The notes under the pieces are model-generated. The model searched no databases. It was given only the letters and a program-made list of their open reading frames with translations, and was not told where the DNA came from. This document shows, one piece after another, positions 1 to 64,000 of a stretch of 64,000 nucleotides of DNA; positions within the stretch are counted from its first letter, which is position 1, and each line of letters starts with the position of its first letter. The position numbers and the translations under genes are program-made. Source of the stretch: Aminobacterium mobile DSM 12262 (GTDB lineage: Bacteria > Synergistota > Synergistia > Synergistales > Aminobacteriaceae); contig NZ_JAFZ01000001.1 in assembly GCF_000526395.1 (NCBI RefSeq), positions 1 to 64,000 on the forward strand. The letters are read 5' to 3'.

Positions 1-562
1 CTATTTCGATACTTCCTATAAGGGATGGAAACTCAGCTATCGCATTTCCACCGTATGTGCCGTACATTATTTCGATACTTCCTATAAGGGATGGAAACTT
101 GACTCCCCGCCTGCCATATATCCTATATCACTTGAATTTCGATACTTCCTATAAGGGATGGAAACCGAAATCCACGATGCTGATGGCAACAAGATTGCAA
201 TGCTTTTTATGCTTCCTATAAGGGATGGAAACAGGCGTAGTGCAATAAATTTACCAGTGCCATCTTTTGATTTCGATACTTCCTATAAGGGATGGAAACT
301 CGTGTACTACTTCGGTGTTTCGTAGCCGCTTCGTTCTTTTTATGCTTCCTATAAGGGATGGAAACGTTTACCGTCTCTCAAGGCGGAGTAGGAGGATTTC
401 TCTTTTTATGCTTCCTATAAGGGATGGAAACCAGGCAGCATAAGCTTGAACCATGGACGGGCCGGACTTTTTATGCTTCCTATAAGGGATGGAAACATCC
501 CAGAGAGTACTTCCTCTTCCTGCCGTTCTGTTCTTTTTATGCTTCCTATAAGGGATGGAAAC
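1..562 (+). CRISPR. CRISPR array, right-hand end (9 repeats, 8 spacers)
   Basis: Nine 30-nt repeats lie at 3-32, 69-98, 136-165, 203-232, 270-299, 336-365, 402-431, 467-496 and 533-562, separated by unrelated 35-37 nt spacers. The last 21 nt are invariant and end in GGGATGGAAAC. The first nine exist in two versions: ATTTCGATA in repeats 1, 2, 3 and 5, and CTTTTTATG in 4 and 6-9. The ATGGAAAC end resembles the 8-nt 5' handle of type I-B/III crRNAs, so transcription is probably rightward and the leader lies left of the window; this is inferred. The array begins before base 1. No cas gene occurs in the 63 kb to the right. Confidence 0.97.
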
Positions 563-586
563 CTGTTGTATAGCTATGGATGGTAG

Positions 587-1022
587 TTGCAATGGCTTGC
601 TTTTCTTGCTTTCCCTGTTGAAACATTAAAACAGACCCCTAGGGTGCTGGCTGCCCCTCTCTTGATTTTCGATTCGGCGACGGTCTCCGGTAGCCTAGTT
701 GCTATGGTGGCGTTAAAAGACCCTGATGGGGCAATTCTTGTGGTGCCCTTGCGACTTAATAAGAGGCCGGAAGGGTATGTAGTTAACGAGATTTCTAGTG
801 TTTACGGAAGAAAGCAGCATGGCACTCAGAAGCCGAACAATCAGTGGTTTATTAATCAAGCAGAAGAAGGTCGGTTACGTTACATAGACACAAAAAAGCT
901 CCGCCAGGCTCGATGCAGCCGGGCTATACTTGCCCGGTGAAGGAGCCCCGCGGGGCTTAGAGGGCTGTCAGCCCTCTAATAGAATTGTAAAGACAGAAGC
1001 TGACCTTGTCAAACTAAAATAA
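587..1022 (+). pseudogene. Broken C-terminal fragment of a phage MuF-type (PBECR-like) toxin protein
   Basis: The first frame (587-940) encodes residues typical of the C-terminal nuclease-like domain of phage MuF proteins: IFDSATVSGSLVAMV, then VNEISSVYG, then LRYIDTKKLRQ. An in-frame TAG at 584 and the CRISPR array cut off the N-terminus, and no ribosome site precedes the TTG at 587. After codon CAG (905-907) the family sequence continues in another frame as LDAAGLYLPGEGAPRGLEG and runs to TAA at 1020-1022. Restoring two bases (TG) after 907 would give QWLDAAGLYLPG, so a 2-nt deletion explains the break. The GC-rich palindromes at 943-977 are part of this coding relic. Family assignment is from memory of the motif pattern; the frameshift is read directly. 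Confidence 0.75.
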
Positions 1023-1124
1023 CAATTCCCATTCTTTTATCAAGGTAAAGCTCATGGCTCTACGTCTTTTAGCTCCAGAGATACTGTAATCAGACTGTTC
1101 CAGACAGCGAAGAGGCCCTCTCCC

Positions 1125-3719
1125 CTACTTACATGGCGAGTAGCCACAGCTAAAACAGTAGGCGCATCCGGAAATCATTTCCATGGGGCTACCACACTCA
1201 GGGCAGCGTAAATCATGTTTTTCCTCCAGGTGTCCCTCTTTTTCAATAAGCTTCTCAAGCAACATGGCTATAGCGTCGGGAATAGACCTGGCAATGTGGG
1301 TATCATCGTAATCGAATACCCAGTATTCCTTTCCCGATAGCCCTTTCAATGTAGCAATAAAGTCTTCCAGTTTGCCCCCGCTGCGCAAACCAATGGATAT
1401 GGCGCGAGAGAGAGCTTCTGTCATAGCATTGAGCTCCGATCCGCTTTTACCTATAGTGGCAAAAACCTCAAAAGGCTCGCAACCATCAAAGTTGAGGGTA
1501 ACGTACATGCTTCCCCATGGCGTTTTCTGCTTTATAGTTTTGCCAAAAACAATAAGACCCGGCCGCTTCTTTACTTTACTGGTATGAGTTTTTTCCTCTG
1601 CCTTTCTCTCTATCTCTTCTTTTTTCTTCACTTCGATAGGTTGGGCAGAACGGGATCCATCTCTATAAATAGTAATTCCCTTGGCACCCATTTGATAGCA
1701 CATGGCGTACACACGTTTTACGTCATCCACGGTAGCAGAGTTGGGAAGGTTCACAGTTTTACTAATTCCACTATCGATGTACCGAGCAAAAATACCTGTT
1801 ACCGCCACATGCTCATCAGTAGAAATATCGTAGGCTGTAACGTAAATAGGGTTAGAAAGAGCTCCTGTTTGTTGAAGTTCTTCCTGTTGTTCTTCATCTA
1901 GCAGTTTATGGCAGAATTGCCGAAGCTCATGGCCAGATCCATCAGTCTTCATTATGCGCCGTGTCCATGACCATGCAAAGTTAGGTTCGATTCCCGAACT
2001 TGTATCTACAAGCATAGAAATAGAACCGGTAGGAGCAATGCTTAGACGACGACTATTTCGAATGTTGCCTGAAGCCAGAGCTTTTAAAAGGTTTTTCACC
2101 TTCTGGATCCGCTCTTCTTCACTCCCCATAGCATCATAGGTCAACACGCTTTCCAGAGCATTGACCAGTGTATAAGGGATGATTTCCGTTGCTCGCATGG
2201 TGGCTATCAGAGCGTAAAGATCCTCCTCGTCAACACGGGCGAACCATTCTTCTGAGAAAAGGTCTTCTCCTTCCGTTTCTCCCTTAAAAAGTTTAAAAAG
2301 TTTTTCTACTAAATGACTTTCGTCAAAGGGAGTTTTATTGGCTGACGATACGAGTTCTTCAGTAGCGCACAATGCAGCGGCAGCTAAACTTTCTCCCAGA
2401 GATGTGCAGTACAAGTTAAAACTCTCGCTTCCATAACGCATACCCAGCATAATAGCAGCATCGGCAAGCCCCATAATACCAAGGCCCACTGGGCGGATTT
2501 TTTTTGTCCGCTCCTCTATTCGTTTCAATGGGTAGGAACAGGCGTCGATCACAAGATCAAGATAATACATAGACCGATATACCTGATCCACAAATGCTTC
2601 CATATCAAAGAAAGGCAAGCCTCCCTTTGCTGTTACAAAAGATTCCACGTTGATGGAACCCAAGTTGCAGCTTGTGTAGTTAGGCAAAGGCTGTTCACCG
2701 CAAGGGTTTGTCGATTCGATACGCCATTCTTTATCAAGTTTTAGAAGGTTATCAGCATTGGCACGATCAATAAAGAAAACGCCAGGATCTCCCCTTCTCC
2801 AAGCGCTTTCACAGAGCTTATCCCACAATTCTCTGGCTGGGAGCGTACGGACTACGCTCCCATTAATACGAGAAAGGAGGGGAAAATCTCCATCGTCATG
2901 TACAGCTTCAATAAGGCGATCAGAGACACAAACAGAAATATTGAAGTAAGAGAGCTTCCCTTCCTCAACCTTGGCATCAATAAAATCCATAATATCAGGG
3001 TGATTATCGTAGAGCATCCCCATAAGGGCAGCTCTTCGCCGTCCTCCCTGCACAACCACCGACCCCATGGTGTTCCATGTCTCCATAAAGGAGATGGGGC
3101 CACTGGCTTGCCCTCCCGTTCCGCCATTTATATCGGCGCCTCTTTCTCTGAGGTTGCCGAAGTTTCCCCCTACTCCACCTCCGAATTTGCTTATGATGCT
3201 GGCGTCTTTCACAGAGTCAAAGATCCCCTCTATGCTGTCTGGGATGTTGATGACAAAGCAGGCGAAAAGCTGTTGATTTTTCGTTTTCGCCTCTAAGAGA
3301 GTCGCATAGTCTTCGAATGTCATTTCCGTTGGAGATTTGTAAATCCGTTCTGCCAATTCCGGCACAATAGTCATTCCCGCACCAGCACTGAAAAGACACG
3401 GCGAGTTAAAAAGAAAACACCTGTTGAGAATATCGTTGAAGATGTTCATTTCAAGAATTTGGAGCCACGGAAGACTCTGAGGATCGTTTTTCTCAAGGTA
3501 AAGGGTTTCGGCACTAGCTATGATACGTGATATGCGCCGAGCAAATTCCTCGAAAGATCGTTCTTGACGGGTTCCCCCCTCTTCTTCATCGTATCGCTGA
3601 ATAAAATACCTTTGGGAAAGAAGCCACATGGCATTTTCAGACAGTCGAAGTTCGGCGGGATGTTCCAAAACATCCAGGTCGATATGGTGGTTGAAGCGTT
3701 CGCGGAACAGTTTGATCAT
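1125..3719 (-). CDS. nrdJ: Class II (adenosylcobalamin-dependent) ribonucleotide reductase
   Basis: This enzyme reduces ribonucleotides to deoxyribonucleotides with a B12-generated radical and needs no oxygen, fitting an anaerobe. Seen: FLFNSPCLFSAGAG, the NPCGE active-site motif (about residue 340) followed by SCNLGSIN, the PTGSISML motif, a TSCPD-type region (TIGKSGSELNAMTEALSRA), and a C-terminal CxxC...CxxC zinc/redox tail (CPECG, CFSCG). The longest frame starts at ATG 3764, but that ATG has no ribosome site and sits at a palindromic operator. The ATG at 3719 has AGAGGT eight bases upstream and begins MIKLFRERF, so I chose it, giving 864 residues. The gene is alone on its strand with no linked nrdD or nrdR. 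Confidence 0.95.
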   Translation of the reverse strand: MIKLFRERFNHHIDLDVLEHPAELRLSENAMWLLSQRYFIQRYDEEEGGTRQERSFEEFARRISRIIASAETLYLEKNDPQSLPWLQILEMNIFNDILNRCFLFNSPCLFSAGAGMTIVPELAERIYKSPTEMTFEDYATLLEAKTKNQQLFACFVINIPDSIEGIFDSVKDASIISKFGGGVGGNFGNLRERGADINGGTGGQASGPISFMETWNTMGSVVVQGGRRRAALMGMLYDNHPDIMDFIDAKVEEGKLSYFNISVCVSDRLIEAVHDDGDFPLLSRINGSVVRTLPARELWDKLCESAWRRGDPGVFFIDRANADNLLKLDKEWRIESTNPCGEQPLPNYTSCNLGSINVESFVTAKGGLPFFDMEAFVDQVYRSMYYLDLVIDACSYPLKRIEERTKKIRPVGLGIMGLADAAIMLGMRYGSESFNLYCTSLGESLAAAALCATEELVSSANKTPFDESHLVEKLFKLFKGETEGEDLFSEEWFARVDEEDLYALIATMRATEIIPYTLVNALESVLTYDAMGSEEERIQKVKNLLKALASGNIRNSRRLSIAPTGSISMLVDTSSGIEPNFAWSWTRRIMKTDGSGHELRQFCHKLLDEEQQEELQQTGALSNPIYVTAYDISTDEHVAVTGIFARYIDSGISKTVNLPNSATVDDVKRVYAMCYQMGAKGITIYRDGSRSAQPIEVKKKEEIERKAEEKTHTSKVKKRPGLIVFGKTIKQKTPWGSMYVTLNFDGCEPFEVFATIGKSGSELNAMTEALSRAISIGLRSGGKLEDFIATLKGLSGKEYWVFDYDDTHIARSIPDAIAMLLEKLIEKEGHLEEKHDLRCPECGSPMEMISGCAYCFSCGYSPCK

Positions 3720-3746
3720 CTCTCTCGACCTCTTTTCGTTGAAATA

Positions 3747-3760
3747 CCCTATATATAGGG
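3747..3760. promoter_or_regulatory. NrdR-box-like palindrome upstream of nrdJ
   Basis: CCCTATATATAGGG is a perfect 14-bp palindrome whose core matches the CTATATATAG core of NrdR boxes, the operators of the ATP/dATP-sensing repressor of ribonucleotide reductase genes. It lies 27 bp upstream of the preferred nrdJ start (3719). No second clear box at the usual spacing was found, so assignment to NrdR is an inference. Confidence 0.5.
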
Positions 3761-3940
3761 CCATTACTATAATATGACGCTAACTTGAAAGATACCACTA
3801 TGTTTTATTGGGCCTTTCTATCTCTTTTTTATGGGCGGTAAAACCTATGTAAAAAAGAATATGCTCTTTAGGGTAAAATGATATTATAGATGAAATTGCT
3901 GAAGATAATACTGCTATATATTCCACGGAGGTGTTAAGTA

Positions 3941-5122
3941 GTGGGCACATACAACTTCGATGCAATTATTGATCGACACCATACGTCCTGTGAAAAATGG
4001 GATTTTATGACGAAGAAATTTGGCCGTGACGATCTTCTGGCCATGTGGGTTGCAGATATGGATTTTACAGCTCCTCCTGAGGTTACGGAGGTATTAAAAA
4101 ATCGAGTTGATCATGGAATTTTCGGCTATACAGGGAAAAGTGACAATTATTTTCGATCCATTGTAGAGTGGGTTGAGAAACGACACAAGTGGGAAATAGA
4201 AGCGGAATGGATTCGCCATTCTCCGGGAGTTGTTCCTGCCCTTTCCATGGCTGTTCTTGCCTTTACGAAGCCAGGAGATGGAATTATCGTGCAACCTCCT
4301 GTGTACCCCCCTTTCTTTAGCGCTGCTAGCGGGCGTGGACGCCATATTATAGAGAATCCATTAGTAGAGCGACATGGCCGTTTCGAAATGGATTTTGAAG
4401 ATCTTGAGAAAAAAATAGATTCTTCCGTGAAAATGATTTTCCTTTGCAGCCCTCACAACCCTGTAGGAAGGGTTTGGACCAAAGAGGAGCTCACGAAGCT
4501 TGGAGAAATTTGTCTTCGCCACAATTTGATTGTGGTTTCTGACGAGATTCACTCAGATATTATTTACAAGGGCTTTCACCATATTCCCATGGCATCTCTT
4601 TCCCCGGAGATCGCTTCCAGAACTATTACTTGCATAGCCCCGAGCAAGACTTTCAATATTGCGGGGCTTTCTACATCGGCAGTAATTATTCCAGATCCTC
4701 AAATTCGGGATGCCTATACTTCTGTTTTAAACTTCCTTCACATTGATGGAGGGAACCTTTTTGGCACCTTTGCCCTAGAAGCTGCTTATAGGAAAGGGGA
4801 GCCGTGGCTTCTTGCTTTGCTAGAGTATTTGGAAGGAAACGTGAATTTTATTGAAAAATATCTAACTGAAAATCTTCCCGACATTAAACTTGTACGGCCT
4901 GAAGGAACATATGTCCCATTCCTTGATTGCAGAGGACTTGGCCTTTCTGGTGAAGATCTTTTCAATCTTATGATTAACAAAGCGCGAGTGGCCATGAACA
5001 ATGGAGCTTGGTTTGGCACGGGAGGGGAAGGCTTTATGAGAATGAATATCGCCACACCCCGGGCCTTGATCAAAGAAGGCCTTGACAGAATATCCCGAGC
5101 TGTTGCCTGTATTGAAAAATAG
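3941..5122 (+). CDS. PatB/MalY-type PLP aminotransferase or cystathionine beta-lyase
   Basis: This is a fold-type I PLP enzyme of the MalY/PatB family, whose members usually split cystathionine or other cysteine S-conjugates to pyruvate, ammonia and a thiol. Visible are the family start (FDAIIDRHHTSCEKWD), LAMWVADMDF, the SPHNPVGRVW loop, VVSDEIHSDI and the PLP lysine in APSKTFNIAGL. At 393 residues the length is normal. Translation begins at GTG 3941 after GGAGGTG at 3927-3933. It is monocistronic, divergent from nrdJ and followed by a strong terminator. In this organism it could serve cysteine or methionine catabolism alongside the cysteine desulfidase downstream; substrate cannot be read from sequence. 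Confidence 0.88.
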   Translation: MGTYNFDAIIDRHHTSCEKWDFMTKKFGRDDLLAMWVADMDFTAPPEVTEVLKNRVDHGIFGYTGKSDNYFRSIVEWVEKRHKWEIEAEWIRHSPGVVPALSMAVLAFTKPGDGIIVQPPVYPPFFSAASGRGRHIIENPLVERHGRFEMDFEDLEKKIDSSVKMIFLCSPHNPVGRVWTKEELTKLGEICLRHNLIVVSDEIHSDIIYKGFHHIPMASLSPEIASRTITCIAPSKTFNIAGLSTSAVIIPDPQIRDAYTSVLNFLHIDGGNLFGTFALEAAYRKGEPWLLALLEYLEGNVNFIEKYLTENLPDIKLVRPEGTYVPFLDCRGLGLSGEDLFNLMINKARVAMNNGAWFGTGGEGFMRMNIATPRALIKEGLDRISRAVACIEK

Positions 5123-5134
5123 TTTATGCGCGTA

Positions 5135-5180
5135 AAAGAACGGGGCCATTCTTTCCAGAACAGCCCCGTTCTTTGTTTCT
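5135..5180. terminator. Bidirectional rho-independent terminator
   Basis: A 12-bp perfect stem (AAAGAACGGGGC / GCCCCGTTCTTT) flanked by T-rich sequence on the right and A-rich on the left. It lies between the converging PatB-like gene and the DUF1847 gene and can end both transcripts. Confidence 0.85.
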
Positions 5181-5190
5181 AACTACGTTT

Positions 5191-5775
5191 TTATTTCGTT
5201 CTTTCCTTCAGTGGTTTCCCTAAGTTTTTTCGAATATAAGGGCAGTAAAGAGCTGCTACAGGATTATGCCCAAGCTTTCGGTCTTTTACCACTAAGGTCG
5301 TCGCAGGGGCTACAGAATGGCGATAAAAAACAGAGTCGTGGCCTACGCAAAGGCCTAAAACAATATTAAGTTCGCTTCCCGATTCGTTTAAAACCCTGGC
5401 TTGCTCTGCAGGATTGCAGGAGATCGTGCCCACCCACGGCTTCAGCTTCGCACCTACACTCTCTTTAGGAAGAGAGCCAACTTTACAGCAAACGGAACAA
5501 AGCTCAAACTCCTTTTCAATAATTGAGGCAAGGAGAGTTGCTTCTTCAGAAAATCCAACGCAAAAGGCGAGGCCAAGTTTTTTAAATCTCATGCGTCTGG
5601 CAAACTCCAATGTTTCATCAACTCGACAGGCTTCTCCATAAAAGAGGGCTTCTATTTCAGAAGACACCGCAACGAGACGACGATCAAGATCGTTTTCATA
5701 CAGGGGCAGACTCTCCTTGGTTTCGCAAGGGTCCCCTTTCTGACAAGGGTGGGCAAGGCACTTATGACACTGCAT
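5191..5775 (-). CDS. DUF1847 family cysteine-rich metal-binding protein
   Basis: A 194-residue protein of the DUF1847 family, annotated in databases as metal-binding but without known function. It has an N-terminal cluster of four cysteines (MQCHKCLAHPCQKGDPC) and conserved later cysteines in LAFCVGF, CSVCCKVG, GTISCNPAEQA and GLCVGHDSVF, ending in LGHNPVAALYC. Its start overlaps the 3' end of the cysteine desulfidase gene by 14 bp, so the two are translationally coupled. The pairing suggests a role near cysteine, sulfide or Fe-S metabolism, but that is inference from context only. No signal peptide or membrane segment is visible. Confidence 0.8.
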   Translation of the reverse strand: MQCHKCLAHPCQKGDPCETKESLPLYENDLDRRLVAVSSEIEALFYGEACRVDETLEFARRMRFKKLGLAFCVGFSEEATLLASIIEKEFELCSVCCKVGSLPKESVGAKLKPWVGTISCNPAEQARVLNESGSELNIVLGLCVGHDSVFYRHSVAPATTLVVKDRKLGHNPVAALYCPYIRKNLGKPLKERTK

Positions 5776-7093
5776 TTTTAGCTGAAACCTCCTCTTTGTA
5801 GCGGTTTGAAATGAAATTAATAATGATACGATCCACGTTTTTCATGCCCTCCACATTAATAGCGGCAGCATTTTCCACGGTTTTTTCAATGGTTTCATCT
5901 ACAACTCCTTGAGGGCCATCTAGTTCATGCCCCTCTAATACCATCATTGCAGCACAATAGGCTTCATACGCCCCTGTCCCAACTTTGAGAGCACACGTGT
6001 CTTTGGCTCCATCGCAAATCATGCCAACAAGGTTGCTTACGAGAATCGCCATGGCTTTTTCTGCCTTGCATATATCTTGAGACAAAAGGTAGGCTATGCC
6101 GGCCGCTGCTCCAGCACCGGCTGCTACACTACACCCACATATGGGACTCAAGCGCCCCATGCGGCTTTTTATAAAGCTTGTGGAAAGATGGCTTAAAACT
6201 ATAGCACGAGCTATTTCTTCCCTGTTTTTTTGATAATATTTCCCCACTATGGCTACTGGCAAAATAGCGGTAATACCATGATTGCCACTTCCAGCGCTGC
6301 TCATAACGGGAAGAGCTGCTCCAGACATTCTGGCATCCGATGCAGCTGCAGAAATAGCTTTTATTCTATCGCCAAGGGTTCGGGAATCATTGCTGTCGCC
6401 AACAAGTTTCATTACAGTTTTTCCTACTCCGAGCCCTGTTTTTCGCGTTGGATCAAGCCCCAGCATGGCAATTTCCATGTTCATGCGTACGCCTTCCATA
6501 ACATACTCTATGTCTTCTTCGTCTATGTCGTTAATAAGACGTGCGAGATCACGGTAGGCCATTATCTTAATTTGGTCGGAAATATTTTTTACATCACTCT
6601 TGTTCTTTTCGGAAATTCCCTGCAGTTCATACCGAGATTTGCCATCGAGGGTAACTTGAACAATATTTGTATGACTTCCTTCAATTACGCACTCTGATAT
6701 ATGTTGGTCCGTGGTTACTACAGCCTTAACATAAACGCCATTCTTGTTCATATCAGGTAGAACTTTAATTCTACCTTGATCTATACATTTTTGTGCCTGT
6801 TGCACAGCCTCTCTCGAACAATCTTTTAATACTTCAAGGCCATACTCGGCATTGCCGCAAACAGAAGATAAAGCAGCCGCAATTACATTCCCTTTTAACC
6901 CTTGTGTGCCAGGAATGCTTACAGCTATGCCATTTTTGTAGATACTGCCACTTACTGTAACCTCAACAAACCTCACACTCTCATTCCCTATTTCCTGACG
7001 CGCCCGGGCCACAGCCAAAGCCACAGCACCGGGCTCGGTACACCCAAGAGCTGGTGTAACTTCAGAGCGCAAAAACTCTTTCACTGAAAACAT
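5762..7093 (-). CDS. cyuA: L-cysteine desulfidase (CyuA/UPF0597 family)
   Basis: The family converts L-cysteine to pyruvate, ammonia and sulfide using an oxygen-labile [4Fe-4S] cluster (EC 4.4.1.28) and is related to the alpha chain of iron-sulfur serine dehydratases. Seen: ALGCTEPGAVALAVA at residues 16-30 with the first ligand cysteine, SPICGCSVAAGAGAAAG near residue 317, and GMICDGAKDTCALKVG near 357. The 443-residue length is typical. Start ATG 7093 has AAGGGGGC upstream. The gene overlaps the DUF1847 gene. A row of AT-rich hexamers lies 20-50 bp upstream in the promoter region. Some family members may act on related substrates, so cysteine specificity is likely but not proven. Confidence 0.87.
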   Translation of the reverse strand: MFSVKEFLRSEVTPALGCTEPGAVALAVARARQEIGNESVRFVEVTVSGSIYKNGIAVSIPGTQGLKGNVIAAALSSVCGNAEYGLEVLKDCSREAVQQAQKCIDQGRIKVLPDMNKNGVYVKAVVTTDQHISECVIEGSHTNIVQVTLDGKSRYELQGISEKNKSDVKNISDQIKIMAYRDLARLINDIDEEDIEYVMEGVRMNMEIAMLGLDPTRKTGLGVGKTVMKLVGDSNDSRTLGDRIKAISAAASDARMSGAALPVMSSAGSGNHGITAILPVAIVGKYYQKNREEIARAIVLSHLSTSFIKSRMGRLSPICGCSVAAGAGAAAGIAYLLSQDICKAEKAMAILVSNLVGMICDGAKDTCALKVGTGAYEAYCAAMMVLEGHELDGPQGVVDETIEKTVENAAAINVEGMKNVDRIIINFISNRYKEEVSAKNAVS

Positions 7094-7114
7094 GTTTTAT
7101 GCCCCCTTTACTTC

Positions 7115-7144
7115 ATATTTATATTTATATTTATCTTTATCTTC
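7115..7144. repeat. Hexamer tandem repeat in the cyuA promoter region
   Basis: Five consecutive 6-bp units: three ATATTT (7115-7132), then ATCTTT and ATCTTC. The run sits 22-51 bp upstream of the cyuA start, where the minus strand reads as overlapping TATAAATA boxes, so copy number could alter promoter or leader spacing. Confidence 0.6.
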
Positions 7145-7194
7145 TTAATTTTAAATCAAGAAGCACTTTCTCGCAGACACAAAATGTTAAAAAT

Positions 7195-8586
7195 CTACTC
7201 TCTGTGAAGTAACGATGGAGCAACCATTTTCTGAGGGCATACCCACCTCTCAAACTCCTCTGTCGTTACATATCCAAGTTGCAACGCCGCTTCTTTTAAT
7301 GACGTCCCCTCTTTATGAGCTTTCTTGGCAATTTCTGCCGCCTTATCATAACCAATATGGGGTGTAAGAGCTGTAACAAGCATCAGAGAGTTCTGAAGGT
7401 ACATATCAATGCGTTTCTGGCATGGTTTTAAGCCACAGGCGCAATGCTCCTCAAAGGAGTTCATTGCATCGGCAAGGAGGCGACATGACTGTAAGAAATT
7501 ATAGATAATGACAGGCATAAATACATTCAGCTCAAAATTTCCCTGACTGGCGGCAAAACCAATAGCACTGTCGTTGCCCATTATCTGTACAGCTACCATG
7601 GTTACAGCTTCGCATTGGGTGGGATTCACTTTTCCGGGCATAATAGAGCTACCCGGCTCATTAGCGGGGATGGTTATCTCCCCCAGACCGCAGCGAGGAC
7701 CAGAGGCCAACCAGCGAATATCGTTGGCTATCTTCATGAGATCAGCCGCTAAGGATTTGAGTGCGCCATGTGCAAACACGAGTTCGTCTTTACTTGTAAG
7801 AGAATGAAATTTATTTTCTGCCGTACAAAAGGATTTCCCTGTGAGAAAACTTATATGTTCAGCCACGCAAGAAGCGAAATCTGGATGGCTATTCAGGCCA
7901 GTACCAACGGCTGTTCCTCCAAGGGCCAAATCTTTCAACATGTTGGATCCATTAAGAATCATGGCTCCGCAACGTTCAAGCATCCTCACCCATCCACTTA
8001 CTTCCTGCCCCAGAGTAAGAGGTGTAGCATCTTGTAAATGAGTTCTCCCCACTTTCACAATATGCTGGAACTCTGCCGATTTTTTCGAAAGTGTTTCATG
8101 GAGGCGGCGAAGAGCCGGCAAAACGTTGTCTTCTATGGCAAGAACAGCCGCTATATGCATAGCCGTGGGGAACGTATCGTTAGAACTTTGAGAACAATTA
8201 ACGTGATCGTTAGGATGAACAACTGGGGAATTGCCGGTAATTTCATTCGCTCGATGAGCAAGAACTTCGTTCACGTTCATATTTGTTTGGGTGCCGCTGC
8301 CCGTTTGCCATACTACAAGAGGGAAATGTTCCTGAAGTTTACCTTCTAAGGCTTCGTCAGCCGCTTGCACGATGGCGTTACTTCTTTCCTTATCAAGGAG
8401 CTCTAGGTTGCAGTTCACAACAGCCGCAGCTTTTTTAAGAATAAAAAATGCTTTCAGAATGTCGTAAGGCATTGTTTCAGTGCCAATTTTAAAATTTTCA
8501 AGGCTCCTTTGCGTCTGGGCTCCCCACTTTTTATCTGCTGGGACTTGTACTTCTCCTAGAGAGTCTCGCTCCACCCGATATTCCAT
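7195..8586 (-). CDS. fumC: Class II fumarate hydratase
   Basis: The enzyme interconverts fumarate and malate as a soluble, iron-free homotetramer. Seen: [45 protein letters not shown] and the superfamily signature [13 protein letters not shown] near residue 310. The longest frame begins at 8640, but its first 18 codons are the terminator hairpin of ridA. ATG 8586, preceded by GGGGGAGG with an 8-base gap, begins [16 protein letters not shown] as in other fumarases and gives 463 residues. Aspartate ammonia-lyase is the main alternative, but the [14 protein letters not shown] and [17 protein letters not shown] motifs favour fumarase. It likely works in an incomplete TCA branch. Confidence 0.93.
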
Positions 8587-8602
8587 TCCATATTCCTCCC
8601 CC

Positions 8603-8636
8603 AAAAAAAATGGGGGCATCTTATAAAGATGTCCCC
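8603..8636 (-). terminator. Terminator between ridA and fumC
   Basis: On the minus strand a hairpin (GGGGACATCTT / AAGATGCCCC, one G-U pair, 3-nt loop) is followed by eight Ts. It ends the trmO-ridA transcript just upstream of the fumC ribosome site and shows that the upstream extension of fumC is not coding. Confidence 0.85.
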
Positions 8637-8659
8637 ACATAAATATATGTCTCCTGCCT

Positions 8660-9040
8660 TTATTTCTGGCAGGCGATAAGCTCCATTTCTACCTGACCGC
8701 CAAGGGGCAGCGCTGCCACCTGAACGCAGGAACGAGCTGGTTTATCGCCAGGGAAATATTCGGCATAGACTTCATTCACCGCAGAGAAGTTAGCCATATC
8801 AGTAAGGAAAATGGTTGTCTTCACCACGTCATCAAAAGAAAGACCCGCTTCCTTCAACACAGCAGAGAGATTCTTCATCACCTGATGGAACTGATTTTTA
8901 ATGTCACCTTCCACAAGCTTTCCTACTGCCGGATTCACTGGTAACTGCCCTGACGCAAACAAGAAACCATTCACCAAAACAGCCTGAGAATAAGGTCCTA
9001 CAGCTTTAGGAGCTGTCGGCGATGCAATTATTTTTTTCAT
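8660..9040 (-). CDS. ridA: RidA family 2-iminobutanoate/2-iminopropanoate deaminase
   Basis: RidA hydrolyses reactive enamines and imines released by PLP-dependent or Fe-S serine, threonine and cysteine lyases to 2-keto acids and ammonia, protecting PLP enzymes. Seen: [11 protein letters not shown] near the N-terminus, [21 protein letters not shown], and the catalytic-arginine segment [13 protein letters not shown], ending [10 protein letters not shown]. At 126 residues the length is exact for the family. The context of several ammonia-producing lyases in this window supports the role. It follows trmO by 25 bp and is probably co-transcribed with it. Confidence 0.93.
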
Positions 9041-9065
9041 TTCATATCGTCCTTTCCGAATAAAA

Positions 9066-9557
9066 TTAACCGCTAAAGCGGTCGTCGGCCTTCACGTTTT
9101 CTGGAGAAATGTCTTGCTTTTCCAGCCATCCTGACCGAAATTCTCTGCCAAAAATATCAAACTCTGGCACAAAAGGTTTAATATCAAGAAGAGGGGTCCC
9201 ATCAAGAATATCCACATCTTCTATAATAAGCTTACCCTGTTGAATAGCCACAAGGCGAACAACAGAAAGCCCGATCTGGTTAGGGCGACGAGGGGCTCTG
9301 GTGGCAAAAACACCGTGATGCTCGACGTCCATAAACGGCTTGACTGTCAGATCAAAGCCTTCTGAAAGATGAAACCAGTATAAAAGGTAAATGTGGGAAA
9401 AGCCTTCGAGGCCCTGAAGACCTTTTTCAAATTCTGGAAGCACTTCCACACTTCCACGAATACCTCGGGCACCGGCTGGCTGGATAGGCATTCCTTTCCT
9501 CTGTCTAAAAGGGGATCGGATAATCCCAATACTTTGCAGCTTATATTCCAAACCCAT
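9066..9557 (-). CDS. trmO: TsaA-like tRNA (t6A37) methyltransferase
   Basis: The TrmO/TsaA (UPF0066, VirR-like beta-barrel) family methylates N6-threonylcarbamoyladenosine at position 37 of tRNA-Thr in Escherichia coli, using S-adenosylmethionine. Seen: IGIIRSPF at the N-terminus, the GFSHIYLLYWFH strand, and the family signature ATRAPRRPNQIGLSVVRL near residues 87-103, followed by DGTPLLDIKPF. The protein has 163 residues and lacks the extra C-terminal domain of the E. coli protein, like many bacterial homologues. Its function here is inferred from the family. Confidence 0.87.
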   Translation of the reverse strand: MGLEYKLQSIGIIRSPFRQRKGMPIQPAGARGIRGSVEVLPEFEKGLQGLEGFSHIYLLYWFHLSEGFDLTVKPFMDVEHHGVFATRAPRRPNQIGLSVVRLVAIQQGKLIIEDVDILDGTPLLDIKPFVPEFDIFGREFRSGWLEKQDISPENVKADDRFSG

Positions 9558-9617
9558 AGCTTCCCCTCCAATATCTTTTTAATTTCATTATATCTCACAG
9601 TCGATAAAAAAACTTTT

Positions 9618-9645
9618 TTGACGGAATAAATTTCTTCGCTAGAAT
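9618..9645 (+). promoter_or_regulatory. Sigma70-type promoter for the UPF0182 gene, positioned for a leaderless mRNA
   Basis: TTGACG (9618-9623), a 16-bp spacer and TAGAAT (9640-9645). A start seven bases after the -10 box is 9652, which is the A of the gene's ATG. No Shine-Dalgarno sequence precedes that ATG. Confidence 0.6.
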
Positions 9646-9651
9646 AGAACT

Positions 9652-12486
9652 ATGTGGAAAAATTATCCGTTTCCTGATGAAGAATGGTTCGATAATGAAA
9701 AAAAGAAGTCATCCAGGTTCCCGAAATATTTTCGAGATATTCTGCCGAAAGCATGGGGATTATGGTTGTTGTTGTTTGTTGCTCTTCTCGCTTCTCTTGC
9801 TCTCCCCTCTTTCGCTCGTTTTTATACAGATTATCTTTGGTTTAAATCTCTGGGACATGGTTCCATATTCTGGACGATGCTCCTTCCCAAATGGGCTCTT
9901 TTTATACTATCAGCTCTCGTCTCTTTCTCGTTTCTTTTCCTGAATTTTCGAATAGCTCGTCACAATACGTTACAGCTTATAACTGCAGATTCCCCTTTCG
10001 GGAATGTTCCCAAAAAGTTTACTTCTGTTGTGGTTCTCTCTGCATCCGGTTTTTTAGCTATACTCAACGGTCTTTCCACTCAGAGGTACTGGGACATGAT
10101 CCTCCGTTATCTCCATAGCAGCTCTTTTGGTTCTGTAGATCCTATCTTCGGGAAGGAAATGGCTTTTTACATTTATAAACTTCCTTTCTTAAGCTTCCTA
10201 CAAAACTGGTTTATGGGACTTCTTATTCTGGCTCTTGTTGGTGCGGGCTTTATGTATTCTTTTGTCATCGCTCCAATTGTTATGGGGCAACATAACCCAG
10301 TTCCACGTACAATTTTTAAACATCTATCCCTTTTGGTAGCAACTATAGCCCTCCTTTGGGGTGCCGGTTTTTGGCTCGAACGGTTCAATCTTCTCTATTC
10401 TCCCCGGGGCGTGGCTTTCGGAGCCAGCTATACCGATATACATGCCGAGCTGTTGGCTTTGAACGTTATGTGGGTTCTGGCCATTATCGTGGCTCTGCTT
10501 TTAGCGGTAGGGCACTACAAGAAAACGTGGAAATTCTCCTTAGGGATTATTGGCCTTTTGTTTGCCTCCTCTCTCCTTCTGCGAGGCGTGTACCCTGGCA
10601 TTATCCAAAAGTACGTTGTAGAGCCCAATGAATTTGACAAAGAACGACCATATATAGAGTACAACATAGACGCAACATTAAAAGCTTATAAACTAGATTC
10701 GCTGGAAACAGTCTCTGTGGTTCCAGAATCAGAAGTTACATGGCCTATGATAGATAAAAACAAAGAGACAATTCAGAACGTGCGTTTATGGGACTACGAC
10801 CCTCTTCTCAGGAGTTTTAAACAGCTTCAGGAAATTCGATCTTACTATGATTTTATTGACGTGGATATCGACCGATATACTTTTGATGGCGATTATCGTC
10901 AGGTTATGGTTGCTGCGAGAGAACTAGATTTTAAAAACCTTCAGAACCCCACATGGGTGAACCAGCGTGTAGAGTTTACACATGGCTACGGAATTGTAAT
11001 GAATCCGGTTAACGAAGTGGGGCGCAGTGGACTTCCTGCGCTCTGGATTGAAAACATTCCACCTCATATAGCAGTTCCCATAGAACTAAATCGTCCTCAA
11101 ATTTATTACGGAGAGAAACCTAGCTCCTATGTTTTTGTTAAAACTACGGAAAAAGAATTCGACTACCCTATTGGGGATTCTAATGCGAGAACGACCTACG
11201 AAGGAAGTGGGGGCGTTTCTATTGGCAACTTTGCCAGACGGCTCCTCTTTGCTCTGCGTTTTGGAGACTCTAAAATTCTTTTTACAAACTTTTTTACTTC
11301 TGAAAGCCGCGTGCTTTACTACCGAAACATACAGGAACGACTGCAACGGTTAGCTCCTTTCCTTTTCTATGATGAGGACCCCTATCTCGTTATTCATGAG
11401 GGGCATCTTGTATGGATGCAAGACGCCTATACAGTAACTGATCGGTATCCCTACGCAGAGCCTGTCCTTATTGGCTCCGGAGAAAGGCAACGTAACGTTA
11501 AAATCAACTACATTCGCAATAGTGTAAAAGCCACAGTCGATGCATATGACGGGACCGTCCATTTTTATATTTCAGACGAGAAGGATCCTTTAATTAAAAC
11601 ATGGGCTCAAATTTTCCCAGGCCTTTTCCAGCCTATGAGCTACATGCCTGAAGGCCTGAAAAAACATATTCGATACCCTAAAGACCTTTTTTCTGTGCAA
11701 AGTGAGATATTAAAAATCTACCACATGCAAGACCCTAATACTTTCTATAACAAAGAAGATGTATGGCAAACATATAAAGGCAGTGGGAATAAAGAAGAAC
11801 TTGGGGCTTTTTATGTCATTATGAAGATAGAGGAAGATCAATCTGCAGAATTCGCCCTCATCACACCTTTTACCCCCGTCGGTCGCGACAACATGATCGC
11901 ATGGATGGCGGGAAGATGTGATGGTGACCGTTATGGAGAACTTTTTGTTTACACGTTCCCAAAGCAAAAACTGATCTATGGGCCCGCTCAAGTGGAAGCC
12001 CTTACAAACCAGCACCCAGATATCTCTGCCCAGCTTTCTTTGTGGAGCCAAAGAGGCTCTGATGTTATAAAAGGTAATATTATTGTTATTCCAATAGAGA
12101 AAGCCGTTCTTTACGTTCAGCCTCTCTATCTCAAAGCCGAAAATAGTGATTTGCCGGAACTGAAACGAGTTATTGTTTCCACCGGAGGGCGAGTTGTATG
12201 GGCAGAACGTCTTGACGAAGCCCTGGAAAAGCTTTTAGGGAAACGAGAAGGGGTAGCAGTTCCATCAAAGGTTGTCTCGCCAGAAAGACCTGCGGATGTA
12301 ACGAAACCTGCTGAAGAAATAGATACTACACAAAAACAACGGATACGAATAATGATAGAAGAAGCACAAAAGACTTGGGAAACAGCACAGGAAGCCCTTC
12401 GTCTCGGAGACTGGGCCCAATATGGAGAAGCTATGAAGCATCTTGAAACGTTACTTCAGTCGTTGTATCGTTCTACACAAGAGTAA
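9652..12486 (+). CDS. UPF0182 family large membrane protein
   Basis: A 944-residue protein of the UPF0182 family, found in actinobacteria, cyanobacteria and anaerobes; its function is unknown. The first 320 or so residues hold about seven membrane spans, beginning LWLLLFVALLASLALPSFARFYTDYLWF. The remaining 600 are a soluble domain, probably outside the membrane, with family motifs such as RPYIEYNIDATLKAYKLD, YDFIDVDIDRY, LPALWIENIPP and ITPFTPVGRDNMIAWMAGRCDGD. A C-terminal charged helix (residues 890-940) may coil. The start lacks a ribosome site and coincides with the predicted transcription start. The gene stands alone between converging or diverging neighbours. Confidence 0.9.
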   Translation: MWKNYPFPDEEWFDNEKKKSSRFPKYFRDILPKAWGLWLLLFVALLASLALPSFARFYTDYLWFKSLGHGSIFWTMLLPKWALFILSALVSFSFLFLNFRIARHNTLQLITADSPFGNVPKKFTSVVVLSASGFLAILNGLSTQRYWDMILRYLHSSSFGSVDPIFGKEMAFYIYKLPFLSFLQNWFMGLLILALVGAGFMYSFVIAPIVMGQHNPVPRTIFKHLSLLVATIALLWGAGFWLERFNLLYSPRGVAFGASYTDIHAELLALNVMWVLAIIVALLLAVGHYKKTWKFSLGIIGLLFASSLLLRGVYPGIIQKYVVEPNEFDKERPYIEYNIDATLKAYKLDSLETVSVVPESEVTWPMIDKNKETIQNVRLWDYDPLLRSFKQLQEIRSYYDFIDVDIDRYTFDGDYRQVMVAARELDFKNLQNPTWVNQRVEFTHGYGIVMNPVNEVGRSGLPALWIENIPPHIAVPIELNRPQIYYGEKPSSYVFVKTTEKEFDYPIGDSNARTTYEGSGGVSIGNFARRLLFALRFGDSKILFTNFFTSESRVLYYRNIQERLQRLAPFLFYDEDPYLVIHEGHLVWMQDAYTVTDRYPYAEPVLIGSGERQRNVKINYIRNSVKATVDAYDGTVHFYISDEKDPLIKTWAQIFPGLFQPMSYMPEGLKKHIRYPKDLFSVQSEILKIYHMQDPNTFYNKEDVWQTYKGSGNKEELGAFYVIMKIEEDQSAEFALITPFTPVGRDNMIAWMAGRCDGDRYGELFVYTFPKQKLIYGPAQVEALTNQHPDISAQLSLWSQRGSDVIKGNIIVIPIEKAVLYVQPLYLKAENSDLPELKRVIVSTGGRVVWAERLDEALEKLLGKREGVAVPSKVVSPERPADVTKPAEEIDTTQKQRIRIMIEEAQKTWETAQEALRLGDWAQYGEAMKHLETLLQSLYRSTQE

Positions 12487-12612
12487 GAATCAGATTTTTC
12501 ACGTAGCTTAAAACGAGAAGAGTTACCTTCCAGGAGTTTTGTCTTATCTGTGGCTCCATACACAAGTAAACGTAAAAGACAAATAATATCTTTTATTTTA
12601 GCTCCTACGGAT

Positions 12613-12654
12613 AAAAAAAGGGGAACGGGCCGCCTTAAAAAAGCGGCCCGTTTT
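12613..12654. terminator. Bidirectional terminator between UPF0182 and agcS genes
   Basis: A perfect 10-bp stem (AACGGGCCGC / GCGGCCCGTT) with a 9-nt loop. On the minus strand it is followed by CCCC and seven Ts, serving agcS; on the plus strand by TTTT, serving the UPF0182 gene. Confidence 0.8.
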
Positions 12655-12696
12655 GGTGCGCCTGTGGTGTTTGGTGTTATACGAATGATATTAGCG

Positions 12697-14070
12697 TTAT
12701 GCTTCAGATTCTTTCGGTTTCAAATATCCCTGTTTATCGTAATCATACTCATCGAGGGCCTTCGAAACAACCTTCGCCAAACCGAGAACGGCGATAAGGT
12801 TGGGGATAACCATCAAACCATTGAAGGTATCTGCCAATTCCCATACAAGATCCACTTTCAAGGTAGAGCCAAGTACGATAAAAATCATGACCAGAATTCG
12901 ATAGGGGGTAAGGCCCTTTAACCCAAAGAGGTAGCGGATATTAGCCTCACCAAAGAAGTACCACCCGATAACAGTGGAGAAAGCAAAGAAGAAAAGGCAA
13001 ATAGCCACAAAAGTGTTGCCAAAACCCCCAAAAGCCTTTGTAAAAGCACCCTGAGTAAGAGCAATACCAGTTGTCTGCCCATCAAGAGAACCTGTTACAA
13101 AAATAACGAAAGCGGTAATGTTCAAAACGATGAATGTATCAATAAAAACACCAATAATAGCCATAAGCCCCTGCTCTGCAGGATGATCAACTTTAGCTAC
13201 AGCGTGAGCGTGGGGAGTAGATCCCATACCAGCCTCGTTAGAGAAGAGGCCTCGAGCTACGCCATAACGCATGGCTTCCTTAACTGTAGCTCCAATAAGT
13301 CCACCTGTAGCAGCTCTTGGATTAAAGGCTCCGACAAATATCATCTTGAAGGCAGGAATAATCATATCGATGTTCATAACAAGAACGACGACTCCACCAA
13401 TAATATAAAGGAGAGCCATGAGGGGCACTACTTTTTCTGTAAAAGATGCGATTCGGCTAATGCCGCCGAAGAAAATAAGGCCTGCAAGAAGAGCCAAACC
13501 AATGCCTACATAAAGACTGGGCATATTGAATGCCGTCTGGAACGCATCACTAATGGAGTTGGACTGTACCATATTGCCAATAAAACCGAGGGCAATAATT
13601 ATGGCAACAGAGAAAAATACGGCAAGTCCTCTGCTTCCAAAACCCTTATGAATGTAATAAGCTGGGCCACCTACAACCTGCCCATCCACATCTCGTTCTT
13701 TATATATCTGGGCAAGGACAGCCTCTGCAAAAATCGTGCTCATGCCAAAGAAAGCGCTGATCCACATCCAGAAAATAGCGCCAGGTCCACCAGATGCTAT
13801 AGCCGTAGCAGCTCCTGCGAGGTTACCTGTTCCAACTTGAGCTGCAATTGCCGTGGCCAGAGACTGGAAAGAAGACATTCCTTCCTTCCCGGCTTTCTCT
13901 CCAAAGAGAGTTATTCCACCAAAGGCATGGCGACAAGCATCTCCAAACTTCCGTAACTGCACAAACTTCAGTCGAAACGTAAAATAAATTCCAGTACCGC
14001 AAAGGAGGAAAATAAGGACGTAACTCCACAGAATACCATTAATACCTTGAACAATATCAATGAGCTCCAT
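12697..14070 (-). CDS. AgcS family sodium:alanine/glycine symporter
   Basis: A 457-residue inner-membrane carrier of the alanine-or-glycine:cation symporter family that imports small neutral amino acids with Na+. About ten membrane spans are visible. Family features are GIYFTFRLKFVQLRKF near the N-terminus, SFQSLATAIAAQVGTGNLAGAATAI (the conserved substrate/Na+ loop), GGPAYYIHKGFG, and RYGVARGLFSNEAGMGSTPHAHA. It is transcribed alone between two terminators. Together with the serine dehydratase and Rnf complex it fits amino-acid fermentation with a sodium gradient; the exact substrate cannot be told from sequence. Confidence 0.92.
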   Translation of the reverse strand: MELIDIVQGINGILWSYVLIFLLCGTGIYFTFRLKFVQLRKFGDACRHAFGGITLFGEKAGKEGMSSFQSLATAIAAQVGTGNLAGAATAIASGGPGAIFWMWISAFFGMSTIFAEAVLAQIYKERDVDGQVVGGPAYYIHKGFGSRGLAVFFSVAIIIALGFIGNMVQSNSISDAFQTAFNMPSLYVGIGLALLAGLIFFGGISRIASFTEKVVPLMALLYIIGGVVVLVMNIDMIIPAFKMIFVGAFNPRAATGGLIGATVKEAMRYGVARGLFSNEAGMGSTPHAHAVAKVDHPAEQGLMAIIGVFIDTFIVLNITAFVIFVTGSLDGQTTGIALTQGAFTKAFGGFGNTFVAICLFFFAFSTVIGWYFFGEANIRYLFGLKGLTPYRILVMIFIVLGSTLKVDLVWELADTFNGLMVIPNLIAVLGLAKVVSKALDEYDYDKQGYLKPKESEA

Positions 14071-14213
14071 AAAAAAACCCCCTTGGTCTTGTAATATAAA
14101 AACAAAAAAGCCCCCTTTCTTTGTTAGATTATGTTATGAGATGAACAAAGTCAACGATATAAAAAGAAGTTTAAATATAAAAATATGTTTATTTATAGAC
14201 AATTATATACACA

Positions 14214-14244
14214 ACAAAAAGGGGACACCTTAAGGTGTCCCCTT
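14214..14244 (-). terminator. Terminator of the M20-DUF3100 operon
   Basis: On the minus strand a perfect hairpin (AAGGGGACACC, loop TTAA, GGTGTCCCCTT) is followed by TTTTTGTTG. It ends the leftward operon whose last gene stops at 14286. Confidence 0.85.
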
Positions 14245-14285
14245 CACATTACATCTGGAGCGGTACTGTTTTCTTAACGTGACGG

Positions 14286-14732
14286 TTAGATTTCCCCTAT
14301 CAGTTTCAGGACGGCTTGAGCTATAACGGCAGAACCTACGTATGTTCCAATAAAAACAACAAATGAAACCACAATGATTCTCCAGCCCGTTTTTTTCAAC
14401 ATTCCCAGGTCTTTGCCAAGCGAAATACCCGCATATGCCAGAATAGGTGTTGTAAGGGCCAAGAAATTAACTTTCTGAACCCAAGCAGAAAGAAGAGCGG
14501 ATCCTGGAAACCCCGGGTATGTCAAGATACAACCGATGGTAACAATATAAGCCACTGAAGGGATGCGGACTGGAATAAATTTTGCGCATAGTACTCCAGC
14601 CATACAAATGGCCACTAAAGCCAACATTCCTGGGACAGCACTTAAAAGAGGTGTGTTTGCCCCTACAAAATTCCCTATAAGGGTCATAACTGCAACAATA
14701 AGAAGCACCATAAAGACTTCAATAGATTTCAT
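14286..14732 (-). CDS. Small integral membrane protein, partner of DUF3100 protein
   Basis: A 148-residue hydrophobic protein with four or five membrane spans (MVLLIVAVMTLIGNFVGAN, AVPGMLALVAICMAGVLCA, IVTIGCILTYPG, FLALTTPILAYAGISLGKDLG, IIVVSFVVFIGTYVGSAVI). I do not recognise a named family with certainty. It starts three bases after the DUF3100 gene stops, so it is translationally coupled, and the two are likely halves of one transporter. The pattern of G- and P-rich amphipathic spans is carrier-like. Substrate unknown; the co-encoded M20 hydrolase suggests an N-acyl or peptide-like amino-acid derivative. Confidence 0.75.
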   Translation of the reverse strand: MKSIEVFMVLLIVAVMTLIGNFVGANTPLLSAVPGMLALVAICMAGVLCAKFIPVRIPSVAYIVTIGCILTYPGFPGSALLSAWVQKVNFLALTTPILAYAGISLGKDLGMLKKTGWRIIVVSFVVFIGTYVGSAVIAQAVLKLIGEI

Positions 14733-14735
14733 GAA

Positions 14736-15551
14736 TTACACCCCCTTATACTTAGGTTCTTCCGGAAACTCTCCGTATTTTATTTTGTACGTTTTCTTGT
14801 AGAGCCATTCGGAGAGGGGCAGAGCCATCCATAGAGACATGTAAATACCATCAAGGCCAGAAAGCATATTGCTCGCCGCACCAAGAGCCTGGATTTTATC
14901 GGCAATCTCGGGGTACATAGCGCTGAGAGAACCTACAGATGCTGTCATCATGCTAGCGCTCCCAACACCAGAAGCCATACCTAAAGCCAAGGGATGGAAT
15001 ATATTAAGAGCCGCAGTAACAGTAGCCATGAGACCGTAAAAAATAGTTCCAAAGACTGTTCCGCAAATATAAACTCCCATCACACCCTGTCCCTCAGGGG
15101 TGTCAAGCCCGTAAATATCGCCAATCAAAGCTACGTTAGGCTCTCGAGATACAGAGTGAGCTGCCCCAATCGTCTCTCGCTTCAGGCCGAGGAAAACAGC
15201 CACAGGAACTCCTACTAAAACTGTTCCCAAGTTTCCAAACTCCTGCAAAATAAGGGCAGGGCTTGTCTTGAGAATCATGGGTAGGTTCGGTCCGACAAGG
15301 GTGCCATATCGTGCCATAAGAAGCATAAGGGTAACCCCAATGAGACTCCCTGCATCTACCATGTCTTTCTGATTAGCCAATTTCAAAAACTTCGGCCCTA
15401 ATAGGGCCCCCGCCATAAGAGCATAAAGCATCGGAAGAAGGACGATGGTGCCAATCCCTACCTTAAAAGAGTGAATTCCGATCCATTCTGCCATTACCAC
15501 TAGGACGAGTACTAATGCGTGAATTTTCCAGTTGCGGATCGCATCCCACAC
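14736..15551 (-). CDS. DUF3100 family membrane protein
   Basis: A 271-residue membrane protein of the DUF3100 type with about seven hydrophobic spans, beginning WKIHALVLVLVVMAEWIGIH and including GTIVLLPMLYALMAGALLGPKF, ALILQEFGNLGTVLVGVPVAVFLGL and GMASGVGSASMMTASVGSLSAMYP. The GLKRETIGAAHSVSREPNVALIGD loop is hydrophilic. The function of the family is not established. Its gene lies between an M20 amidohydrolase (15-bp gap) and a small membrane protein (3-bp gap), which supports a transport role for the substrate of the hydrolase. Confidence 0.75.
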   Translation of the reverse strand: MWDAIRNWKIHALVLVLVVMAEWIGIHSFKVGIGTIVLLPMLYALMAGALLGPKFLKLANQKDMVDAGSLIGVTLMLLMARYGTLVGPNLPMILKTSPALILQEFGNLGTVLVGVPVAVFLGLKRETIGAAHSVSREPNVALIGDIYGLDTPEGQGVMGVYICGTVFGTIFYGLMATVTAALNIFHPLALGMASGVGSASMMTASVGSLSAMYPEIADKIQALGAASNMLSGLDGIYMSLWMALPLSEWLYKKTYKIKYGEFPEEPKYKGV

Positions 15552-15566
15552 GTTTCACCACTCCTT

Positions 15567-16877
15567 TCACATATTGAAGTAACGCTCCAGAGTTTGAAGA
15601 TATTCTTCCCGTGTCATGAGAGGACGGTGAGCCTTAAGCAATTCCCGTCCCTTTTCTGCTCCGTTGTATAGTAGGTCAATAACAGTTGTCGCCATAACTT
15701 TCGCTGGAAGAAGCACTGCCGCTTCATAATCCACAACTCTAAAATCTCCTGAATGAAGGGCTCCAGTAACTCCTCCGAAATAAGGATGAATAGCAGGCAT
15801 AATATGGCAGAGATCTCCCATATCCGTGGATCCGTCAAAATGAGGAGCTACCACAATGTTCTCCTGAGGCACGAATTTCGCTGCATTTGTGGCAAATATG
15901 TCGTTCATGTTTTTTGAGCACGCGAGAGGGAGGTATCCTGGGATCGTAACAATTTCGGTCTTGGCTCCTACTGCATCGCCTCCAGAGCGAAAAGCCCGAT
16001 CAAACTTCGTATGGGTGCCATTGATCGCATCCATGGACCTTCCTCGTACGTAAGCTTCAAGACGAACATCAGCAGGCACTGAATTTACAGTATCGCCCCC
16101 TTTAGTGATAATAAAATGGACTCGGACATGATCATCATCTCGAAAAGTTTCTCTCATAGCGTGCATGGCATTAATACCAAGCACCGCTGCATTAAGTGCG
16201 TTAATTCCCTCATGAGGAGCAGCGGCAGCATGAGTAGCCTTGCCAATGTAGTGAATGGTTTTGGCAATAAATCCGTTCCCAGTCTCACCAATAAGAAAAG
16301 TTGGATGAGGCATATTCGTTCCGGCATGAGCCATCATAGCCATATCTATATCGTCAAAAGCTCCTTGATACACTAATTCCTGCTTACCTCCAAGGAAATG
16401 GATTTCGCCTTTTTTGCGACGTTCCATCCGTTCTTCAATTTCAATGAACTCTTCTGCAGGAACTCCCATAAAGCAGACTGAACCATCCAGCTCTTTCCCC
16501 GCGCCAGCACATGTTAGTCCTATAGCGGCGCCAAGCATGGTTCCTATTTGCAGATTATGGCCACAGGCGTGAGCTGCTCTCGTCTCTTTTACCACTTGAG
16601 GATGATCTGGACTAATAACCCCATCGAGCTCTCCAAGGACCGCCACTGTAGGACCTGAGCTCTTCCCTTCCAGACGCGCTTTGACTCCGGTTATTGCCAA
16701 CCCCGTCTCCACAGGAAGTCCAAGCTCTTTCAGAAACGCGGCTACCCTGGAAGAGGTACGGATTTCCTTAAAACCCAGCTCTGCATGGGCACCTATCTCT
16801 TGAACAAGAGAGAGAAGATCTTCTTTCCTATCGTCGATACTCTGACATACTTGATTTTTAAGGTCTTGTATACTCAT
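15567..16877 (-). CDS. M20 family amidohydrolase (AbgB-like)
   Basis: A zinc-dependent M20 amidohydrolase of the p-aminobenzoyl-glutamate/N-acyl-amino-acid hydrolase group. Seen: AVLGELDGVISPDHP, the metal-binding AHACGHNLQIGT (about residue 105), the VPAEEFIE glutamate pair, HAAAAPHEGINALNAA in the dimerisation domain, and GALHSGDF near the C-terminus. The longest frame begins at 16964, but its first 29 codons translate an intergenic tandem repeat; ATG 16877 follows GGGGGTG by eight bases and starts MSIQDLKNQV, giving 436 residues. The two membrane genes downstream are probably its transporter. The natural substrate is unknown. Confidence 0.87.
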   Translation of the reverse strand: MSIQDLKNQVCQSIDDRKEDLLSLVQEIGAHAELGFKEIRTSSRVAAFLKELGLPVETGLAITGVKARLEGKSSGPTVAVLGELDGVISPDHPQVVKETRAAHACGHNLQIGTMLGAAIGLTCAGAGKELDGSVCFMGVPAEEFIEIEERMERRKKGEIHFLGGKQELVYQGAFDDIDMAMMAHAGTNMPHPTFLIGETGNGFIAKTIHYIGKATHAAAAPHEGINALNAAVLGINAMHAMRETFRDDDHVRVHFIITKGGDTVNSVPADVRLEAYVRGRSMDAINGTHTKFDRAFRSGGDAVGAKTEIVTIPGYLPLACSKNMNDIFATNAAKFVPQENIVVAPHFDGSTDMGDLCHIMPAIHPYFGGVTGALHSGDFRVVDYEAAVLLPAKVMATTVIDLLYNGAEKGRELLKAHRPLMTREEYLQTLERYFNM

Positions 16878-16913
16878 ATTCTTAACACCCCCTACTGAAG
16901 TTGATAGTTCGTA

Positions 16914-16956
16914 TTGTTTTGTTATTATATCTTGTTTTGTTATTATATCTTGTTTT
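16914..16956. repeat. 18-bp tandem repeat upstream of the M20 operon
   Basis: Two exact copies of TTGTTTTGTTATTATATC (16914-16931, 16932-16949) and a 7-bp third copy. On the minus strand each unit contains GATATAATAAC, a -10-like TATAAT, so the repeat duplicates a possible promoter element of the leftward operon. Confidence 0.75.
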
Positions 16957-17035
16957 ATTCTCAAATATGCTCAATAACTTTTCCTAGCATTATTCTGAGT
17001 ATCCTCGTACAATAATCCTGTTCATTTTATGGAAG

Positions 17036-18094
17036 TTGGTGGATGTCCTTTTGAAAAAGTTTTTCTTTTGCATAAGTAGCATAGTATTTTTACTGCTGCT
17101 TCTCCTCTTCTGGAAAGGATCTTTTAGGAAAAACCCCTATAGTTCCAGAGAAAGTTACGCATTAGGGACCCTTATACGAATTCAAGCGCAGGGAGAGAAC
17201 GCCCCTCAAGCTCTCGATGCGGCTCTTCAACGAATTGCTGAAATCGAAGACCATATGTCTCTCCATTCTTCTTCCTCCGATATTGCTTGCGTGAATCAGA
17301 AGGCAGGAATAGAACCTGTAGTTGTTCATAATGACACTTTTTTCGTAATGGAACAAGCTTTAAAATATGCACAGAAAAGTTCGGGATATTTTGATCCTAC
17401 TATTGGCCCCATTGTGGATCTTTGGGGTATCGGAACCAACAAGGAAAAACTACCAACAGAGAAAGAGATCGCCCAAAGGCTTCCATTGGTAAATTATGCT
17501 CGTTCTGTCATTAATAAAGAAACGAAATCTATTATGCTTCTACAGAAAGGACAAATGCTGGATCTTGGCGGCATCGCAAAGGGATATGCTGCAGATGAAG
17601 TGGCTCAAATTTTTAGGGGAAAGGGAATTAAAAGCGCTCTCATCGATCTGGGCGGGAATATATATGCGTACGGGACCAAAGCTGACGGAACCTTGTGGAA
17701 CATTGGCATTCAAGACCCCTTAGAACCTCGAGGAACACCCTTAGGGATCGTAAAAGTTTCTAATTGTTCCGTAGTAACATCAGGCAATTACGAACGTTTT
17801 TTTGAAGTAGAGGGGAAACGGTATCATCATATATTTGATCCTCATAGCGGCTATCCTGCCGTATCTGGGTTACTAAGTGCCACTATTGTATCTCAGAGAT
17901 CAATTGACGGAGATGCTCTCTCTACAACTCTCTACATTTTAGGTAAAGAGGAAGGGCTCGCTTTTATAGAACACATCCCTGGCGTTGAAGCCCTTGTCGT
18001 TACGGAAGAGAAGAAAATTTATGCCACATCAGGGATGTCTAAGATGTTTCGTCTTATCAAGGGAAAGGGTTACATATATGAAGAAGGGGAATAA
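17036..18094 (+). CDS. apbE: FAD:protein FMN transferase (ApbE family)
   Basis: ApbE enzymes attach FMN covalently to a threonine in subunits such as RnfG and RnfD, acting outside the membrane with Mg2+ and FAD. The 352-residue frame starts at TTG 17036; TTG 17051, after GGTGGA, is an alternative. An N-terminal membrane anchor (FFFCISSIVFLLLLLLFW) precedes the domain. Seen: YFDPTIGPIVDLWGIG, the Mg2+/FAD-binding LDLGGIAKGYAAD, SALIDLGGNIYAYG and YHHIFDPHSGYP, and SIDGDALSTTLYILG. It heads a three-gene cluster and very likely serves the Rnf complex encoded at 23-28 kb, whose RnfD and RnfG carry flavinylation motifs. Confidence 0.93.
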   Translation: MVDVLLKKFFFCISSIVFLLLLLLFWKGSFRKNPYSSRESYALGTLIRIQAQGENAPQALDAALQRIAEIEDHMSLHSSSSDIACVNQKAGIEPVVVHNDTFFVMEQALKYAQKSSGYFDPTIGPIVDLWGIGTNKEKLPTEKEIAQRLPLVNYARSVINKETKSIMLLQKGQMLDLGGIAKGYAADEVAQIFRGKGIKSALIDLGGNIYAYGTKADGTLWNIGIQDPLEPRGTPLGIVKVSNCSVVTSGNYERFFEVEGKRYHHIFDPHSGYPAVSGLLSATIVSQRSIDGDALSTTLYILGKEEGLAFIEHIPGVEALVVTEEKKIYATSGMSKMFRLIKGKGYIYEEGE

Positions 18095-18467
18095 ATTTAT
18101 AACGATACTCTTGGTGATACTCATCGCAGGAAGTCTCCTCGTGAGTTTCGCATATAAAACATGTGAAGGGACGGGAAAAACAGTGGCTGTCATAGAGGTA
18201 GACGGGCACATCGTAAGGGAAGTAGCTCTTGATGATGTTACTGCCCCGGAAGAGTGGCCTCTCTATGGAGAAAACACATATAATGTAATTAGGATAGAGC
18301 GTGGTCGAATTCGCTTTCTTGACGCCAACTGCCCTCATAAACAGTGTATTCGATCTGGGTGGTTATCCCAGCCTGGAGAGACGGCTGTTTGTCTGCCTCA
18401 TAAGACAAGTATCAAGATTATCGGACGCAGGGGCCGCTACAAAGGGCCTGATGCCATTTCTCATTAA
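18078..18467 (+). CDS. NusG domain II-containing exported protein
   Basis: A 129-residue protein with an N-terminal signal/anchor (ITILLVILIAGSLLVSFAY) and one NusG domain II (NGN-like beta barrel, PF07009 type): VAVIEVDGHIVREVAL, then the conserved CPHKQCIRSGWLSQPGE segment with CLPHKTSIKI. Such proteins are regularly found next to ApbE and Gx transporters; their role is unknown. Start ATG 18078 lies inside the 3' end of apbE (17-bp overlap), showing coupling. The conserved Cys-His pattern suggests metal or redox binding, an inference. Confidence 0.85.
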   Translation: MKKGNKFITILLVILIAGSLLVSFAYKTCEGTGKTVAVIEVDGHIVREVALDDVTAPEEWPLYGENTYNVIRIERGRIRFLDANCPHKQCIRSGWLSQPGETAVCLPHKTSIKIIGRRGRYKGPDAISH

Positions 18468-18478
18468 GGAAGGGGGCT

Positions 18479-19003
18479 TTGCGATACATGTACAGCAAGA
18501 AACATCTGAAAGCTATGATTATAATGGCTTTGCTTGTAGGTCTCGCCCTTTCCATTCATGTGGCAGAAGCCCAGATACCTCTCATTTTCCCAGGCGTTAA
18601 GCTGGGACTGGCAAATATTATCACTCTTGTAGCTCTTCGACTCTACGGATGGAAAGAAGCTCTCACCGTCACCCTCCTCCGTATTGGTCTTTCCGCTTTC
18701 TTCAGTGGAAATATGATCGCCTTTCTGTGCAGTTTTACAGGAGGGGTATTGAGCTGCCTCCTTATGATTGAGCTTGATAGACACTTCAAAGATTCAATAA
18801 CGCTCCCCTACCTTAGTATCGCGGGAGCAGTAACCCATAATATAGGACAGCTACTTGTTATTATTGCATTAATACAAAACTTTTATGTCATCTTCTATTT
18901 GCCTGTGTTAATTTTATCAGGGGCAATTACAGGCTATTCTACAGGCTTTCTTGCCTCTCTTTTGAGCGAACGGCTTAAGAGGGTACCTCAAATGCGCCTT
19001 TAA
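18479..19003 (+). CDS. Gx transporter family membrane protein
   Basis: A 174-residue membrane protein related to heptaprenyl diphosphate synthase component I and to ECF S-components (Gx transporter family). About five spans are visible: MIIMALLVGLALSIHVAEA, the conserved FPGVKLGLANIITLVAL, ALTVTLLRIGLSAFFSG, LCSFTGGVLSCLLMI and a C-terminal pair. The PGVKLGLANI motif is characteristic. Start is TTG 18479 after AAGGA, or ATG 18488. It closes the apbE-NusG-II-Gx cluster. A role in uptake of a small molecule needed for flavinylation or quinone synthesis is possible but unproven. Confidence 0.83.
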   Translation: MRYMYSKKHLKAMIIMALLVGLALSIHVAEAQIPLIFPGVKLGLANIITLVALRLYGWKEALTVTLLRIGLSAFFSGNMIAFLCSFTGGVLSCLLMIELDRHFKDSITLPYLSIAGAVTHNIGQLLVIIALIQNFYVIFYLPVLILSGAITGYSTGFLASLLSERLKRVPQMRL

Positions 19004-19038
19004 AGAAGGGCCATCCTTAACACTGGACAGCCCTTCTT
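19003..19038 (+). terminator. Terminator-like hairpin after the apbE cluster
   Basis: AAGAAGGGC and GCCCTTCTT form a 9-bp stem with an 18-nt loop directly after the Gx gene stop. There is no T-run, so termination strength is uncertain. Confidence 0.5.
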
Positions 19039-19118
19039 ATAGTTGACATTATGTGGCAATACATATAGGTACTGCCGCAAAGCATACCCCTACCCGAAAG
19101 GGCAATCCCTTTATTTTA

Positions 19119-20021
19119 TTATTCCAATATGGCTTCAAGAACCTGTTTACGACTAAAACCTTCAAGGCGAAGATAAAAATCGGCCACATCGAGGAGTGCC
19201 TGCATAGGTGTAAGGCCAATAATCTCGCTGCCTACTATATTCACCCCGTAGCGAGCAGCCTCAGATTTCACCGTCTCAAAAACTCTATGGAGAGGCGTCC
19301 CCTCGTAGTTAGTCATGTTAATAGAAACTTGGGCAATTCCACGCTCTTCCAACATAACGCCCATAGCACGGCAATATTTATAGCCTCCCTTTGCTTCCCT
19401 GATAGTCTGGGCGATTCTCTTGGCTATGGCCAAATCACCTGTTGAAAGGTTAATGTTGAAAGCAATAAGGAAGGGGCGAGCCCCTACAACTGTGGCACCT
19501 GCCGTAGGATGCATGACCTGAGGCCCTTCGTCAGGAGCTCGTTCTGGTGTCTTTATAAGCTCTTTAAGTCCTTCATATTGTCCTTCTCGCACTTTAGGAA
19601 GGGATCTCATTTGAGGACGTTTTGCGGCTTCCTCATAAAAATAGACAGGAATATTCAACTTTTCTCCTATATCTTTCCCCAGGGAATGAGCGAGCTCCAC
19701 ACATTCTTCCATAGTTACGTTAGCCACTGGAATGAAGGGGATAACATCTGTAGCGCCAATGCGGGGATGTTCACCATGATGTTTCTCCATATCGATGAGC
19801 TCAGCTGCCTTGGAACAACAAGCAAAAGCTGCTTTTTTAACAGATTCAGGATCACCTACGAACGTAAGAACTGTTCTGTTATGGTCTGGATCTGAAGAGT
19901 AATCAAGAACCTTAACTCCAGGAACGCCACGAGCGGCATCAACAATGGCTTCCACTACATCTCCTCGTCTGCCTTCGCTGAAGTTAGGAACACACTCTAC
20001 AAGTTTTTTGCTCATATTCAC
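19119..20021 (-). CDS. ftcD: Glutamate formimidoyltransferase
   Basis: The enzyme moves the formimidoyl group of N-formimidoyl-L-glutamate to tetrahydrofolate, releasing glutamate, in histidine catabolism (EC 2.1.2.5). The 300-residue protein has only the transferase part, without the cyclodeaminase domain. Seen: KLVECVPNFSEGRR, SSDPDHNRTVLTFVG, HHGEHPRIGATDVIPFIP, the region around IPVYFYEEAA and GARPFLIAFNINL. The annotated start is GTG 20021; ATG 20015 (MSKKL) is spaced better from AAGGG. It follows gltS, consistent with one route releasing glutamate and one carrier moving it. No hutH, hutU or hutI is in the window. Confidence 0.92.
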   Translation of the reverse strand: MNMSKKLVECVPNFSEGRRGDVVEAIVDAARGVPGVKVLDYSSDPDHNRTVLTFVGDPESVKKAAFACCSKAAELIDMEKHHGEHPRIGATDVIPFIPVANVTMEECVELAHSLGKDIGEKLNIPVYFYEEAAKRPQMRSLPKVREGQYEGLKELIKTPERAPDEGPQVMHPTAGATVVGARPFLIAFNINLSTGDLAIAKRIAQTIREAKGGYKYCRAMGVMLEERGIAQVSINMTNYEGTPLHRVFETVKSEAARYGVNIVGSEIIGLTPMQALLDVADFYLRLEGFSRKQVLEAILE

Positions 20022-20048
20022 ACGTCCCTTCTTTTGATGAATAAATGA

Positions 20049-20083
20049 AAGGCCGGCATCGCCTCAATTGCCGTACCGGCCTT
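20049..20083 (-). terminator. Intercistronic hairpin between gltS and ftcD
   Basis: AAGGCCGG and CCGGCCTT pair, with an inner CGGCA/TGCCG option. On the minus strand it is followed by TTTCATTTATT. It may partly terminate the gltS transcript or act as a processing site before ftcD. Confidence 0.5.
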
Positions 20084-20103
20084 CGACATCCTCTATGAGA
20101 AGT

Positions 20104-21342
20104 CTATTTGGTCAGATAGTTGATAAACCAGACAATGTTAGGCAACCCTACAAGGTCAATGAGCACTGCCCCGCAAAGAGGCACAATGAGGAACGCTTTG
20201 TGAGACATAACTTTATAGCGCTCACAAACAGCGCCCATGTTAGCAACAGCATTAGGAGTGGCGCCCAGGCCATGCCCCATAAAGCCTGCACACATAACGG
20301 CAGCATCATAATCCTTGCCCAATAGGGGGAAAAGGAGGAAGGCCCCCAAGAGGAAAATGGCAACAGTCTGTAAGGCGAGAATAATAATTAAAGGAACGGC
20401 AAGATCGTAAAGTTCCCAAATGCGAAGGCTCATCATGGCCATGGTCAAAAAGAGTCCCAGAGAGACGTCAGATATAAGATCTATCGCTTTGCTTCGAATC
20501 TTTACTAAAGGGAAATGATCATTTATGTTACGGAATACCACTGCAACGAACATGGCACCTACATAACCGGGGAGGCTGAAATTATACCATTCTTTAATTT
20601 TACCTGATAGGAAGCTGCCTAAAGCCATCATTACGAGGACAAGTGCTAGCATTTTCAAGAAGTCGAAACTTGAAAAAAGCTTTTCTTCCTCTTCAGTATC
20701 TTGAGCTGTAGGCTGAATATAAATCTCTTCCTTACTGGCTTTTATATCTACGTTATGACGATCTATAAGCCATTTGGCAAGAGGGCCACCCAAAAGGCCA
20801 CCCGCAATGAGTCCGTAGGTTGCCGCAGCAATAGCCACAACTTTTGCACCAGCCACACCTAATTCTTCAGCCATGGGACCAAAAGCAGCTGCTGCACCAT
20901 GCCCTCCTTCCAGAGAAACAGCCCCAGCCATAATGCCCAAAGCCGGATGGATTCCCAACATTTTAGCAAGACCCGCACCGAAAGCATTCTGAAAAACAGC
21001 CAGTCCCCAACAAAAAACCAGATAGACGATAAGAGCTTTCCCTCCCTTTTTAAGGAGGCCGAAACTACCTCCAATACCGACAGTGGTAAAAAAGGCGATC
21101 ATCATAGGTGATTGAAGGGCCGTGTTGAACTTAAGAGCGCCGCCTCCCTGGTGGTGAAGTACTAATGCGATAAGAGACATGAGGACGCCTCCTATGACGG
21201 GAGCAGGGATACAAAAAACCTCGAAGAAGCGGATTCGTCGTCGCAGTCCGTACCCAATCATAAGTAAAATAGCGGCAAGAGCTGTAGTCCAGACCCCATC
21301 AAGGCTGATAGTAAAAATATTGTTAGCCACTTCAAAAGACAT
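20104..21342 (-). CDS. gltS: Sodium:glutamate symporter
   Basis: GltS imports L-glutamate with Na+. The 412-residue protein has about eleven membrane spans in two inverted halves. Seen: RRRIRFFEVFCIPAPVIGGVLMS near the N-terminus, TVGIGGSFGLLKKGG, the signature SLEGGHGAAAAFGP with GAKVVAIAAATYGLIAGGLLGGP, and in the second half VSLGLFLTMAMMSLRIWEL and MCAGFMGHGLGATPNAVANM. A hydrophilic central loop (KASKEEIYIQPTAQDTEEEE) separates the halves. It sits between the amidohydrolase and ftcD on the same strand. In a fermenter it might export as well as import glutamate. Confidence 0.94.
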   Translation of the reverse strand: MSFEVANNIFTISLDGVWTTALAAILLMIGYGLRRRIRFFEVFCIPAPVIGGVLMSLIALVLHHQGGGALKFNTALQSPMMIAFFTTVGIGGSFGLLKKGGKALIVYLVFCWGLAVFQNAFGAGLAKMLGIHPALGIMAGAVSLEGGHGAAAAFGPMAEELGVAGAKVVAIAAATYGLIAGGLLGGPLAKWLIDRHNVDIKASKEEIYIQPTAQDTEEEEKLFSSFDFLKMLALVLVMMALGSFLSGKIKEWYNFSLPGYVGAMFVAVVFRNINDHFPLVKIRSKAIDLISDVSLGLFLTMAMMSLRIWELYDLAVPLIIILALQTVAIFLLGAFLLFPLLGKDYDAAVMCAGFMGHGLGATPNAVANMGAVCERYKVMSHKAFLIVPLCGAVLIDLVGLPNIVWFINYLTK

Positions 21343-21441
21343 AAAATTCCCTCCTTATCTGATGGAACTACGCATTGCTCTCCTCAACTGTCTTCAGACT
21401 TTGCAAGATTGCAAAGTCCCTTTGACATGAGGCTTCAAAAG

Positions 21442-22743
21442 TTACAATTTGAAAATATTGGCTCGTTCCAATTTAAGCGGATTCTCAATGTCTTTCTCCA
21501 CGTCTATAGTCTTCAGTTCACCTCCCTCGACAATTTTTTCCCCCCCTATATAGAGGTCCACAAGTTTTTCTCCATCAAGAACCTTAAAATCCGCAGCGGC
21601 TTGAGGTTCTAAAACGCCAATTTTAAAATCATGAAAATCAAAAGGAAGATATCCAAGCTTTTTCGATTCTTCGTAAGAAACCGCCGGATTTATTTTTTTC
21701 AGATAGGCAATTTCTCTTTCTATTGAAAGGTCATCGTTGCTCGCCTCTCCGTCAGTACCGACATAGACCGGAATCCCCCGGCGGAGAAAGGCTTTCAGAT
21801 CTGCTCGGCCCGCTTTGACCCTATCGTTCATTCTCGGATTTAAAACAACGTTCATACCACTTTGAGCTATGAGATCTTTTTCTTCTTCGCTTGTCCAGAT
21901 ACAATCAGAAAGGATAAGATGACTTAAAGAAGCCACTTTCCCCTCCTGATAGAGGCGATAAAGCACATCTACAGGCCTGCCTCCAAACTGTTCTTCGCTT
22001 AAACGCACGTCCCCCTCATCTTCAGAAAGGTGAAGCTGCACTTTCCTTCCCTCCTGATACCCAAGATTAATGCAGTGGATCATAGCGTCCAAAGTATTCG
22101 CATGGAAACTATGGAGAGAAGGAGCCACTATAACACGAGGATCGTTCCATGCCTCAACTTCTTTTTGAAGGGCTTTATAATTTCGTTCTGCCCCATCTAT
22201 AGTTTCAAAATAAGAGTGCTGAGATTCCCTCTTTTCCGGGTAGGCTGTCTGAGAAATTACATCATAGTGCATCCTCCCAAAGTAAAGGCGTATTCCTACA
22301 TCTCGCGCCGCTCGAAGCACCTCTCTGTCCAGTTCATTTCCTCGCCGATTGTGGCAATAGAAAGAAACCATCACAGATGTAATTCCATAAGAAACCATGC
22401 GAGAAAAGGCTCTGGCGCAGGCTAGATAGACGAGTCTTGGGGTCAGAGAGACGCTGTATCGATAGATAGTATGTCGACACCATGTAGCTAAATCCCACGT
22501 TGGATCTACCATCTCCACATAAACAGATTGCTCTGGGTGAGAATGGGCATTAAAATCTCCCGGAGCTATTCTGAAAGAGCCATAATCAACCTTGGCTTCA
22601 GAAGGAAAATCAAGATTATTCCACTCTCCTGCCGCAAGGAATTCCTTAAAAAGGCCCTTGTCTCTATCGATAATGGCGATCTTCAGTTCTTCCTCATTTT
22701 CAACGACAAAAGTTCCCTTTATAGCAAGTTCTTTCCCAACCAA
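21442..22743 (-). CDS. Amidohydrolase superfamily protein (ATZ/TRZ-like deaminase or hydrolase)
   Basis: A 433-residue metal-dependent amidohydrolase. Metal-site candidates are visible in order: GDFNAHSHPEQS (HxH, about residue 66), the SLHSFHAN histidines (about 210), LHLSEDEGD (about 240) and GTDGEASNDD (about 330). The C-terminal region ends in a small beta domain (VLDGEKLVDLYIGGEKIVEGG) typical of the cytosine deaminase-like group. Start is TTG 22743 with GGAGGTG eight bases upstream. Its place before gltS and ftcD suggests histidine or formimidoyl-compound breakdown, but N-formimidoylglutamate deiminase would bypass FtcD, so the substrate is uncertain. It is not imidazolonepropionase by motif. 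Confidence 0.75.
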   Translation of the reverse strand: MVGKELAIKGTFVVENEEELKIAIIDRDKGLFKEFLAAGEWNNLDFPSEAKVDYGSFRIAPGDFNAHSHPEQSVYVEMVDPTWDLATWCRHTIYRYSVSLTPRLVYLACARAFSRMVSYGITSVMVSFYCHNRRGNELDREVLRAARDVGIRLYFGRMHYDVISQTAYPEKRESQHSYFETIDGAERNYKALQKEVEAWNDPRVIVAPSLHSFHANTLDAMIHCINLGYQEGRKVQLHLSEDEGDVRLSEEQFGGRPVDVLYRLYQEGKVASLSHLILSDCIWTSEEEKDLIAQSGMNVVLNPRMNDRVKAGRADLKAFLRRGIPVYVGTDGEASNDDLSIEREIAYLKKINPAVSYEESKKLGYLPFDFHDFKIGVLEPQAAADFKVLDGEKLVDLYIGGEKIVEGGELKTIDVEKDIENPLKLERANIFKL

Positions 22744-22863
22744 TATATTTTCACCTCCGAGGTGTCCGCTTTCTCTAATAAATCTATCTACAGGCGATTT
22801 TCAAAATAAGATAGACAATGAACTATATTTACGCGCAAGGAACGGGTCAAGAAAAGTTGGTAA

Positions 22864-22905
22864 GTAGAAGTAGAAGTAGAAGTAGAAGTAGAAGTAGAAG
22901 TAGAA
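22864..22905. repeat. (GTAGAA)7 microsatellite
   Basis: Seven exact copies of GTAGAA occupy 22864-22905 in the 307-bp gap between the amidohydrolase start and the rnfB end. The repeat lies about 120 bp upstream of the amidohydrolase gene. The rest of this gap holds the amidohydrolase ribosome site (about 22750) and the terminator at 22983-23020; I see nothing else in it. Confidence 0.95.
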
Positions 22906-22982
22906 ATTACAATCGAAGCTGAAGTTACCGTTAATAATGTAGAAAAACAAATTTTTATAAACAGTTATTAGATTTTACTATA

Positions 22983-23020
22983 TATAAAGAGGGCTGTCTG
23001 AAAAGACAGCCCTCTTTATA
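22983..23020. terminator. Terminator of the rnf operon
   Basis: A 17-bp perfect inverted repeat (22983-22999 with 23004-23020; core AGAGGGCTGTCT) with a GAAA loop, 30 bp after the rnfB stop on its strand. AT-rich sequence flanks both sides, so it may work in both directions. Confidence 0.8.
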
Positions 23021-23050
23021 TATTTATCTTTTATTTTTGCCCTTAAATAA

Positions 23051-23875
23051 CTATCCCGCCATCTCCTCACCTTTTACAAGGTTCTGCACAGAAATAGCCC
23101 CAACCGGACACTTCATAGCGCATGAGGTACATCCTGTACAGAGATCGGGATCGATGACAGGAAGATTATCTTTCATTGTAATAGCCTGGGCGGGACAGAC
23201 CTTAGAGCAGAGACCACAGCCAATACACCCTGCATCACATATTTTTTTCACCCCTACCCCTTTTTGGGTAGAGTTGCAAGTAACTCGCACTGCCAAAGCC
23301 GCCGGGATGAGAGAAATCACGTTTCTTGGACAAACAGCCACGCAGGCTCCACATCCTGTACATCGGTCTTCGTCCACCTTAGCGACCCCATCCTCCATAT
23401 ACATAGCATCAAAGGGGCACGCCTTTACGCAGCTTCCAAAACCAAGGCAGCCATTTTTACAGGCTTTCGTACCACCACCTGGAACAATCGTCGCCTTTCG
23501 GCAATCAAGCACTCCCTCATAAAGAGAGATTTCCCTTGCTTTCTCCCTTGATCCAGCACATCGCACAAAAGCCACGCGTCGCACGAAAGGGCCTACTTCA
23601 ACCCCTAGAATAGCGGCAATTTTACGAGCTACTTCGGCACCTCCAGCATTACAACGATCAGGAGAAGCCTGGCCAGAAGCCACAGCGCTCGCATATGCGT
23701 CGCATCCAGCATAGCCACAACCACCACAATTGGCTCCTGGCAAAATATCTCGAATTTGAGCCACTTTAGGGTCAATTTGAACTGCAAATTTTCTCGCTGC
23801 AAAACCAAGCAACAATCCAAAAAAGAGACCTAATCCTCCAAGACTTATGGCGGGATAAACTATCGCATCCAACAT
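23051..23875 (-). CDS. rnfB: Rnf complex subunit B (ferredoxin-type electron acceptor)
   Basis: RnfB takes electrons from reduced ferredoxin and passes them into the Rnf complex. The 274-residue protein has an N-terminal membrane helix (ISLGGLGLFFGLLLGFAARKF), the Fe-S domain PGANCGGCGYAGCDAYASAVA with a fourth cysteine in PDRCNAGG, and then four ferredoxin-like motifs: CLGFGSCVKACPF, CTGCGACVAVCP, CIGCGLCSKVCP and CTGCTSCAMKCP. It is the last gene of rnfCDGEAB, 13 bp after rnfA, as in acetogens and clostridia rather than the rnfABCDGE order of gamma-proteobacteria. Confidence 0.96.
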   Translation of the reverse strand: MLDAIVYPAISLGGLGLFFGLLLGFAARKFAVQIDPKVAQIRDILPGANCGGCGYAGCDAYASAVASGQASPDRCNAGGAEVARKIAAILGVEVGPFVRRVAFVRCAGSREKAREISLYEGVLDCRKATIVPGGGTKACKNGCLGFGSCVKACPFDAMYMEDGVAKVDEDRCTGCGACVAVCPRNVISLIPAALAVRVTCNSTQKGVGVKKICDAGCIGCGLCSKVCPAQAITMKDNLPVIDPDLCTGCTSCAMKCPVGAISVQNLVKGEEMAG

Positions 23876-23888
23876 TCCACGTTCCCTC

Positions 23889-24464
23889 CTAAATCAAACC
23901 GCTGAACCCTAAAAAAGCGATGGACATAAGAGCCGCCGTAATAAGACTAATGGGCAGCCCTCGCAAAGCTTCGGGCATGTTCGTATTATTCTCCATTCTC
24001 TCTCGTAATCCTGCCATTAAAACAATAGCAAGCAAGTAGCCGAGAGAAGCGCCTAGAGCATGAACTATCGACTGCATTAAACTATAGCCTTCGTTCATAT
24101 TAATTACGGCCACACCAAGAACAGCACAGTTTGTCGTAATCAAGGGAAGGTAGATGCCCAAAGCCCAGTAGAGCGCCCTCCACTTTTTCCGAATGACCAT
24201 TTCTACAAACTGAACCAATGCTGCAATCACGAGAATAAAGGCTAACGTGGAAAGATACGTAATATTCAGAGGCACAAGGATTAAATTATACACAATCCAT
24301 GTCATAATGGAAGAAAGTGTGATGACAAAAACGACAGCCAATCCCATGCCCACAGCAGTACTTACGCTATTGGAGACTCCAAGAAACGAGCAAATTCCAA
24401 GGAATCGAGACAATAGAATGTTATGAACAAGAAGAGCGTCTATAAAAATAGCAAAAAAACTCAT
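23889..24464 (-). CDS. rnfA: Rnf complex subunit A
   Basis: An integral membrane subunit (191 residues, six spans) that, with RnfE, forms the pseudo-symmetric membrane core carrying the [2Fe-2S] centre and coupling to ion transport. Seen: the N-terminal LVHNILLSRFLGICSFLGVS with the conserved cysteine, TAVGMGLAVVFVITLSSIMTW, and the second conserved cysteine in PLITTNCAVLGVAV. Start ATG 24464 is 23 bp after rnfE. Motifs and context leave little doubt. Confidence 0.96.
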   Translation of the reverse strand: MSFFAIFIDALLVHNILLSRFLGICSFLGVSNSVSTAVGMGLAVVFVITLSSIMTWIVYNLILVPLNITYLSTLAFILVIAALVQFVEMVIRKKWRALYWALGIYLPLITTNCAVLGVAVINMNEGYSLMQSIVHALGASLGYLLAIVLMAGLRERMENNTNMPEALRGLPISLITAALMSIAFLGFSGLI

Positions 24465-24487
24465 TTTATTCTCCTATCCTTCCAGCC

Positions 24488-25120
24488 TTAGGCATCAGCA
24501 AAGTGGCTGATTCGTTCGTTGGCCTTTTTCTTCTTTATATTGACATGGTTAATAAGCGCCATGAGAATACCCAACACCAAGAAGCCGCCAGGAGCCAGAA
24601 TAACAACGAGTGCTGGATTGAAGCTTGCTGGCATAACATGAAGGCCAAAAATAGTTCCTACCCCTAATAGCTCTCTAATAGACCCCAGAATAACAAGAGC
24701 TGCTGTAAAACCTAACCCCATTCCAATAGCGTCGAAAAGAGAAGACAGGACTCCATTTTTAGAGGCATAGGCTTCAGCACGGCCAAGAATAATGCAGTTG
24801 ACCACAATCAAGGGAATAAAAATACCCAACGCTTTATTAAGGGAGGGAAGGAAGCCCTGCATGAAAAACTGGATCAACGTCACAAATGCGGCAATAATGA
24901 TAATAAACGCAGGGATTCGGATTTCATCTGGGATAATTCGTTTCAAAGCAGAAATAACCAAATTTGATCCCATGAGGACCACAGTAGCAGCCAGTCCCAT
25001 TCCTAAGCCATTTTCAGCACTGGATGTGACTGCGAGAGTTGGACAAATTCCAATAACCTGAACAAAAATAGGGTTGTTGGAAACAATGCCACTTTTAAGT
25101 CTTTCGAAAAGAGCTCCCAT
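24488..25120 (-). CDS. rnfE: Rnf complex subunit E
   Basis: The paralogue of RnfA in the membrane core, 210 residues and six spans. Seen: NPIFVQVIGICPTLAVTSSAENGLGMG, ISALKRIIPDEIRIPAFIIIIA, and FIPLIVVNCIILGRAEAYASKNG with the second conserved cysteine. The start overlaps the rnfG stop as TAATG (25118-25122), so the two are coupled. The charged C-terminus (HVNIKKKKANERISHF) is cytoplasmic. Confidence 0.96.
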   Translation of the reverse strand: MGALFERLKSGIVSNNPIFVQVIGICPTLAVTSSAENGLGMGLAATVVLMGSNLVISALKRIIPDEIRIPAFIIIIAAFVTLIQFFMQGFLPSLNKALGIFIPLIVVNCIILGRAEAYASKNGVLSSLFDAIGMGLGFTAALVILGSIRELLGVGTIFGLHVMPASFNPALVVILAPGGFLVLGILMALINHVNIKKKKANERISHFADA

Positions 25121-25689
25121 TATTTCCCGCCTCCTTTCAGGCTCGCATGGAAGAGAGCTACAGCCTGATTTACTGCTGAAGTTATTGCTTTGGACGTAAT
25201 GGTGGCACCAGTCAAGGCTTGAATTTCTTCTTCTCTCGCCGGTGTATCTTTCACCACAGAAAGTTCAACTGCCGGTTTCCCCGCAAACTGGCCGGAAAAA
25301 GCAGGCTTCACAGATTCAGCCCCCAACCCTGGAGTTTCTCCATGGGATAGGATGCGAATTCCCTGAATGCGACCATCCATACTGATTCCTACCATAAGTT
25401 CTATAATGCCGCCATATCCCTTTGGTGTTACTTTAATGTCGTATCCAACTAATTCTTCCCCTTTGTAGCCACCGTTGACTTCGCGAATAAAACTATCTGA
25501 TGGGAAAGATATGTCTACAGGACGGAAATCTTCCGCCATGGGAAGAGTGGCTCTCATCGCTTCTACTTTCTCTTTTTGCAGTTGACGGGCAATAGGTTCC
25601 CTTGTAACTTCATGAACCCAACCAAGGAGTATACCAGCAATGGCTGTAATAACGAAAAGGATCGTTCCAAGTTTCAGTATTTTTTTCAC
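25120..25689 (-). CDS. rnfG: Rnf complex subunit G (covalent FMN)
   Basis: RnfG is an outward-facing flavoprotein anchored by one N-terminal helix (GTILFVITAIAGILLGWVHEV). The FMN-binding domain shows GGIIELMVGISMDGRIQGIRILSHGETPGLG and the flavinylation motif ALTGATITSKAI near residue 165, where the second threonine is the expected FMN attachment site. Length 189 is normal. It is modified by an ApbE-type transferase; one is encoded at 17 kb. Its start directly follows the rnfD stop. Confidence 0.96.
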   Translation of the reverse strand: MKKILKLGTILFVITAIAGILLGWVHEVTREPIARQLQKEKVEAMRATLPMAEDFRPVDISFPSDSFIREVNGGYKGEELVGYDIKVTPKGYGGIIELMVGISMDGRIQGIRILSHGETPGLGAESVKPAFSGQFAGKPAVELSVVKDTPAREEEIQALTGATITSKAITSAVNQAVALFHASLKGGGK

Positions 25690-26625
25690 CTATCTCACCT
25701 CTCCAAAAATCCGGGGAATTGTAATTCTATCTATAAGAGGAACAAAGAGGTTCATAATGAGGATAGAATACGATACTCCCTCGGCATACCCGCCATAAAG
25801 ACGGATAAGAGTAGTAAGAAGGCCACATCCCAAGGCAAAAATAACTTGACCTTTTTTCGTCATGGGAGAAGTGGTATAGTCCGTAGCCATAAAAATAGCT
25901 CCAAGCATAAGTCCGCCTAAACACATTTCATACAAAGGATTTCCGGACATAAACCCCTGCCGTCCAAGTATCAAGGTAAGAATCGAAACGGTACCTATAT
26001 ACACAATAGGAACATGCCAATTAATAACGTGACGATAGAGAAGATATGCTCCTCCAAGGAGAAGTGCCGCCACTGAAGTCTCACCAAGACAGCCTCCCAC
26101 GTGCCCTACAAACACATCAAAGAGAGGGGGCAACACACTTACGCTCCCTTCTTTGAGAAGCGCCAAGGGAGTAGCAGTGGTAACCCCATCGATTGTCCAT
26201 GTGGTCATAGCAACAGGCCATGACGCCAAGAGAACAGCCCTTGCAGCTAGGGCAGGGTTCACTATATTCTGACCAATGCCCCCGAAAAAATGCTTTACCA
26301 CAATCATGGCAAAGACACCACCTATTGCGGGCAACCAAAGGGGGACAGAGGAAGGCAGGTTAAAGGCCAACAAAACGCCGGTAACTACGGCGCTCAGATC
26401 TCCAATAGTCTGAGGTCTCCCCAAAAGTTTTTGCCACAAGGCTTCTGAAAAAACGCAGGAAGCTACTGATACGGCAATAACCCATAAAGCATCTGCTCCA
26501 AAAAAATAAAATGCCGCCACAGCCGCAGGCGTTAAAGCAATAAGAACATCTCTCATAATGGTCTGAACAGTGTCAGAAGATCGCAAGTGAGGCGAAGATG
26601 AGACCATTAGTTTTTTTTCTGCCAT
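25690..26625 (-). CDS. rnfD: Rnf complex subunit D (covalent FMN)
   Basis: A 311-residue membrane subunit with about nine or ten spans, homologous to NqrB. Seen: MVSSSPHLRSSDTVQTIMRDVLIALTPAA, GGIGQNIVNPALAARAVLLASWPVAMTTW, and the flavinylation motif DGVTTATPLALLKEG near residue 155. LGGLMLGAIFMATDYTTSPMTKKGQ and a helical C-terminus follow. It begins 8 bp after rnfC and abuts rnfG. It works with RnfG in the path from ferredoxin to NAD+ across the membrane. Confidence 0.96.
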   Translation of the reverse strand: MAEKKLMVSSSPHLRSSDTVQTIMRDVLIALTPAAVAAFYFFGADALWVIAVSVASCVFSEALWQKLLGRPQTIGDLSAVVTGVLLAFNLPSSVPLWLPAIGGVFAMIVVKHFFGGIGQNIVNPALAARAVLLASWPVAMTTWTIDGVTTATPLALLKEGSVSVLPPLFDVFVGHVGGCLGETSVAALLLGGAYLLYRHVINWHVPIVYIGTVSILTLILGRQGFMSGNPLYEMCLGGLMLGAIFMATDYTTSPMTKKGQVIFALGCGLLTTLIRLYGGYAEGVSYSILIMNLFVPLIDRITIPRIFGEVR

Positions 26626-26633
26626 GACACAAG

Positions 26634-27956
26634 CTACCCCTTTCTTCTCATCGCTGCGATGACAGATCTTTTCGCCTCTCGACAGGATTGCACCAAATGG
26701 CGCTTAGAGGGGCACATAAAAGAACAGGAACCGCATTCGATACAGTTCATTCCACCATTTTCTTTAAAAGCGTCATACTCATTTCTCAACGATAAGGCGT
26801 TGAGCTTAAAAGGAAGAAGTCCCATAGGGCATGCCTCTACACACCGGCCACAACGAATACAGGGATACTCTTCGTAGAGTTGTATCGCTTTCTCAGTAAG
26901 GGCCACAATCCCCGATGTTCCCTTAATAACAGGAATGTCAAGACTGTTCACCGAAAGGCCCATCATAGGACCCCCCGCCAGTACTTTTACAGGATCTTTG
27001 ACAAAACCACCTGCTGCATCTACAAGCTCTCTAAAAGATGTGCCTAACCGAACCCGTATGTTTTTAGGTGTAGCAACAGCATCTCCTGATACAGTTACAA
27101 TCCTCGTTAAGGTAGATCGCCCCATAACTACTGCATGGCGAATCTCGTACACAGAACAGATATTGCTCACAACACACCCTACATCGGCAGGAAGTTTACC
27201 AGAGGGGACTTCACGACCGGTTGTGGCGCAAATAAGCTGTTTTTCCCCGCCTTGAGGGTATTTCGTCTCCAAAGCTACAACCGACACCTTTGGGATTCCC
27301 TTTAAAGCCTCGGACATTTTCTGAATAGCTGTGGGTTTATTATCTTCTATGGCTAAAATCAACTCTGCGGCAGGAAAAATCTGGAGAAGAATTTTCGCTC
27401 CTTCCGCTATTTCGCCACTATGTTCGAGCATTAACCGATAATCGGAGGTAAGATATGGCTCGCACTCCGACCCGTTAATAATAATGCGATCAATAGTACA
27501 GTGAGGAGGGGGGGAAAGTTTTATATGAACAGGGAAACATGCACCTCCCATTCCGACAATTCCAGCGTCTCGGATCATCGCTCTTAATTCATCAGGAGAA
27601 AGTCCCTTATACTCTCGAGGAGAAAGAGGGGATTCCTCTTCATATTTATAGTCGTTCTCTACCACTACAGACATTATGTCTGTGCCCGACGGTGTGGGCA
27701 TAAATGTCACGTCTTTCACTGTTCCAGATACGCTTGAAATCACTGGAACAGAAAAATCCCCCTGAGGCTCTCCTATTTTTTGCCCTACATGCACATAATC
27801 GCCTTTCTTCACTGCTGGCATACATGGCGCCCCAATATGTTGAGACATAGGAAACACCAGATCACCTTTAGGCAATAGATCTTCTATATGCTTATCTGCC
27901 GTCCAATGTTTGTTATCGGGAGGATGAACGCCTCCTCTAAACGTTAAAAGTCTCAT
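26634..27956 (-). CDS. rnfC: Rnf complex subunit C (NAD+-binding)
   Basis: RnfC binds FMN and NAD(H) and carries two [4Fe-4S] clusters on the cytoplasmic face. The 440-residue protein shows FRGGVHPPDNKHWT at the start, a biotinyl-like barrel (PAVKKGDYVHVGQKIGEP), GIVGMGGACFPVHIKLSPP (nucleotide-binding Rossmann region), INGSECEPYLTSDYRLM, GGPMMG, and two cluster motifs CIRCGRCVEACPMGL and CIECGSCSFMCPSKR. Start ATG 27956 follows AGGAGG by 12 bases. It leads the operon. The complex makes an Na+ or H+ gradient from ferredoxin oxidation; the ion cannot be told from this sequence. Confidence 0.96.
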   Translation of the reverse strand: MRLLTFRGGVHPPDNKHWTADKHIEDLLPKGDLVFPMSQHIGAPCMPAVKKGDYVHVGQKIGEPQGDFSVPVISSVSGTVKDVTFMPTPSGTDIMSVVVENDYKYEEESPLSPREYKGLSPDELRAMIRDAGIVGMGGACFPVHIKLSPPPHCTIDRIIINGSECEPYLTSDYRLMLEHSGEIAEGAKILLQIFPAAELILAIEDNKPTAIQKMSEALKGIPKVSVVALETKYPQGGEKQLICATTGREVPSGKLPADVGCVVSNICSVYEIRHAVVMGRSTLTRIVTVSGDAVATPKNIRVRLGTSFRELVDAAGGFVKDPVKVLAGGPMMGLSVNSLDIPVIKGTSGIVALTEKAIQLYEEYPCIRCGRCVEACPMGLLPFKLNALSLRNEYDAFKENGGMNCIECGSCSFMCPSKRHLVQSCREAKRSVIAAMRRKG

Positions 27957-28086
27957 ATTGAACTTTCTAGCCTCCTATTGTCATGTTCTCATGATAAACT
28001 ATTCTATTCATATGTATGTCTAGGATAGCTTCGCCCCAATATGTATAAATTATACTACATACGTTATACCTTTACTCTTTGTACTA

Positions 28087-28128
28087 TTTTTCTTTATTCA
28101 TTTTTCTTTATTCATTTTTCTTTATTCG
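28087..28128. repeat. 3 x 14-bp tandem repeat upstream of rnfC
   Basis: Three copies of TTTTTCTTTATTCA (28087-28100, 28101-28114, 28115-28128; the last ends in G). The run lies about 130 bp upstream of rnfC and is purine-rich on the rnf coding strand. Further T/C-rich sequence follows to about 28143. Confidence 0.9.
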
Positions 28129-28230
28129 TTTTCTTTCTTTCTACCATATTTTCTGACTTAATTATAGTATTCACGCAAAGAGAAAAAAACCCTACAAAAC
28201 AAAACTTCAAATTAATTAAGAGCTACAAAA

Positions 28231-28294
28231 GTTGCGCAGATCCCCTTCATCGTTATAATTTCTTATTGCCTTTCGTAGAGCTTCTATGAAAGGC
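28231..28294 (+). promoter_or_regulatory. Promoter with a hairpin at the predicted mRNA 5' end
   Basis: TTGCGC (28231-28236), 16 bp, TATAAT (28253-28258); transcription would start about 28265. Immediately after it a 12-bp hairpin (GCCTTTCGTAGA / TCTATGAAAGGC, one G-U pair, 3-nt loop) spans 28268-28294 and is followed by GTTTAATTTTT. The hairpin could protect the 5' end of the transglycosylase mRNA, or terminate read-through from upstream. Confidence 0.55.
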
Positions 28295-28332
28295 GTTTAA
28301 TTTTTCTGTACTTTGAAAGGAGGGGACACAGC

Positions 28333-29055
28333 ATGAGGAAAGGAATTACACATACAATCCTCGCTGTTCTGCTGCTCTCCGTGGCCGGGCTCGTTGCATT
28401 TACCACTGGTTTCCGCCATTTGCACCTCCATTTACGCAGGAAAGGAACGATGCAACCTGAGAAGATACAACTTAAAGATTGGACTCATGAACCTGCAACT
28501 GCTTCTTTTTACCAGATAGGTCGATTTATGACCAGCCATTTCTCCCAATCTTTGCCCAATCATGTAAAACCATTTCTGGTTCTTTCCGAGACCACCCAAG
28601 ATTATTTAGAAACAATGGGTATGCTCACACGTTTCATTCAGAAACAAAATCCGGCCATTTCGAGAGAAATAGCAGCACGGGAAGCCGCTGCATTTTTGAG
28701 ATACTCCACCAAATATGGGGCTCCATTGGATTTGGTGGTAGCTGTAGCCAACACCGAAAGCCACTTTAATCCCTTAGCGCGAAGCGCTTACGGTGCCGCT
28801 GGTGTTATGCAGGTTATGTGGAAAATTCACTCTAACCTGTTACGCGCTAATGGGATACGAGGAGAAGACGAGCTTCTTCTTCCAGAGCAGGGGATCGCTG
28901 CAGGATGTCTTCTTATTTCCAGATATCTTCGAGCTTATGGCTCTCCTGAAAAAGCCTTGGGCCGATATTATGGCGGCCCATCGTCTGTTTACTGGGCGCG
29001 GGTTTCAAGGAATCTCTCGAAACTTCAAAGTTACAATCCAGAATCCCGCCTTTAG
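28333..29055 (+). CDS. Lytic transglycosylase with SLT domain
   Basis: A peptidoglycan lytic transglycosylase that cleaves the MurNAc-GlcNAc bond to 1,6-anhydroMurNAc products. The 240-residue protein has an N-terminal signal or anchor (HTILAVLLLSVAGLVAFTTGF), a linker, and a C-terminal SLT domain: AVANTESHFNPLARSAYGAAGVMQVM, where the glutamate of ES is the catalytic acid (about residue 143), and LLPEQGIAAGCLLISRYL with the YYGGPSSVYW segment. The first 100 residues are not recognised. Start ATG 28333 has GGAGGGG upstream. It is followed by the rRNA methyltransferase gene 92 bp away. Confidence 0.88.
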   Translation: MRKGITHTILAVLLLSVAGLVAFTTGFRHLHLHLRRKGTMQPEKIQLKDWTHEPATASFYQIGRFMTSHFSQSLPNHVKPFLVLSETTQDYLETMGMLTRFIQKQNPAISREIAAREAAAFLRYSTKYGAPLDLVVAVANTESHFNPLARSAYGAAGVMQVMWKIHSNLLRANGIRGEDELLLPEQGIAAGCLLISRYLRAYGSPEKALGRYYGGPSSVYWARVSRNLSKLQSYNPESRL

Positions 29056-29147
29056 TTCGAGCATCAAACGGGTGAAGGGCGGGGATGCTTTTTCCCCGCT
29101 CTCCTGGTGATAAAATAGCTATACTTACTTAAAGAGGTGAACGCACC

Positions 29148-30338
29148 ATGACTAAAGAAAGCGGGGCTGTTTTAAATAGGAAAGGATCAGACCGCATTAC
29201 CCGTAGACACCCCTGGATTTTCAGAGGTCATCTTTCCACTCTTCCTCTATCGAAGCCAGGAGATTTGATACCCCTTTTCAATAATCGATCTCAAACTGTA
29301 GCCTGGGGATTCTGGAGCCCTGGCGCCCTTTGTATGAGAGTGCTGTCTTTTGCTCCTCAACGACCAGACCTTAAAGCGCTTCTCACTTCACGATTTGAAA
29401 AAAGCCTGGCCCTTCGTAAGCGATGGATAGCTGAGGGACAAGCTTTTCGTCTTATACACAGCGAGTCCGATGAGCTACCAGGCCTTATTGTGGACATTTA
29501 TGGTCCCGTGGCATCAATACAACTTCTTTCAGCAGGGTGGTATCGTCATAAGGAGGTTGTTCTTGACTCTCTTTTAGACCTTCTCCCCCTTCAGGCTGTT
29601 GTTCTTAAAAATGACGTGCGATATATAGAGCAGGAAGGAATTCCCAGAGAGAATCGTCTTTTATGGGGAGAACTGCCCTCGAGTGGGAATGTAGATATAA
29701 TGTTGGGAAATGTTACAGAGCGAGTCTATCCTCTGGCTGGTCAGAAGACAGGGCTCTATCTTGATGTGCGTTCCTTTCCTTCTCTTTTTAGAGAAGTTGC
29801 ATGTGGAGCTCACGTATTAGATTGTTTTTCTTTCCAAGGCCATTTCGGCCTTCATGCACTCCACTGGGGAGCGCATTCAGTAGTGGCTGTTGAACAATCG
29901 GAGGAGGCCCTTCAAGTTTACAAGGAAAACTTGACACTTAATAAGTTTTCTCCAGATGCAGTAGATTTTCGACATAACAATGCTTTCGACGAGTTACGAA
30001 AGATAGAACAGGAACATGGCCTCTTCGATATCATTATTATGGATCCACCGCCTTTTTCCCCAGGAAAAGCACAAATAGAATCAGCTCGTCGAGGATACAA
30101 GGAATTAGCTCTTCGAGCTTATCGGCTTTTGCGCCCTTCTGGCATACTGCTCTACCTTTGCTGTAGTCACGCATTCTCCAGAGACATGCTTGCTGAGGTT
30201 CTCCAAGATGCGGCCCATGATTTACAGCAACGCGTTCGGTTAATACGCGAAGGGCAACAGCCAGAAGATCACCCTGTCTCTCTTGAAATTCCAGAGACTC
30301 ACTATTTAAAAGGTTTTCTTCTTGAAGTAGAAAAGTAA
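29148..30338 (+). CDS. RlmI-like class I SAM-dependent 23S rRNA methyltransferase
   Basis: A 396-residue protein with an N-terminal PUA domain (VLNRKGSDRITRRHPWIFRGHL) and a C-terminal Rossmann methyltransferase of the RlmI/YccW (m5C1962) type. Seen: ESDELPGLIVDIYG, GQKTGLYLDVR, SAM-binding motif I VLDCFSFQGHFGLHAL, VAVEQSEEALQVYKENL, the catalytic DPPPFSP motif and YLCCSHAFS with the C-terminal catalytic cysteine. This order matches m5C methyltransferases acting on 23S rRNA. The precise target base is inferred from the family. Start ATG 29148 follows AAAGAGGTG. Confidence 0.87.
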   Translation: MTKESGAVLNRKGSDRITRRHPWIFRGHLSTLPLSKPGDLIPLFNNRSQTVAWGFWSPGALCMRVLSFAPQRPDLKALLTSRFEKSLALRKRWIAEGQAFRLIHSESDELPGLIVDIYGPVASIQLLSAGWYRHKEVVLDSLLDLLPLQAVVLKNDVRYIEQEGIPRENRLLWGELPSSGNVDIMLGNVTERVYPLAGQKTGLYLDVRSFPSLFREVACGAHVLDCFSFQGHFGLHALHWGAHSVVAVEQSEEALQVYKENLTLNKFSPDAVDFRHNNAFDELRKIEQEHGLFDIIIMDPPPFSPGKAQIESARRGYKELALRAYRLLRPSGILLYLCCSHAFSRDMLAEVLQDAAHDLQQRVRLIREGQQPEDHPVSLEIPETHYLKGFLLEVEK

Positions 30339-30475
30339 ACTATCAACGGGGCTGGGGAAATATTGTTTCTGCGTCACCTTTGTGTGCCGAAATAGTCAGA
30401 GAAAATTCTCTTTCACTGGACCTACGTAAACAGAACGAAACTCTGGCCCAAGTACAAGAGGCATGGAAAATAAAC

Positions 30476-30504
30476 TTGACAAAAAAAATAGGCTTTCGTA
30501 TAGT
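30476..30504 (+). promoter_or_regulatory. Strong promoter of the cysE-cysK leader
   Basis: Consensus TTGACA (30476-30481), a 17-bp spacer and TATAGT (30499-30504). Transcription would begin about 30511, 22 bases before the leader-peptide ATG. Confidence 0.85.
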
Positions 30505-30532
30505 GAACTTTACGAGAGGAGCGATTGCTATT

Positions 30533-30583
30533 ATGAGTCAACATGGAGTAACGTTGTTCTGTTGTTGTGGGAGGATGATTTAA
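30533..30583 (+). CDS. Cysteine-rich leader peptide (attenuator)
   Basis: A 16-codon reading frame encodes MSQHGVTLFCCCGRMI with three consecutive TGT Cys codons at 30560-30568. It begins just after the predicted transcription start and has AGAGGAG 11 bases upstream of ATG. It precedes alternative RNA hairpins, an intrinsic terminator and the cysteine-synthesis genes cysE-cysK. By analogy with his, trp and leu leaders, a ribosome stalled at the Cys codons when charged tRNA-Cys is scarce would change RNA folding and permit read-through. The peptide itself probably has no other function. It is the tail of a longer open frame, but the promoter lies inside that frame, so only this part is transcribed from it. 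Confidence 0.8.
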   Translation: MSQHGVTLFCCCGRMI

Positions 30584-30591
30584 CCATCCCC

Positions 30592-30703
30592 CGTAGCGTG
30601 TAGAGAAGGCTGCGGTGGACATATGTCCCGTTGTGGCCTTAAAAACTCGCTACGACTCTATAATTTCATTCGCTTTATATGATGGGGAAAATTACACAAC
30701 GGG
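30592..30703 (+). promoter_or_regulatory. Alternative RNA pairing region of the cys attenuator
   Basis: A rod-like hairpin is bounded by CGTAGCG (30592-30598) and CGCTACG (30648-30654); inside it AAGGC...GGAC (30606-30620) pairs with GTCC...GCCTT (30625-30640) through several G-U pairs. The inner segment CCCGTTGTG (30627-30635) is instead fully complementary to CACAACGGG (30695-30703), which contains the first half of the terminator stem. The segment can therefore act as an antiterminator strand. A small hairpin GGATG/CATCC (30573-30577 with 30585-30589) overlaps the leader stop codon and could link ribosome position to the switch. Pairings are read by eye and not energy-tested. Confidence 0.7.
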
Positions 30704-30732
30704 TTTGCCTGAAAGGGCGAGCCCGTTTTTTT
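30698..30732 (+). terminator. Attenuator terminator before cysE
   Basis: A 12-bp stem (AACGGGTTTGCC with GGCGAGCCCGTT, two G-U pairs, 6-nt loop) runs into seven Ts at 30726-30732. It stands between the leader peptide and cysE, and its left arm can be captured by CCCGTTGTG at 30627. Confidence 0.88.
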
Positions 30733-30754
30733 ATTGAGAGAGGAAGTGATGCCT

Positions 30755-30817
30755 ATGGAAATAGATTGTCCGTGTACCTGCAAATGTAAACAGACCATTT
30801 CCAGGAGGTGTCAGAAA
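30755..30817 (+). other. Cys-rich in-frame segment preceding cysE
   Basis: After the attenuator, ATG 30755 with AGGAAG eight bases upstream opens a frame encoding MEIDCPCTCKCKQTISRRCQ, five cysteines in 21 codons, and runs without a stop into cysE. The cysE ribosome site AGGAGGTG (30803-30810) lies inside it. It is either an N-terminal extension of serine acetyltransferase or a second regulatory leader read through the cysE start. ATG 30749 and TTG 30734 are further upstream starts in the same frame. Confidence 0.6.
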
Positions 30818-31477
30818 ATGAGAAAAAATAGTTTTTTACAATCAGCTTGGGAAACACTCAAGGCTGATGTTCAGGCAATACCCCAAAATGATCCCGCCTT
30901 TAAAGGAGGAGTGGGAGGATGGATGGAAGTATTTTTATGCTATCCAGGTCTTCACGCCATTATGGCTCATCGACTTATACATTTTCTTCACGCTCAGCTG
31001 CACATACCTCTTCTACCAAGGCTCTTGAGCCAAATTATGAGATGGCTTACCGGCATTGAAATTCACCCAGGCGCCATTATCGGGAAGGGATTTTTTATCG
31101 ATCATGGCATGGGGATCGTTATAGGAGAGACAGCGGTTATAGGCAACAATGTGACTCTGTATCACAGTGTAACTCTTGGTGGAACAGGAAAAGAGCGCGG
31201 GAAACGTCATCCTACCGTCTGCAATAACGTCATGATTGGGGCAGGAGCCTGCCTTTTAGGGAATATTACAGTGGGGGAAGGAGCTAAAATCGGCGCTGGC
31301 AGCGTGGTGGTAACAGATGTTCCTCCAGGAACAACTATCGTAGGTATTCCAGGCATGGCACTTCAATATCACCGAAAGATACGGCACACAATGGTTCAAG
31401 AAGATCTTCTGAAAAGAATAGAGATTTTAGAGAAAGAATTAGCCATACTAAAAAATAATGCAAAGGAGGCAGCATAA
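30818..31477 (+). CDS. cysE: Serine O-acetyltransferase
   Basis: CysE makes O-acetylserine from serine and acetyl-CoA, the first step of cysteine synthesis. The core begins at ATG 30818 after the strong AGGAGGTG, giving 219 residues. Seen: an N-terminal helical region (SFLQSAWETLKADVQAIPQNDPAF), HRLIHFLHAQLHIPLLPRLLSQI, then the left-handed beta-helix: GIEIHPGAIIGKGFFIDHGMGIVIGETA, VTLYHSVTLGGTG, HPTVCNNVMIGAGA and IGAGSVVVTDVPPGTTIVGIPG. A C-terminal coiled helix (EDLLKRIEILEKELAILKNN) follows. cysK begins 2 bp downstream. Expression is probably set by the leader attenuator. Confidence 0.94.
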   Translation: MRKNSFLQSAWETLKADVQAIPQNDPAFKGGVGGWMEVFLCYPGLHAIMAHRLIHFLHAQLHIPLLPRLLSQIMRWLTGIEIHPGAIIGKGFFIDHGMGIVIGETAVIGNNVTLYHSVTLGGTGKERGKRHPTVCNNVMIGAGACLLGNITVGEGAKIGAGSVVVTDVPPGTTIVGIPGMALQYHRKIRHTMVQEDLLKRIEILEKELAILKNNAKEAA

Positions 31478-31479
31478 TA

Positions 31480-32418
31480 ATGATCTTTCGCACAGATAAG
31501 ATAGCGTTGCGCAACCTTATAGGACAGACTCCTCTTTATATGTTCAGACCTATAGAAAAAGGTGCCACCATAGCGATAAAACTGGAGGGGACAAATATCG
31601 GAGGATCTGTAAAAGACAGGGCTGCCTGGGGAATGCTCCGATATGCAGAGGGAAAGGGAATGCTGCACTCAAACACAACCCTCGTAGAACCCACTTCGGG
31701 AAACACGGGTATAGCATTAGCTTTGCTCGGTCAGGCATTAGGCCTCCGCGTTATTCTTACAATGCCTGAATCCATGTCCATAGAACGTCGATCGGTGCTC
31801 CGTGCCTATGGGGCTGATCTCCAGCTCTCTCCTGCTCAAGAGGGAATGAGAGGAGCTATTTCTTTGGCCCAACAGATTCTAAAAGAAATACCGGGAGCGT
31901 ATATGCCAGATCAATTCAATAACCCGGGAAACCCTTGGGCTCATCGTATCACTACCGGGCCAGAAATTCTTTCTGATTTAAATGGACACTCTATAGCTGC
32001 TTTTGTTGCAGGGATAGGGACAGGGGGGACTCTGTCTGGGACAGCCGCTTTGTTGAAAACATGTTATCCCGAAATGGAGATTGTAGGGGTGGAACCTGCT
32101 AATAGTGCTGTATTAAGCGGTAAACCAGCTGGTTCTCATAAAATACAGGGAATTGGAGCAGGGTTTATACCCGGCACTCTTCGGCGAGAACTTCTCACTA
32201 AAGTTCTTCCTGTGGAAGATGAAGCCGCTCTCGATACAACTCAATGGCTTGCTCGAAGACATGGGCTTTTTTGCGGCATATCCACAGGAGCTAATATCTG
32301 GGCTGCTATGGAAGTGGCAAAAAAAGTCTCCCCTGAGGAAATTATAGTCACTATTGCCTGTGACAGAGGAGACAAATATTTAAGTACTGAAGCCTTTTCT
32401 TCCACCGCTCGAGATTAG
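31480..32418 (+). CDS. cysK: Cysteine synthase (O-acetylserine sulfhydrylase)
   Basis: The PLP enzyme joins O-acetylserine and sulfide to give cysteine. The 312-residue protein shows LIGQTPLYMF, the PLP lysine in NIGGSVKDRAAWGM (about residue 45), PTSGNTGIALALLG, AGIGTGGTLSGTA (phosphate-binding loop), IQGIGAGFIPGTL, and CGISTGANIWAAM. The ribosome site AAGGAGG lies at the end of cysE, so the pair is a tight operon. Sulfide could come from the cysteine desulfidase or from outside. A terminator follows 29 bp downstream. Confidence 0.94.
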   Translation: MIFRTDKIALRNLIGQTPLYMFRPIEKGATIAIKLEGTNIGGSVKDRAAWGMLRYAEGKGMLHSNTTLVEPTSGNTGIALALLGQALGLRVILTMPESMSIERRSVLRAYGADLQLSPAQEGMRGAISLAQQILKEIPGAYMPDQFNNPGNPWAHRITTGPEILSDLNGHSIAAFVAGIGTGGTLSGTAALLKTCYPEMEIVGVEPANSAVLSGKPAGSHKIQGIGAGFIPGTLRRELLTKVLPVEDEAALDTTQWLARRHGLFCGISTGANIWAAMEVAKKVSPEEIIVTIACDRGDKYLSTEAFSSTARD

Positions 32419-32446
32419 AACTCTGCACATTACGCTCAAAATATAA

Positions 32447-32480
32447 AAGCAGGGACTCCTCTGCAAGGGAGTCCCTGCTT
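32447..32480 (+). terminator. Terminator after cysK
   Basis: A 13-bp stem (AAGCAGGGACTCC / GGAGTCCCTGCTT) with an 8-nt loop, followed by CGCCTCTTTAT. The weak T-run makes termination likely rather than certain. Confidence 0.7.
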
Positions 32481-32494
32481 CGCCTCTTTATCCT

Positions 32495-32681
32495 TTAAAT
32501 TTCCGGATGTGGCAAGAAGAGAGACTCATGCTTCATAAGAATATCAACATATTGAGCCCACTCCTACAGCCTCTATTTCTCGAATGTTTTGAATGTTCGA
32601 CGTCATTCCGCTCGCCCCTACTATCACTGGGTTCTTTAACTCTATCTCCATATAAAATGAAGTAGAAAGATCAACAGTCAT
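32495..32681 (-). pseudogene. Remnant of a dihydroorotate dehydrogenase-like gene
   Basis: On the minus strand ATG 32681 opens MTVDLSTSFYMEIELKNPV, continuing IVGASGMTSNIQNIREIEA and VGVGSIC to a TGA at 32544-32546. This is the N-terminus expected of dihydroorotate dehydrogenase-like TIM-barrel proteins (DLSTxYxGxxLKNPVIVGASGLT). One base later another frame reads QYVDILMKHESLFLPHPEI and ends at TAA 32495-32497, which may be the old C-terminus. About 250 codons are thus missing, consistent with a large internal deletion. GTGGGTGA upstream of the ATG looks like the former ribosome site. Family recognition is from memory. The rest of this gap, to 32826, shows only a TATAAT-like box near 32783-32788 serving the nitroreductase. 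Confidence 0.6.
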
Positions 32682-32826
32682 GGGATCACCCACTTCTTGA
32701 GCTATTTAGAATATTTACACAAGTTGTAGTAAGGGTTCTATGTTAATGTCTACCCATACACAATGTTTATAGAGTTGTGGTCTATAATAATGTTCTTACA
32801 ACAGGAAATAGAAAGGAGAGATAGAG

Positions 32827-33396
32827 ATGAATCTTGTACTAGAAACTATCAAAAATCGAAGAAGTATTCGGCGATATTTACCGCAGCAAATTCGAGACGA
32901 AGAGCTCTCCCTTATTCTTGAAGCGGGAGTTTGGGCTCCAAGTGCTCATAATGAACAGCCATGGCATTTTAGTGTTATACAAAAGGAAGAGCTTATCGAT
33001 ATGATGAGCGAAAAAACTATTGCCATGATGAAGAAGTCACGTCTTGAATGGGTTCGTAAAATGGGAGAACGTGAAGGGTTCCATGTGTTTTATAACGCTC
33101 CAACTGTCATAGTCGTTTCTGGAAAGACAGGAGGAGAGGCATTACTTAAGCCAATAGCGGATTGTTCGGCGGCCATTCAAAATATACTATTAGCGGCGGA
33201 ATCTCTTGGTATTGGAACATGCTGGATCGGTTTTACAGGGCTCTTCTTCGTTACAGCTACGAAGGAAGAACTTCAAAATTTAGGTATACCAGAGGGCTAT
33301 GAACCTTTCTATTCTATAGCCGTAGGATACAAAAGCCCTGATCATCTCTATAGTGCTCCGAGAAGGAAACAAAACGCCATTACATATATACGATAG
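32827..33396 (+). CDS. Nitroreductase family protein
   Basis: A 189-residue FMN-dependent oxidoreductase of the nitroreductase superfamily. Seen: the N-terminal FMN-binding motif KNRRSIRRYLPQQI, APSAHNEQPWHFSVI, AAIQNILLAAESLGIGTCWIG and the C-terminal PFYSIAVGY. Such enzymes use NAD(P)H to reduce nitro compounds, quinones or flavins; the substrate cannot be told. Start ATG 32827 has AAAGGAGAG upstream. The gene is monocistronic, with a strong terminator on its right. Confidence 0.88.
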   Translation: MNLVLETIKNRRSIRRYLPQQIRDEELSLILEAGVWAPSAHNEQPWHFSVIQKEELIDMMSEKTIAMMKKSRLEWVRKMGEREGFHVFYNAPTVIVVSGKTGGEALLKPIADCSAAIQNILLAAESLGIGTCWIGFTGLFFVTATKEELQNLGIPEGYEPFYSIAVGYKSPDHLYSAPRRKQNAITYIR

Positions 33397-33437
33397 AAAA
33401 GGCTCCGACCATATTATCTAGTCGGAGCCTTTTATTT
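33397..33437. terminator. Bidirectional terminator between nitroreductase and FAD oxidoreductase
   Basis: A 13-bp perfect stem (AAAAGGCTCCGAC / GTCGGAGCCTTTT) with an 11-nt loop; T-runs are present on both strands. It serves the two converging genes. Confidence 0.88.
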
Positions 33438-33439
33438 GC

Positions 33440-34825
33440 TTATTTATTTTCGAAAATTATAGAACGAGCGGCCACAACTCCACTCGCTGCCGCCTGGATA
33501 ATACCTCGACTGACCCCTGCGCCATCACCAGCCATATAGAGGTGGCGAATTGCTGGCGTTTCCAAAGAACTCTTCAGTTCTAACCGCAAGGAATATAATT
33601 TTATTTCTACACCATAGAGAAGGGTATCGTTCATATTGATCCCCGGCATAATAATATTCAGTGCCTCTATAAATTCCACAATATCAGTAAGGAAACGATG
33701 AGGGAGCACGAGACTGAGGTCTCCGGGCTGAGCTTTCGCTGTAGGATGAACCATTCCTCTGGCAATCCTAGCTTCCGTAGAGCGTCGACCATCCCGTAAA
33801 TCACCAAGACGCTGTACAAGGATGCCTCCTCCCGCCAACATATTAGCAAGTTTTGCAATATGGGTAGCGTAACCGATGGGATTATTAAAGGGTTGGGTAA
33901 AGTTCTTCGTCACCAATACAGCAAAATTCGTATTTTTAGACTTTACGTTCTTTAAGCTATGGCCGTTTACCGTTACAAGATCATGCGCTTTATTATATTC
34001 ATGGACCACAAAACCCGATGGGTTCATACAAAAAGTGCGGCAACGATCATCAAAAGTAGGGGTATTGTATAAGCATTTGACCTCATAAAAATGTCGGGTA
34101 AGATCTTCGCAAATACTGTCAGGCACTTCCACTCGAACCCCAATATCCACAGGCATAGAAGCAATGGAGAGATTATAGCGATTGACAATACCCTCAAGCC
34201 ACGAACTCCCCTCTCTTCCTGGAGCAAGAATCACAGAATCTGCCTCAATTTGTCTTCCATCTTCAAGAAGAATACCTTCAGCAACGCCGTTTCGTACCAC
34301 TATCTCTTTTACTTCCGTATTCATAAGAATATCGCACTTGTCCTTTAGTTCTTCATACATATTATTGAGGACCATACGGGAAGCGTCTGTTCCTATATGT
34401 CGAATACGGGCAGGGATAATTTTAATTCCCTTGCTTGCTGCCTTCCTGATAGTCTCTTTTACTATTTCTCCTGAAGGCTCATAATATTTTTTATCAGCAC
34501 CGAAATGGACGAAGGTATCGTCCACATAACGGATCAGTTCTTCAAGGGCATCTTCACCTATACATTCTTCTAGGTTCCCACCAAAACCTGTGGTCAATGT
34601 CAGCTTCCCATCAGAAGCAGAGCCTGCCCCACCCCATCCAGAAACAATGTTGCAGGAATCACAGTTTACGCAAACTGAAGAACGCCCCTCAAGAATAGGA
34701 CATCGTCTATCTTTAATGACCTTCCCTTTATCCACAATAAGAACTTTCTTTTGATCTTTTACCAATTCAATGGCCGCAAAGATCCCGGCAGGGCCAGAAC
34801 CCACTATGACCACGTCATATCTCAA
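33440..34825 (-). CDS. FAD-dependent dehydrogenase (COG2509-like)
   Basis: An uncharacterised FAD-dependent oxidoreductase. The Rossmann motif DVVIVGSGPAGIFAAIELV lies at the N-terminus, followed by a cysteine cluster (CPILEGRSSVCVNCDSCNIV) and SGWGGAGSASDGKLTL, then GDGAGVSRGIIQAAASGVVAA near the C-terminus, which closes the FAD site. The longest frame starts at 34927, but TTG 34825 follows AAGGAGAG by seven bases and begins just before the FAD motif, giving 461 residues. The four-cysteine patch may hold a metal or disulfide. Function unknown. Confidence 0.82.
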   Translation of the reverse strand: MRYDVVIVGSGPAGIFAAIELVKDQKKVLIVDKGKVIKDRRCPILEGRSSVCVNCDSCNIVSGWGGAGSASDGKLTLTTGFGGNLEECIGEDALEELIRYVDDTFVHFGADKKYYEPSGEIVKETIRKAASKGIKIIPARIRHIGTDASRMVLNNMYEELKDKCDILMNTEVKEIVVRNGVAEGILLEDGRQIEADSVILAPGREGSSWLEGIVNRYNLSIASMPVDIGVRVEVPDSICEDLTRHFYEVKCLYNTPTFDDRCRTFCMNPSGFVVHEYNKAHDLVTVNGHSLKNVKSKNTNFAVLVTKNFTQPFNNPIGYATHIAKLANMLAGGGILVQRLGDLRDGRRSTEARIARGMVHPTAKAQPGDLSLVLPHRFLTDIVEFIEALNIIMPGINMNDTLLYGVEIKLYSLRLELKSSLETPAIRHLYMAGDGAGVSRGIIQAAASGVVAARSIIFENK

Positions 34826-34924
34826 TTTTATTCTCTCCTTCTCATTTCTTTTCTGTCGCTTATAGGGGCCTTTGTTGAAAATGTTTAGAAAGGGGATCTG
34901 AAGACAACCCATGAAATAATACCA

Positions 34925-34957
34925 CAAAAAAAGGCTCTCTCATAAAAGAGAGAGCCT
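34925..34957 (-). terminator. Terminator of the TRAP transporter operon
   Basis: On the minus strand a 10-bp stem (AGGCTCTCTC / GAGAGAGCCT, 6-nt loop) is followed by seven Ts, 24 bp after the dctM stop. Confidence 0.88.
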
Positions 34958-34981
34958 GAAGGAATCATATGCACCTTTCTG

Positions 34982-36262
34982 TTAATAGAGTCCTGCAAGT
35001 TTAGGAACGATTGTAGAAATACAAGGCAGGTACGTAAGGAGAAGCACGTCTACTACCATAATAAGAATAAATGGCCAGACAGCTTTTGTAATATCTTCAA
35101 GCTTAATATCAGCAATGCTGCATCCTATGAAAAGACATACACCCAAAGGTGGCGTTACCATACCTATAGCAAGGTTAACAACCAGTACGATTCCAAAATG
35201 GAGAGGATCCATGCCAATCTGAGTGACCACAGGAAGCAAAACAGGCACTAGGATAATAATAGCTGCTACTGTTTCCATAAATGTCCCTATGAAAAGAAGC
35301 AACAAGTTGATAAGCAACAGAATGATAACAGGGCTCTTTGATATGGAAAGAATTGCCGATGCCACCGCCTGAGGCACTTGCTGGGCGGTAAGAATCCAGC
35401 TAAAGACAGAGGAAGTAGCGATAATGAACATAATCATAGCCGTACCAATAACAGTGGTAACAAAAATATCCTTCAACTGTTTTATATTCAATTCTTTATA
35501 AACGAAGAAGCCCACAATAAAACCGTAGACTACAGCTACCACTGCCGCTTCTGTAGGGGTAAAGACGCCACCGTAGATACCCCCTAAAATAATGACAGGC
35601 ATTAAAAGAGCCAAAATAGCTTCTTTAAACGTCCCGAAAATTTTACCTAAGGAAGCTTTTTCGTCTCCCCTATACCCCTTCTTCCTGGAGATAAGCCATG
35701 CCACAAACATAAGAGAAAAACCCACAAGAATGCCAGGAAGAATTCCGCCCATAAAGAGTGCTCCTATAGAGACTCCTGTAAGGACACCGTAAATAATCAT
35801 GGGGATACTGGGAGGAATCATGACCCCCAAAGTCCCAGCCGTAGCCTGTACAGCTGTAGCAAAAGGTTTATCGTACCCTCGTCTTACCATAGCCGGGATA
35901 AGGATGGTTCCAATAGCTGCCACTGTAGCCACCGCAGCACCGGAGATAGCTCCGAAAAACATACTGGCAATAATAGCCACAAAGGCAAGCCCTCCTGAAA
36001 AACGTCCTACTATAGAGTTAGCAAAATCTACAAGCCTCCTGGATATGCCGCCAAACTCCATAAGAGAACCGGCAAGAATAAAAAATGGAACGGCCATGAG
36101 AGGGAAAGAATCTGTAGCAGTAAACATTTTCTGCACAAGCACTATGAGAGGCACTGATCCTGAAAAAAAGATAGCCGCAACAGATGACAGGCCTATAGCA
36201 ATAGCAATGGGAACGTTCATCATAAAAAAGAGAAGCATACTGGCAAAAAGGATAGTAGTCAT
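34982..36262 (-). CDS. dctM: TRAP transporter large permease (DctM)
   Basis: The large membrane subunit of a tripartite ATP-independent periplasmic transporter, which imports organic acids with Na+. The 426-residue protein has about twelve spans, starting ILFASMLLFFMMNVPIAIAIGLS. Family features include FFILAGSLMEFGGISRRLVDFA, FFGAISGAAVATVAAIGTILIPAMVRRGY, IPPSIPMIIYGVLTGVSIGALFMGGILPG and the C-terminal GMVTPPLGVCLFIGCSIAD. Its start overlaps the dctQ stop by 4 bp. The substrate is not evident; the operon's pantoate-related and M20 genes hint at a branched acid or acyl amino acid. Confidence 0.95.
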   Translation of the reverse strand: MTTILFASMLLFFMMNVPIAIAIGLSSVAAIFFSGSVPLIVLVQKMFTATDSFPLMAVPFFILAGSLMEFGGISRRLVDFANSIVGRFSGGLAFVAIIASMFFGAISGAAVATVAAIGTILIPAMVRRGYDKPFATAVQATAGTLGVMIPPSIPMIIYGVLTGVSIGALFMGGILPGILVGFSLMFVAWLISRKKGYRGDEKASLGKIFGTFKEAILALLMPVIILGGIYGGVFTPTEAAVVAVVYGFIVGFFVYKELNIKQLKDIFVTTVIGTAMIMFIIATSSVFSWILTAQQVPQAVASAILSISKSPVIILLLINLLLLFIGTFMETVAAIIILVPVLLPVVTQIGMDPLHFGIVLVVNLAIGMVTPPLGVCLFIGCSIADIKLEDITKAVWPFILIMVVDVLLLTYLPCISTIVPKLAGLY

Positions 36263-36738
36263 TGGGATACATCCTTTCTTCCTATCACAATAGTAATAGC
36301 CTCATCAATGGAATAGAGGAACATAAGGGCTCCACCGACAAGTACGGAAGAGTAGGGAATAGCCATGGATATCTCCATAGCAGGGGACAATTGCCCCCTT
36401 ACTATAGGAAGAATCTTATATCCATAAACAACCATAAGGACAAAAAATACTGTCGCACAAAGAGTGGCGAGAAAGGAGACTCCTTTTTTCAAGCCATAAG
36501 GAAGCAAGTTTGTAACGGCTTCCACTCCAATATGAGCTCCACGCCTGACTCCAATACTGGCTCCCAAAAAAGAGATCCATACGAGAATATATCGGGACAG
36601 CTCTTCAGACCATGGCAGAGATGAGTGAAGAACAAACCGGAAGATGACTTGAAGAAATACAACGATAACCATTACGAGAAGCATGATACTTACTACATAT
36701 TCAACGGCTCGGTTCACTCCGTCTAATAACTTTTTCAT
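36259..36738 (-). CDS. dctQ: TRAP transporter small permease (DctQ)
   Basis: The small membrane subunit, 159 residues with four spans. Seen: YVVSIMLLVMVIVVFLQVIFRFVLHSSLPWSEELSRYILVWISFLGASIGVRRGAHIGVEA, in which LPWSEELSRYILVW is the family hallmark, and PYSSVLVGGALMFLYSIDEA. It overlaps dctM by 4 bp and follows dctP after an 84-bp gap containing a GC-rich hairpin, so it is made in smaller amounts than the binding protein if that hairpin acts as expected. Confidence 0.94.
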   Translation of the reverse strand: MKKLLDGVNRAVEYVVSIMLLVMVIVVFLQVIFRFVLHSSLPWSEELSRYILVWISFLGASIGVRRGAHIGVEAVTNLLPYGLKKGVSFLATLCATVFFVLMVVYGYKILPIVRGQLSPAMEISMAIPYSSVLVGGALMFLYSIDEAITIVIGRKDVSQ

Positions 36739-36772
36739 AGCACCACAACACCCTTTCTACAAGGCCAAAAGG

Positions 36773-36803
36773 AAAAAGGGGAGGGGCACAATTGCCCCTC
36801 CCC
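36773..36803 (-). terminator. Intercistronic hairpin between dctP and dctQ
   Basis: On the minus strand an 11-bp GC-rich stem (GGGGAGGGGCA / TGCCCCTCCCC, 4-nt loop) is followed by TTTTTCC. Placed after the first transporter gene, it probably causes partial termination or stabilises the dctP message, raising binding protein over permease. Confidence 0.7.
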
Positions 36804-36822
36804 AGGGCAGTAGTGAATAGCT

Positions 36823-37827
36823 TTAATTAGCAGCTAGAATCTGATCAAGAAGTTTCGCGTCGTCACCAAGTTCTCCGCGGAACTCATCGTAAACAGATTT
36901 TGTCGCTTCGCGGAAAGCAGCTTTATCCGGCTCATTAATTTCCATTCCGAGCTCCTTTAGCTTTGTGATCTGTTCGTCTTCCATCTTCGTGATTTGTTCT
37001 CGTTCGTATACGGCAGATTCCTGAGCTGCCTTCAATATAACGTCCTGATATTCTTTCGACAGCTTGTCAAAGCGAGATTTGCTCATAAGAAGCATAGACG
37101 GAGAGAAAACATGGCCTGTCAGAGAAGCATATTTCTGCACTTCATAGATCTTCTGGGTGAAGAGGATAGGAATGGGATTTTCCTGTCCATCTACTGTCCC
37201 TTGTTGCAGGGCTGTAAAGACTTCTCCCCACGCCATAGGAGTAGGATCAGCGCCAAGAGCCTTCCAGATCGCCATCTGAACCTTATTTTCCATAGTTCTC
37301 AGCTTAAGCCCTTTGGCATCTTCTGGAGTATTTACAGGTCGCTTCGAGTTAGTAAGGTGGCGGAACCCATTTTCATACCATGCTAAACCTTTAAGACCCT
37401 GCTTCTCAAGAAGCCCCATAATATACTGCCCAATCTCTCCATCAAGAGTGGCGTAAGCATGGTTTTTGTCTTTGAAGAGGAATGGGAAATCGAAGATCAT
37501 GAATTTTTTCTCAAAACCGCTCATAGGGCCTGTGGAAGACACTACCATATCGACAGTGCCAATCTGCATCCCCTCTACAAGATCTCTCTCTCCAGTTCCA
37601 AGCTGGTTGTTAGGGAAGAGATTGATCTCTATATCTCCATTCGTTTCTTTCTCCACTATTTCTTTAAAACGAACAGCGCCGAGGTGATATGGATGCTGAT
37701 CGCTTACGGAATGTCCTAATTTGAAGGAATACTTGGCCGCCATCGCCGGTTCACTCATAAACATCGCCAGAGTGCACAATAAAAGCCCAACAACAAAAAA
37801 TCTGCTTTCAAAACGCCACTGTTTCAA
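36823..37827 (-). CDS. dctP: TRAP transporter substrate-binding protein (DctP)
   Basis: The exported solute receptor of the TRAP system, 334 residues. A signal peptide (FFVVGLLLCTLAMFMSEPAMAA) ends about residue 31. The mature protein shows KLGHSVSDQHPYHLGAVRFKEIVE, GERDLVEGMQIGTVDMVVSS, GLKLRTMENKVQMAIWKALGADPTPMAWGEVFTALQQGTVDGQENP, in which the arginine of KLRTM is the usual carboxylate-binding residue, and EVQKYASLTGHVFSPS. Start is TTG 37827 after GGGGGAT. The substrate therefore likely carries a carboxylate. Confidence 0.95.
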   Translation of the reverse strand: MKQWRFESRFFVVGLLLCTLAMFMSEPAMAAKYSFKLGHSVSDQHPYHLGAVRFKEIVEKETNGDIEINLFPNNQLGTGERDLVEGMQIGTVDMVVSSTGPMSGFEKKFMIFDFPFLFKDKNHAYATLDGEIGQYIMGLLEKQGLKGLAWYENGFRHLTNSKRPVNTPEDAKGLKLRTMENKVQMAIWKALGADPTPMAWGEVFTALQQGTVDGQENPIPILFTQKIYEVQKYASLTGHVFSPSMLLMSKSRFDKLSKEYQDVILKAAQESAVYEREQITKMEDEQITKLKELGMEINEPDKAAFREATKSVYDEFRGELGDDAKLLDQILAAN

Positions 37828-37840
37828 AGTAGATCCCCCT

Positions 37841-38767
37841 TTAGACTTCGTTATATGTTTTTTCCTTCACCGAAACAAGGTTATACAACACCTTGTTTAT
37901 CGGCGTTGGAACTCCGTATTGAACCCCTTCTTCCACCACTGCCCCATTAATAACACTTATCTCTGTTTTTCGTTTATTGGAAACATCCTGAAGCATGGAA
38001 GACCGGTTTTCTGCTGTAAGACGCGCTACCTTTTTGGTATGTTCCACCGGATCGCCTATTTCTAATGAGATTCCTTTTGCTTTAGCAACAGCCATGGCTT
38101 CCTCTACAGCGCCACAAAGGAGCTCTTCCGTTTCAGAAAAGTCTACAAGACGCCCATTCTTCAGGCCAGTAACAGCTGTGAGGGCATTAATGCCAATATT
38201 AACAATGAGTTTTCCCCAAATAAGCCCCATAACATTATTGGAAAGGGTTACGGAAAAACCTCCCTTTTCTAAAACGGAACCCACCGCCTCTAACCTTTCG
38301 TCAATCTTACCATCCAACTCGCCAATGACAGTATTCCCCTGCCCCGCATGGCGAATTTTACCCGGTCCAAGAAGTGTAGATCCATGACCTGTTACGCCAG
38401 CAATAACTTTTTCTTTGCCCACTACAGCGCTAATTTTTTCAACATTTCCCAAGCCATTCTGGAGGGTTAAAACACTCGTATGAGGCCCTATAATACATCG
38501 AGCACTTTCCATAGCTTGAGAGGTAAGGGTAGCTTTCACAAAAACAATAAGCAGATCGCACTCTTTAACCTCTTCAGGTGTTGTTACTGCTTTAATATTT
38601 TTTATTACTCTATCGCCACCAATACCTTCCACAGAAAGGCCATGGGCATTAATAGCATCAACATGTTCTTTCCAAACATCAATGAGGGTGACATTAAGAC
38701 CTGCTTCGGCCAACTTCCCGCCATAGAGACACCCCATGGCTCCTGAGCCAAGTACTGCTATTTTCAT
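37841..38767 (-). CDS. Ketopantoate reductase family protein (PanE/ApbA-like)
   Basis: An NADPH-dependent 2-ketoacid reductase of the PanE/ApbA family; PanE reduces 2-dehydropantoate to pantoate. The 308-residue protein begins with the Rossmann motif IAVLGSGAMGCLYGGKLAEAG and shows LIVFVKATLTSQAM, LTLQNGLGNVEKI, the catalytic-lysine region VMGLIWGKLIVNIGINALTAV, and SSMLQDVSNKRKTEISVINGAV, also conserved. It stands between panB and dctP in one operon. True pantoate synthesis or reduction of another branched ketoacid are both possible. Confidence 0.87.
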   Translation of the reverse strand: MKIAVLGSGAMGCLYGGKLAEAGLNVTLIDVWKEHVDAINAHGLSVEGIGGDRVIKNIKAVTTPEEVKECDLLIVFVKATLTSQAMESARCIIGPHTSVLTLQNGLGNVEKISAVVGKEKVIAGVTGHGSTLLGPGKIRHAGQGNTVIGELDGKIDERLEAVGSVLEKGGFSVTLSNNVMGLIWGKLIVNIGINALTAVTGLKNGRLVDFSETEELLCGAVEEAMAVAKAKGISLEIGDPVEHTKKVARLTAENRSSMLQDVSNKRKTEISVINGAVVEEGVQYGVPTPINKVLYNLVSVKEKTYNEV

Positions 38768-38785
38768 TACTTTTCACCTCTTCAG

Positions 38786-39616
38786 TTATTTACGCAGATC
38801 CTTCAAATCTTCCCGAGTTAAACCGCCAAAAACAAACTCGTCGCTGGGGAAGCCACCACTGCGAACGTCATTTTTATACTCCCCAAGAGCTTTAACAATC
38901 TCATCACCAATTTGAGCGTACTGTTTTACAAATTTAGGCAAAAATTTGTCGAAAAGTCCCAGCATATCGTGGAAAACAAGGACCTGGCCATCTGTGTAAC
39001 GACCAGCGCCAATGCCGATAACTGGCACTGAAACGGCTTCAGTAATAGCTCGACCAAGTTCTTCGGGAACACACTCTACAACAATGGAAAAAGCACCGGC
39101 ATCCTCGAGAGCCTTAGCATCATCAACAATCTTTTGAGCCGCTTCAAGGCTCTTTCCCTGCACCTTAAATCCGCCAAGCATAGAAGCAGTCTGGGGGGTA
39201 AGACCAATATGACCCTGAACAGGAATACCGGCTTCCACAATGGCAGAAACTACTTCCGGGCGACCGCCTTCAAGCTTGATTACGTCGCACCCGCCTTCTT
39301 TCATAAGGCGATTGGCGCTATGAATAGCCTGAGAGATGCTTTCGTTGTAAGAGCCAAAAACCATATCGCCTACGATCATAGGAGTGGGAGCTCCCTTTAC
39401 TACCGGTTTGATGTGAGACACCATTTCATCTGTAGTAAGAGGGACTGTTCCTTCATTGCCCAATATAGTCATGGACAGGGAATCGCCTACGAGAATAATT
39501 TCGATCCCCGCCTTCTCTACCAAAACAGCCTGAGCATAGTCATAAGCTGTAACCATAGATATTTTTTCGCCCTTATCCTTCATTTCTTTCAATTTCTGAA
39601 TTGTTACTTTTGCCAT
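38786..39616 (-). CDS. panB: 3-methyl-2-oxobutanoate hydroxymethyltransferase
   Basis: PanB transfers the one-carbon unit of methylene-tetrahydrofolate to 2-oxoisovalerate to form 2-dehydropantoate. The 276-residue protein has the exact family pattern: KVTIQKLKEMKDKGEKISMVTAYDYAQA, ILVGDSLSMTILGNEGTVPLT, MVGDMVFGSY-like IVGDMVFGSYNESISQA, GCDVIKLEGG, QGHIGLTPQTASMLGGFKVQGKS, VVECVPEELG and IGIGAGRYTDGQVLVFHDMLGL. It precedes the PanE-like gene by 18 bp. panC and panD are not in the window, so the operon gives pantoate but not pantothenate here. Confidence 0.95.
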   Translation of the reverse strand: MAKVTIQKLKEMKDKGEKISMVTAYDYAQAVLVEKAGIEIILVGDSLSMTILGNEGTVPLTTDEMVSHIKPVVKGAPTPMIVGDMVFGSYNESISQAIHSANRLMKEGGCDVIKLEGGRPEVVSAIVEAGIPVQGHIGLTPQTASMLGGFKVQGKSLEAAQKIVDDAKALEDAGAFSIVVECVPEELGRAITEAVSVPVIGIGAGRYTDGQVLVFHDMLGLFDKFLPKFVKQYAQIGDEIVKALGEYKNDVRSGGFPSDEFVFGGLTREDLKDLRK

Positions 39617-39692
39617 CGTGAATTCCCCCTATTCATATTCGTATTCTACACAAAAATAAAGTTCATTCTTAGTATTAATAATGTATATATAT

Positions 39693-40931
39693 TTATTGTT
39701 CGTTTAAATAGTAGAGGGCTGCCAGCGTATAGATCTTCCCTGCTTCAATCAGATCGTTAAGCTCAACCCATTCATCTACATGATGGGGCACTTCCCTATC
39801 GCCAGCCCCTGTAACAATTACAGGGATGCCCTTCCGAATCTGCAGGAACGTGCCATCTGTAGCGCCTGGAACCCCGTTATATTTAGGTTCAGAGCCCATC
39901 ACTTCGCGAAAAGCAAGATCTACGGCCTTTACAACTGGTTCTTCTCTGGGAACTTCTGTCCACGGCCTATCATCAATAATCTCTATGGAAGCTGCAAAGC
40001 GATCATAATCATCGGGATATTGATGGCTAAGGCGATCAATAATGCCCTGAATTTGTCGTACCAAAGCTTCGTGATCCTGGTTGGGAACGGTACGAATATC
40101 AAGGGTTACATAACAATCATCGGGAATGACATTGATCTGTGCTACCCCTTCGAGGGGAGCTTTAATCAGGGTAGGAGTAATGCTCGGCCATCCAAGATAG
40201 TCGTGTCGCATCATTCTGTCCTTTTCAAAATTTTCGAGATGTTTAATTTCATTGATAAAGCGCATGAGAGCCCAGTTAGGATTTACACCAGAAAGAGGCA
40301 TACATCCATGGGCTTGCGCTCCTTGAAAGGTAACTTTGATTCGCATTGCCCCTTTTTGAAAAATACATAGATTTTTCTCTTCAGGTTCGCAAATAATAGC
40401 TCCATCCACATCATCAGCCCAACCCTTTTCTATAAAATCCTTGATGCCAATCATGGAGCCTTCTTCATCTACGGGGAAGCAGAGAAGTATATTGCCTTTA
40501 AAGGGAATTCCAGAGTCTTTAATGGTTTTCGCTGCAAAAAAGGCAGCAGCTGTATTCCCTTTCGTATCATTCGTACCGCGGCCATACATTCTTTTTTTAC
40601 CATCTACCTCGACAATCTCTCCGCCAAAGGGATCATATTTCCACTTCTGAGGGTCTCCAATAGAAACTACATCCTGGTGTCCTTCGAAGAGAAGCGTCTT
40701 GCCAGGTTCTTTGCCTCGAAGAAAAGCTATGACATTAGAGCGACCTGGAACCACTTCATCTACATGGACTTCAAACCCTTCCTTATGAAGCAGCTTTTCC
40801 AGATACTCCGTTACTCGAGACTCATTTGCACCTTCTACATCTGGGTCAAAAACGCTATTAATACGAACTAAATCCTGGGTACACTTGATAAGGCCTTCTT
40901 CGTCAAAGAAACGTAGTACATCTTTATACAT
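39693..40931 (-). CDS. M20 family metallohydrolase (ArgE/DapE/YgeY-like)
   Basis: A dizinc M20 peptidase or deacylase. Seen: LLFEGHQDVVSIGDPQKWKYDPFGGEI (first metal histidine and aspartate), MYGRGTNDTKGNTAAAFFAAK (bridging aspartate), PVDEEGSMIG (catalytic and metal glutamates), GAQAHGCMPLSGVNPNW, DIRTVPNQDHEALVRQI and the C-terminal histidine GDREVPHHVDEWVEL. Start ATG 40931 directly follows GAGGAGGGGAGAAG; the longer frame at 40991 is unlikely. With 412 residues it fits YgeY/ArgE-like enzymes. It heads the operon with panB, the reductase and the TRAP transporter, so it may hydrolyse an imported N-acyl amino acid or dipeptide. Confidence 0.88.
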   Translation of the reverse strand: MYKDVLRFFDEEGLIKCTQDLVRINSVFDPDVEGANESRVTEYLEKLLHKEGFEVHVDEVVPGRSNVIAFLRGKEPGKTLLFEGHQDVVSIGDPQKWKYDPFGGEIVEVDGKKRMYGRGTNDTKGNTAAAFFAAKTIKDSGIPFKGNILLCFPVDEEGSMIGIKDFIEKGWADDVDGAIICEPEEKNLCIFQKGAMRIKVTFQGAQAHGCMPLSGVNPNWALMRFINEIKHLENFEKDRMMRHDYLGWPSITPTLIKAPLEGVAQINVIPDDCYVTLDIRTVPNQDHEALVRQIQGIIDRLSHQYPDDYDRFAASIEIIDDRPWTEVPREEPVVKAVDLAFREVMGSEPKYNGVPGATDGTFLQIRKGIPVIVTGAGDREVPHHVDEWVELNDLIEAGKIYTLAALYYLNEQ

Positions 40932-41603
40932 CTTCTCCCCTCCTCTTAACAGCATTTGAGGAAATATGTTCGAAGGCAAAAAGAGACTCAAGATAAAGCA
41001 GACTCATCAACAAATACCGGAAAGGGCACGCTGCCCCCTGAACTTTTAAAGGAGCAAACGTAAAATATGAACATAATAAAAGAGTGTGGCTTACATTATT
41101 TATTCTCACATTTCTTCTCCTCAGTCGTTCATGGCAATCATGGTACGATTAGGGCCGAAGATTCTCTTGAATTCCATAATGCAAAACCGCTTACTTCTAG
41201 GTGGAATACCTCTCTATTATATTTGCACATATATTTCTGTCAATCTATATTATCGTGGTAATTGCTAGAATCATTTTTCACGTGTAGTTACAAGATTTTA
41301 CATTTTTTTGAGTCTGAATGGGAAATAAATCGTTATTGACAGGCATATATACATACATATAATCATAGACACATGTTCCATATAAAAATATTCTATTCCA
41401 TATTATGAAATAATATCCACTCTCAAAAAGGGACTTCATACTTCTAGACAAGTTTGCAAGAAACAAGTAACCTTAATAACTTCTACTGCTATTGATAAGG
41501 CATCTTTCATCGCCTTTGAAGGCTTCTCTGAAACAATACGGTCTTTTGCGTGATACCTCTTGAGATGCACGTAGACCACATACAAAAAAGAGGAGGGTAC
41601 GGC
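40932..41603. other. Long intergenic region upstream of the SSS symporter gene
   Basis: A 672-bp gap between divergent genes. Its left part (41060-41270) shows short overlapping frames on both strands (for example minus-strand FCIMEFKRIFGPNRTMIAMN ending at about 41129) that I cannot assign to any family; they may be gene debris or chance. The right part holds the promoter at 41336-41363 and a 5' leader of about 230 nt before ATG 41604, containing AAGGC...GCCTT segments near 41497-41515. I recognise no known riboswitch or tRNA. Confidence 0.5.
41336..41363 (+). promoter_or_regulatory. Consensus promoter of the SSS symporter transcript
   Basis: TTGACA (41336-41341), 16 bp, TATAAT (41358-41363): both hexamers perfect. 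Transcription would start about 41370, leaving a leader of about 230 nt before the symporter gene. Confidence 0.75.
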
Positions 41604-43046
41604 ATGAATGGATACTTAGTAGCAATTGTCCTTTATGCTTTATTGCTCATTGCAATCGGATGGTGTATCGGCAAACGAGTTAAAGGCGCTGGCGGTTTTT
41701 TTGTTGCAGGGAGACAATTATCTATGGGATTGCTCTTCACGACCCTCATTGCAGCAAACTTGGGAGCTGGATCAACAGTGGGAGTAGCTGGTATAGGATA
41801 CAAATTTGGCGTTTCCAGCTGGTGGTGGATTGGCAGCGCCGGTATAGGGTCTATGATTCTTGCCTATATAGTAGGGCCTAAGATCTGGCGTATTTCCTGT
41901 CGCTACAATCTTTATACATTGGGAGACTATCTCGATCTCCGCTACAGCAAATTTTTTCGCGGACTTATATCAGGAATGATGGCTATCGGAACTCTCGCCT
42001 TGTTTTCAGGGCAGCTCATTGGAATAGCGTGGATCCTCAATGTGGTAGCTGCTATTGACAAAATATGGGGTATCCTTATTGGTGCATGCGTTACAACTCT
42101 CTATTTTGCCGCCGGGGGGCTTCTTTCTGCCGCTATCGTCAATATTGTAGAGCTTATAGTTATTCTTCTCGGTTTCTCATTAGCTGCTCCCTACGCCCTT
42201 TCGTATGTCGGAGGATGTAATGGCCTGACGACAGCTATTACATCCAAACTAGGGTCGGAAGCTGCGGCACAGTTCTTTTCCTGGAAAGGAATTGGTGCAA
42301 CGACAATCATTGGATATCTTTTTATGCTTATTCCTTCTTTCTGTATTTCTCCAGGTCTTATCGGAAAGGTATACGGGGCTAAAAACGAACAGGCAATTCG
42401 GATAGGAACAGCATTAAACGGCGTAGTACAGCTCATTTTTGCTTTCTTACCAGTGTTGATCGGCATGTGTGCTTTCGCCGCATTTCCCGATCTTACCAAC
42501 AGAGAATTAGCTTTGCCTACTGCTATGAAAGAAATGATGCCATTTGCTATATCGACTCTGGCATTAGCCGCTATCTTTGCCGCAGAAGTAAGTACTGCTG
42601 ACGCAGTACTTTATATGCTAACCACGTCTATTTCCAAAGATATTTACCAGACTTTTTTCCACCCCGATCTCTCGGAGCAAGACCTTTTAAAATTCAGCAG
42701 AAGAGTTACACTAATATGTGGAGTCGTAGGTGTCGCTCTTGCAATTGTGATTCCCAATATACTCACAGCTTTACAAATTTTTTACTCACTTATGAGTGTT
42801 TCTCTTGCGGCACCGTTACTCTTAGGGCTTTTTTGCGATAAGGCATCTCAAAAAGGAGCCGTCCTCTCCGCCGCTGGCGGGGTTCTTCTTACCCTCTTTT
42901 TGCAGTTCGGAAATAGCGGCAAAGGCATCTGGATTCTAAATGCCACGTCCACGGGGATTCTTTTCTCTTTCGTACTCATGTTTATGAGCCTCTTTGTCTT
43001 CCCATCTACGGAACCCCCATTGGACGATAGTCCTATTGAAATTTAA
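41604..43046 (+). CDS. Sodium:solute symporter (SSS family)
   Basis: A 480-residue carrier of the SSS (PutP/PanF-like) family with about thirteen membrane spans. Seen: YLVAIVLYALLLIAIGWCIGKRVKGAGGFFVAGRQLSMGLLFTTLIAANLGAGSTVGVAG, GDYLDLRYSKFFRG, the unwound helix region, and LALAAIFAAEVSTADAVLYMLTTSISKDIYQTFF, which is the family's Na+-site helix. Start ATG 41604 follows AGAGGAGGG. The adjoining EamA exporter and IclR regulator may belong to the same unit. Substrate unknown; members carry amino acids, pantothenate or other organic acids. Confidence 0.9.
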   Translation: MNGYLVAIVLYALLLIAIGWCIGKRVKGAGGFFVAGRQLSMGLLFTTLIAANLGAGSTVGVAGIGYKFGVSSWWWIGSAGIGSMILAYIVGPKIWRISCRYNLYTLGDYLDLRYSKFFRGLISGMMAIGTLALFSGQLIGIAWILNVVAAIDKIWGILIGACVTTLYFAAGGLLSAAIVNIVELIVILLGFSLAAPYALSYVGGCNGLTTAITSKLGSEAAAQFFSWKGIGATTIIGYLFMLIPSFCISPGLIGKVYGAKNEQAIRIGTALNGVVQLIFAFLPVLIGMCAFAAFPDLTNRELALPTAMKEMMPFAISTLALAAIFAAEVSTADAVLYMLTTSISKDIYQTFFHPDLSEQDLLKFSRRVTLICGVVGVALAIVIPNILTALQIFYSLMSVSLAAPLLLGLFCDKASQKGAVLSAAGGVLLTLFLQFGNSGKGIWILNATSTGILFSFVLMFMSLFVFPSTEPPLDDSPIEI

Positions 43047-43053
43047 AAGAAGG

Positions 43054-43106
43054 AGAGGATCTCGTGTCGAACCACTCTAGCCATGAGACCCTCTTATTGT
43101 TTTTTC
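43054..43106 (+). terminator. Terminator after the SSS symporter gene
   Basis: AGAGGATCTCGTG pairs with CATGAGACCCTCT (one mismatch, one G-U pair, 15-nt loop), followed by TATTGTTTTTT. It separates the symporter from the EamA gene. Confidence 0.75.
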
Positions 43107-43122
43107 GGAGGGGATTTAATCT

Positions 43123-44004
43123 ATGAGGTATAATTTACTATCTACAGAAAAGCAAGGGAGTCTGCTGGTTCTTCTCGCCGGGCTTTTCTGGGGGACATCG
43201 GGAACAGTTCAGACTTTTGCGCCCTCACAAGCTTCCCCTCTCTCTATTGGAGCGATTCGCATCTCTTTTGGTGGTATTTTTTTATTACTTTATATTCTTG
43301 CCACACGAGGTTTTCAGGGGTTCAGAGGGAAATGGCCATTACACAGCCTCTTTTATGCAGCCCTTGGAATGGCGGGGTTTCAGGCTTTCTTTTTTGCCGC
43401 TATCAGAATAACTGGAGTCGCTGTGGGCACAATGGTGGCGGTTGGTGGTTCTCCAGCTTTTGCCGGCCTTCTTGGCATGATTTTTTTCAAAGAAAGACCC
43501 AGCCCATATTGGTACCTTTCAACTTTTCTCGCTATCATCGGATGTATACTTCTATCTTGGAAAAACGGAGGGGTTAAAGCAAACTCTTTTGGAGTTTTAT
43601 TGGCTCTCGTCGCTTCCTTTGCCTTTGCCCTCTGCGGCATAGGTATTAAGGAGATTCAACGCTATCACGGAGCTATGGAAACAGTAGCCATGACTCTTTG
43701 TTGCGGAGCACTGATTCTTTCACCCATATTGATGTTTCATAATATTTCATGGCTCATGGAGATACAAGGACTTCTCGTTGCTATTCATCTCGGCTCCATA
43801 GCCACAGCTTTGCCCTATATACTTTTTGCTCTTGGGTTAACTCTGGTGCCCGTAGCAAAAGTATATACTCTTTCCTTGAGCGAACCTCTTACAGCATGTC
43901 TCCTTGGAATTTTATTATTAGGAGAGCGGCTTTCTTTGCACTCAGGATTTGGCATAATTCTCATATTGTTAGGTCTTTTACTTTTATCAAGAGAACAAAA
44001 GTAA
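43123..44004 (+). CDS. EamA family (DMT) membrane transporter
   Basis: A 293-residue drug/metabolite transporter with ten spans in two EamA repeats. Seen: GSLLVLLAGLFWGTSGTVQTFAP, the first-repeat end GTMVAVGGSPAFAGLLGMIFFKERPSPYW, second repeat FGVLLALVASFAFALCGIGIKEIQ and the end PVAKVYTLSLSEPLTACLLGILLLGERLSLHSGFGIILILLG. Such proteins usually export metabolites or amino acids. Start ATG 43123 has GGAGGGG upstream. The IclR gene begins 71 bp downstream and may regulate it. Confidence 0.9.
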   Translation: MRYNLLSTEKQGSLLVLLAGLFWGTSGTVQTFAPSQASPLSIGAIRISFGGIFLLLYILATRGFQGFRGKWPLHSLFYAALGMAGFQAFFFAAIRITGVAVGTMVAVGGSPAFAGLLGMIFFKERPSPYWYLSTFLAIIGCILLSWKNGGVKANSFGVLLALVASFAFALCGIGIKEIQRYHGAMETVAMTLCCGALILSPILMFHNISWLMEIQGLLVAIHLGSIATALPYILFALGLTLVPVAKVYTLSLSEPLTACLLGILLLGERLSLHSGFGIILILLGLLLLSREQK

Positions 44005-44075
44005 CTCGTAAATAAGATCATGATACAATCTTTCACATGTACGTTGATGCATTATACAAAAGGGGAGAGCGTCGC

Positions 44076-44861
44076 TTGAAAAATAGCAAAAAAGGTTCTG
44101 GATATGTACAGTCAATTCAGAGGGCTATGGCCATTATTGAAACTCTCGATAAACATGGGGAGCTCGGAGTTTCTGAAATTGGAGAAAAACTCGACCTGGA
44201 GCGAAGTACGGTACATCGCATTCTTTCTACACTGCGAGGATTAGGATATATTAACCAAAATCCTGCAAATCATAAGTATTCCAACAGCTTCAAATTTTTT
44301 GAGATTGGCAATAACGTTGTACAATCTTTAGGCTTTAGGAAACAGGCTATGCCCTTCATGCGAGAGCTCTCTGCAAAATCTAACGAGGCCGTAAATTTAG
44401 CCGTTATGGATGGGAAATATGTTATCTATATCGATAAAATTGAAAGCCCTGCCACTATTAAGGTTGATCTCTCTGTGGGGAAAAGGATGCCAGCCTATTG
44501 TACAGGACTGGGGAAAGTTCTATTAGCCTATATGCCTGAAGCTGCTGTCAGGGAATTCTTCAAAGATGAATCACTCATTCGATACACGAACAGGACAATT
44601 ACCAACATAGACAAGCTGTGTCAACATCTTGCTCAGATTCGAGAGCAAGGTTACGCTGTGGATGATGAGGAGTATGTAGATGGCCTTTTCTGCATAGCTG
44701 CCCCAGTGTGGGGGCACGCAAAAACAGTAGTCGCCGCATTAAGCGTTGCCTTGCCTAAATTTCTTTATTCGAAAAGCGACGAAGAGATAGCATCTATACG
44801 AGATATGCTTATCGATGTAGCCCAACGATTTTCTATAAGTCTTGGGTATGAAGCCTTTTAG
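44076..44861 (+). CDS. IclR family transcriptional regulator
   Basis: A one-component regulator with an N-terminal winged helix-turn-helix (SIQRAMAIIETLDKHGELGVSEIGEKLDLERSTVHRILSTLRGLGYI) and a C-terminal IclR ligand domain (FKFFEIGNNVVQSLGFRKQAMPFMRELS, VDLSVGKRMPAYCTGLGKVLLAY, EEYVDGLFCIAAPVWGH). The frame is open from 44037, but TTG 44076 after GGGGAGAG fits best and gives 261 residues. IclR proteins usually control neighbouring uptake and catabolic genes in response to small acids; the SSS and EamA genes are the nearest candidates. Confidence 0.88.
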   Translation: MKNSKKGSGYVQSIQRAMAIIETLDKHGELGVSEIGEKLDLERSTVHRILSTLRGLGYINQNPANHKYSNSFKFFEIGNNVVQSLGFRKQAMPFMRELSAKSNEAVNLAVMDGKYVIYIDKIESPATIKVDLSVGKRMPAYCTGLGKVLLAYMPEAAVREFFKDESLIRYTNRTITNIDKLCQHLAQIREQGYAVDDEEYVDGLFCIAAPVWGHAKTVVAALSVALPKFLYSKSDEEIASIRDMLIDVAQRFSISLGYEAF

Positions 44862-44876
44862 GGAGTTCTTTTGAAG

Positions 44877-44915
44877 AGACGGGGCAAACAACGCCTCGTC
44901 TAATATTTGCTTTTT
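44877..44915. terminator. Terminator between iclR-type gene and DUF2179 gene
   Basis: A 9-bp stem (AGACGGGGC / GCCTCGTCT, one G-U pair) with a 7-nt loop, followed on the plus strand by TAATATTTGCTTTTT. It serves the converging genes. Confidence 0.75.
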
Positions 44916-45432
44916 ATTTCCCTTTAACTTTGAAATAGCCACCCCAGCACCCTTTAACATCTGAAATACAGACAAATCCCTGGTCACCGATAATTTTTGA
45001 AATAGGTGCGATATCGGAACGATGACAAATTACTTTCGCTACCAGGCGTAACCCATCTTTTCCATGACCAATCAGAACTGTAGCGCCAAAACCTTCCGCT
45101 CTGATTCGATCTATAAGTGTCATGGTCTCCTGATTTCTCTCCAAGATAATATCAAGAGTCACAAAAGCATTAAGGAGTTTTTCCTCCAATAGAGATCCTA
45201 TAAAATTTCCCGAGCCATATCCTGCTGCGTATGCAATAAGTTGAGGGAAGGTTAATGTTCCTCCTCCACCGAGGATGTAACCTAACACTGACATATAGAT
45301 CATTACTTCCAGGAAACCTATACATGCTGCCAGACGGCGCCTTCCTCTGACGAGAAAGAGAATCCTGACGGTCCCCAAACTAACATCTGCAATACGTGCA
45401 CTAAATATAAGGAGGAGTCCCAGCCAGTCCAT
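44914..45432 (-). CDS. UPF0316/DUF2179 family membrane protein
   Basis: A 172-residue protein with three N-terminal membrane spans (LGLLLIFSARIADVSLGTVRILFLVRG, AACIGFLEVMIYMSVLGYIL, FPQLIAYAAGYGSGNFIGSLLEEKL) and a C-terminal cytoplasmic DUF2179-type domain (GFGATVLIGHGKDG...). The ARIADVSLGTVRILFLVRGRR motif is characteristic of UPF0316. Function is unknown; DUF2179 domains may bind small ligands such as nucleotides. It is transcribed leftward, upstream of the terminator at 44877. Confidence 0.85.
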   Translation of the reverse strand: MDWLGLLLIFSARIADVSLGTVRILFLVRGRRRLAACIGFLEVMIYMSVLGYILGGGGTLTFPQLIAYAAGYGSGNFIGSLLEEKLLNAFVTLDIILERNQETMTLIDRIRAEGFGATVLIGHGKDGLRLVAKVICHRSDIAPISKIIGDQGFVCISDVKGCWGGYFKVKGK

Positions 45433-45469
45433 ATAAAATCATTCTCCTGTTCATGCGTATTGTTATGGC

Positions 45470-45501
45470 AAAAAGAGGCGGACAGAATAGAGCTGTCCGC
45501 C
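45470..45501 (-). terminator. Terminator of the deaminase-sda-ppiC operon
   Basis: On the minus strand a 9-bp stem (GGCGGACAG / CTGTCCGCC, 7-nt loop) is followed by TCTTTTTGCC, 12 bp after the ppiC-type gene stop. Confidence 0.8.
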
Positions 45502-45512
45502 CTGAAATATAT

Positions 45513-46388
45513 TTACTGTTTTTTATCAGAAGCCGGCTCTTTTTCTACCAAAACCACTCCATACTCTTTGCGAAGTTTCTCTGTTTCTTCAGAATAAACC
45601 TGAGCACGTTTATCACGAAGGAGGTTGCTCTCGACCTGAGATTTCACTTCTTCAAAAGAACGAATTTTCCCTGGTTTTGTATCTTCAAGTCTAATGATAT
45701 GCCAACCAAATTGGCTCTGAACTGGTGAACTGATCTCGCTTTTTTTAAGTTTAGACGCAGCTTCCCCAAATTCAGGTACTACCTGGTTGGTCTGGAAATA
45801 GCCAAGATCACCATTCTGCTCTTTCGATGGGCACGTAGAGTACTTCTTGGCAGCCTCTTCAAAAGTTATAGCACCAGACTTGATTTCTTGAAGAACTTTT
45901 TTAGCCTCGTCTTCTTCCTTCAAAAGAATGTGACTTGCCCGAATTTGAGCTGGAACTTCAAACTCTTTCAAATGATCCATGTAATATAATTTAGTTTCTT
46001 TTTCATCTATTGTCACTCTCTCCAGCAGTTTCTCCACTGCCAGCTGCCGCATAAGCTCTTTCTTTACTCGAGTTAATCTCTCTACAAACACTGGGTCTTC
46101 ATCAAAGTCCTTATCCTCTGCATAACGAGCAAAAACCTCAAGATTAATCAGTTCATCGAGAACTGCTTTTCTTCCCTGCTCGTTATCATAGTACACCTTC
46201 TGTTGTGGATCGAGAGCGTTGATCACTTCATCCACATTCTGCTGCTTAATCTCTACTGTTCCGATACGGGCAAGAACTGTCTGTCCATTATCAGCTTTCG
46301 GAGCTGCCTCTGTAGCAAAAGCCACCCCGCCCCAGGCCAAAACAGCAATCAGGCCCGATACACACAATATCTTTGAACCTCTAAACAT
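45513..46388 (-). CDS. Exported PpiC-type peptidyl-prolyl cis-trans isomerase
   Basis: An exported foldase of the SurA/PrsA type with a parvulin domain. The 291-residue protein has a signal peptide (ILCVSGLIAVLAWGGVAFATEA), an N-terminal SurA-like helical region (IGTVEIKQQNVDEVINALDPQQKVYYDNEQGRKAVLDELINLEVFARYAE), and a parvulin core IRASHILLKEEDEAKKVLQEIKSGAITFEEAAKKYSTCPSKEQNGDLGYFQTNQVVPEFGEAASKLKKSEISSPVQSQFGWHIIRLED. It lies 48 bp downstream of the ProRS-like gene and probably ends that operon. Confidence 0.92.
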   Translation of the reverse strand: MFRGSKILCVSGLIAVLAWGGVAFATEAAPKADNGQTVLARIGTVEIKQQNVDEVINALDPQQKVYYDNEQGRKAVLDELINLEVFARYAEDKDFDEDPVFVERLTRVKKELMRQLAVEKLLERVTIDEKETKLYYMDHLKEFEVPAQIRASHILLKEEDEAKKVLQEIKSGAITFEEAAKKYSTCPSKEQNGDLGYFQTNQVVPEFGEAASKLKKSEISSPVQSQFGWHIIRLEDTKPGKIRSFEEVKSQVESNLLRDKRAQVYSEETEKLRKEYGVVLVEKEPASDKKQ

Positions 46389-46436
46389 TTAAAATCCCCT
46401 CCATACCATCGCACGATAACAAACGAGACCAGTGTA

Positions 46437-47972
46437 TCACAGCTCTGCTTCGTCGTCATCGAATAGAGATGCAAGAAAAAGGGGCACGTCCTCTGCCTGC
46501 ATTTCTCTCGTATCTTCCTCAAAATGAACCTCTACAATGCCCTCGGCCGCTTTACGCCCTACTACCACCCTCGCTGGTATCCCGAAAAGATCGGCATCGG
46601 CAAATTTTGCTCCTGCACGTTCGTCACGGTCATCAAACAAAACAGCCATACCAGCCTGAACTGTCTCACAATAAAGATCTGTAGCAAGGTGTGCCGCCTC
46701 AAGATCTTTCATGGCAGGAACAATAATTTCAACATCGAAAGGCGCTATTCCTGCAGAGAAAGTATTTTTTCTGGATAATGTGGTCATTATAACGTCAAGA
46801 GAGAGGCGACCTCTCCAGAGACGGCATTTTCGAGATGTCCCCTCTTTATCTTGATAGAAAAATGGCTCGTCAGGTACTTGATCTAGCCAAAGGTCTGCGA
46901 CATCGCTCCACCAGCTTTTTTGAAGTTTTTCTCCACAGGCAGGGCAATCCATGCCCGCTTCCAACGTTACAATATCTGCCACCCGTTCACTTGAAAAATC
47001 TCGTCCCCACACTATTCCTGTGAGGTGATAATCAGGCCGATTAGCTCCAATTACTACATCACGACACCCAACTACACTTCTATCAGCCACCAGGCATATA
47101 GAAGGAGGAAGTCCAACCGGACCAAGGAAGCCAGGCTTCTGTCCTATAGCCCTCACCAACTCTTCTTCTGTAGCAATTCTTACTGAAGTGGCTCCTAAAG
47201 AGACTGCTAGTTTCACGTCACTTATATAGAGGTCTCCTCGAAGAAGAACTGCGACCATCTGCCACTCATTCCCTTTCTCCACCATATAGAACATGGTTTT
47301 GATCGTTTGGGCCGACGGGATATTAAGAAATGCACAAAGAGCCTCAATGGAACATGTATCAGGGGTATAAACTTCCTTCATTACAGGGGAATCAGCCCCC
47401 TGGAAACCTTGATCCCGTCCACTCTCTGAAGTTGTCGTACCATGCCACCCGCAACGAGGGCATATTACACCTTCCTGAGCAAAAGCATGATGAGATTCTT
47501 CAAGAAAAACGAGGCGGGATCTCGCTCCTCTCTCACACAGATCCTGCACCTCTTCACAGTCGAGGTTCAAGGAGGACAAGCATTCCTTAATAGAACTGAA
47601 AATAGAGTGGGAAATATCTTTCAGAGACATTCCTTCTTCTTCAATACCCCCCAATAAAAGCGATCCTCCGCAACTCTCCACTGTTCGTAACGGAAGATCC
47701 CGATAACTTTGTACGCTCCTTCGAAGCAAGTTTTCAAGGCCATGAGGGGTTGCTAAAAGAGAATCAAGCTGCTGCACGTTATCCCCAAGGAAACGTTCCA
47801 GGAAAAACCAACATATATTGTCTCGCATAATAGCGCCGAGAGGAAGCAGATTCCACTCCCCATTCCCCCAGCTGAGAGCGTATCCCCCTCGCATTAATCT
47901 CACGGCGCCAGGATCTTTCCACCCTTCTGGGGGGTGTTTCATAGTTGGAGCAAGTAGAGATGTCATTCGCAT
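46437..47972 (-). CDS. Proline-tRNA ligase-like protein with degenerate catalytic core
   Basis: A 511-residue relative of bacterial-type ProRS. Retained parts: WNLLPLGAIMRDNI (motif-1 region), SYRDLPL, a complete INS/YbaK editing domain (about residues 215-335, with the key lysine in TIKTMFYMV and the GPVGLPP loop), a CPACGEKL segment, and the C-terminal anticodon-binding domain (IAPFDVEIIVPAMKD, LFDDRDERAGAKFADADLFGIPARVVVG). Lost parts: the THEE motif is TPHGLE; the RDE...RPRFG...REF motif 2 is replaced by GGSLLLGGIEEEGMSLKD; the motif 3 GIGVTR stretch is absent. ATP binding and prolyl transfer look impossible. It may edit mischarged tRNA in trans. It follows serine dehydratase and a 59-aa protein in one operon. 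Confidence 0.82.
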   Translation of the reverse strand: MRMTSLLAPTMKHPPEGWKDPGAVRLMRGGYALSWGNGEWNLLPLGAIMRDNICWFFLERFLGDNVQQLDSLLATPHGLENLLRRSVQSYRDLPLRTVESCGGSLLLGGIEEEGMSLKDISHSIFSSIKECLSSLNLDCEEVQDLCERGARSRLVFLEESHHAFAQEGVICPRCGWHGTTTSESGRDQGFQGADSPVMKEVYTPDTCSIEALCAFLNIPSAQTIKTMFYMVEKGNEWQMVAVLLRGDLYISDVKLAVSLGATSVRIATEEELVRAIGQKPGFLGPVGLPPSICLVADRSVVGCRDVVIGANRPDYHLTGIVWGRDFSSERVADIVTLEAGMDCPACGEKLQKSWWSDVADLWLDQVPDEPFFYQDKEGTSRKCRLWRGRLSLDVIMTTLSRKNTFSAGIAPFDVEIIVPAMKDLEAAHLATDLYCETVQAGMAVLFDDRDERAGAKFADADLFGIPARVVVGRKAAEGIVEVHFEEDTREMQAEDVPLFLASLFDDDEAEL

Positions 47973-48057
47973 TAAAGGTGTCCTCCCCTATTTTATCGAA
48001 GCTATAGTCAAGTACCATGCGTCAACAAGCACAAATACTGATACTGTCAACCTCTAG

Positions 48058-48237
48058 CTATGGTCGAGTAGCTCTATACTGTATATACGCCATAAGGAAA
48101 AGCATAAAAGCCCACACAATATCAAGAACAGCACGTCCCATTTGACCTTTTTGCATCCGCCGAATTCCTGCAAAAGCAAGAACAAGACCACACAATACAA
48201 TAATAATAGGAGCAAGAACCGTAGCGAAAAAGGTCAT
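48058..48237 (-). CDS. Small two-span membrane protein (59 aa)
   Basis: A short gene between serine dehydratase and the ProRS-like gene encodes 59 residues: two hydrophobic helices (TFFATVLAPIIIVLCGLVLA and AVLDIVWAFMLFLMAYIQY) joined by a basic loop (GIRRMQKGQMGR), ending YRATRP. ATG 48237 begins 6 bp after the sdaAA stop, with AGGTGG nine bases upstream, so it is translationally coupled to sdaAA. No family recognised. A basic inner loop and short ends suggest both termini face outside. It could be a regulator or small accessory of a transporter; this is guesswork. Confidence 0.7.
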   Translation of the reverse strand: MTFFATVLAPIIIVLCGLVLAFAGIRRMQKGQMGRAVLDIVWAFMLFLMAYIQYRATRP

Positions 48238-48243
48238 GATATT

Positions 48244-49119
48244 CTACCACCTTCCGTGGAGAACCTCTGAAGCCAAACGTCGGGCTGTAGGGGTAACAGC
48301 CAGCCCCCCCCGAGCTGTTTCTCGCAGTGTTTCGGGCATTGCCCTCCCTACTTGCCCCATAGCATCAATTACTTCATCTGCCGGAAGAATAGATTTGATG
48401 CCGGCAAGGGCCATGTCAGCAGCCAACGCGGCTACAGAAACAAGTAAACCATTCCTCTTGATGCAAGGAGATTCCACTAGCCCGCCTATTGGGTCACATA
48501 CGAGGCCAAGCACTGATTTAAAGGTAAGAGACACACTATGGGCAATAGTATCAGGCGCTCCCTTACGAAGGGCTACAAGAGCGGCTGCGCCCATAGCTGC
48601 CGCAGCACCACATTCAGCCTGACAACCGCCTTCAGCTCCAGCGAGAGTCGCTCTTGAAGCTACAACAGCACCCACAGCACCGGCTACAATCAAAGCATCT
48701 ACAAGTTCACTTTTTTCGGAAGCAAAATGATCTCGATACGAAAAGAGAAGGCCAGGCAATATACCGCAACTTCCTGCTGTAGGCGCTGCCACAATACGTC
48801 CCATGGCTGCATTATAAGTAGCCACAGCTATAGCTATCTGAGAAGCTCTTAGAACATAGGGACTCGTAAAAGCCTCCGAATTTTGAGATGCAATGTAGGT
48901 TCCTATTTTCTCCGCCTCTGGCTTGATAATCTTGCCACTCCAGTTTCCAGAAAGAGCTTCTTGAACAGAAAGAGCCATGTCATCAAAACGGCTTTCCATA
49001 TCTTTTCGAATCATCTCCACAGAACGCCCTGTCTCTTGCTCCTCTGTCTGATACACACTTTCAACAAAGGAACACCCTGAATTATTACTTAAAGCTACCA
49101 AATCTCCTAACGATCTCAT
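48244..49119 (-). CDS. sdaAA: L-serine dehydratase, iron-sulfur type, alpha subunit
   Basis: Together with the beta chain it converts L-serine to pyruvate and ammonia with a [4Fe-4S] cluster. The 291-residue protein shows the family's cysteine-containing segments: AAPTAGSCGILPGLLFSY, LAGAEGGCQAECGAAAAMGAAALV and VLGLVCDPIGGLVESPCIKRN, in which the cysteines bind the cluster, and a conserved C-terminus MPETLRETARGGLAVTPTARRL. Start ATG 49119 overlaps the sdaAB stop by 4 bp. It is the catalytic half of the split clostridial-type enzyme, distinct from the fused E. coli form. Confidence 0.95.
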   Translation of the reverse strand: MRSLGDLVALSNNSGCSFVESVYQTEEQETGRSVEMIRKDMESRFDDMALSVQEALSGNWSGKIIKPEAEKIGTYIASQNSEAFTSPYVLRASQIAIAVATYNAAMGRIVAAPTAGSCGILPGLLFSYRDHFASEKSELVDALIVAGAVGAVVASRATLAGAEGGCQAECGAAAAMGAAALVALRKGAPDTIAHSVSLTFKSVLGLVCDPIGGLVESPCIKRNGLLVSVAALAADMALAGIKSILPADEVIDAMGQVGRAMPETLRETARGGLAVTPTARRLASEVLHGRW

Positions 49120-49802
49120 CTCGAAGTTCCTCCTTGAGCATAAAGGGGTAATACTCGGATAATAGATGGATGGGCACGTTCCATGGCCTGCTTTACACTG
49201 TCGTCAGGAGGCGAAGGCAGATCAAGCTCAATAACAAGAGACGCCATGCCCCCCTTTGACTTACGATACAGACTTAAAGTAGCAATGTTAATCTCCATTT
49301 CAGCAAAAAGCTTCGTTATAGCCGCTACAACCCCATGGGTATCGCGATGGATAGTGATAAGAGAAGGGAGTTCCCCAGAAACGCTCACCTTAAAACCATC
49401 AATCTCCTGCAGTTCTACAGCCCCTCCTCCAATAGAAGCGCCAATAACTTCGAGAGTCCGATTGTCTTTTCCTGTAAAAACAAAACGGGCAGAGTTGGGA
49501 TGAGCTCCGTCTACTTCTTCCACATCGAAACGATAATTAAATTGCAGTTCTTTCGCAATAGAAAGAGCATTTCGAAGACGAATATCATCGGGAGCCATAC
49601 CTAATAGACCCGCCACAAGAGCCCGATCTGTTCCATGACCGTAACTCGTATAAGCGAAACTACCTCGTAAAAATATCTCCACGCTCTCCAGTGGATCTTC
49701 TCCCCAGCACGCTAACGCCAAACGACCAAGGCGAGCGGCTCCAGCGGTGTGACTTGAAGACGGTCCAATCATTACCGGCCCAATAATCTCTGTTAAGGAC
49801 AT
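49116..49802 (-). CDS. sdaAB: L-serine dehydratase, iron-sulfur type, beta subunit
   Basis: The 228-residue regulatory chain. Seen: SLTEIIGPVMIGPSSSHTAGAARLGRLA at the N-terminus, the SFAYTSYGHGTDRALVAGLLG segment, HPNSARFVF, and a C-terminal ACT domain (LPSLITIHRDTHGVVAAITKLFAEMEINIATLSLYRKSKGGMASLVIELD) likely to sense serine. Its 5' end overlaps the deaminase gene by 10 bp and its 3' end overlaps sdaAA by 4 bp, so the genes are coupled. Confidence 0.95.
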   Translation of the reverse strand: MSLTEIIGPVMIGPSSSHTAGAARLGRLALACWGEDPLESVEIFLRGSFAYTSYGHGTDRALVAGLLGMAPDDIRLRNALSIAKELQFNYRFDVEEVDGAHPNSARFVFTGKDNRTLEVIGASIGGGAVELQEIDGFKVSVSGELPSLITIHRDTHGVVAAITKLFAEMEINIATLSLYRKSKGGMASLVIELDLPSPPDDSVKQAMERAHPSIIRVLPLYAQGGTSR

Positions 49803-50383
49803 AGCTTCTCCTCCTCTACGTTAAAATTATCCTTCTCTCCCTTTTGGTAAATTGCCGACAGCTCCTCATAGGTCCTCTTAAGTTTTTCAATACGGGCCTC
49901 CCCAAGCTCCGGTTCTTCCAAATGAGAGATTAAATCTGTAAGGGGTATATTTTTAAAAAATTGATTATCGCGACTCGGCGAGGAACAGTAAAAAACATCC
50001 CTTAAGATTTGTATATCATTCGGGGTGTGAAAAGCGTCCCGCGTCTCTTCGTAGTTGAAAAGGAAGTAGATTTCTGGGAACCCAGACCACGCTACGGCAG
50101 AAAGACACATGGAACATGGCTCATGAGTAGAGAGCAATAGACATTCTTTGGGATCTGGGTGAGGATCAAGTTCAAAGAACTTCTTTATAGTATAAACCTC
50201 CCCGTGCCAAAGAGGATTCCACCCTTCATGATTAGTTCCTGCCGTTATTAGAGAAAGGTCAGACCGAAACAATATTGCTGCCCCAAAAATGTTATGGCCG
50301 CCAAGAACGGCAACTCGAGTTTGGGGAAGAATATGATCTTCAATAACATCCAACATCCTCCAAAATATCACTTCCTGGTCCAT
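49793..50383 (-). CDS. CMP/dCMP-type nucleoside deaminase family protein
   Basis: A 196-residue protein with the zinc deaminase signature: HGE in WNPLWHGEVYTIKKFF (about residues 60-62) and PCSMC in STHEPCSMCLSAVAWSGFPEI (about 88-92). These supply the zinc ligands and proton-shuttling glutamate. The C-terminal third (NIPLTDLISHLEEPELGEARIEKLKRTYEELSAIYQ) is helical and not typical of TadA. Start ATG 50383 follows AAAGGAGGGG; the longer frame to 50443 is unsupported. It leads the serine dehydratase operon with a 10-bp overlap, which is odd for a nucleoside enzyme, so the real substrate may be another amine. Confidence 0.8.
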   Translation of the reverse strand: MDQEVIFWRMLDVIEDHILPQTRVAVLGGHNIFGAAILFRSDLSLITAGTNHEGWNPLWHGEVYTIKKFFELDPHPDPKECLLLSTHEPCSMCLSAVAWSGFPEIYFLFNYEETRDAFHTPNDIQILRDVFYCSSPSRDNQFFKNIPLTDLISHLEEPELGEARIEKLKRTYEELSAIYQKGEKDNFNVEEEKLCP

Positions 50384-50634
50384 AAACACCCCTCCTTTGA
50401 AAGTATTATATCCTGAAGTTTCCTTCTCCTGCATACTCTTCAATAATGAAAATTAAAAAAATTAATAGTTGAATATAGTTGTTATTTGTGCTATTTTCAA
50501 ATTGATAAGAATAGTTGGCATTTTCAGCCGATTTTGTTTCTTGATCATGACGCCTCGTGCGCGTCGCTTTAAAAGGACCTTCGTAACTGTCTCAACTAAA
50601 CCTAACCCCGGCACTACACGAGGAGGTGAGTTGT

Positions 50635-50736
50635 ATGAATGCCCTAACAGTTGTGTGGCTTGCTCTCGGGCTTCTTATTGTCGGAGGCGTCCTTTTTATG
50701 AAGAAGAAGCGAAGCAATGAAGGAACAAATGACTAA
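50635..50736 (+). CDS. Small single-span membrane protein (33 aa)
   Basis: ATG 50635 follows AGGAGGTG by seven bases, a near-perfect ribosome site, and encodes 33 residues: MNALTVVWLALGLLIVGGVL, then FMKKKRSNEGTND. One membrane helix is followed by a positive KKKR stop-transfer, so the C-terminus is probably cytoplasmic. It lies 131 bp before the NapH-like ferredoxin gene on the same strand, separated by a hairpin at 50750-50778. Small subunits of this shape accompany cbb3 oxidases and other membrane redox complexes (CcoQ-like), which suggests a partner role; no homology can be claimed. Confidence 0.7.
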   Translation: MNALTVVWLALGLLIVGGVLFMKKKRSNEGTND

Positions 50737-50749
50737 AACTCCTCACTGC

Positions 50750-50778
50750 AGTGGGCGTAAAAGAGTTTTGCGCCCACT
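50750..50778 (+). terminator. Intercistronic hairpin
   Basis: AGTGGGCG and CGCCCACT form an 8-bp stem around a 13-nt loop, between the 33-aa gene and the ferredoxin gene. There is no T-run, so it may be a processing or stability element rather than a terminator. Confidence 0.5.
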
Positions 50779-50867
50779 CTAATACCCCTCTAGAGTACGC
50801 ATTTTTGCTGATAGCAAAATCCTTTCCCCGAGAAGATAATAAAAAATAAAAAGGGGGAGGAGATGAA

Positions 50868-52229
50868 ATGAAGTCACAAAAGATACGCCTCGCTATACAG
50901 TTACTATTCCTCGTATTTCTCTCTTGGGTCGGTTTTCAACATCAAAGAGTGGGAGGTGGCCCCCAAGGGGTTCCACCAGTAGATGCCCTTTGTCCCTTTG
51001 GGGGATTTGAAAGCCTCTACAGCTATATAGCTACTGGGACGTGGCTGAGACGCATCGCTCCAAGTTCCTTTGTTCTCTTCATTGGTGTTTTTCTTATGAC
51101 TGTAGTAGTAGGCCGAGTTTTTTGCAGCTGGATTTGCCCTCTAGGTACTTTAGGGGAACTTTCAGCAAAAGGAGCAAGGAAACTTGGCATAGCTCCTCGG
51201 GAACTCCCCAACTATATAGATCGTCCTGCACGATATTTAAAATATGGAATTCTCTTTCTGATTATATTTCTTACATGGAAGCTCGGAACTTTGGTATGGA
51301 GAGATTATGATCCCTGGGTCGCATGGATGCATTTAAGCGCTGGTTGGGGGGAAATCGCAGGTAAACCTTGGGCTTTCGTAATCCTTTTTGGTATCGTTAT
51401 AGTTGCAAGTTTATGGATTGAACGATTTTGGTGCCGCTATTTGTGCCCATTAGGGGCTGTCCTTGCTTTGGGGCAAAAGCTGAGCTTTATAAAAGTAAAT
51501 CGCCAGCCCTCCTCCTGCGTCCATTGCCATCAATGCCATATAGCATGCCCTGTCAATCTCGACCCTGAATCAAAAGAAGTGGAGAAAAGTGGCGAATGTC
51601 TTGCTTGCGGAAGATGTACCGACCGATGCCCTGTGGAGAAAACGCTCTTCTTTAGGTGGCGAGAAAAAGTTTTCTCTCCTCTTGCCATAGGCCTTATGGG
51701 GTTAGCTCTATTTGGGGGAGTTTACGCTTTCGGGCGACTCAGCGGAACGTGGCTTACCTTTGCGCCAGCTCCTAAAGAGATTTCTCAAGCTAACCCTGCA
51801 GATAAAGTTTATGGATGGATGACTGTCAGCCAAATATCTGAAACCGTGGGTTTATCTGAGGAGGAGATTATCGCCATTGCCTCCCTTCCTTCAGACATTC
51901 CTCGAGACGTATCGTTGAAAAAGATTGAAGGAGTGGACGATGAAGAAGTGAGAGGAGCCCTGTCGCTTTACTTTAAACAAAAGGGAATTCCGGCGGCAAC
52001 AACGGGGGAAACGCCGTCAAAGAATCTTCCTAACCCAGATGAGATCAAGGGGTCTATAACATTACAAACCATATCCCAGACTTACAATATCCCTGCTGAA
52101 AAGATTCTTGAAGAAGCAGGCTGGCCTCTTGATGCACCAAGAGACAAAGCGCTGAAGGAACTAGCTGTACTCTATAATTCTGAGGTAAGCGTGATACGAG
52201 AAGCCATAAAAAAACTTCTAGGAAATTAG
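50868..52229 (+). CDS. NapH/CcoG-like membrane ferredoxin with duplicated C-terminal domain
   Basis: A 453-residue membrane Fe-S protein. The first 210 residues hold about five spans with the polyferredoxin-type motifs CPFGGFESLY, FCSWICPLGTLGELS and FWCRYLCPLGAV. Two cluster motifs follow: CVHCHQCHIACPVNL (about residue 217) and CLACGRCTDRCPVEK (about 245). After a last span, residues 312-375 and 391-452 are two copies of a helical module of about 60 residues (GWMTVSQISETVGLSEEEII and GSITLQTISQTYNIPAEKIL). It probably moves electrons between a membrane donor and a periplasmic or cytoplasmic partner; the partner is unknown. Start ATG 50868 has GGGGGAGGAG upstream. Confidence 0.82.
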   Translation: MKSQKIRLAIQLLFLVFLSWVGFQHQRVGGGPQGVPPVDALCPFGGFESLYSYIATGTWLRRIAPSSFVLFIGVFLMTVVVGRVFCSWICPLGTLGELSAKGARKLGIAPRELPNYIDRPARYLKYGILFLIIFLTWKLGTLVWRDYDPWVAWMHLSAGWGEIAGKPWAFVILFGIVIVASLWIERFWCRYLCPLGAVLALGQKLSFIKVNRQPSSCVHCHQCHIACPVNLDPESKEVEKSGECLACGRCTDRCPVEKTLFFRWREKVFSPLAIGLMGLALFGGVYAFGRLSGTWLTFAPAPKEISQANPADKVYGWMTVSQISETVGLSEEEIIAIASLPSDIPRDVSLKKIEGVDDEEVRGALSLYFKQKGIPAATTGETPSKNLPNPDEIKGSITLQTISQTYNIPAEKILEEAGWPLDAPRDKALKELAVLYNSEVSVIREAIKKLLGN

Positions 52230-52358
52230 TTTAATATAAAAGAGGGAGCTTTTGAAGGCAAAATACGCCTCTAAACGTTGGATTTTCTGCCCAACTTTTG
52301 GAGCGCTGAACAAAGTCCCCCTCTTCATCTTATGAACTTCAACGACACGGCTCCATCC

Positions 52359-53546
52359 CTACAGATACTGATCCATAGCTTCACTCAAAAGATGAATCCC
52401 CCGTCGAATTTTTTCTGGTGGCATATTGGAATAGTTAAGTCGCAAGGTATTTTCATGACCGCCGCGAGGGAAGAAAGCTCCTCCGGGAACAAAAGCAACT
52501 TTCTTGGCAATTGCTGTTATAAGAAGGTCTCGCCCATTCACACCTTCTGGAAGGGTGATCCAAGAAAATAGGCCCCCCTCAGGCTTGGTATAGGAAACAT
52601 CGGAAGGGAAAGAAGCCTGAATAGCCTCCATCATAATATCTCGTCGCTTCTTGTAAAGCTCTATAAGTTTCGCTACATGGGCATCAAGATTGTACATTTC
52701 CATATAGCTATCAATTTCATACTGGCTCAATGTGGGAGAGTGCAAATCTGCAGCCTGTTTCAAATAAGCGAATCGTTCATACAGCTCCCCTTCAGCACAT
52801 AACCAAGCGATGCGCATTCCAGGGCAAAATATTTTAGAGAATGTACCCAATAAAACAACATTTCCTGTCTTATCAAGAGACTTTAAAGAAGGAAGCATCT
52901 CCCCTTGAAAACGGAGCTCACCGTAAGGATTATCTTCAATTACCACTACGGAATAGCGCGAAATAATTTCTATAAAAGATTTCCGGCGTTGGATAGACCA
53001 GGTTTTCCCAGTAGGATTCTGAAAATCGGGAATAACGTAAATTGCCTTTACCCGTTTTTCCTTTTTTAAAGCTTCTTCGAGAGAGTCAGGAACCATACCC
53101 TCGTCATCAGTAGCAATCTCTACGTATCTAGGGCTATATCCATTGAAAGCACTGAGAGCCCCTAGATAGGTAGGACTTTCGCAGAGCACCACATCTCCTT
53201 CGTCAAGAAGCATTTTGCCGAGAAGATCAAGGGACTGCTGGGATCCTGTGGTTATCATAATATTCTCTGTCGTAAGACGAGTTTTGTACTTTTCGTTCAT
53301 GCGATTCGCTATTTTCCCACGTAACGGAGCGTAACCCTCTGTAGTAGAGTATTGGAGAGCTTTTGCCCCATATTTCTCTAAAACATGAGCTGTTACGACC
53401 TTCATTTCTTCAATAGGGAAAAGCTCCGGAGCCGGAAGGCCGCCAGCAAAAGAGATAATATCAGGGTCCGCCGTAACTTTGAGAATAGCAGCTATATCCG
53501 ATGCCTGAAAGTTTTTCATTCGCCGAGCAAAAACATTCTTGTCCAT
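52359..53546 (-). CDS. PLP-dependent aminotransferase (2-aminoadipate/MocR-like class I)
   Basis: A fold-type I aminotransferase of the group that includes 2-aminoadipate and aromatic or branched-chain aminotransferases. Seen: DIISFAGGLPAPELFPIEEM at the N-terminus, YSTTEGYAPLRGKIA, TTGSQQSLDLLGKML, YVIPDFQNPTGKTWS, VVIEDNPYGELRF and the PLP lysine in LLGTFSKIFCPGMRIAW. No helix-turn-helix domain is present. Start ATG 53546 follows AGGAGGGC. With 395 residues it is normal. It probably links amino-acid and ketoacid pools; substrate not determinable. Confidence 0.9.
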   Translation of the reverse strand: MDKNVFARRMKNFQASDIAAILKVTADPDIISFAGGLPAPELFPIEEMKVVTAHVLEKYGAKALQYSTTEGYAPLRGKIANRMNEKYKTRLTTENIMITTGSQQSLDLLGKMLLDEGDVVLCESPTYLGALSAFNGYSPRYVEIATDDEGMVPDSLEEALKKEKRVKAIYVIPDFQNPTGKTWSIQRRKSFIEIISRYSVVVIEDNPYGELRFQGEMLPSLKSLDKTGNVVLLGTFSKIFCPGMRIAWLCAEGELYERFAYLKQAADLHSPTLSQYEIDSYMEMYNLDAHVAKLIELYKKRRDIMMEAIQASFPSDVSYTKPEGGLFSWITLPEGVNGRDLLITAIAKKVAFVPGGAFFPRGGHENTLRLNYSNMPPEKIRRGIHLLSEAMDQYL

Positions 53547-53632
53547 AAAAAGCCCTCCTGTCATAAAATAATTGAGGGGCATTATAACAGGAAATCGTCA
53601 TTTTGGGAAAGAACTTTCTCTATTTAATACAA

Positions 53633-54775
53633 CTAAGGCTCTATTCCTTTTACTTCTTTTCTATGAAGAATTTTATCTGTGGCTTTCAGACCCGAACCAG
53701 AAAGAAAAGCCACTACAGTCTGGTCGCGAGAGATCACATCATCAGCTATAAGTTTGGAGAGGGCTGCTCCGACTACGGCACTTGTAGGCTCTACATAAAA
53801 ACCTTTACACGCCAACATATCAAAAGCTTCCCACGTCTCGCCATCCTCAACAGCGATACACATTCCTTCCGTAGCTCGCACCGCTCCAAGAACCTGACGA
53901 CCTCGTACCGGATGAGCTGAACTAATTCCCTCGGCTATTGTTTCTCGCTTCTCAATCGGGAAAGGATCCATATCTCCTCTCACAAATCCTTCATAGAGCG
54001 GAGCGCACCCCCTGGCCTGTACTGCAACGATCTTTGGAAGGCGAGATATTTTCCCCGCTGCGAGAAGATGGCGAAAAGCAAGATAACACCCTAATACGAG
54101 GCTTCCCTGCCCCGCGGGGACAATCACATAGTCGGGGACTGCATATCCCAGCTGCTCCCACAACTCGAAAGCATAGGTTTTAACTCCATGGATAAAATAA
54201 GGGCTCCAATTATGGCTCGCATAGTAAAATTCCTGAGATGCTTGCTCTGTAACCAGTGTGGTTTCTTCACGAGATCCAGGGACTTTTACGAGTTCTGCCC
54301 CATAGCTCTCAATCTGCACACATTTTCCAGCCGACGTATACGCAGGGACAAAAACTCGACAACGAATGCCCGCCCGGGCAGCGTACGCTGCCATTGAGGC
54401 CCCGGCATTCCCTGAAGAATCCTCTATGATCGTCTGGAGCCCATGTTCCTTGAGTTTCGTCATTTGGTAGGCAATGCCGCGATCTTTGTAAGATCCTGTA
54501 GGCAAGAGAAAATCCAATTTGAAAAAAATCTTATGATCCTTCCATAGGGCAGGAACAAGAGGGGTTCGACCTTCCCCTAAAGATACAGGTTCCGTCCCTA
54601 TCTTAAGAGGTAGAGCTTCTTTGTATCTCCAGATCGACAGGGAACGGCGTTTTAGCTCTTCCGGTCCCGGGAAAAATGTTTCATCTATCTCCAACGAGAG
54701 AGCCCCTCCGCAAGGGCATCTCCAAAGGCGCAAAATCTCTTCGTACGTTTCATGACACACGGAACATCGCAACAT
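53633..54775 (-). CDS. Threonine synthase-like PLP enzyme, paralogue 1
   Basis: A fold-type II PLP enzyme of the threonine synthase family, 380 residues. An N-terminal zinc ribbon (CSVCHETYEEILRLWRCPCGG) precedes SLGEGRTPLV, the PLP lysine in LPTGSYKDRG, the SSGNAGASMAAYAAR phosphate loop, VPAGQGSLVLG and a C-terminal FLSGSGLKATD. Its start is 19 bp after the next gene's stop, so the two paralogues form an operon. Threonine synthase converts O-phosphohomoserine to threonine; with two copies, one may instead act on another amino acid. ATG 54775 has GGAGGTGG upstream. Confidence 0.82.
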   Translation of the reverse strand: MLRCSVCHETYEEILRLWRCPCGGALSLEIDETFFPGPEELKRRSLSIWRYKEALPLKIGTEPVSLGEGRTPLVPALWKDHKIFFKLDFLLPTGSYKDRGIAYQMTKLKEHGLQTIIEDSSGNAGASMAAYAARAGIRCRVFVPAYTSAGKCVQIESYGAELVKVPGSREETTLVTEQASQEFYYASHNWSPYFIHGVKTYAFELWEQLGYAVPDYVIVPAGQGSLVLGCYLAFRHLLAAGKISRLPKIVAVQARGCAPLYEGFVRGDMDPFPIEKRETIAEGISSAHPVRGRQVLGAVRATEGMCIAVEDGETWEAFDMLACKGFYVEPTSAVVGAALSKLIADDVISRDQTVVAFLSGSGLKATDKILHRKEVKGIEP

Positions 54776-54794
54776 AAAAATCCACCTCCATATG

Positions 54795-56000
54795 TTACGA
54801 AATAGAATGGGAAAGGCAGGGCTTCAATTGAGAAATATCACACTCTTCCACCGCAAGATGATAGTGCTGAAAAACAGAGGTATATTTCAAACCACTACCA
54901 GTAAGCACACAAACTACGCAATGATTACTTTTAAGAGCACCATCATGAACGAGGCGTTTCAAGGCAGCCAAAGATGATGCGGAGGCAGGTTGTACAAAAA
55001 GTCCTGTTTCCGCAAGCTCTTTTTGCGCTGCAAGGATCTCTTCATCTGATACGGCAAGAGCTACACCGCTATTTTTATTCAACACCCTCAAAACCTGATT
55101 ACCACTTGGGGGGAAAGGATTTTCTATGGCATGGGCGATAGTGTGAGGATTTGAGAATCGTTCCACTACTAATGATTTTTTTTCAAAAGCTTTCACTATA
55201 GGGGAACATCCTTCCGCCTGAACACATACAATGGTAGGGATACGAGCGATAAGTCCTACTTTATAAAACTCACGAAACCCTTTCTCAATTCCACGAATAT
55301 TGCCTCCCGCACTTGTAGGGACAATTACAAAATCGGGGACGCGAAAAGATGTCTGTTCACAAATTTCAAATGCAATAGTTTTAGAACCTTCTACGCGAAA
55401 AGGGACATCAGAGTTCATAAAATAAATCCCGAGTTCCTCTCCTAGACGCAAACTTTCAGAATAAAGACGGGAGTAATCTCCATGAACTCGTATAAGTCGA
55501 GGATGGTAGATAGCGATAGGATTCAATTTTTCTGAGGGAATATCGCTACTCACTAATATTGTAGTTTCAACCCCAGTTTTCGCTCCAAAAGCAGCTACTG
55601 AAGCAGCCATATTACCTGTTGAGACTGTGCCGATCCGAGAAAACCCCAATATTTTAGCGTGGCGAAGAGCTGTAGCTGTTCCCCTATCTTTAAAAGACCA
55701 TGTGGGATTTGCCGTTTCATTTTTAAAAGCCACAGCGCCTATTCCATATTTCTTTGCCAGAGCAGGTGTCCATACAAGAGGGGTCATCCCCTCCCCAAGA
55801 TCAAGTTCGTCATAGGGCTCCCTAAAGGGGAAAAATTCGCCGTATCTTCTAAAAATATTAAAGTACGCTTCTGCTTTAATGGAACCTGTTCCTATCTCCT
55901 CCAACTCGAGAGGTTCATTACATTTTGGACAGCGAGAAAATGAGGTACGAAATGGGTAACGAGATTCGCAGACAGTACAGATAAGGGCTTTTTCTGACAA
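54795..56000 (-). CDS. Threonine synthase-like PLP enzyme, paralogue 2
   Basis: The 401-residue sister of the preceding protein, with zinc ribbon CTVCESRYPFRTSFSRCPKCN, DLGEGMTPLVW, PLP lysine in NPTWSFKDRGTATAL, VSTGNMAASVAAFGAKTG, VPTSAGGNIRGIEKGF, and VLTGSGLKYTS. Start is TTG 56000, eight bases after GGAGGG. The STGN loop and TWSFKDRG motif match threonine synthases more closely than the TGSYKDRG copy does. No homoserine kinase is linked, so the physiological reaction is open. Confidence 0.82.
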   Translation of the reverse strand: MSEKALICTVCESRYPFRTSFSRCPKCNEPLELEEIGTGSIKAEAYFNIFRRYGEFFPFREPYDELDLGEGMTPLVWTPALAKKYGIGAVAFKNETANPTWSFKDRGTATALRHAKILGFSRIGTVSTGNMAASVAAFGAKTGVETTILVSSDIPSEKLNPIAIYHPRLIRVHGDYSRLYSESLRLGEELGIYFMNSDVPFRVEGSKTIAFEICEQTSFRVPDFVIVPTSAGGNIRGIEKGFREFYKVGLIARIPTIVCVQAEGCSPIVKAFEKKSLVVERFSNPHTIAHAIENPFPPSGNQVLRVLNKNSGVALAVSDEEILAAQKELAETGLFVQPASASSLAALKRLVHDGALKSNHCVVCVLTGSGLKYTSVFQHYHLAVEECDISQLKPCLSHSIS

Positions 56001-56193
56001 AACAGAATCCCTCCTTCAGGTTCTTTTCCTATGAGGAATTATAACGTAGAAAAAGAGTTGTTTTTCCCTTTTTATCCTTGCATCTAAATTTTTTTCTGTC
56101 ATACTATCCCTGCTTATGATAACAATAAACTCAAAACCAAATCGGGGAGAGTGAAATCACACAAAAAAACAATTGTAAGGAGGTTGAGGCAGA

Positions 56194-56979
56194 TTGACAC
56201 GTGCGGCTAAACCTTTGATTCACGTTGAAAATCTGTACAAGAGCTTTGAGGATGGAGACGTTTTGAACGGCATCTCCATTGATATTTACGAAGGGGATTT
56301 GGTCTCTATTATCGGACCGTCAGGATGTGGGAAATCAACGTTCTTGCGGTGTCTCAATTGTCTCGAGTACATGGACTCCGGTACTATTACCATAGCTGGC
56401 GTTACGGTAAGCCGCACCGGCAATGAAAAGGAGCTGGGCAAACGCTTTCTCACATCCTGTCATCTCATGAGACAAGAGGTAGGAATGGTTTTCCAGAGCT
56501 TCAATCTTTTCCCTCATAAAACCGTTCTCGAAAATGTTATGCTAGCCCCTATAGTCGTAAAAAAGATTGGGGAAGCCGAAGCTCGTGAAACAGCCATGCA
56601 ACTCCTTGCAAAAGTAGGGCTTTCCGAACACATCCATAAGTATCCCGCTACCTTATCTGGCGGGCAGACTCAGCGTGCAGCCATTGCTCGCGCCTTGGCC
56701 ATGAATCCCAAGGTCATGCTTTACGACGAACCCACATCAGCCTTAGATCCGGAACTGGTTGGAGAAGTGTTGCAGGTTATGAAAGATCTTGATGAGGAAG
56801 GTATGACTCAGATCATCGTAACCCATCAGATGCGTTTTGCCCGAAATGCCTCAGACTACATTGTCTTTATGGATGGAGGAGAGATCGTCGAGGTGGCTGA
56901 CGGCGATGTACTCTTCGAATTTCCTCAAAATAAAAGGACAAAAGAGTTCCTTCGACACCTTACAGAGGATGTAGCGTAA
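56194..56979 (+). CDS. Polar amino-acid ABC transporter ATP-binding protein
   Basis: The ATPase of an amino-acid importer (GlnQ/HisP type), 261 residues. Seen: Walker A IIGPSGCGKSTFL, a Q-loop in MVFQSFNLFPHKTVLENVMLAPI, the signature LSGGQTQRAAIARALAMNP, Walker B VMLYDEPTSALDPE and the switch histidine IIVTHQMRFAR. An insertion (ELGKRFLTSCHLMRQE) is typical of this group. Start is TTG 56194 after AAGGAGGTTGAGG. The binding protein-permease fusion gene starts directly after the stop. Confidence 0.95.
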   Translation: MTRAAKPLIHVENLYKSFEDGDVLNGISIDIYEGDLVSIIGPSGCGKSTFLRCLNCLEYMDSGTITIAGVTVSRTGNEKELGKRFLTSCHLMRQEVGMVFQSFNLFPHKTVLENVMLAPIVVKKIGEAEARETAMQLLAKVGLSEHIHKYPATLSGGQTQRAAIARALAMNPKVMLYDEPTSALDPELVGEVLQVMKDLDEEGMTQIIVTHQMRFARNASDYIVFMDGGEIVEVADGDVLFEFPQNKRTKEFLRHLTEDVA

Positions 56980-58539
56980 ATGAAACGGTTCATATCTTTA
57001 TTCTTTGCGCTTTCTGTTCTCTTCCTTGCTGTTGCTTCGTCCTCAGCTATGGCGAAAGAGAAGCCCATATTGCGATGGGGTGGGGACACAGAGGGGGGAG
57101 TTCCTTACATGTTTTACGACCCCTTCGATATGAATCAGCTTATCGGTTTTGAAGTAGAAATTATGGATGCCATTGCAGACTATCTGGGAATGGAAACAGA
57201 ATTTGTCCAAAATGGATGGGATAATCTCATTCCAGGGCTCGAGAGGCACTTATATGATGTAGCTATCGATGGTCTGGAAATTACGCCGGAACACAAGAAT
57301 GTAGTTAATTTCTCTATTCCTTACTACTCCACTTTCCTTCAGCTGGCGGTACGTAAGGGGACAAAAGGCATTACAACCCTTGACGACTGCAAAGGGAAAA
57401 TAGTGGGAACCCTGAAGCAATCTTATGCGTACTTCCTCTTAGTAGAAGCCGGCATTCAAGACATTCGGACGTACGAAGACGAGATAAACGCATTCAACGA
57501 CTTACAAAATGAACGCTTAGACGCAACTCTCTTCGATGATCCTGTTGCTGTTTACTATGCAGGATTCAACCCTGAAATCATGTTTGTAGGTCCTCCTATC
57601 GGGCGGATGGAATACGGAATTGCTATTCGGAAAGAGGATAAGGAGCTACTTTCAAAAATTAATGAAGCTATTGTCTACCTTCGAGATAGCGGGAAACTTC
57701 GGGAAATTTACGGTCGATGGAACCTTTGGAGCCCCATGATGGCCGACATGTTCCAAGATTTCTCGCCCAGCAGAGTGGAACCCGCTATGTTCAACCACTG
57801 GGCTGAACATCAGAAACCTCAAATCTCGCTGCAAGAAAGAATCGAGAGATATATAAGCTTTCTTCCAATTCTTGCTAAAGCGGCGGTTATCACTATGAAG
57901 GTGTCGATTTTAGCTATGGTCTTAGCCATACTGCTCGGGCTTTTCCTGGCCATGACTAAAATTTTTGGGCCGCCATTTTTTTCTCATCTGGCTATAGGAT
58001 ATATAGAAGCCATTCGTGGGACACCAGTTCTCATCCAGCTCTTCTTTATTTTTTATGGACTTCCCAACATCGGCATAAAGCTAAGTCCATTTATTGCTGG
58101 AGTTCTGGGATTAGGCTTAAACTACGCCGCCTATGAAGCTGAGAATTACCGGGCTGGTTTATTAGCGGTACCAAGGCAACAAATGGAAGGCGCTCTCGCT
58201 TTAGGAATGACTCGCTGGCAGGCATTGCGCTATGTTGTCTTGCCTCAGGCTGTACGAGTAGCGTTACCGCCAGTCACAAACGATTTTATTTCTCTTTTAA
58301 AAGATTCTTCGTTAGTGTCTGTCATAACCATGGTAGACCTTACGAAAGCCTATGGACAGCTGGCCACTACTTACTATGATTACTTCGGGACTGGAATTAT
58401 AGTAGCCGCTATCTATTTTCTTTTAGGGCTGCCTTTCGTTCGCCTCGCTCGCTGGACAGAGAAAAAAATGGCTGTAGCAGTGCGAGGGAAGCGAAATGGA
58501 GGAGGTTCTACCATAGGGGAAAAACCTGGAGCTTATTAA
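56980..58539 (+). CDS. Amino-acid ABC transporter binding protein-permease fusion
   Basis: A 519-residue fusion. A signal peptide (FISLFFALSVLFLAVASSSAMA) precedes an SBP3-type receptor (about residues 28-265: GGVPYMFYDPFDMNQLIGFEVEIMDAIADYLG, TLDDCKGKIVGTLKQSYAY, YGIAIRKEDKELLSKINEAI). A permease of the HisM/GlnP type follows (about 290-510), with EAIRGTPVLIQLFFIFYGLP and the EAA loop EAENYRAGLLAVPRQQMEGALALGMTRWQALRYVVLPQA. Two copies of the fused chain would give two receptors per transporter. It directly follows the ATPase gene. Substrate is probably a polar amino acid. Confidence 0.93.
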   Translation: MKRFISLFFALSVLFLAVASSSAMAKEKPILRWGGDTEGGVPYMFYDPFDMNQLIGFEVEIMDAIADYLGMETEFVQNGWDNLIPGLERHLYDVAIDGLEITPEHKNVVNFSIPYYSTFLQLAVRKGTKGITTLDDCKGKIVGTLKQSYAYFLLVEAGIQDIRTYEDEINAFNDLQNERLDATLFDDPVAVYYAGFNPEIMFVGPPIGRMEYGIAIRKEDKELLSKINEAIVYLRDSGKLREIYGRWNLWSPMMADMFQDFSPSRVEPAMFNHWAEHQKPQISLQERIERYISFLPILAKAAVITMKVSILAMVLAILLGLFLAMTKIFGPPFFSHLAIGYIEAIRGTPVLIQLFFIFYGLPNIGIKLSPFIAGVLGLGLNYAAYEAENYRAGLLAVPRQQMEGALALGMTRWQALRYVVLPQAVRVALPPVTNDFISLLKDSSLVSVITMVDLTKAYGQLATTYYDYFGTGIIVAAIYFLLGLPFVRLARWTEKKMAVAVRGKRNGGGSTIGEKPGAY

Positions 58540-58555
58540 GTACGTTAAAAACTAA

Positions 58556-58593
58556 ACGAAGGGCTGGGTCGGCCGACCCAGCCCTTCGTTTTC
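58556..58593. terminator. Bidirectional terminator between ABC transporter and phzF-type gene
   Basis: A 15-bp perfect stem (ACGAAGGGCTGGGTC / GACCCAGCCCTTCGT, loop GGCC) with TTTTCTTT on the right, and an A-rich left flank that gives Ts on the other strand. Serves the converging genes. Confidence 0.9.
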
Positions 58594-58594
58594 T

Positions 58595-59470
58595 TTAAAT
58601 AAGTTCTCCTTTAGCGACAGGGATCACATTGCCCCCCACCCATACTCGAATCTGACCTCCGGAATCTTTTGCGGAAATAAATAAAAGAGATGGCCGATGA
58701 ACTGCATAGCCTTGCTCTACTCGTACATTCTCTATGCTGCTAGATTCCAGGAATCGGTGACGGACCAAATAGGACGCCAAACATCCTGCCCCACTTCCAG
58801 TCGCAGGATCTTCCTCCACACCAAAACAAGGAGCCAAAACCCGAACGTGAAGATGATTTGAAGAATGTACCGGTTCAGGACAAAAAGCGAGAATTAATAC
58901 CTTCCCTGTCCTTTGGATGAAAGCATCATATGCATCTCTATCCAAACGTACACGACTCAAAACATCCCGCCGCCGAAAAGGGACAATAATCGTAGGCAAC
59001 CCTGTAGAAACCCACTGTACAGGGTACTCTTCCATTATAGCGTCTGATGTGACACCCAACACCGACACTAGATCTTCTGGAGGGTAGATCGGACCAAATT
59101 CTGGCGTATTCTGCTCCATAATAAACAGATGCTCTTCCCGTCTCACCTGAATAAGTCCTGCCTTGAGGCTCAGGGCAATAGAATTTGGATTCCCAGGTGC
59201 TAACTCTCTTATAATAACAGCAGCTGTCCCCAAAGTAGGGTGACCAGCGAAAGGGACCTCCCCTGCAGGTGTGAATATCCGAACTGGATAACCGCCGTTA
59301 AGAGGTTTATCGTGAAGGATAAAACTTGTCTCCGAGTAGTTCATCTCTCTGGCAATTTCCAGCATATCCTCGGTAGAGAGATCTCCTGCATCGCGAACTA
59401 CAGCTAAGGGATTGCCTGCATATTTCTTCTCCCCAAAAACATCAACAATGTAAAATTCATGCTTTTTCAT
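58595..59470 (-). CDS. PhzF family isomerase
   Basis: A 291-residue protein of the PhzF/diaminopimelate epimerase fold. Seen: YIVDVFGEKKYAGNPLAVV, the catalytic glutamate in REMNYSETSFIL (about residue 46), RIFTPAGEVPFAGHPTLGTAAVI, and ATGSGAGCLASYLVRH near the C-terminus. PhzF isomerises an intermediate of phenazine synthesis in pseudomonads, but no phz genes occur here and the family is broad, so the reaction is unknown. Start ATG 59470 follows AGGAGGG; the longer frame to 59503 lacks a ribosome site. Confidence 0.87.
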   Translation of the reverse strand: MKKHEFYIVDVFGEKKYAGNPLAVVRDAGDLSTEDMLEIAREMNYSETSFILHDKPLNGGYPVRIFTPAGEVPFAGHPTLGTAAVIIRELAPGNPNSIALSLKAGLIQVRREEHLFIMEQNTPEFGPIYPPEDLVSVLGVTSDAIMEEYPVQWVSTGLPTIIVPFRRRDVLSRVRLDRDAYDAFIQRTGKVLILAFCPEPVHSSNHLHVRVLAPCFGVEEDPATGSGAGCLASYLVRHRFLESSSIENVRVEQGYAVHRPSLLFISAKDSGGQIRVWVGGNVIPVAKGELI

Positions 59471-59585
59471 AATCCAACCCTCCTTTCTTATGACAAGCAA
59501 CATTTAAATATGGTCTTCTACATACCTTAACATATTCTTTTATGTCGTAAGCTCTCTTTTAAGCGGGAATCGTGAAAAAATGTCC

Positions 59586-59635
59586 TTGACATTTCTTGAC
59601 GAGTAGAGTAACACTATAACTATATTTCGTAACAC
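59586..59635 (+). promoter_or_regulatory. Promoter region of the nickel/cobalt transporter operon, with a direct repeat
   Basis: Overlapping -35 candidates TTGACA (59586) and TTGACG (59596) precede TATAACTATATT (59615-59626). A 7-bp direct repeat GTAACAC occurs at 59607-59613 and 59629-59635, 22 bp apart (two DNA turns), spanning the -10 region. This may be a regulator site; it does not match the classical NikR operator. Confidence 0.4.
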
Positions 59636-59669
59636 AAATCTTAAAAATCTTCAGAGGGGGATACAAAAA

Positions 59670-60464
59670 GTGAAGGATCACAAAATGTGGCGGAGTTTTG
59701 TTTTTGCCTCGGTTTTATGTAGTATCTTCTTTATGGCGACCTCGTCATGGGCTCATTTCCAAGTTATTCTACCTGATCAAAATATCGTAACTCAAAATGG
59801 GGTTAAAGATATCAATATTTCTCTGCTTTTCACTCATCCTTTCGAGCAGCATCTCATGGACATGGAAAAGCCCGCACAGTTTGGAGTGTTAGCACGCGGA
59901 GAAAAGACAGATCTTTTATCAACCCTTACGTCCGAAAAATCTAAAGACAACATGAGAACGTGGAAGGCAACATATCAGATAAAACGACCTGGTGACCATG
60001 TTTTTTATGTAGAGCCTGCTCCATATTGGGAACCTGCTGAAGATACATATATTATCCACTACACTAAAACTGTGGTCAATGCGTTTGGCATGGAGGAAGG
60101 ATGGGATGAAACCGTCGGCCTTCGAGCAGAAATTATACCTCTGACTCGTCCCTATGGCCTTTGGGCAGGAAATGTTTTTCAAGGGAGAGTAGTTGTAGAT
60201 GGGAAGCCAGCAGCGGATCTCGATGTAGAAGTAGAGTTTTATAACGACAGCCAAGACGTAAAAGCTCCTGCCGATCCTTTCATTACGCAAGTGGTTCGAA
60301 CAGATGATCAAGGAGTGTTCACATACGCTATGCCGTGGTCAGGTTGGTGGGGCTTTGCTGCTCTTGCGGAAGCGCCAGAAACAAAGAAATCTCCAGACGG
60401 CACAAAGGACGCAGCTATTGAGCTCGGAGCTGTTTTATGGGTAAAGACGGTGAATAGAAACTAA
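59670..60464 (+). CDS. DUF4198 exported protein of nickel/cobalt transporter (NikK-like)
   Basis: A 264-residue exported protein with signal peptide ([20 protein letters not shown]) and a DUF4198-type domain: [13 protein letters not shown] at the mature N-terminus, whose histidine may bind metal, [16 protein letters not shown] with further histidines, [58 protein letters not shown] and [19 protein letters not shown]4198 proteins linked to CbiMQO (NikK) assist nickel or cobalt uptake. Start is GTG 59670 after GAGGGGG. The stop overlaps the cbiM start as TAATG. Confidence 0.85.
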
Positions 60465-61066
60465 TGCATATAGCTGAAGGTGTACTTTCTCTTCCTGTTT
60501 TAGCTACAGGAGCTGCAGGTGCAATTGCAGGCATTGCCATAGGGCTTAAAAAGATGGATATGGAGACGGTTCCTCGAGCAGGAATCGTCTCTGCTGCTCT
60601 TTTTGTAGCATCACTTATACATGTAAACTTAGGAGCTACCAGTGTCCATCTTGTCCTGAATGGCATAGGAGGTTTGCTTTTAGGTTTTTGCCTTTTCCCC
60701 GCCTATGTAGTTGCCCTTTTTTTGCAGGCAGTCTTATTCCAATTTGGTGGCATTGTTGTTCTCGGAGTCAACACATGTACGATGGCATTTTCAGGAGTCC
60801 TTGGAGGATTGATGGGGCGATATATTCTTCGAGTCGGTTGGTCTCCATGGCTAGCCGGCGCTACAGCAGGAGCTGTAGGAGTTATGGGAGCGGCATTGTT
60901 CACAGCTACTGCTTTAGCGGCCAGTGGTGAAGCTTTTTTCACCTCGGCTCGCCTCATTCTCATAGCCCATGTTCCAATCATTGCCATAGAGGCGAGTGTG
61001 GGCGCTTTCATTATGATGTATGTGGCCCGAGTTATGCCATTTGTAGTGGAGGGAATGAAAAGATGA
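60464..61066 (+). CDS. cbiM: CbiM/NikM S-component of Co/Ni ECF transporter
   Basis: The metal-binding membrane component, 200 residues with about six or seven spans. The mature N-terminus MHIAEGVLS carries the metal-binding His-2 motif (MHIxEG), which must be free and thus fixes the start. Other features: LVLNGIGGLLLGFCLFPAYVVALFLQAVLFQFGGIVVLGVNTCTMAFSGVLGG, another conserved block. Overlaps by one base with the NikK-like gene and by 4 bp with the next. Nickel or cobalt cannot be separated by sequence; B12-dependent NrdJ in this genome would need cobalt. Confidence 0.93.
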   Translation: MHIAEGVLSLPVLATGAAGAIAGIAIGLKKMDMETVPRAGIVSAALFVASLIHVNLGATSVHLVLNGIGGLLLGFCLFPAYVVALFLQAVLFQFGGIVVLGVNTCTMAFSGVLGGLMGRYILRVGWSPWLAGATAGAVGVMGAALFTATALAASGEAFFTSARLILIAHVPIIAIEASVGAFIMMYVARVMPFVVEGMKR

Positions 61067-61668
61067 AAAAACGGTCTCTGGTAATAGCCTTGGTCTTCTC
61101 TTTATTTTTCTTGCCAACAGAAGCCTTGGCTCATAAGCTTAATGTCTTTGCCTACTTTGAAAATGGAGCTATTGTAGGAGAGGCCTATTTCAATGATGGC
61201 GCTCCCGTACAAAACTCTCCTATAAAGGTGGAAGAAACTTCTACTAATAAGCTTCTTGTTGAAGGAGAAACAGATGAAAGGGGACAATTTTCAATACCCC
61301 TTCCTACCGGAAAATATGCTGAAATTAAAGTTTCAGTAAGTGGGGGTATGGGACATATGGGGCAAACAACCATCGACTTGACACCCTCCTCCTCTTCAAG
61401 TACATCCATAGAAAAAGCGGAAGAAAAAAACAGTGATACGAAAAGAGAAATTTCTACTTTCTCTTCGGAGATTTCTGAGGAACAGTTTTCTCAGCTCGTC
61501 CAGAAAGCTGTCAAAGCAGAGACCGCCCCTCTTCGAGAGGAGCTCTTCCAACTACGGAAAGAACTTTCAAAGCCAAAGTTCACAGAGATTATAGGTGGGA
61601 TTGGTTATATTATTGGGTTAGTAGGGGTTCTACTTTGGATCGGAGGACATCGAAGGCATGCACAGTAA
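61063..61668 (+). CDS. Nickel/cobalt transporter accessory protein (NikL-like)
   Basis: A 201-residue protein with a signal peptide (SLVIALVFSLFFLPTEALAH) whose mature N-terminus AHKLNVFAYFENGAIVGEAYF resembles NikL proteins. A carboxypeptidase-regulatory-like beta domain follows (GEAYFNDGAPVQNSPIKV...DERGQFSIPLPTGKYAEIKVSVSGGMGHMGQ), then a coiled stretch (EISEEQFSQLVQKAVKAETAPLREELFQLRKELS) and one C-terminal membrane span (IIGGIGYIIGLVGVLLWIGG). It lies between cbiM and cbiQ with overlaps on both sides. Its histidine- and methionine-containing loop may bind metal. Confidence 0.83.
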   Translation: MKKRSLVIALVFSLFFLPTEALAHKLNVFAYFENGAIVGEAYFNDGAPVQNSPIKVEETSTNKLLVEGETDERGQFSIPLPTGKYAEIKVSVSGGMGHMGQTTIDLTPSSSSSTSIEKAEEKNSDTKREISTFSSEISEEQFSQLVQKAVKAETAPLREELFQLRKELSKPKFTEIIGGIGYIIGLVGVLLWIGGHRRHAQ

Positions 61669-62380
61669 CAACCTGCCATCTTTAACGTACGATTTTAACT
61701 CTTCAGAGAGTTTTTTAACCAGAATACCGGCAAGTGCCAAGATCATGCTGGTCTTGGCCTTTGCCCTTTGTATAGCCTTGCTCTCATCTGTTTCAGCACA
61801 ACTTTTTCTTCTTGGCTATAGCTTCATGCTTATTTTCCTCGCTAAAATTCAACTACGAGCCCTCATAAAACGCGTTCTTTCCCTTGACGGCTTTCTTATC
61901 TTCCTTTGGTTAACATTGCCTTTTTCAGGGCCTCATGGTGTAGAGTTAGCGCTCTCTATCACTATTAGAACCCATGCCGCTGTTTTCGCATTTATGGCTC
62001 TTTTGGGTACGACAAGTATGGGAGAGTTGCTCTATGGGCTCCGAGCCCTGGCTATTCCGCAAAAGCTTGTTCTGCTACTTCATTTCACATATCGATATGC
62101 GAGAGTTTTTGTAGAGGAAGCCGAAAAAATCTATACGTCCATGACCCTTCGCATGTTTCATCCATCTCTTTCCCTTGGAACACTCCGATCCTATGGAAAC
62201 TTAATAGGGATGCTTCTTGTACGGAGTATCCTTCGGAGTGAACGGGTTGCTCACGCCATGGAATTAAGGGGATTTGATGGTTCTTTTCATTTTCTTGAAT
62301 CTCCAGCATCGCCCAAAGAAGGGGACAATTTTCGTTTAGGAGTCCTTTACATCCTTTTAGCGGGGTGCTTCATTCTATGA
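61658..62380 (+). CDS. cbiQ: CbiQ ECF transporter T-component
   Basis: The coupling membrane subunit of an energy-coupling factor transporter, 240 residues with about five spans. Seen: LTRIPASAKIMLVLAFALCIALLS, FRTHAAVFAFMALLGTTSMGELLYGLRALAIPQKLVLLLHFTYRYARVFVEE and the conserved coupling arginine motifs LVRSILRSERVAHAMELRGFDG, which contact the ATPase. It overlaps the NikL-like gene by 11 bp and the cbiO gene by an ATGA. Family assignment is firm; the ion is as for CbiM. Confidence 0.9.
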   Translation: MHSNNLPSLTYDFNSSESFLTRIPASAKIMLVLAFALCIALLSSVSAQLFLLGYSFMLIFLAKIQLRALIKRVLSLDGFLIFLWLTLPFSGPHGVELALSITIRTHAAVFAFMALLGTTSMGELLYGLRALAIPQKLVLLLHFTYRYARVFVEEAEKIYTSMTLRMFHPSLSLGTLRSYGNLIGMLLVRSILRSERVAHAMELRGFDGSFHFLESPASPKEGDNFRLGVLYILLAGCFIL

Positions 62381-63033
62381 CATCTTTTCTCTCTCTCCAG
62401 AACATATCTTTTGCTTATCCTAGCTCTGAACCTCTTTTCTCTCGTCTTAACCTTAATCTTTATCGAGAGGGAAAAATATTTATACGTGGCCGAAATGGCG
62501 CTGGAAAAACCACGCTTTTTTCGCTAATTATGGGACTTTTAAAACCTACAGAAGGATCTATCCTCCTTGAAGGAAATCCGATTAAAACAAAAAAAGACAT
62601 TCGCCATCTCCGGCGAAAAGTAGGACTCTTATTTCAAGATCCTGATGATCAGCTTTTTTGTCCAACCCTTCTTGATGACATCCTCTTCGGGCCTCTCAAT
62701 TTAGGAATGGAGAAAGAGGAAGCCATGGACTCTGCCATGAAAGCTATGAAAGTTTTAAATATTGTTTCCCTTGCTTCGTACCCTCCTTATGCCCTTTCTG
62801 GGGGACAAAAACGCTTGGGAGCTCTTGCTGCGCTTCTTTCGATGAAACCAGAACTGCTTCTTCTCGACGAGCCCTCTAACGGTCTTGATGAAGAGGCATG
62901 GGAAAACCTCGTCTCCGTTTTACAAAAACTCCCTATAGCCCTCGTAATAGCCTCCCATGATATCCCCTTTCTAGAGCAGGTAACTCATAAAGGCTACGAA
63001 ATGAAGAAAGGGTACCTCCTCTCCTTGAATTAA
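62377..63033 (+). CDS. cbiO: CbiO ECF transporter ATPase
   Basis: The ATP-binding subunit, 218 residues from ATG 62377, which overlaps the cbiQ stop as ATGA. Seen: SLQNISFAYPSSEPLFSRLNL, Walker A IRGRNGAGKTTLFSLI, Q-loop LLFQDPDDQLFCPTLLDDILFGPLNLG, signature LSGGQKRLGALAALLSM, Walker B LLLLDEPSNGLDEE and the switch histidine VIASHDIPFL. The DPDDQLF motif is typical of cobalt and nickel ECF ATPases. It is shorter than many homologues and closes the five-gene uptake operon. Confidence 0.94.
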   Translation: MTSFLSLQNISFAYPSSEPLFSRLNLNLYREGKIFIRGRNGAGKTTLFSLIMGLLKPTEGSILLEGNPIKTKKDIRHLRRKVGLLFQDPDDQLFCPTLLDDILFGPLNLGMEKEEAMDSAMKAMKVLNIVSLASYPPYALSGGQKRLGALAALLSMKPELLLLDEPSNGLDEEAWENLVSVLQKLPIALVIASHDIPFLEQVTHKGYEMKKGYLLSLN

Positions 63034-63036
63034 ATC

Positions 63037-63082
63037 TTGACAACAATCCTCCTCTATGTGGTATTATTGCCACATAGAGGAG
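63037..63082 (+). promoter_or_regulatory. Promoter and 13-bp inverted-repeat operator of the ArsR-family gene
   Basis: TTGACA (63037-63042) and TATTAT (63062-63067) form a promoter with a 19-bp spacer. A perfect inverted repeat CTCCTCTATGTGG (63049-63061) / CCACATAGAGGAG (63070-63082) with an 8-bp spacer brackets the -10 box. It is an ideal site for autorepression by the downstream ArsR-type dimer. The GAGGAG at the right end doubles as the gene's ribosome site. Confidence 0.8.
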
Positions 63083-63090
63083 TGATAGAT

Positions 63091-63471
63091 TTGGAGGCAA
63101 AACTACAACGAGAAAAAGCTGCCGTTCTTAAAGCGTTAGGGCACCCTGTTCGCCTTTCAATTGTAGAAATCCTAGCGAAAAAAGAAATGTGTGCCTGTGA
63201 GATTGCAGACCTTTTCCACTTTGATCGGACGACAATTAGTAAACATCTAGCACTCTTGCGAGATCTCGACATTATAGAGGATCGTAAAGATGGTTTGCAT
63301 ATTTATTATTCCTTAAAGATGAATTGTTTGGCCACATTACTTCAGTGTATTGAGCACGTAGTGCAGGGGCATCCCATATCTGGATATCACCATGCTCCCT
63401 GTTTTTGTGCCATGAGAAAGGAGACACAAGATGAAGATACAAATACTGGGAACAGGCTGTCCAAAGTGTAA
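63091..63471 (+). CDS. ArsR family metalloregulatory repressor
   Basis: A 126-residue winged-helix repressor. The start is TTG 63091, eight bases after GAGGAG. Seen: KALGHPVRLSIVEILAKKEMCACEIADLF with CxC near residue 32, the recognition helix DRTTISKHLALLRDLDII, DGLHIYYSLKM, and a C-terminal pair of cysteines in HHAPCFCAMR. Cysteines in these positions can bind As(III), Sb(III) or other thiophilic metals. A perfect operator overlaps its promoter. The thioredoxin-like gene overlaps its 3' end by 41 bp and a permease follows, a common ArsR-thiol-permease unit. Confidence 0.9.
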   Translation: MEAKLQREKAAVLKALGHPVRLSIVEILAKKEMCACEIADLFHFDRTTISKHLALLRDLDIIEDRKDGLHIYYSLKMNCLATLLQCIEHVVQGHPISGYHHAPCFCAMRKETQDEDTNTGNRLSKV

Positions 63472-63673
63472 AAAACTTGCGGAAATGGCAGAGAAAGTTG
63501 CAACAGAACTTGGAGTCGACTTCGAAATTGAGAAGGTGACAGACATTAAAGAAATCATGTCTTTCGGAGTTATTGGGACACCAGGCCTTGTTGTAGATGG
63601 AAATGTTTTACTCGCGGGACGAGTTCCCACAGAAGCAACGCTCAAGGAACTCTTGCAAAAGGCAGTAAAATAA
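63431..63673 (+). CDS. Thioredoxin-like small disulfide protein
   Basis: An 80-residue thioredoxin-fold protein of the small redox-active disulfide protein 2 group: MKIQILGTGCPKCKKLAEMA carries the CPKC active site at residues 10-13, with a cis-proline in IGTPGLVVDG. It overlaps the ArsR gene by 41 bp, so co-translation is likely. Such proteins often pair with YraQ-type permeases and ArsR regulators; a role in thiol or metalloid handling is inferred. Confidence 0.9.
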   Translation: MKIQILGTGCPKCKKLAEMAEKVATELGVDFEIEKVTDIKEIMSFGVIGTPGLVVDGNVLLAGRVPTEATLKELLQKAVK

Positions 63674-63680
63674 CGTAAAA

Positions 63681-63712
63681 AACTCCCCGATGGCTAGCAT
63701 CGGGGTTTTTAA
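63681..63712 (+). terminator. Terminator between thioredoxin-like and permease genes
   Basis: An 8-bp GC-rich stem (CCCCGATG / CATCGGGG, loop GCTAG) followed by TTTTT. It may limit expression of the permease relative to the two upstream genes. Confidence 0.8.
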
Positions 63713-63764
63713 GGCTCTTTTATGTGAAGATTTCGCCACTTAAAATACAGGGAGGACGTTTATA

Positions 63765-64000
63765 ATGAGCGACCGGAAAAAGTTTCTATGGATTATTCTA
63801 GCTTTCTTGTTCTTTTATTTCTTACCTGGGGATCACCCTCGAGTAAAAGGAGCCGCTATTGAGTCTATAGCCATGCTCCACGAGTATGCAAGACAACATG
63901 TACTTCTTTGCCTCGTTCCTGCTTTTTTTATAGCTGGTGCTATTTCTGTTTTTATAAGCCAGCAAGCCATAATGAAATATTTAGGAGGCAAGGCTAAAAA
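63765..64000 (+). CDS. Permease of the YraQ/ArsP-like family (partial, cut by window end)
   Basis: The first 78 codons of a membrane protein, start ATG 63765 after GGAGG. Visible are a hydrophobic helix (FLWIILAFLFFYFLPG), then LCLVPAFFIAGAISVFISQQAIMKYLGGKAK, which resembles the N-terminal FxxxQ...KYLG pattern of YraQ/DUF318 permeases linked to arsenic or thiol export. The context of ArsR and a CPKC protein supports this. The rest lies beyond base 64000. Confidence 0.75.
   Translation, partial: MSDRKKFLWIILAFLFFYFLPGDHPRVKGAAIESIAMLHEYARQHVLLCLVPAFFIAGAISVFISQQAIMKYLGGKAK

Follow-up and report, generated by a model that had tools for sequence, protein, structure and literature searches.

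A Probable Cysteine-Codon Attenuator in the Leader of cysE–cysK in Aminobacterium mobile

The 64,000-nucleotide stretch of the Aminobacterium mobile DSM 12262 genome analyzed here (the window) contains, ahead of the cysteine biosynthesis genes cysE and cysK, a leader that we read as a ribosome-mediated transcription attenuator: an element that would tune the two genes to the supply of charged tRNA-Cys by means of a six-segment logic. From the sequence data we place the probability of this reading at roughly 0.87. The parts of the element are present and conserved, three of its pairings (A:B, B:C and C:D) covary, and the two strands of another (D and E) coevolve. Judged by the searchable literature the attenuator is apparently new for this group, the kind of attenuator being already known. 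A preliminary description of the locus had proposed a ribosome-mediated attenuator responding to Cys-tRNA; we find no other reading that comes near it, and it came through the comparison with related genomes.

Organization of the cysE leader

All features lie on the forward strand and are given in window coordinates. A sigma-70 type promoter (TTGACA-17-TATAGT, 30476–30504) matches the consensus at 11 of 12 positions and is unchanged in both same-genus relatives, L003 and L004 having identical hexamers and spacing; promoter-like sites accompany 40 of 54 leaders, compared with 13% of shuffles. The predicted −10 element ends ∼29 nt 5′ of the ATG of a 16-codon ORF (30533–30583, stop codon at 30581), the predicted translation product of which is MSQHGVTLFCCCGRMI. 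Codons 10–12, the putative regulatory codons, read TGT TGT TGT (30560–30568) and specify three successive cysteines. A crude search returned an SD-like 4-mer 5′ of only 25 of 51 leader starts, a point against the attenuator reading. Downstream are cysE (serine O-acetyltransferase, 30818–31477; TIGR01172, 230.2 bits against a cut-off of 210.65) and cysK (cysteine synthase A, 31480–32418; TIGR01139, 366 bits against 350.95): both exceed the cut-offs of curated models, as expected from the earlier assertion that the next genes make cysteine. The promoter, the ORF with its three Cys codons and the two complementary strands discussed below were likewise all found where the preliminary description had placed them.

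The region from 30511 to 30735 is strongly folded (z = −6.35; 0 of 200 shuffles were equally stable). Six segments are distinguished, lettered A–F (equivalent to s1–s6) after the naming used for the his operon. Segment A (GGGAGGATG, 30569–30577), recovered by RNAalifold and by covariation, is the 5′ arm of A:B and would be covered by a ribosome that has stalled on the Cys codons. Segment B (30585–30597) includes the 3′ arm of A:B, CATCCCCC, which overlaps CCGTAGC, the partner of C: in A:B, 30569–30577 pairs with 30585–30592, and in B:C, 30591–30597 pairs with 30609–30615. Segment C (GGCTGCGG, 30608–30615) is predicted to pair with B in the ON state or with D in the OFF state. Segment D (30627–30638) consists of the antiterminator strand CCCGTTGTG overlapping TTGTGGCC, the partner of C; C:D joins 30608–30615 to 30631–30638, and D:E joins 30627–30635 to 30695–30703. 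Segment E (30695–30710) unites CACAACGGG, the partner of D, with the 5′ arm of the terminator (30698–30710), and segment F (30715–30732) comprises the 3′ arm (30715–30727) and a run of seven T residues (30726–30732). The position and T7 tail of the terminator are as first described; its hairpin (30698–30727, dG −21.5) has 13 bp by our count rather than 12.

The antiterminator strand CCCGTTGTG (30627–30635) is the perfect complement of CACAACGGG (30695–30703). Compared with dinucleotide shuffles of the spacer, the energy of this duplex has a z of −3.2 and a p of 0.005, the lowest value reachable with 200 shuffles.

Further elements surround these segments. The strand CGCTACG (30648–30654) is complementary to 30592–30598 and forms an outer stem that stabilizes C:D in the window. 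The apical loop of C:D carries the motif [CT]AUA (30620–30623), found in 36 of 49 leaders where 4.9 would be expected and kept even where the stems differ; perhaps it is a polymerase pause or a loop motif. The ribosome-binding region of the leader (30517–30539) is complementary to 30654–30677, on the 3′ side of segment D, and a similar complementarity is seen in both same-genus relatives. Such pairing could shut a leader that is not being translated.

A relay of alternative pairings

This arrangement leads us to infer ribosome stalling and conditional termination, with charged tRNA-Cys as the signal. Given enough Cys-tRNA, the ribosome would reach the stop codon (30581) and cover B, so that C:D forms; E would then be free to pair with F, and transcription would end at the terminator, near 30732. 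Were Cys-tRNA scarce, the ribosome would stall at codons 10–12 and cover A, allowing B:C to form; D, thereby released, would pair with E (CCCGTTGTG:CACAACGGG) and block the terminator, and RNA polymerase would enter cysE. In the event of no translation, A:B, C:D and E:F would all form and transcription would stop.

A four-segment reading of the trp type was considered and rejected: a stalled ribosome cannot reach the hairpin that holds 30627–30635. The antiterminator strand lies ∼60 nt 3′ of the Cys codons and of a ribosome stalled there and, because a ribosome stalled at 30560–30568 reaches only to ∼30580, a relay via B:C is needed. The preliminary description had proposed a mechanism of three strands. 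Its alternative pairings of 30627–30635 stand; as a complete account it does not, the B:C relay being absent from it.

Distribution of the leader

The comparative set comprised 188 genomes of the phylum, with 59 cysE genes of the window's type. A Cys-rich leader ORF precedes 56 of these: in 54 the Cys codons are consecutive, and in two (L006 and L007) they take the form Cys-X-Cys. As far as the terminator, the loci share one layout. Runs of at least three Cys codons, in a leader ORF no more than 320 nt from cysE, are found at 49 of the 59 orthologues compared with 0.4% of dinucleotide-shuffled upstream regions, and are therefore not a matter of chance. Among distinct leaders, 51 of 53 have runs of two to five Cys codons, the other two being Cys-X-Cys. 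Across the phylum the codons vary synonymously (TGT 132, TGC 29), which indicates selection on the amino acid, that is, on the reading of cysteine. Apart from their cysteines, the peptides are completely different from one family to the next. In all 56 cases a terminator hairpin separates the leader from cysE; its T tract is poor in a few (L022, for instance). Both same-genus relatives keep the two features that the preliminary description had singled out for comparison, the complementarity of the antiterminator strand as well as the Cys codons; the latter persist in almost every family of the order.

Three lineages with this cysE have no Cys leader (L019, L130 and L131), and by eye have a promoter-like sequence near cysE instead. 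Family f11 falls outside the order, so that an origin of the attenuator within the order, followed by loss in L019, is possible. Searching the 188 genomes with a covariance model of the leader gave matches in 29, always before cysE and one per genome; the sole exception is a second copy in genome G067, where (L125, contig 4) an extra leader stands before a shortened cysE that is followed by a transposase-like reading frame. The divergent leaders in family f4 escape the model and were located via cysE. A strict DNA pattern recovered only some of the loci, together with one false match (L124).

A second, longer cysE that lacks a Cys leader is common among genomes of the phylum (L024–L031 and L161–L169). 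None of the 17 examined genes of this type has a comparable leader, and the short CC-containing frames seen at two of them (L028 and L167) resemble chance occurrences. The absence of a Cys leader from this second type suggests that the serine acetyltransferases are differently regulated. Beyond the phylum, a scan of 78 cysE loci produced one doubtful CCC (L069).

Covariation and coevolution of the pairings

In 22 leaders from nine lineages, B, C and D lie at offsets of +31 to +36, +42 to +50 and +61 to +73, respectively, from the first Cys codon. Paired cells make up 95.5% for B:C, with four pairs changed on both sides, and 88.4% for C:D, with three; both percentages are inflated, the B, C and D strands having been assigned by hand. 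Covariation scores were 0.350 against 0.216 for B:C, 0.342 against 0.238 for C:D and 0.230 against 0.152 for A:B (0 of 500 shuffles in each instance). RNAalifold, given only the alignment of 18 leaders, found A:B and B:C unprompted. At one position of C, G gives way to A or to U and both B and D change to match, the pattern that a strand alternating between two partners would leave.

The D:E pairing was assessed by permutation among lineages. Pairing within lineages is stronger than in mismatched combinations between lineages (z = −4.1, p ≤ 0.0002, 24 groups): as the terminator changes between lineages, D tracks its sequence. A shuffle test on individual sequences is weak owing to their GC-rich composition, and the lineage permutation is the better test. 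In families f9, f2 and f7, and in several genera of f4, antiterminator pairing is no better than chance.

Folding with the ribosome masked

Switching was modeled by equilibrium folding with the footprint of the ribosome masked. Averaged over the 22 leaders, the probability of B:C once C has been made is 0.93 with the ribosome stalled at the first Cys codon and 0.11 with the ribosome at the stop codon; that of C:D once D has been made is 0.39 and 0.87, respectively. The antiterminator, scored as E paired upstream, reaches 0.46 in the stalled state compared with 0.22 at the stop. The switch holds across footprint sizes (Wilcoxon p 0.002–0.010), and its effect peaks with the ribosome at the Cys codons, not at start or stop.

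For the window itself the modeled RNA behaves as a switch until D has been made: with the ribosome stalled, B:C has a probability of 0.83 and C:D of 0.05; with the ribosome at the stop codon the values are 0.00 and 0.96. Once 30648–30654 has been made, the outer stem (30592–30598 with 30648–30654) restores C:D in every state, and pairing of the ribosome-binding region with 30654–30677 also favors OFF in all states. At equilibrium the antiterminator state is ∼4–14 kcal/mol less stable than the OFF state. Folding with the leader bases masked, as the preliminary description had proposed, reproduces the switch on average over the 22 leaders and in the window as far as D, and returns OFF for the window at full length. 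Because equilibrium favors OFF after the outer stem has been made, the ON state of the window must, on this model, be reached by kinetic trapping, or else the model is incomplete. This modeled preference for OFF is the main weakness of the attenuator reading.

A second Cys-rich stretch before cysE

Between the terminator and cysE lies a further Cys-rich coding stretch, MPMEIDCPCTCKCKQTISRRCQK (30749–30817), in frame with cysE and running into it. It begins MPMEIDCPCTCKCK and has counterparts at four other loci (L003, L004, L013 and L017); the genus keeps it as MPMExDC, family f10 as VESGCGCC. In four instances the stretch is in frame with cysE; in L004 it overlaps out of frame. Cysteine might be checked twice, at the terminator and then in translation of 30749–30817, or the stretch might be a regulatory Cys-rich N-terminal extension of CysE, although we consider such roles unlikely.

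Alternative explanations

Could the Cys codons act at translation instead, a stalled ribosome exposing, or coupling to, the ribosome-binding site of cysE, with the terminator incidental? The poly-Cys leaders of mycobacteria, which were predicted in PMC1262725, use translational attenuation according to PMC13236596. In the genus of the window and in one further family, moreover, the second Cys-rich stretch extends over the start region of cysE. An incidental terminator, however, is hard to reconcile with a hairpin that is present wherever there is a leader, has a T tract in nearly every case and coevolves through its 5′ arm with an upstream strand. Leaders of the mycobacterial type have a leaderless start and lack an intrinsic terminator, whereas that of the window has a promoter upstream and a strong terminator. 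We regard purely translational control as very unlikely.

The variation among leader peptides bears on another possibility, that the nascent CCC is an arrest peptide. Stalling would then depend on a metabolite or on redox state, not on tRNA charging. Consecutive cysteines where a nascent chain ends could in principle be sensitive to redox state or metals; yet arrest peptides require specific residues, and here the non-Cys residues are unconserved between families, while the number of Cys residues ranges from two to five, as codon counting predicts. The chance that arrest explains the leader is accordingly very slim. Sensing of Cys-tRNA before cysE is, by the preliminary description, usually the work of T-boxes, and cysE is under their control in other bacteria. 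This, with the strong structure of the RNA, is what can be said for a T-box or small-molecule riboswitch beside which the Cys-rich ORF would be coincidental. We find such a riboswitch hardly credible: Rfam, including its T-box covariance model, gave no match to the leader at gathering thresholds or at E ≤ 1, in line with the earlier statement that the leader is not a T-box, and divergent lineages all have Cys codons in common rather than a compact aptamer. The attenuator remains the preferred reading, the leader combining an ORF with codons for the amino acid that the operon produces, an intrinsic terminator and mutually exclusive pairings that covary, weakly in some lineages.

Significance and relation to known systems

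With this leader, cysteine synthesis in a group of anaerobes would come within the scope of ribosome-mediated transcription attenuation, by way of a six-segment relay whose other known example is the enterobacterial his operon, here in unrelated sequence. Within the order the leader accompanies this cysE in most of the families that possess the gene, is essentially single-copy and belongs to one cysE type only; it therefore offers a clean natural series for the evolution of the relay. It also helps to predict which serine acetyltransferase answers cysteine demand in these genomes.

As the preliminary description had supposed, the searchable literature gave no account of such a leader in Synergistota. 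A 2019 survey of noncoding RNAs that took in Thermovirga lienii (PMC6429828) says nothing of cysteine in its main text; a listing in its supplements is possible. The same description had named mycobacteria as the home of poly-Cys leaders. That is correct, but the prior art is wider: uORFC-8-2, predicted before cysS in Rhodobacterales, also combines Cys codons in a uORF with a U-run terminator (PMC8632094).

Poly-Cys leaders have been predicted in actinobacteria with no conserved terminator (PMC1262725), and mycobacterial ones were shown to work at the level of translation (Canestrari 2020, cited in PMC13236596). Like the cysE leader, these are short ORFs with runs of Cys codons ahead of cysteine genes; the mycobacterial ones differ in being leaderless (by the title of Canestrari 2020), translational and without a conserved terminator. 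The uORFC-8-2 motif shares the Cys-codon uORF, two stems and the U-run terminator, but has two Cys codons, controls Cys-tRNA synthetase and occurs in alphaproteobacteria; the accessible part of PMC8632094 does not describe a six-segment relay.

With the trp attenuator of E. coli the leader would share the principle (PMC1183508) that the position of the ribosome on the regulatory codons selects antiterminator or terminator. The trp leader has four segments, whereas that of cysE has an extra relay hairpin, its antiterminator strand lying so far (∼60 nt) beyond the Cys codons. The nearest parallel is the his attenuator of Salmonella and E. coli, with its six-segment alternatives: B:C and D:E when the ribosome is stalled, E:F otherwise, and A:B when the leader is untranslated (PMC4046918). 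The his leader has seven His codons in a row compared with three Cys codons here, and the sequence is unrelated, as are operon and phylum; the likeness is an analogy of design for which no homology of sequence is claimed. It takes in a 16-codon leader peptide, a run of regulatory codons and the same alternative stems (PMC4046918), with A:B, C:D and E:F on the one side and B:C and D:E on the other.
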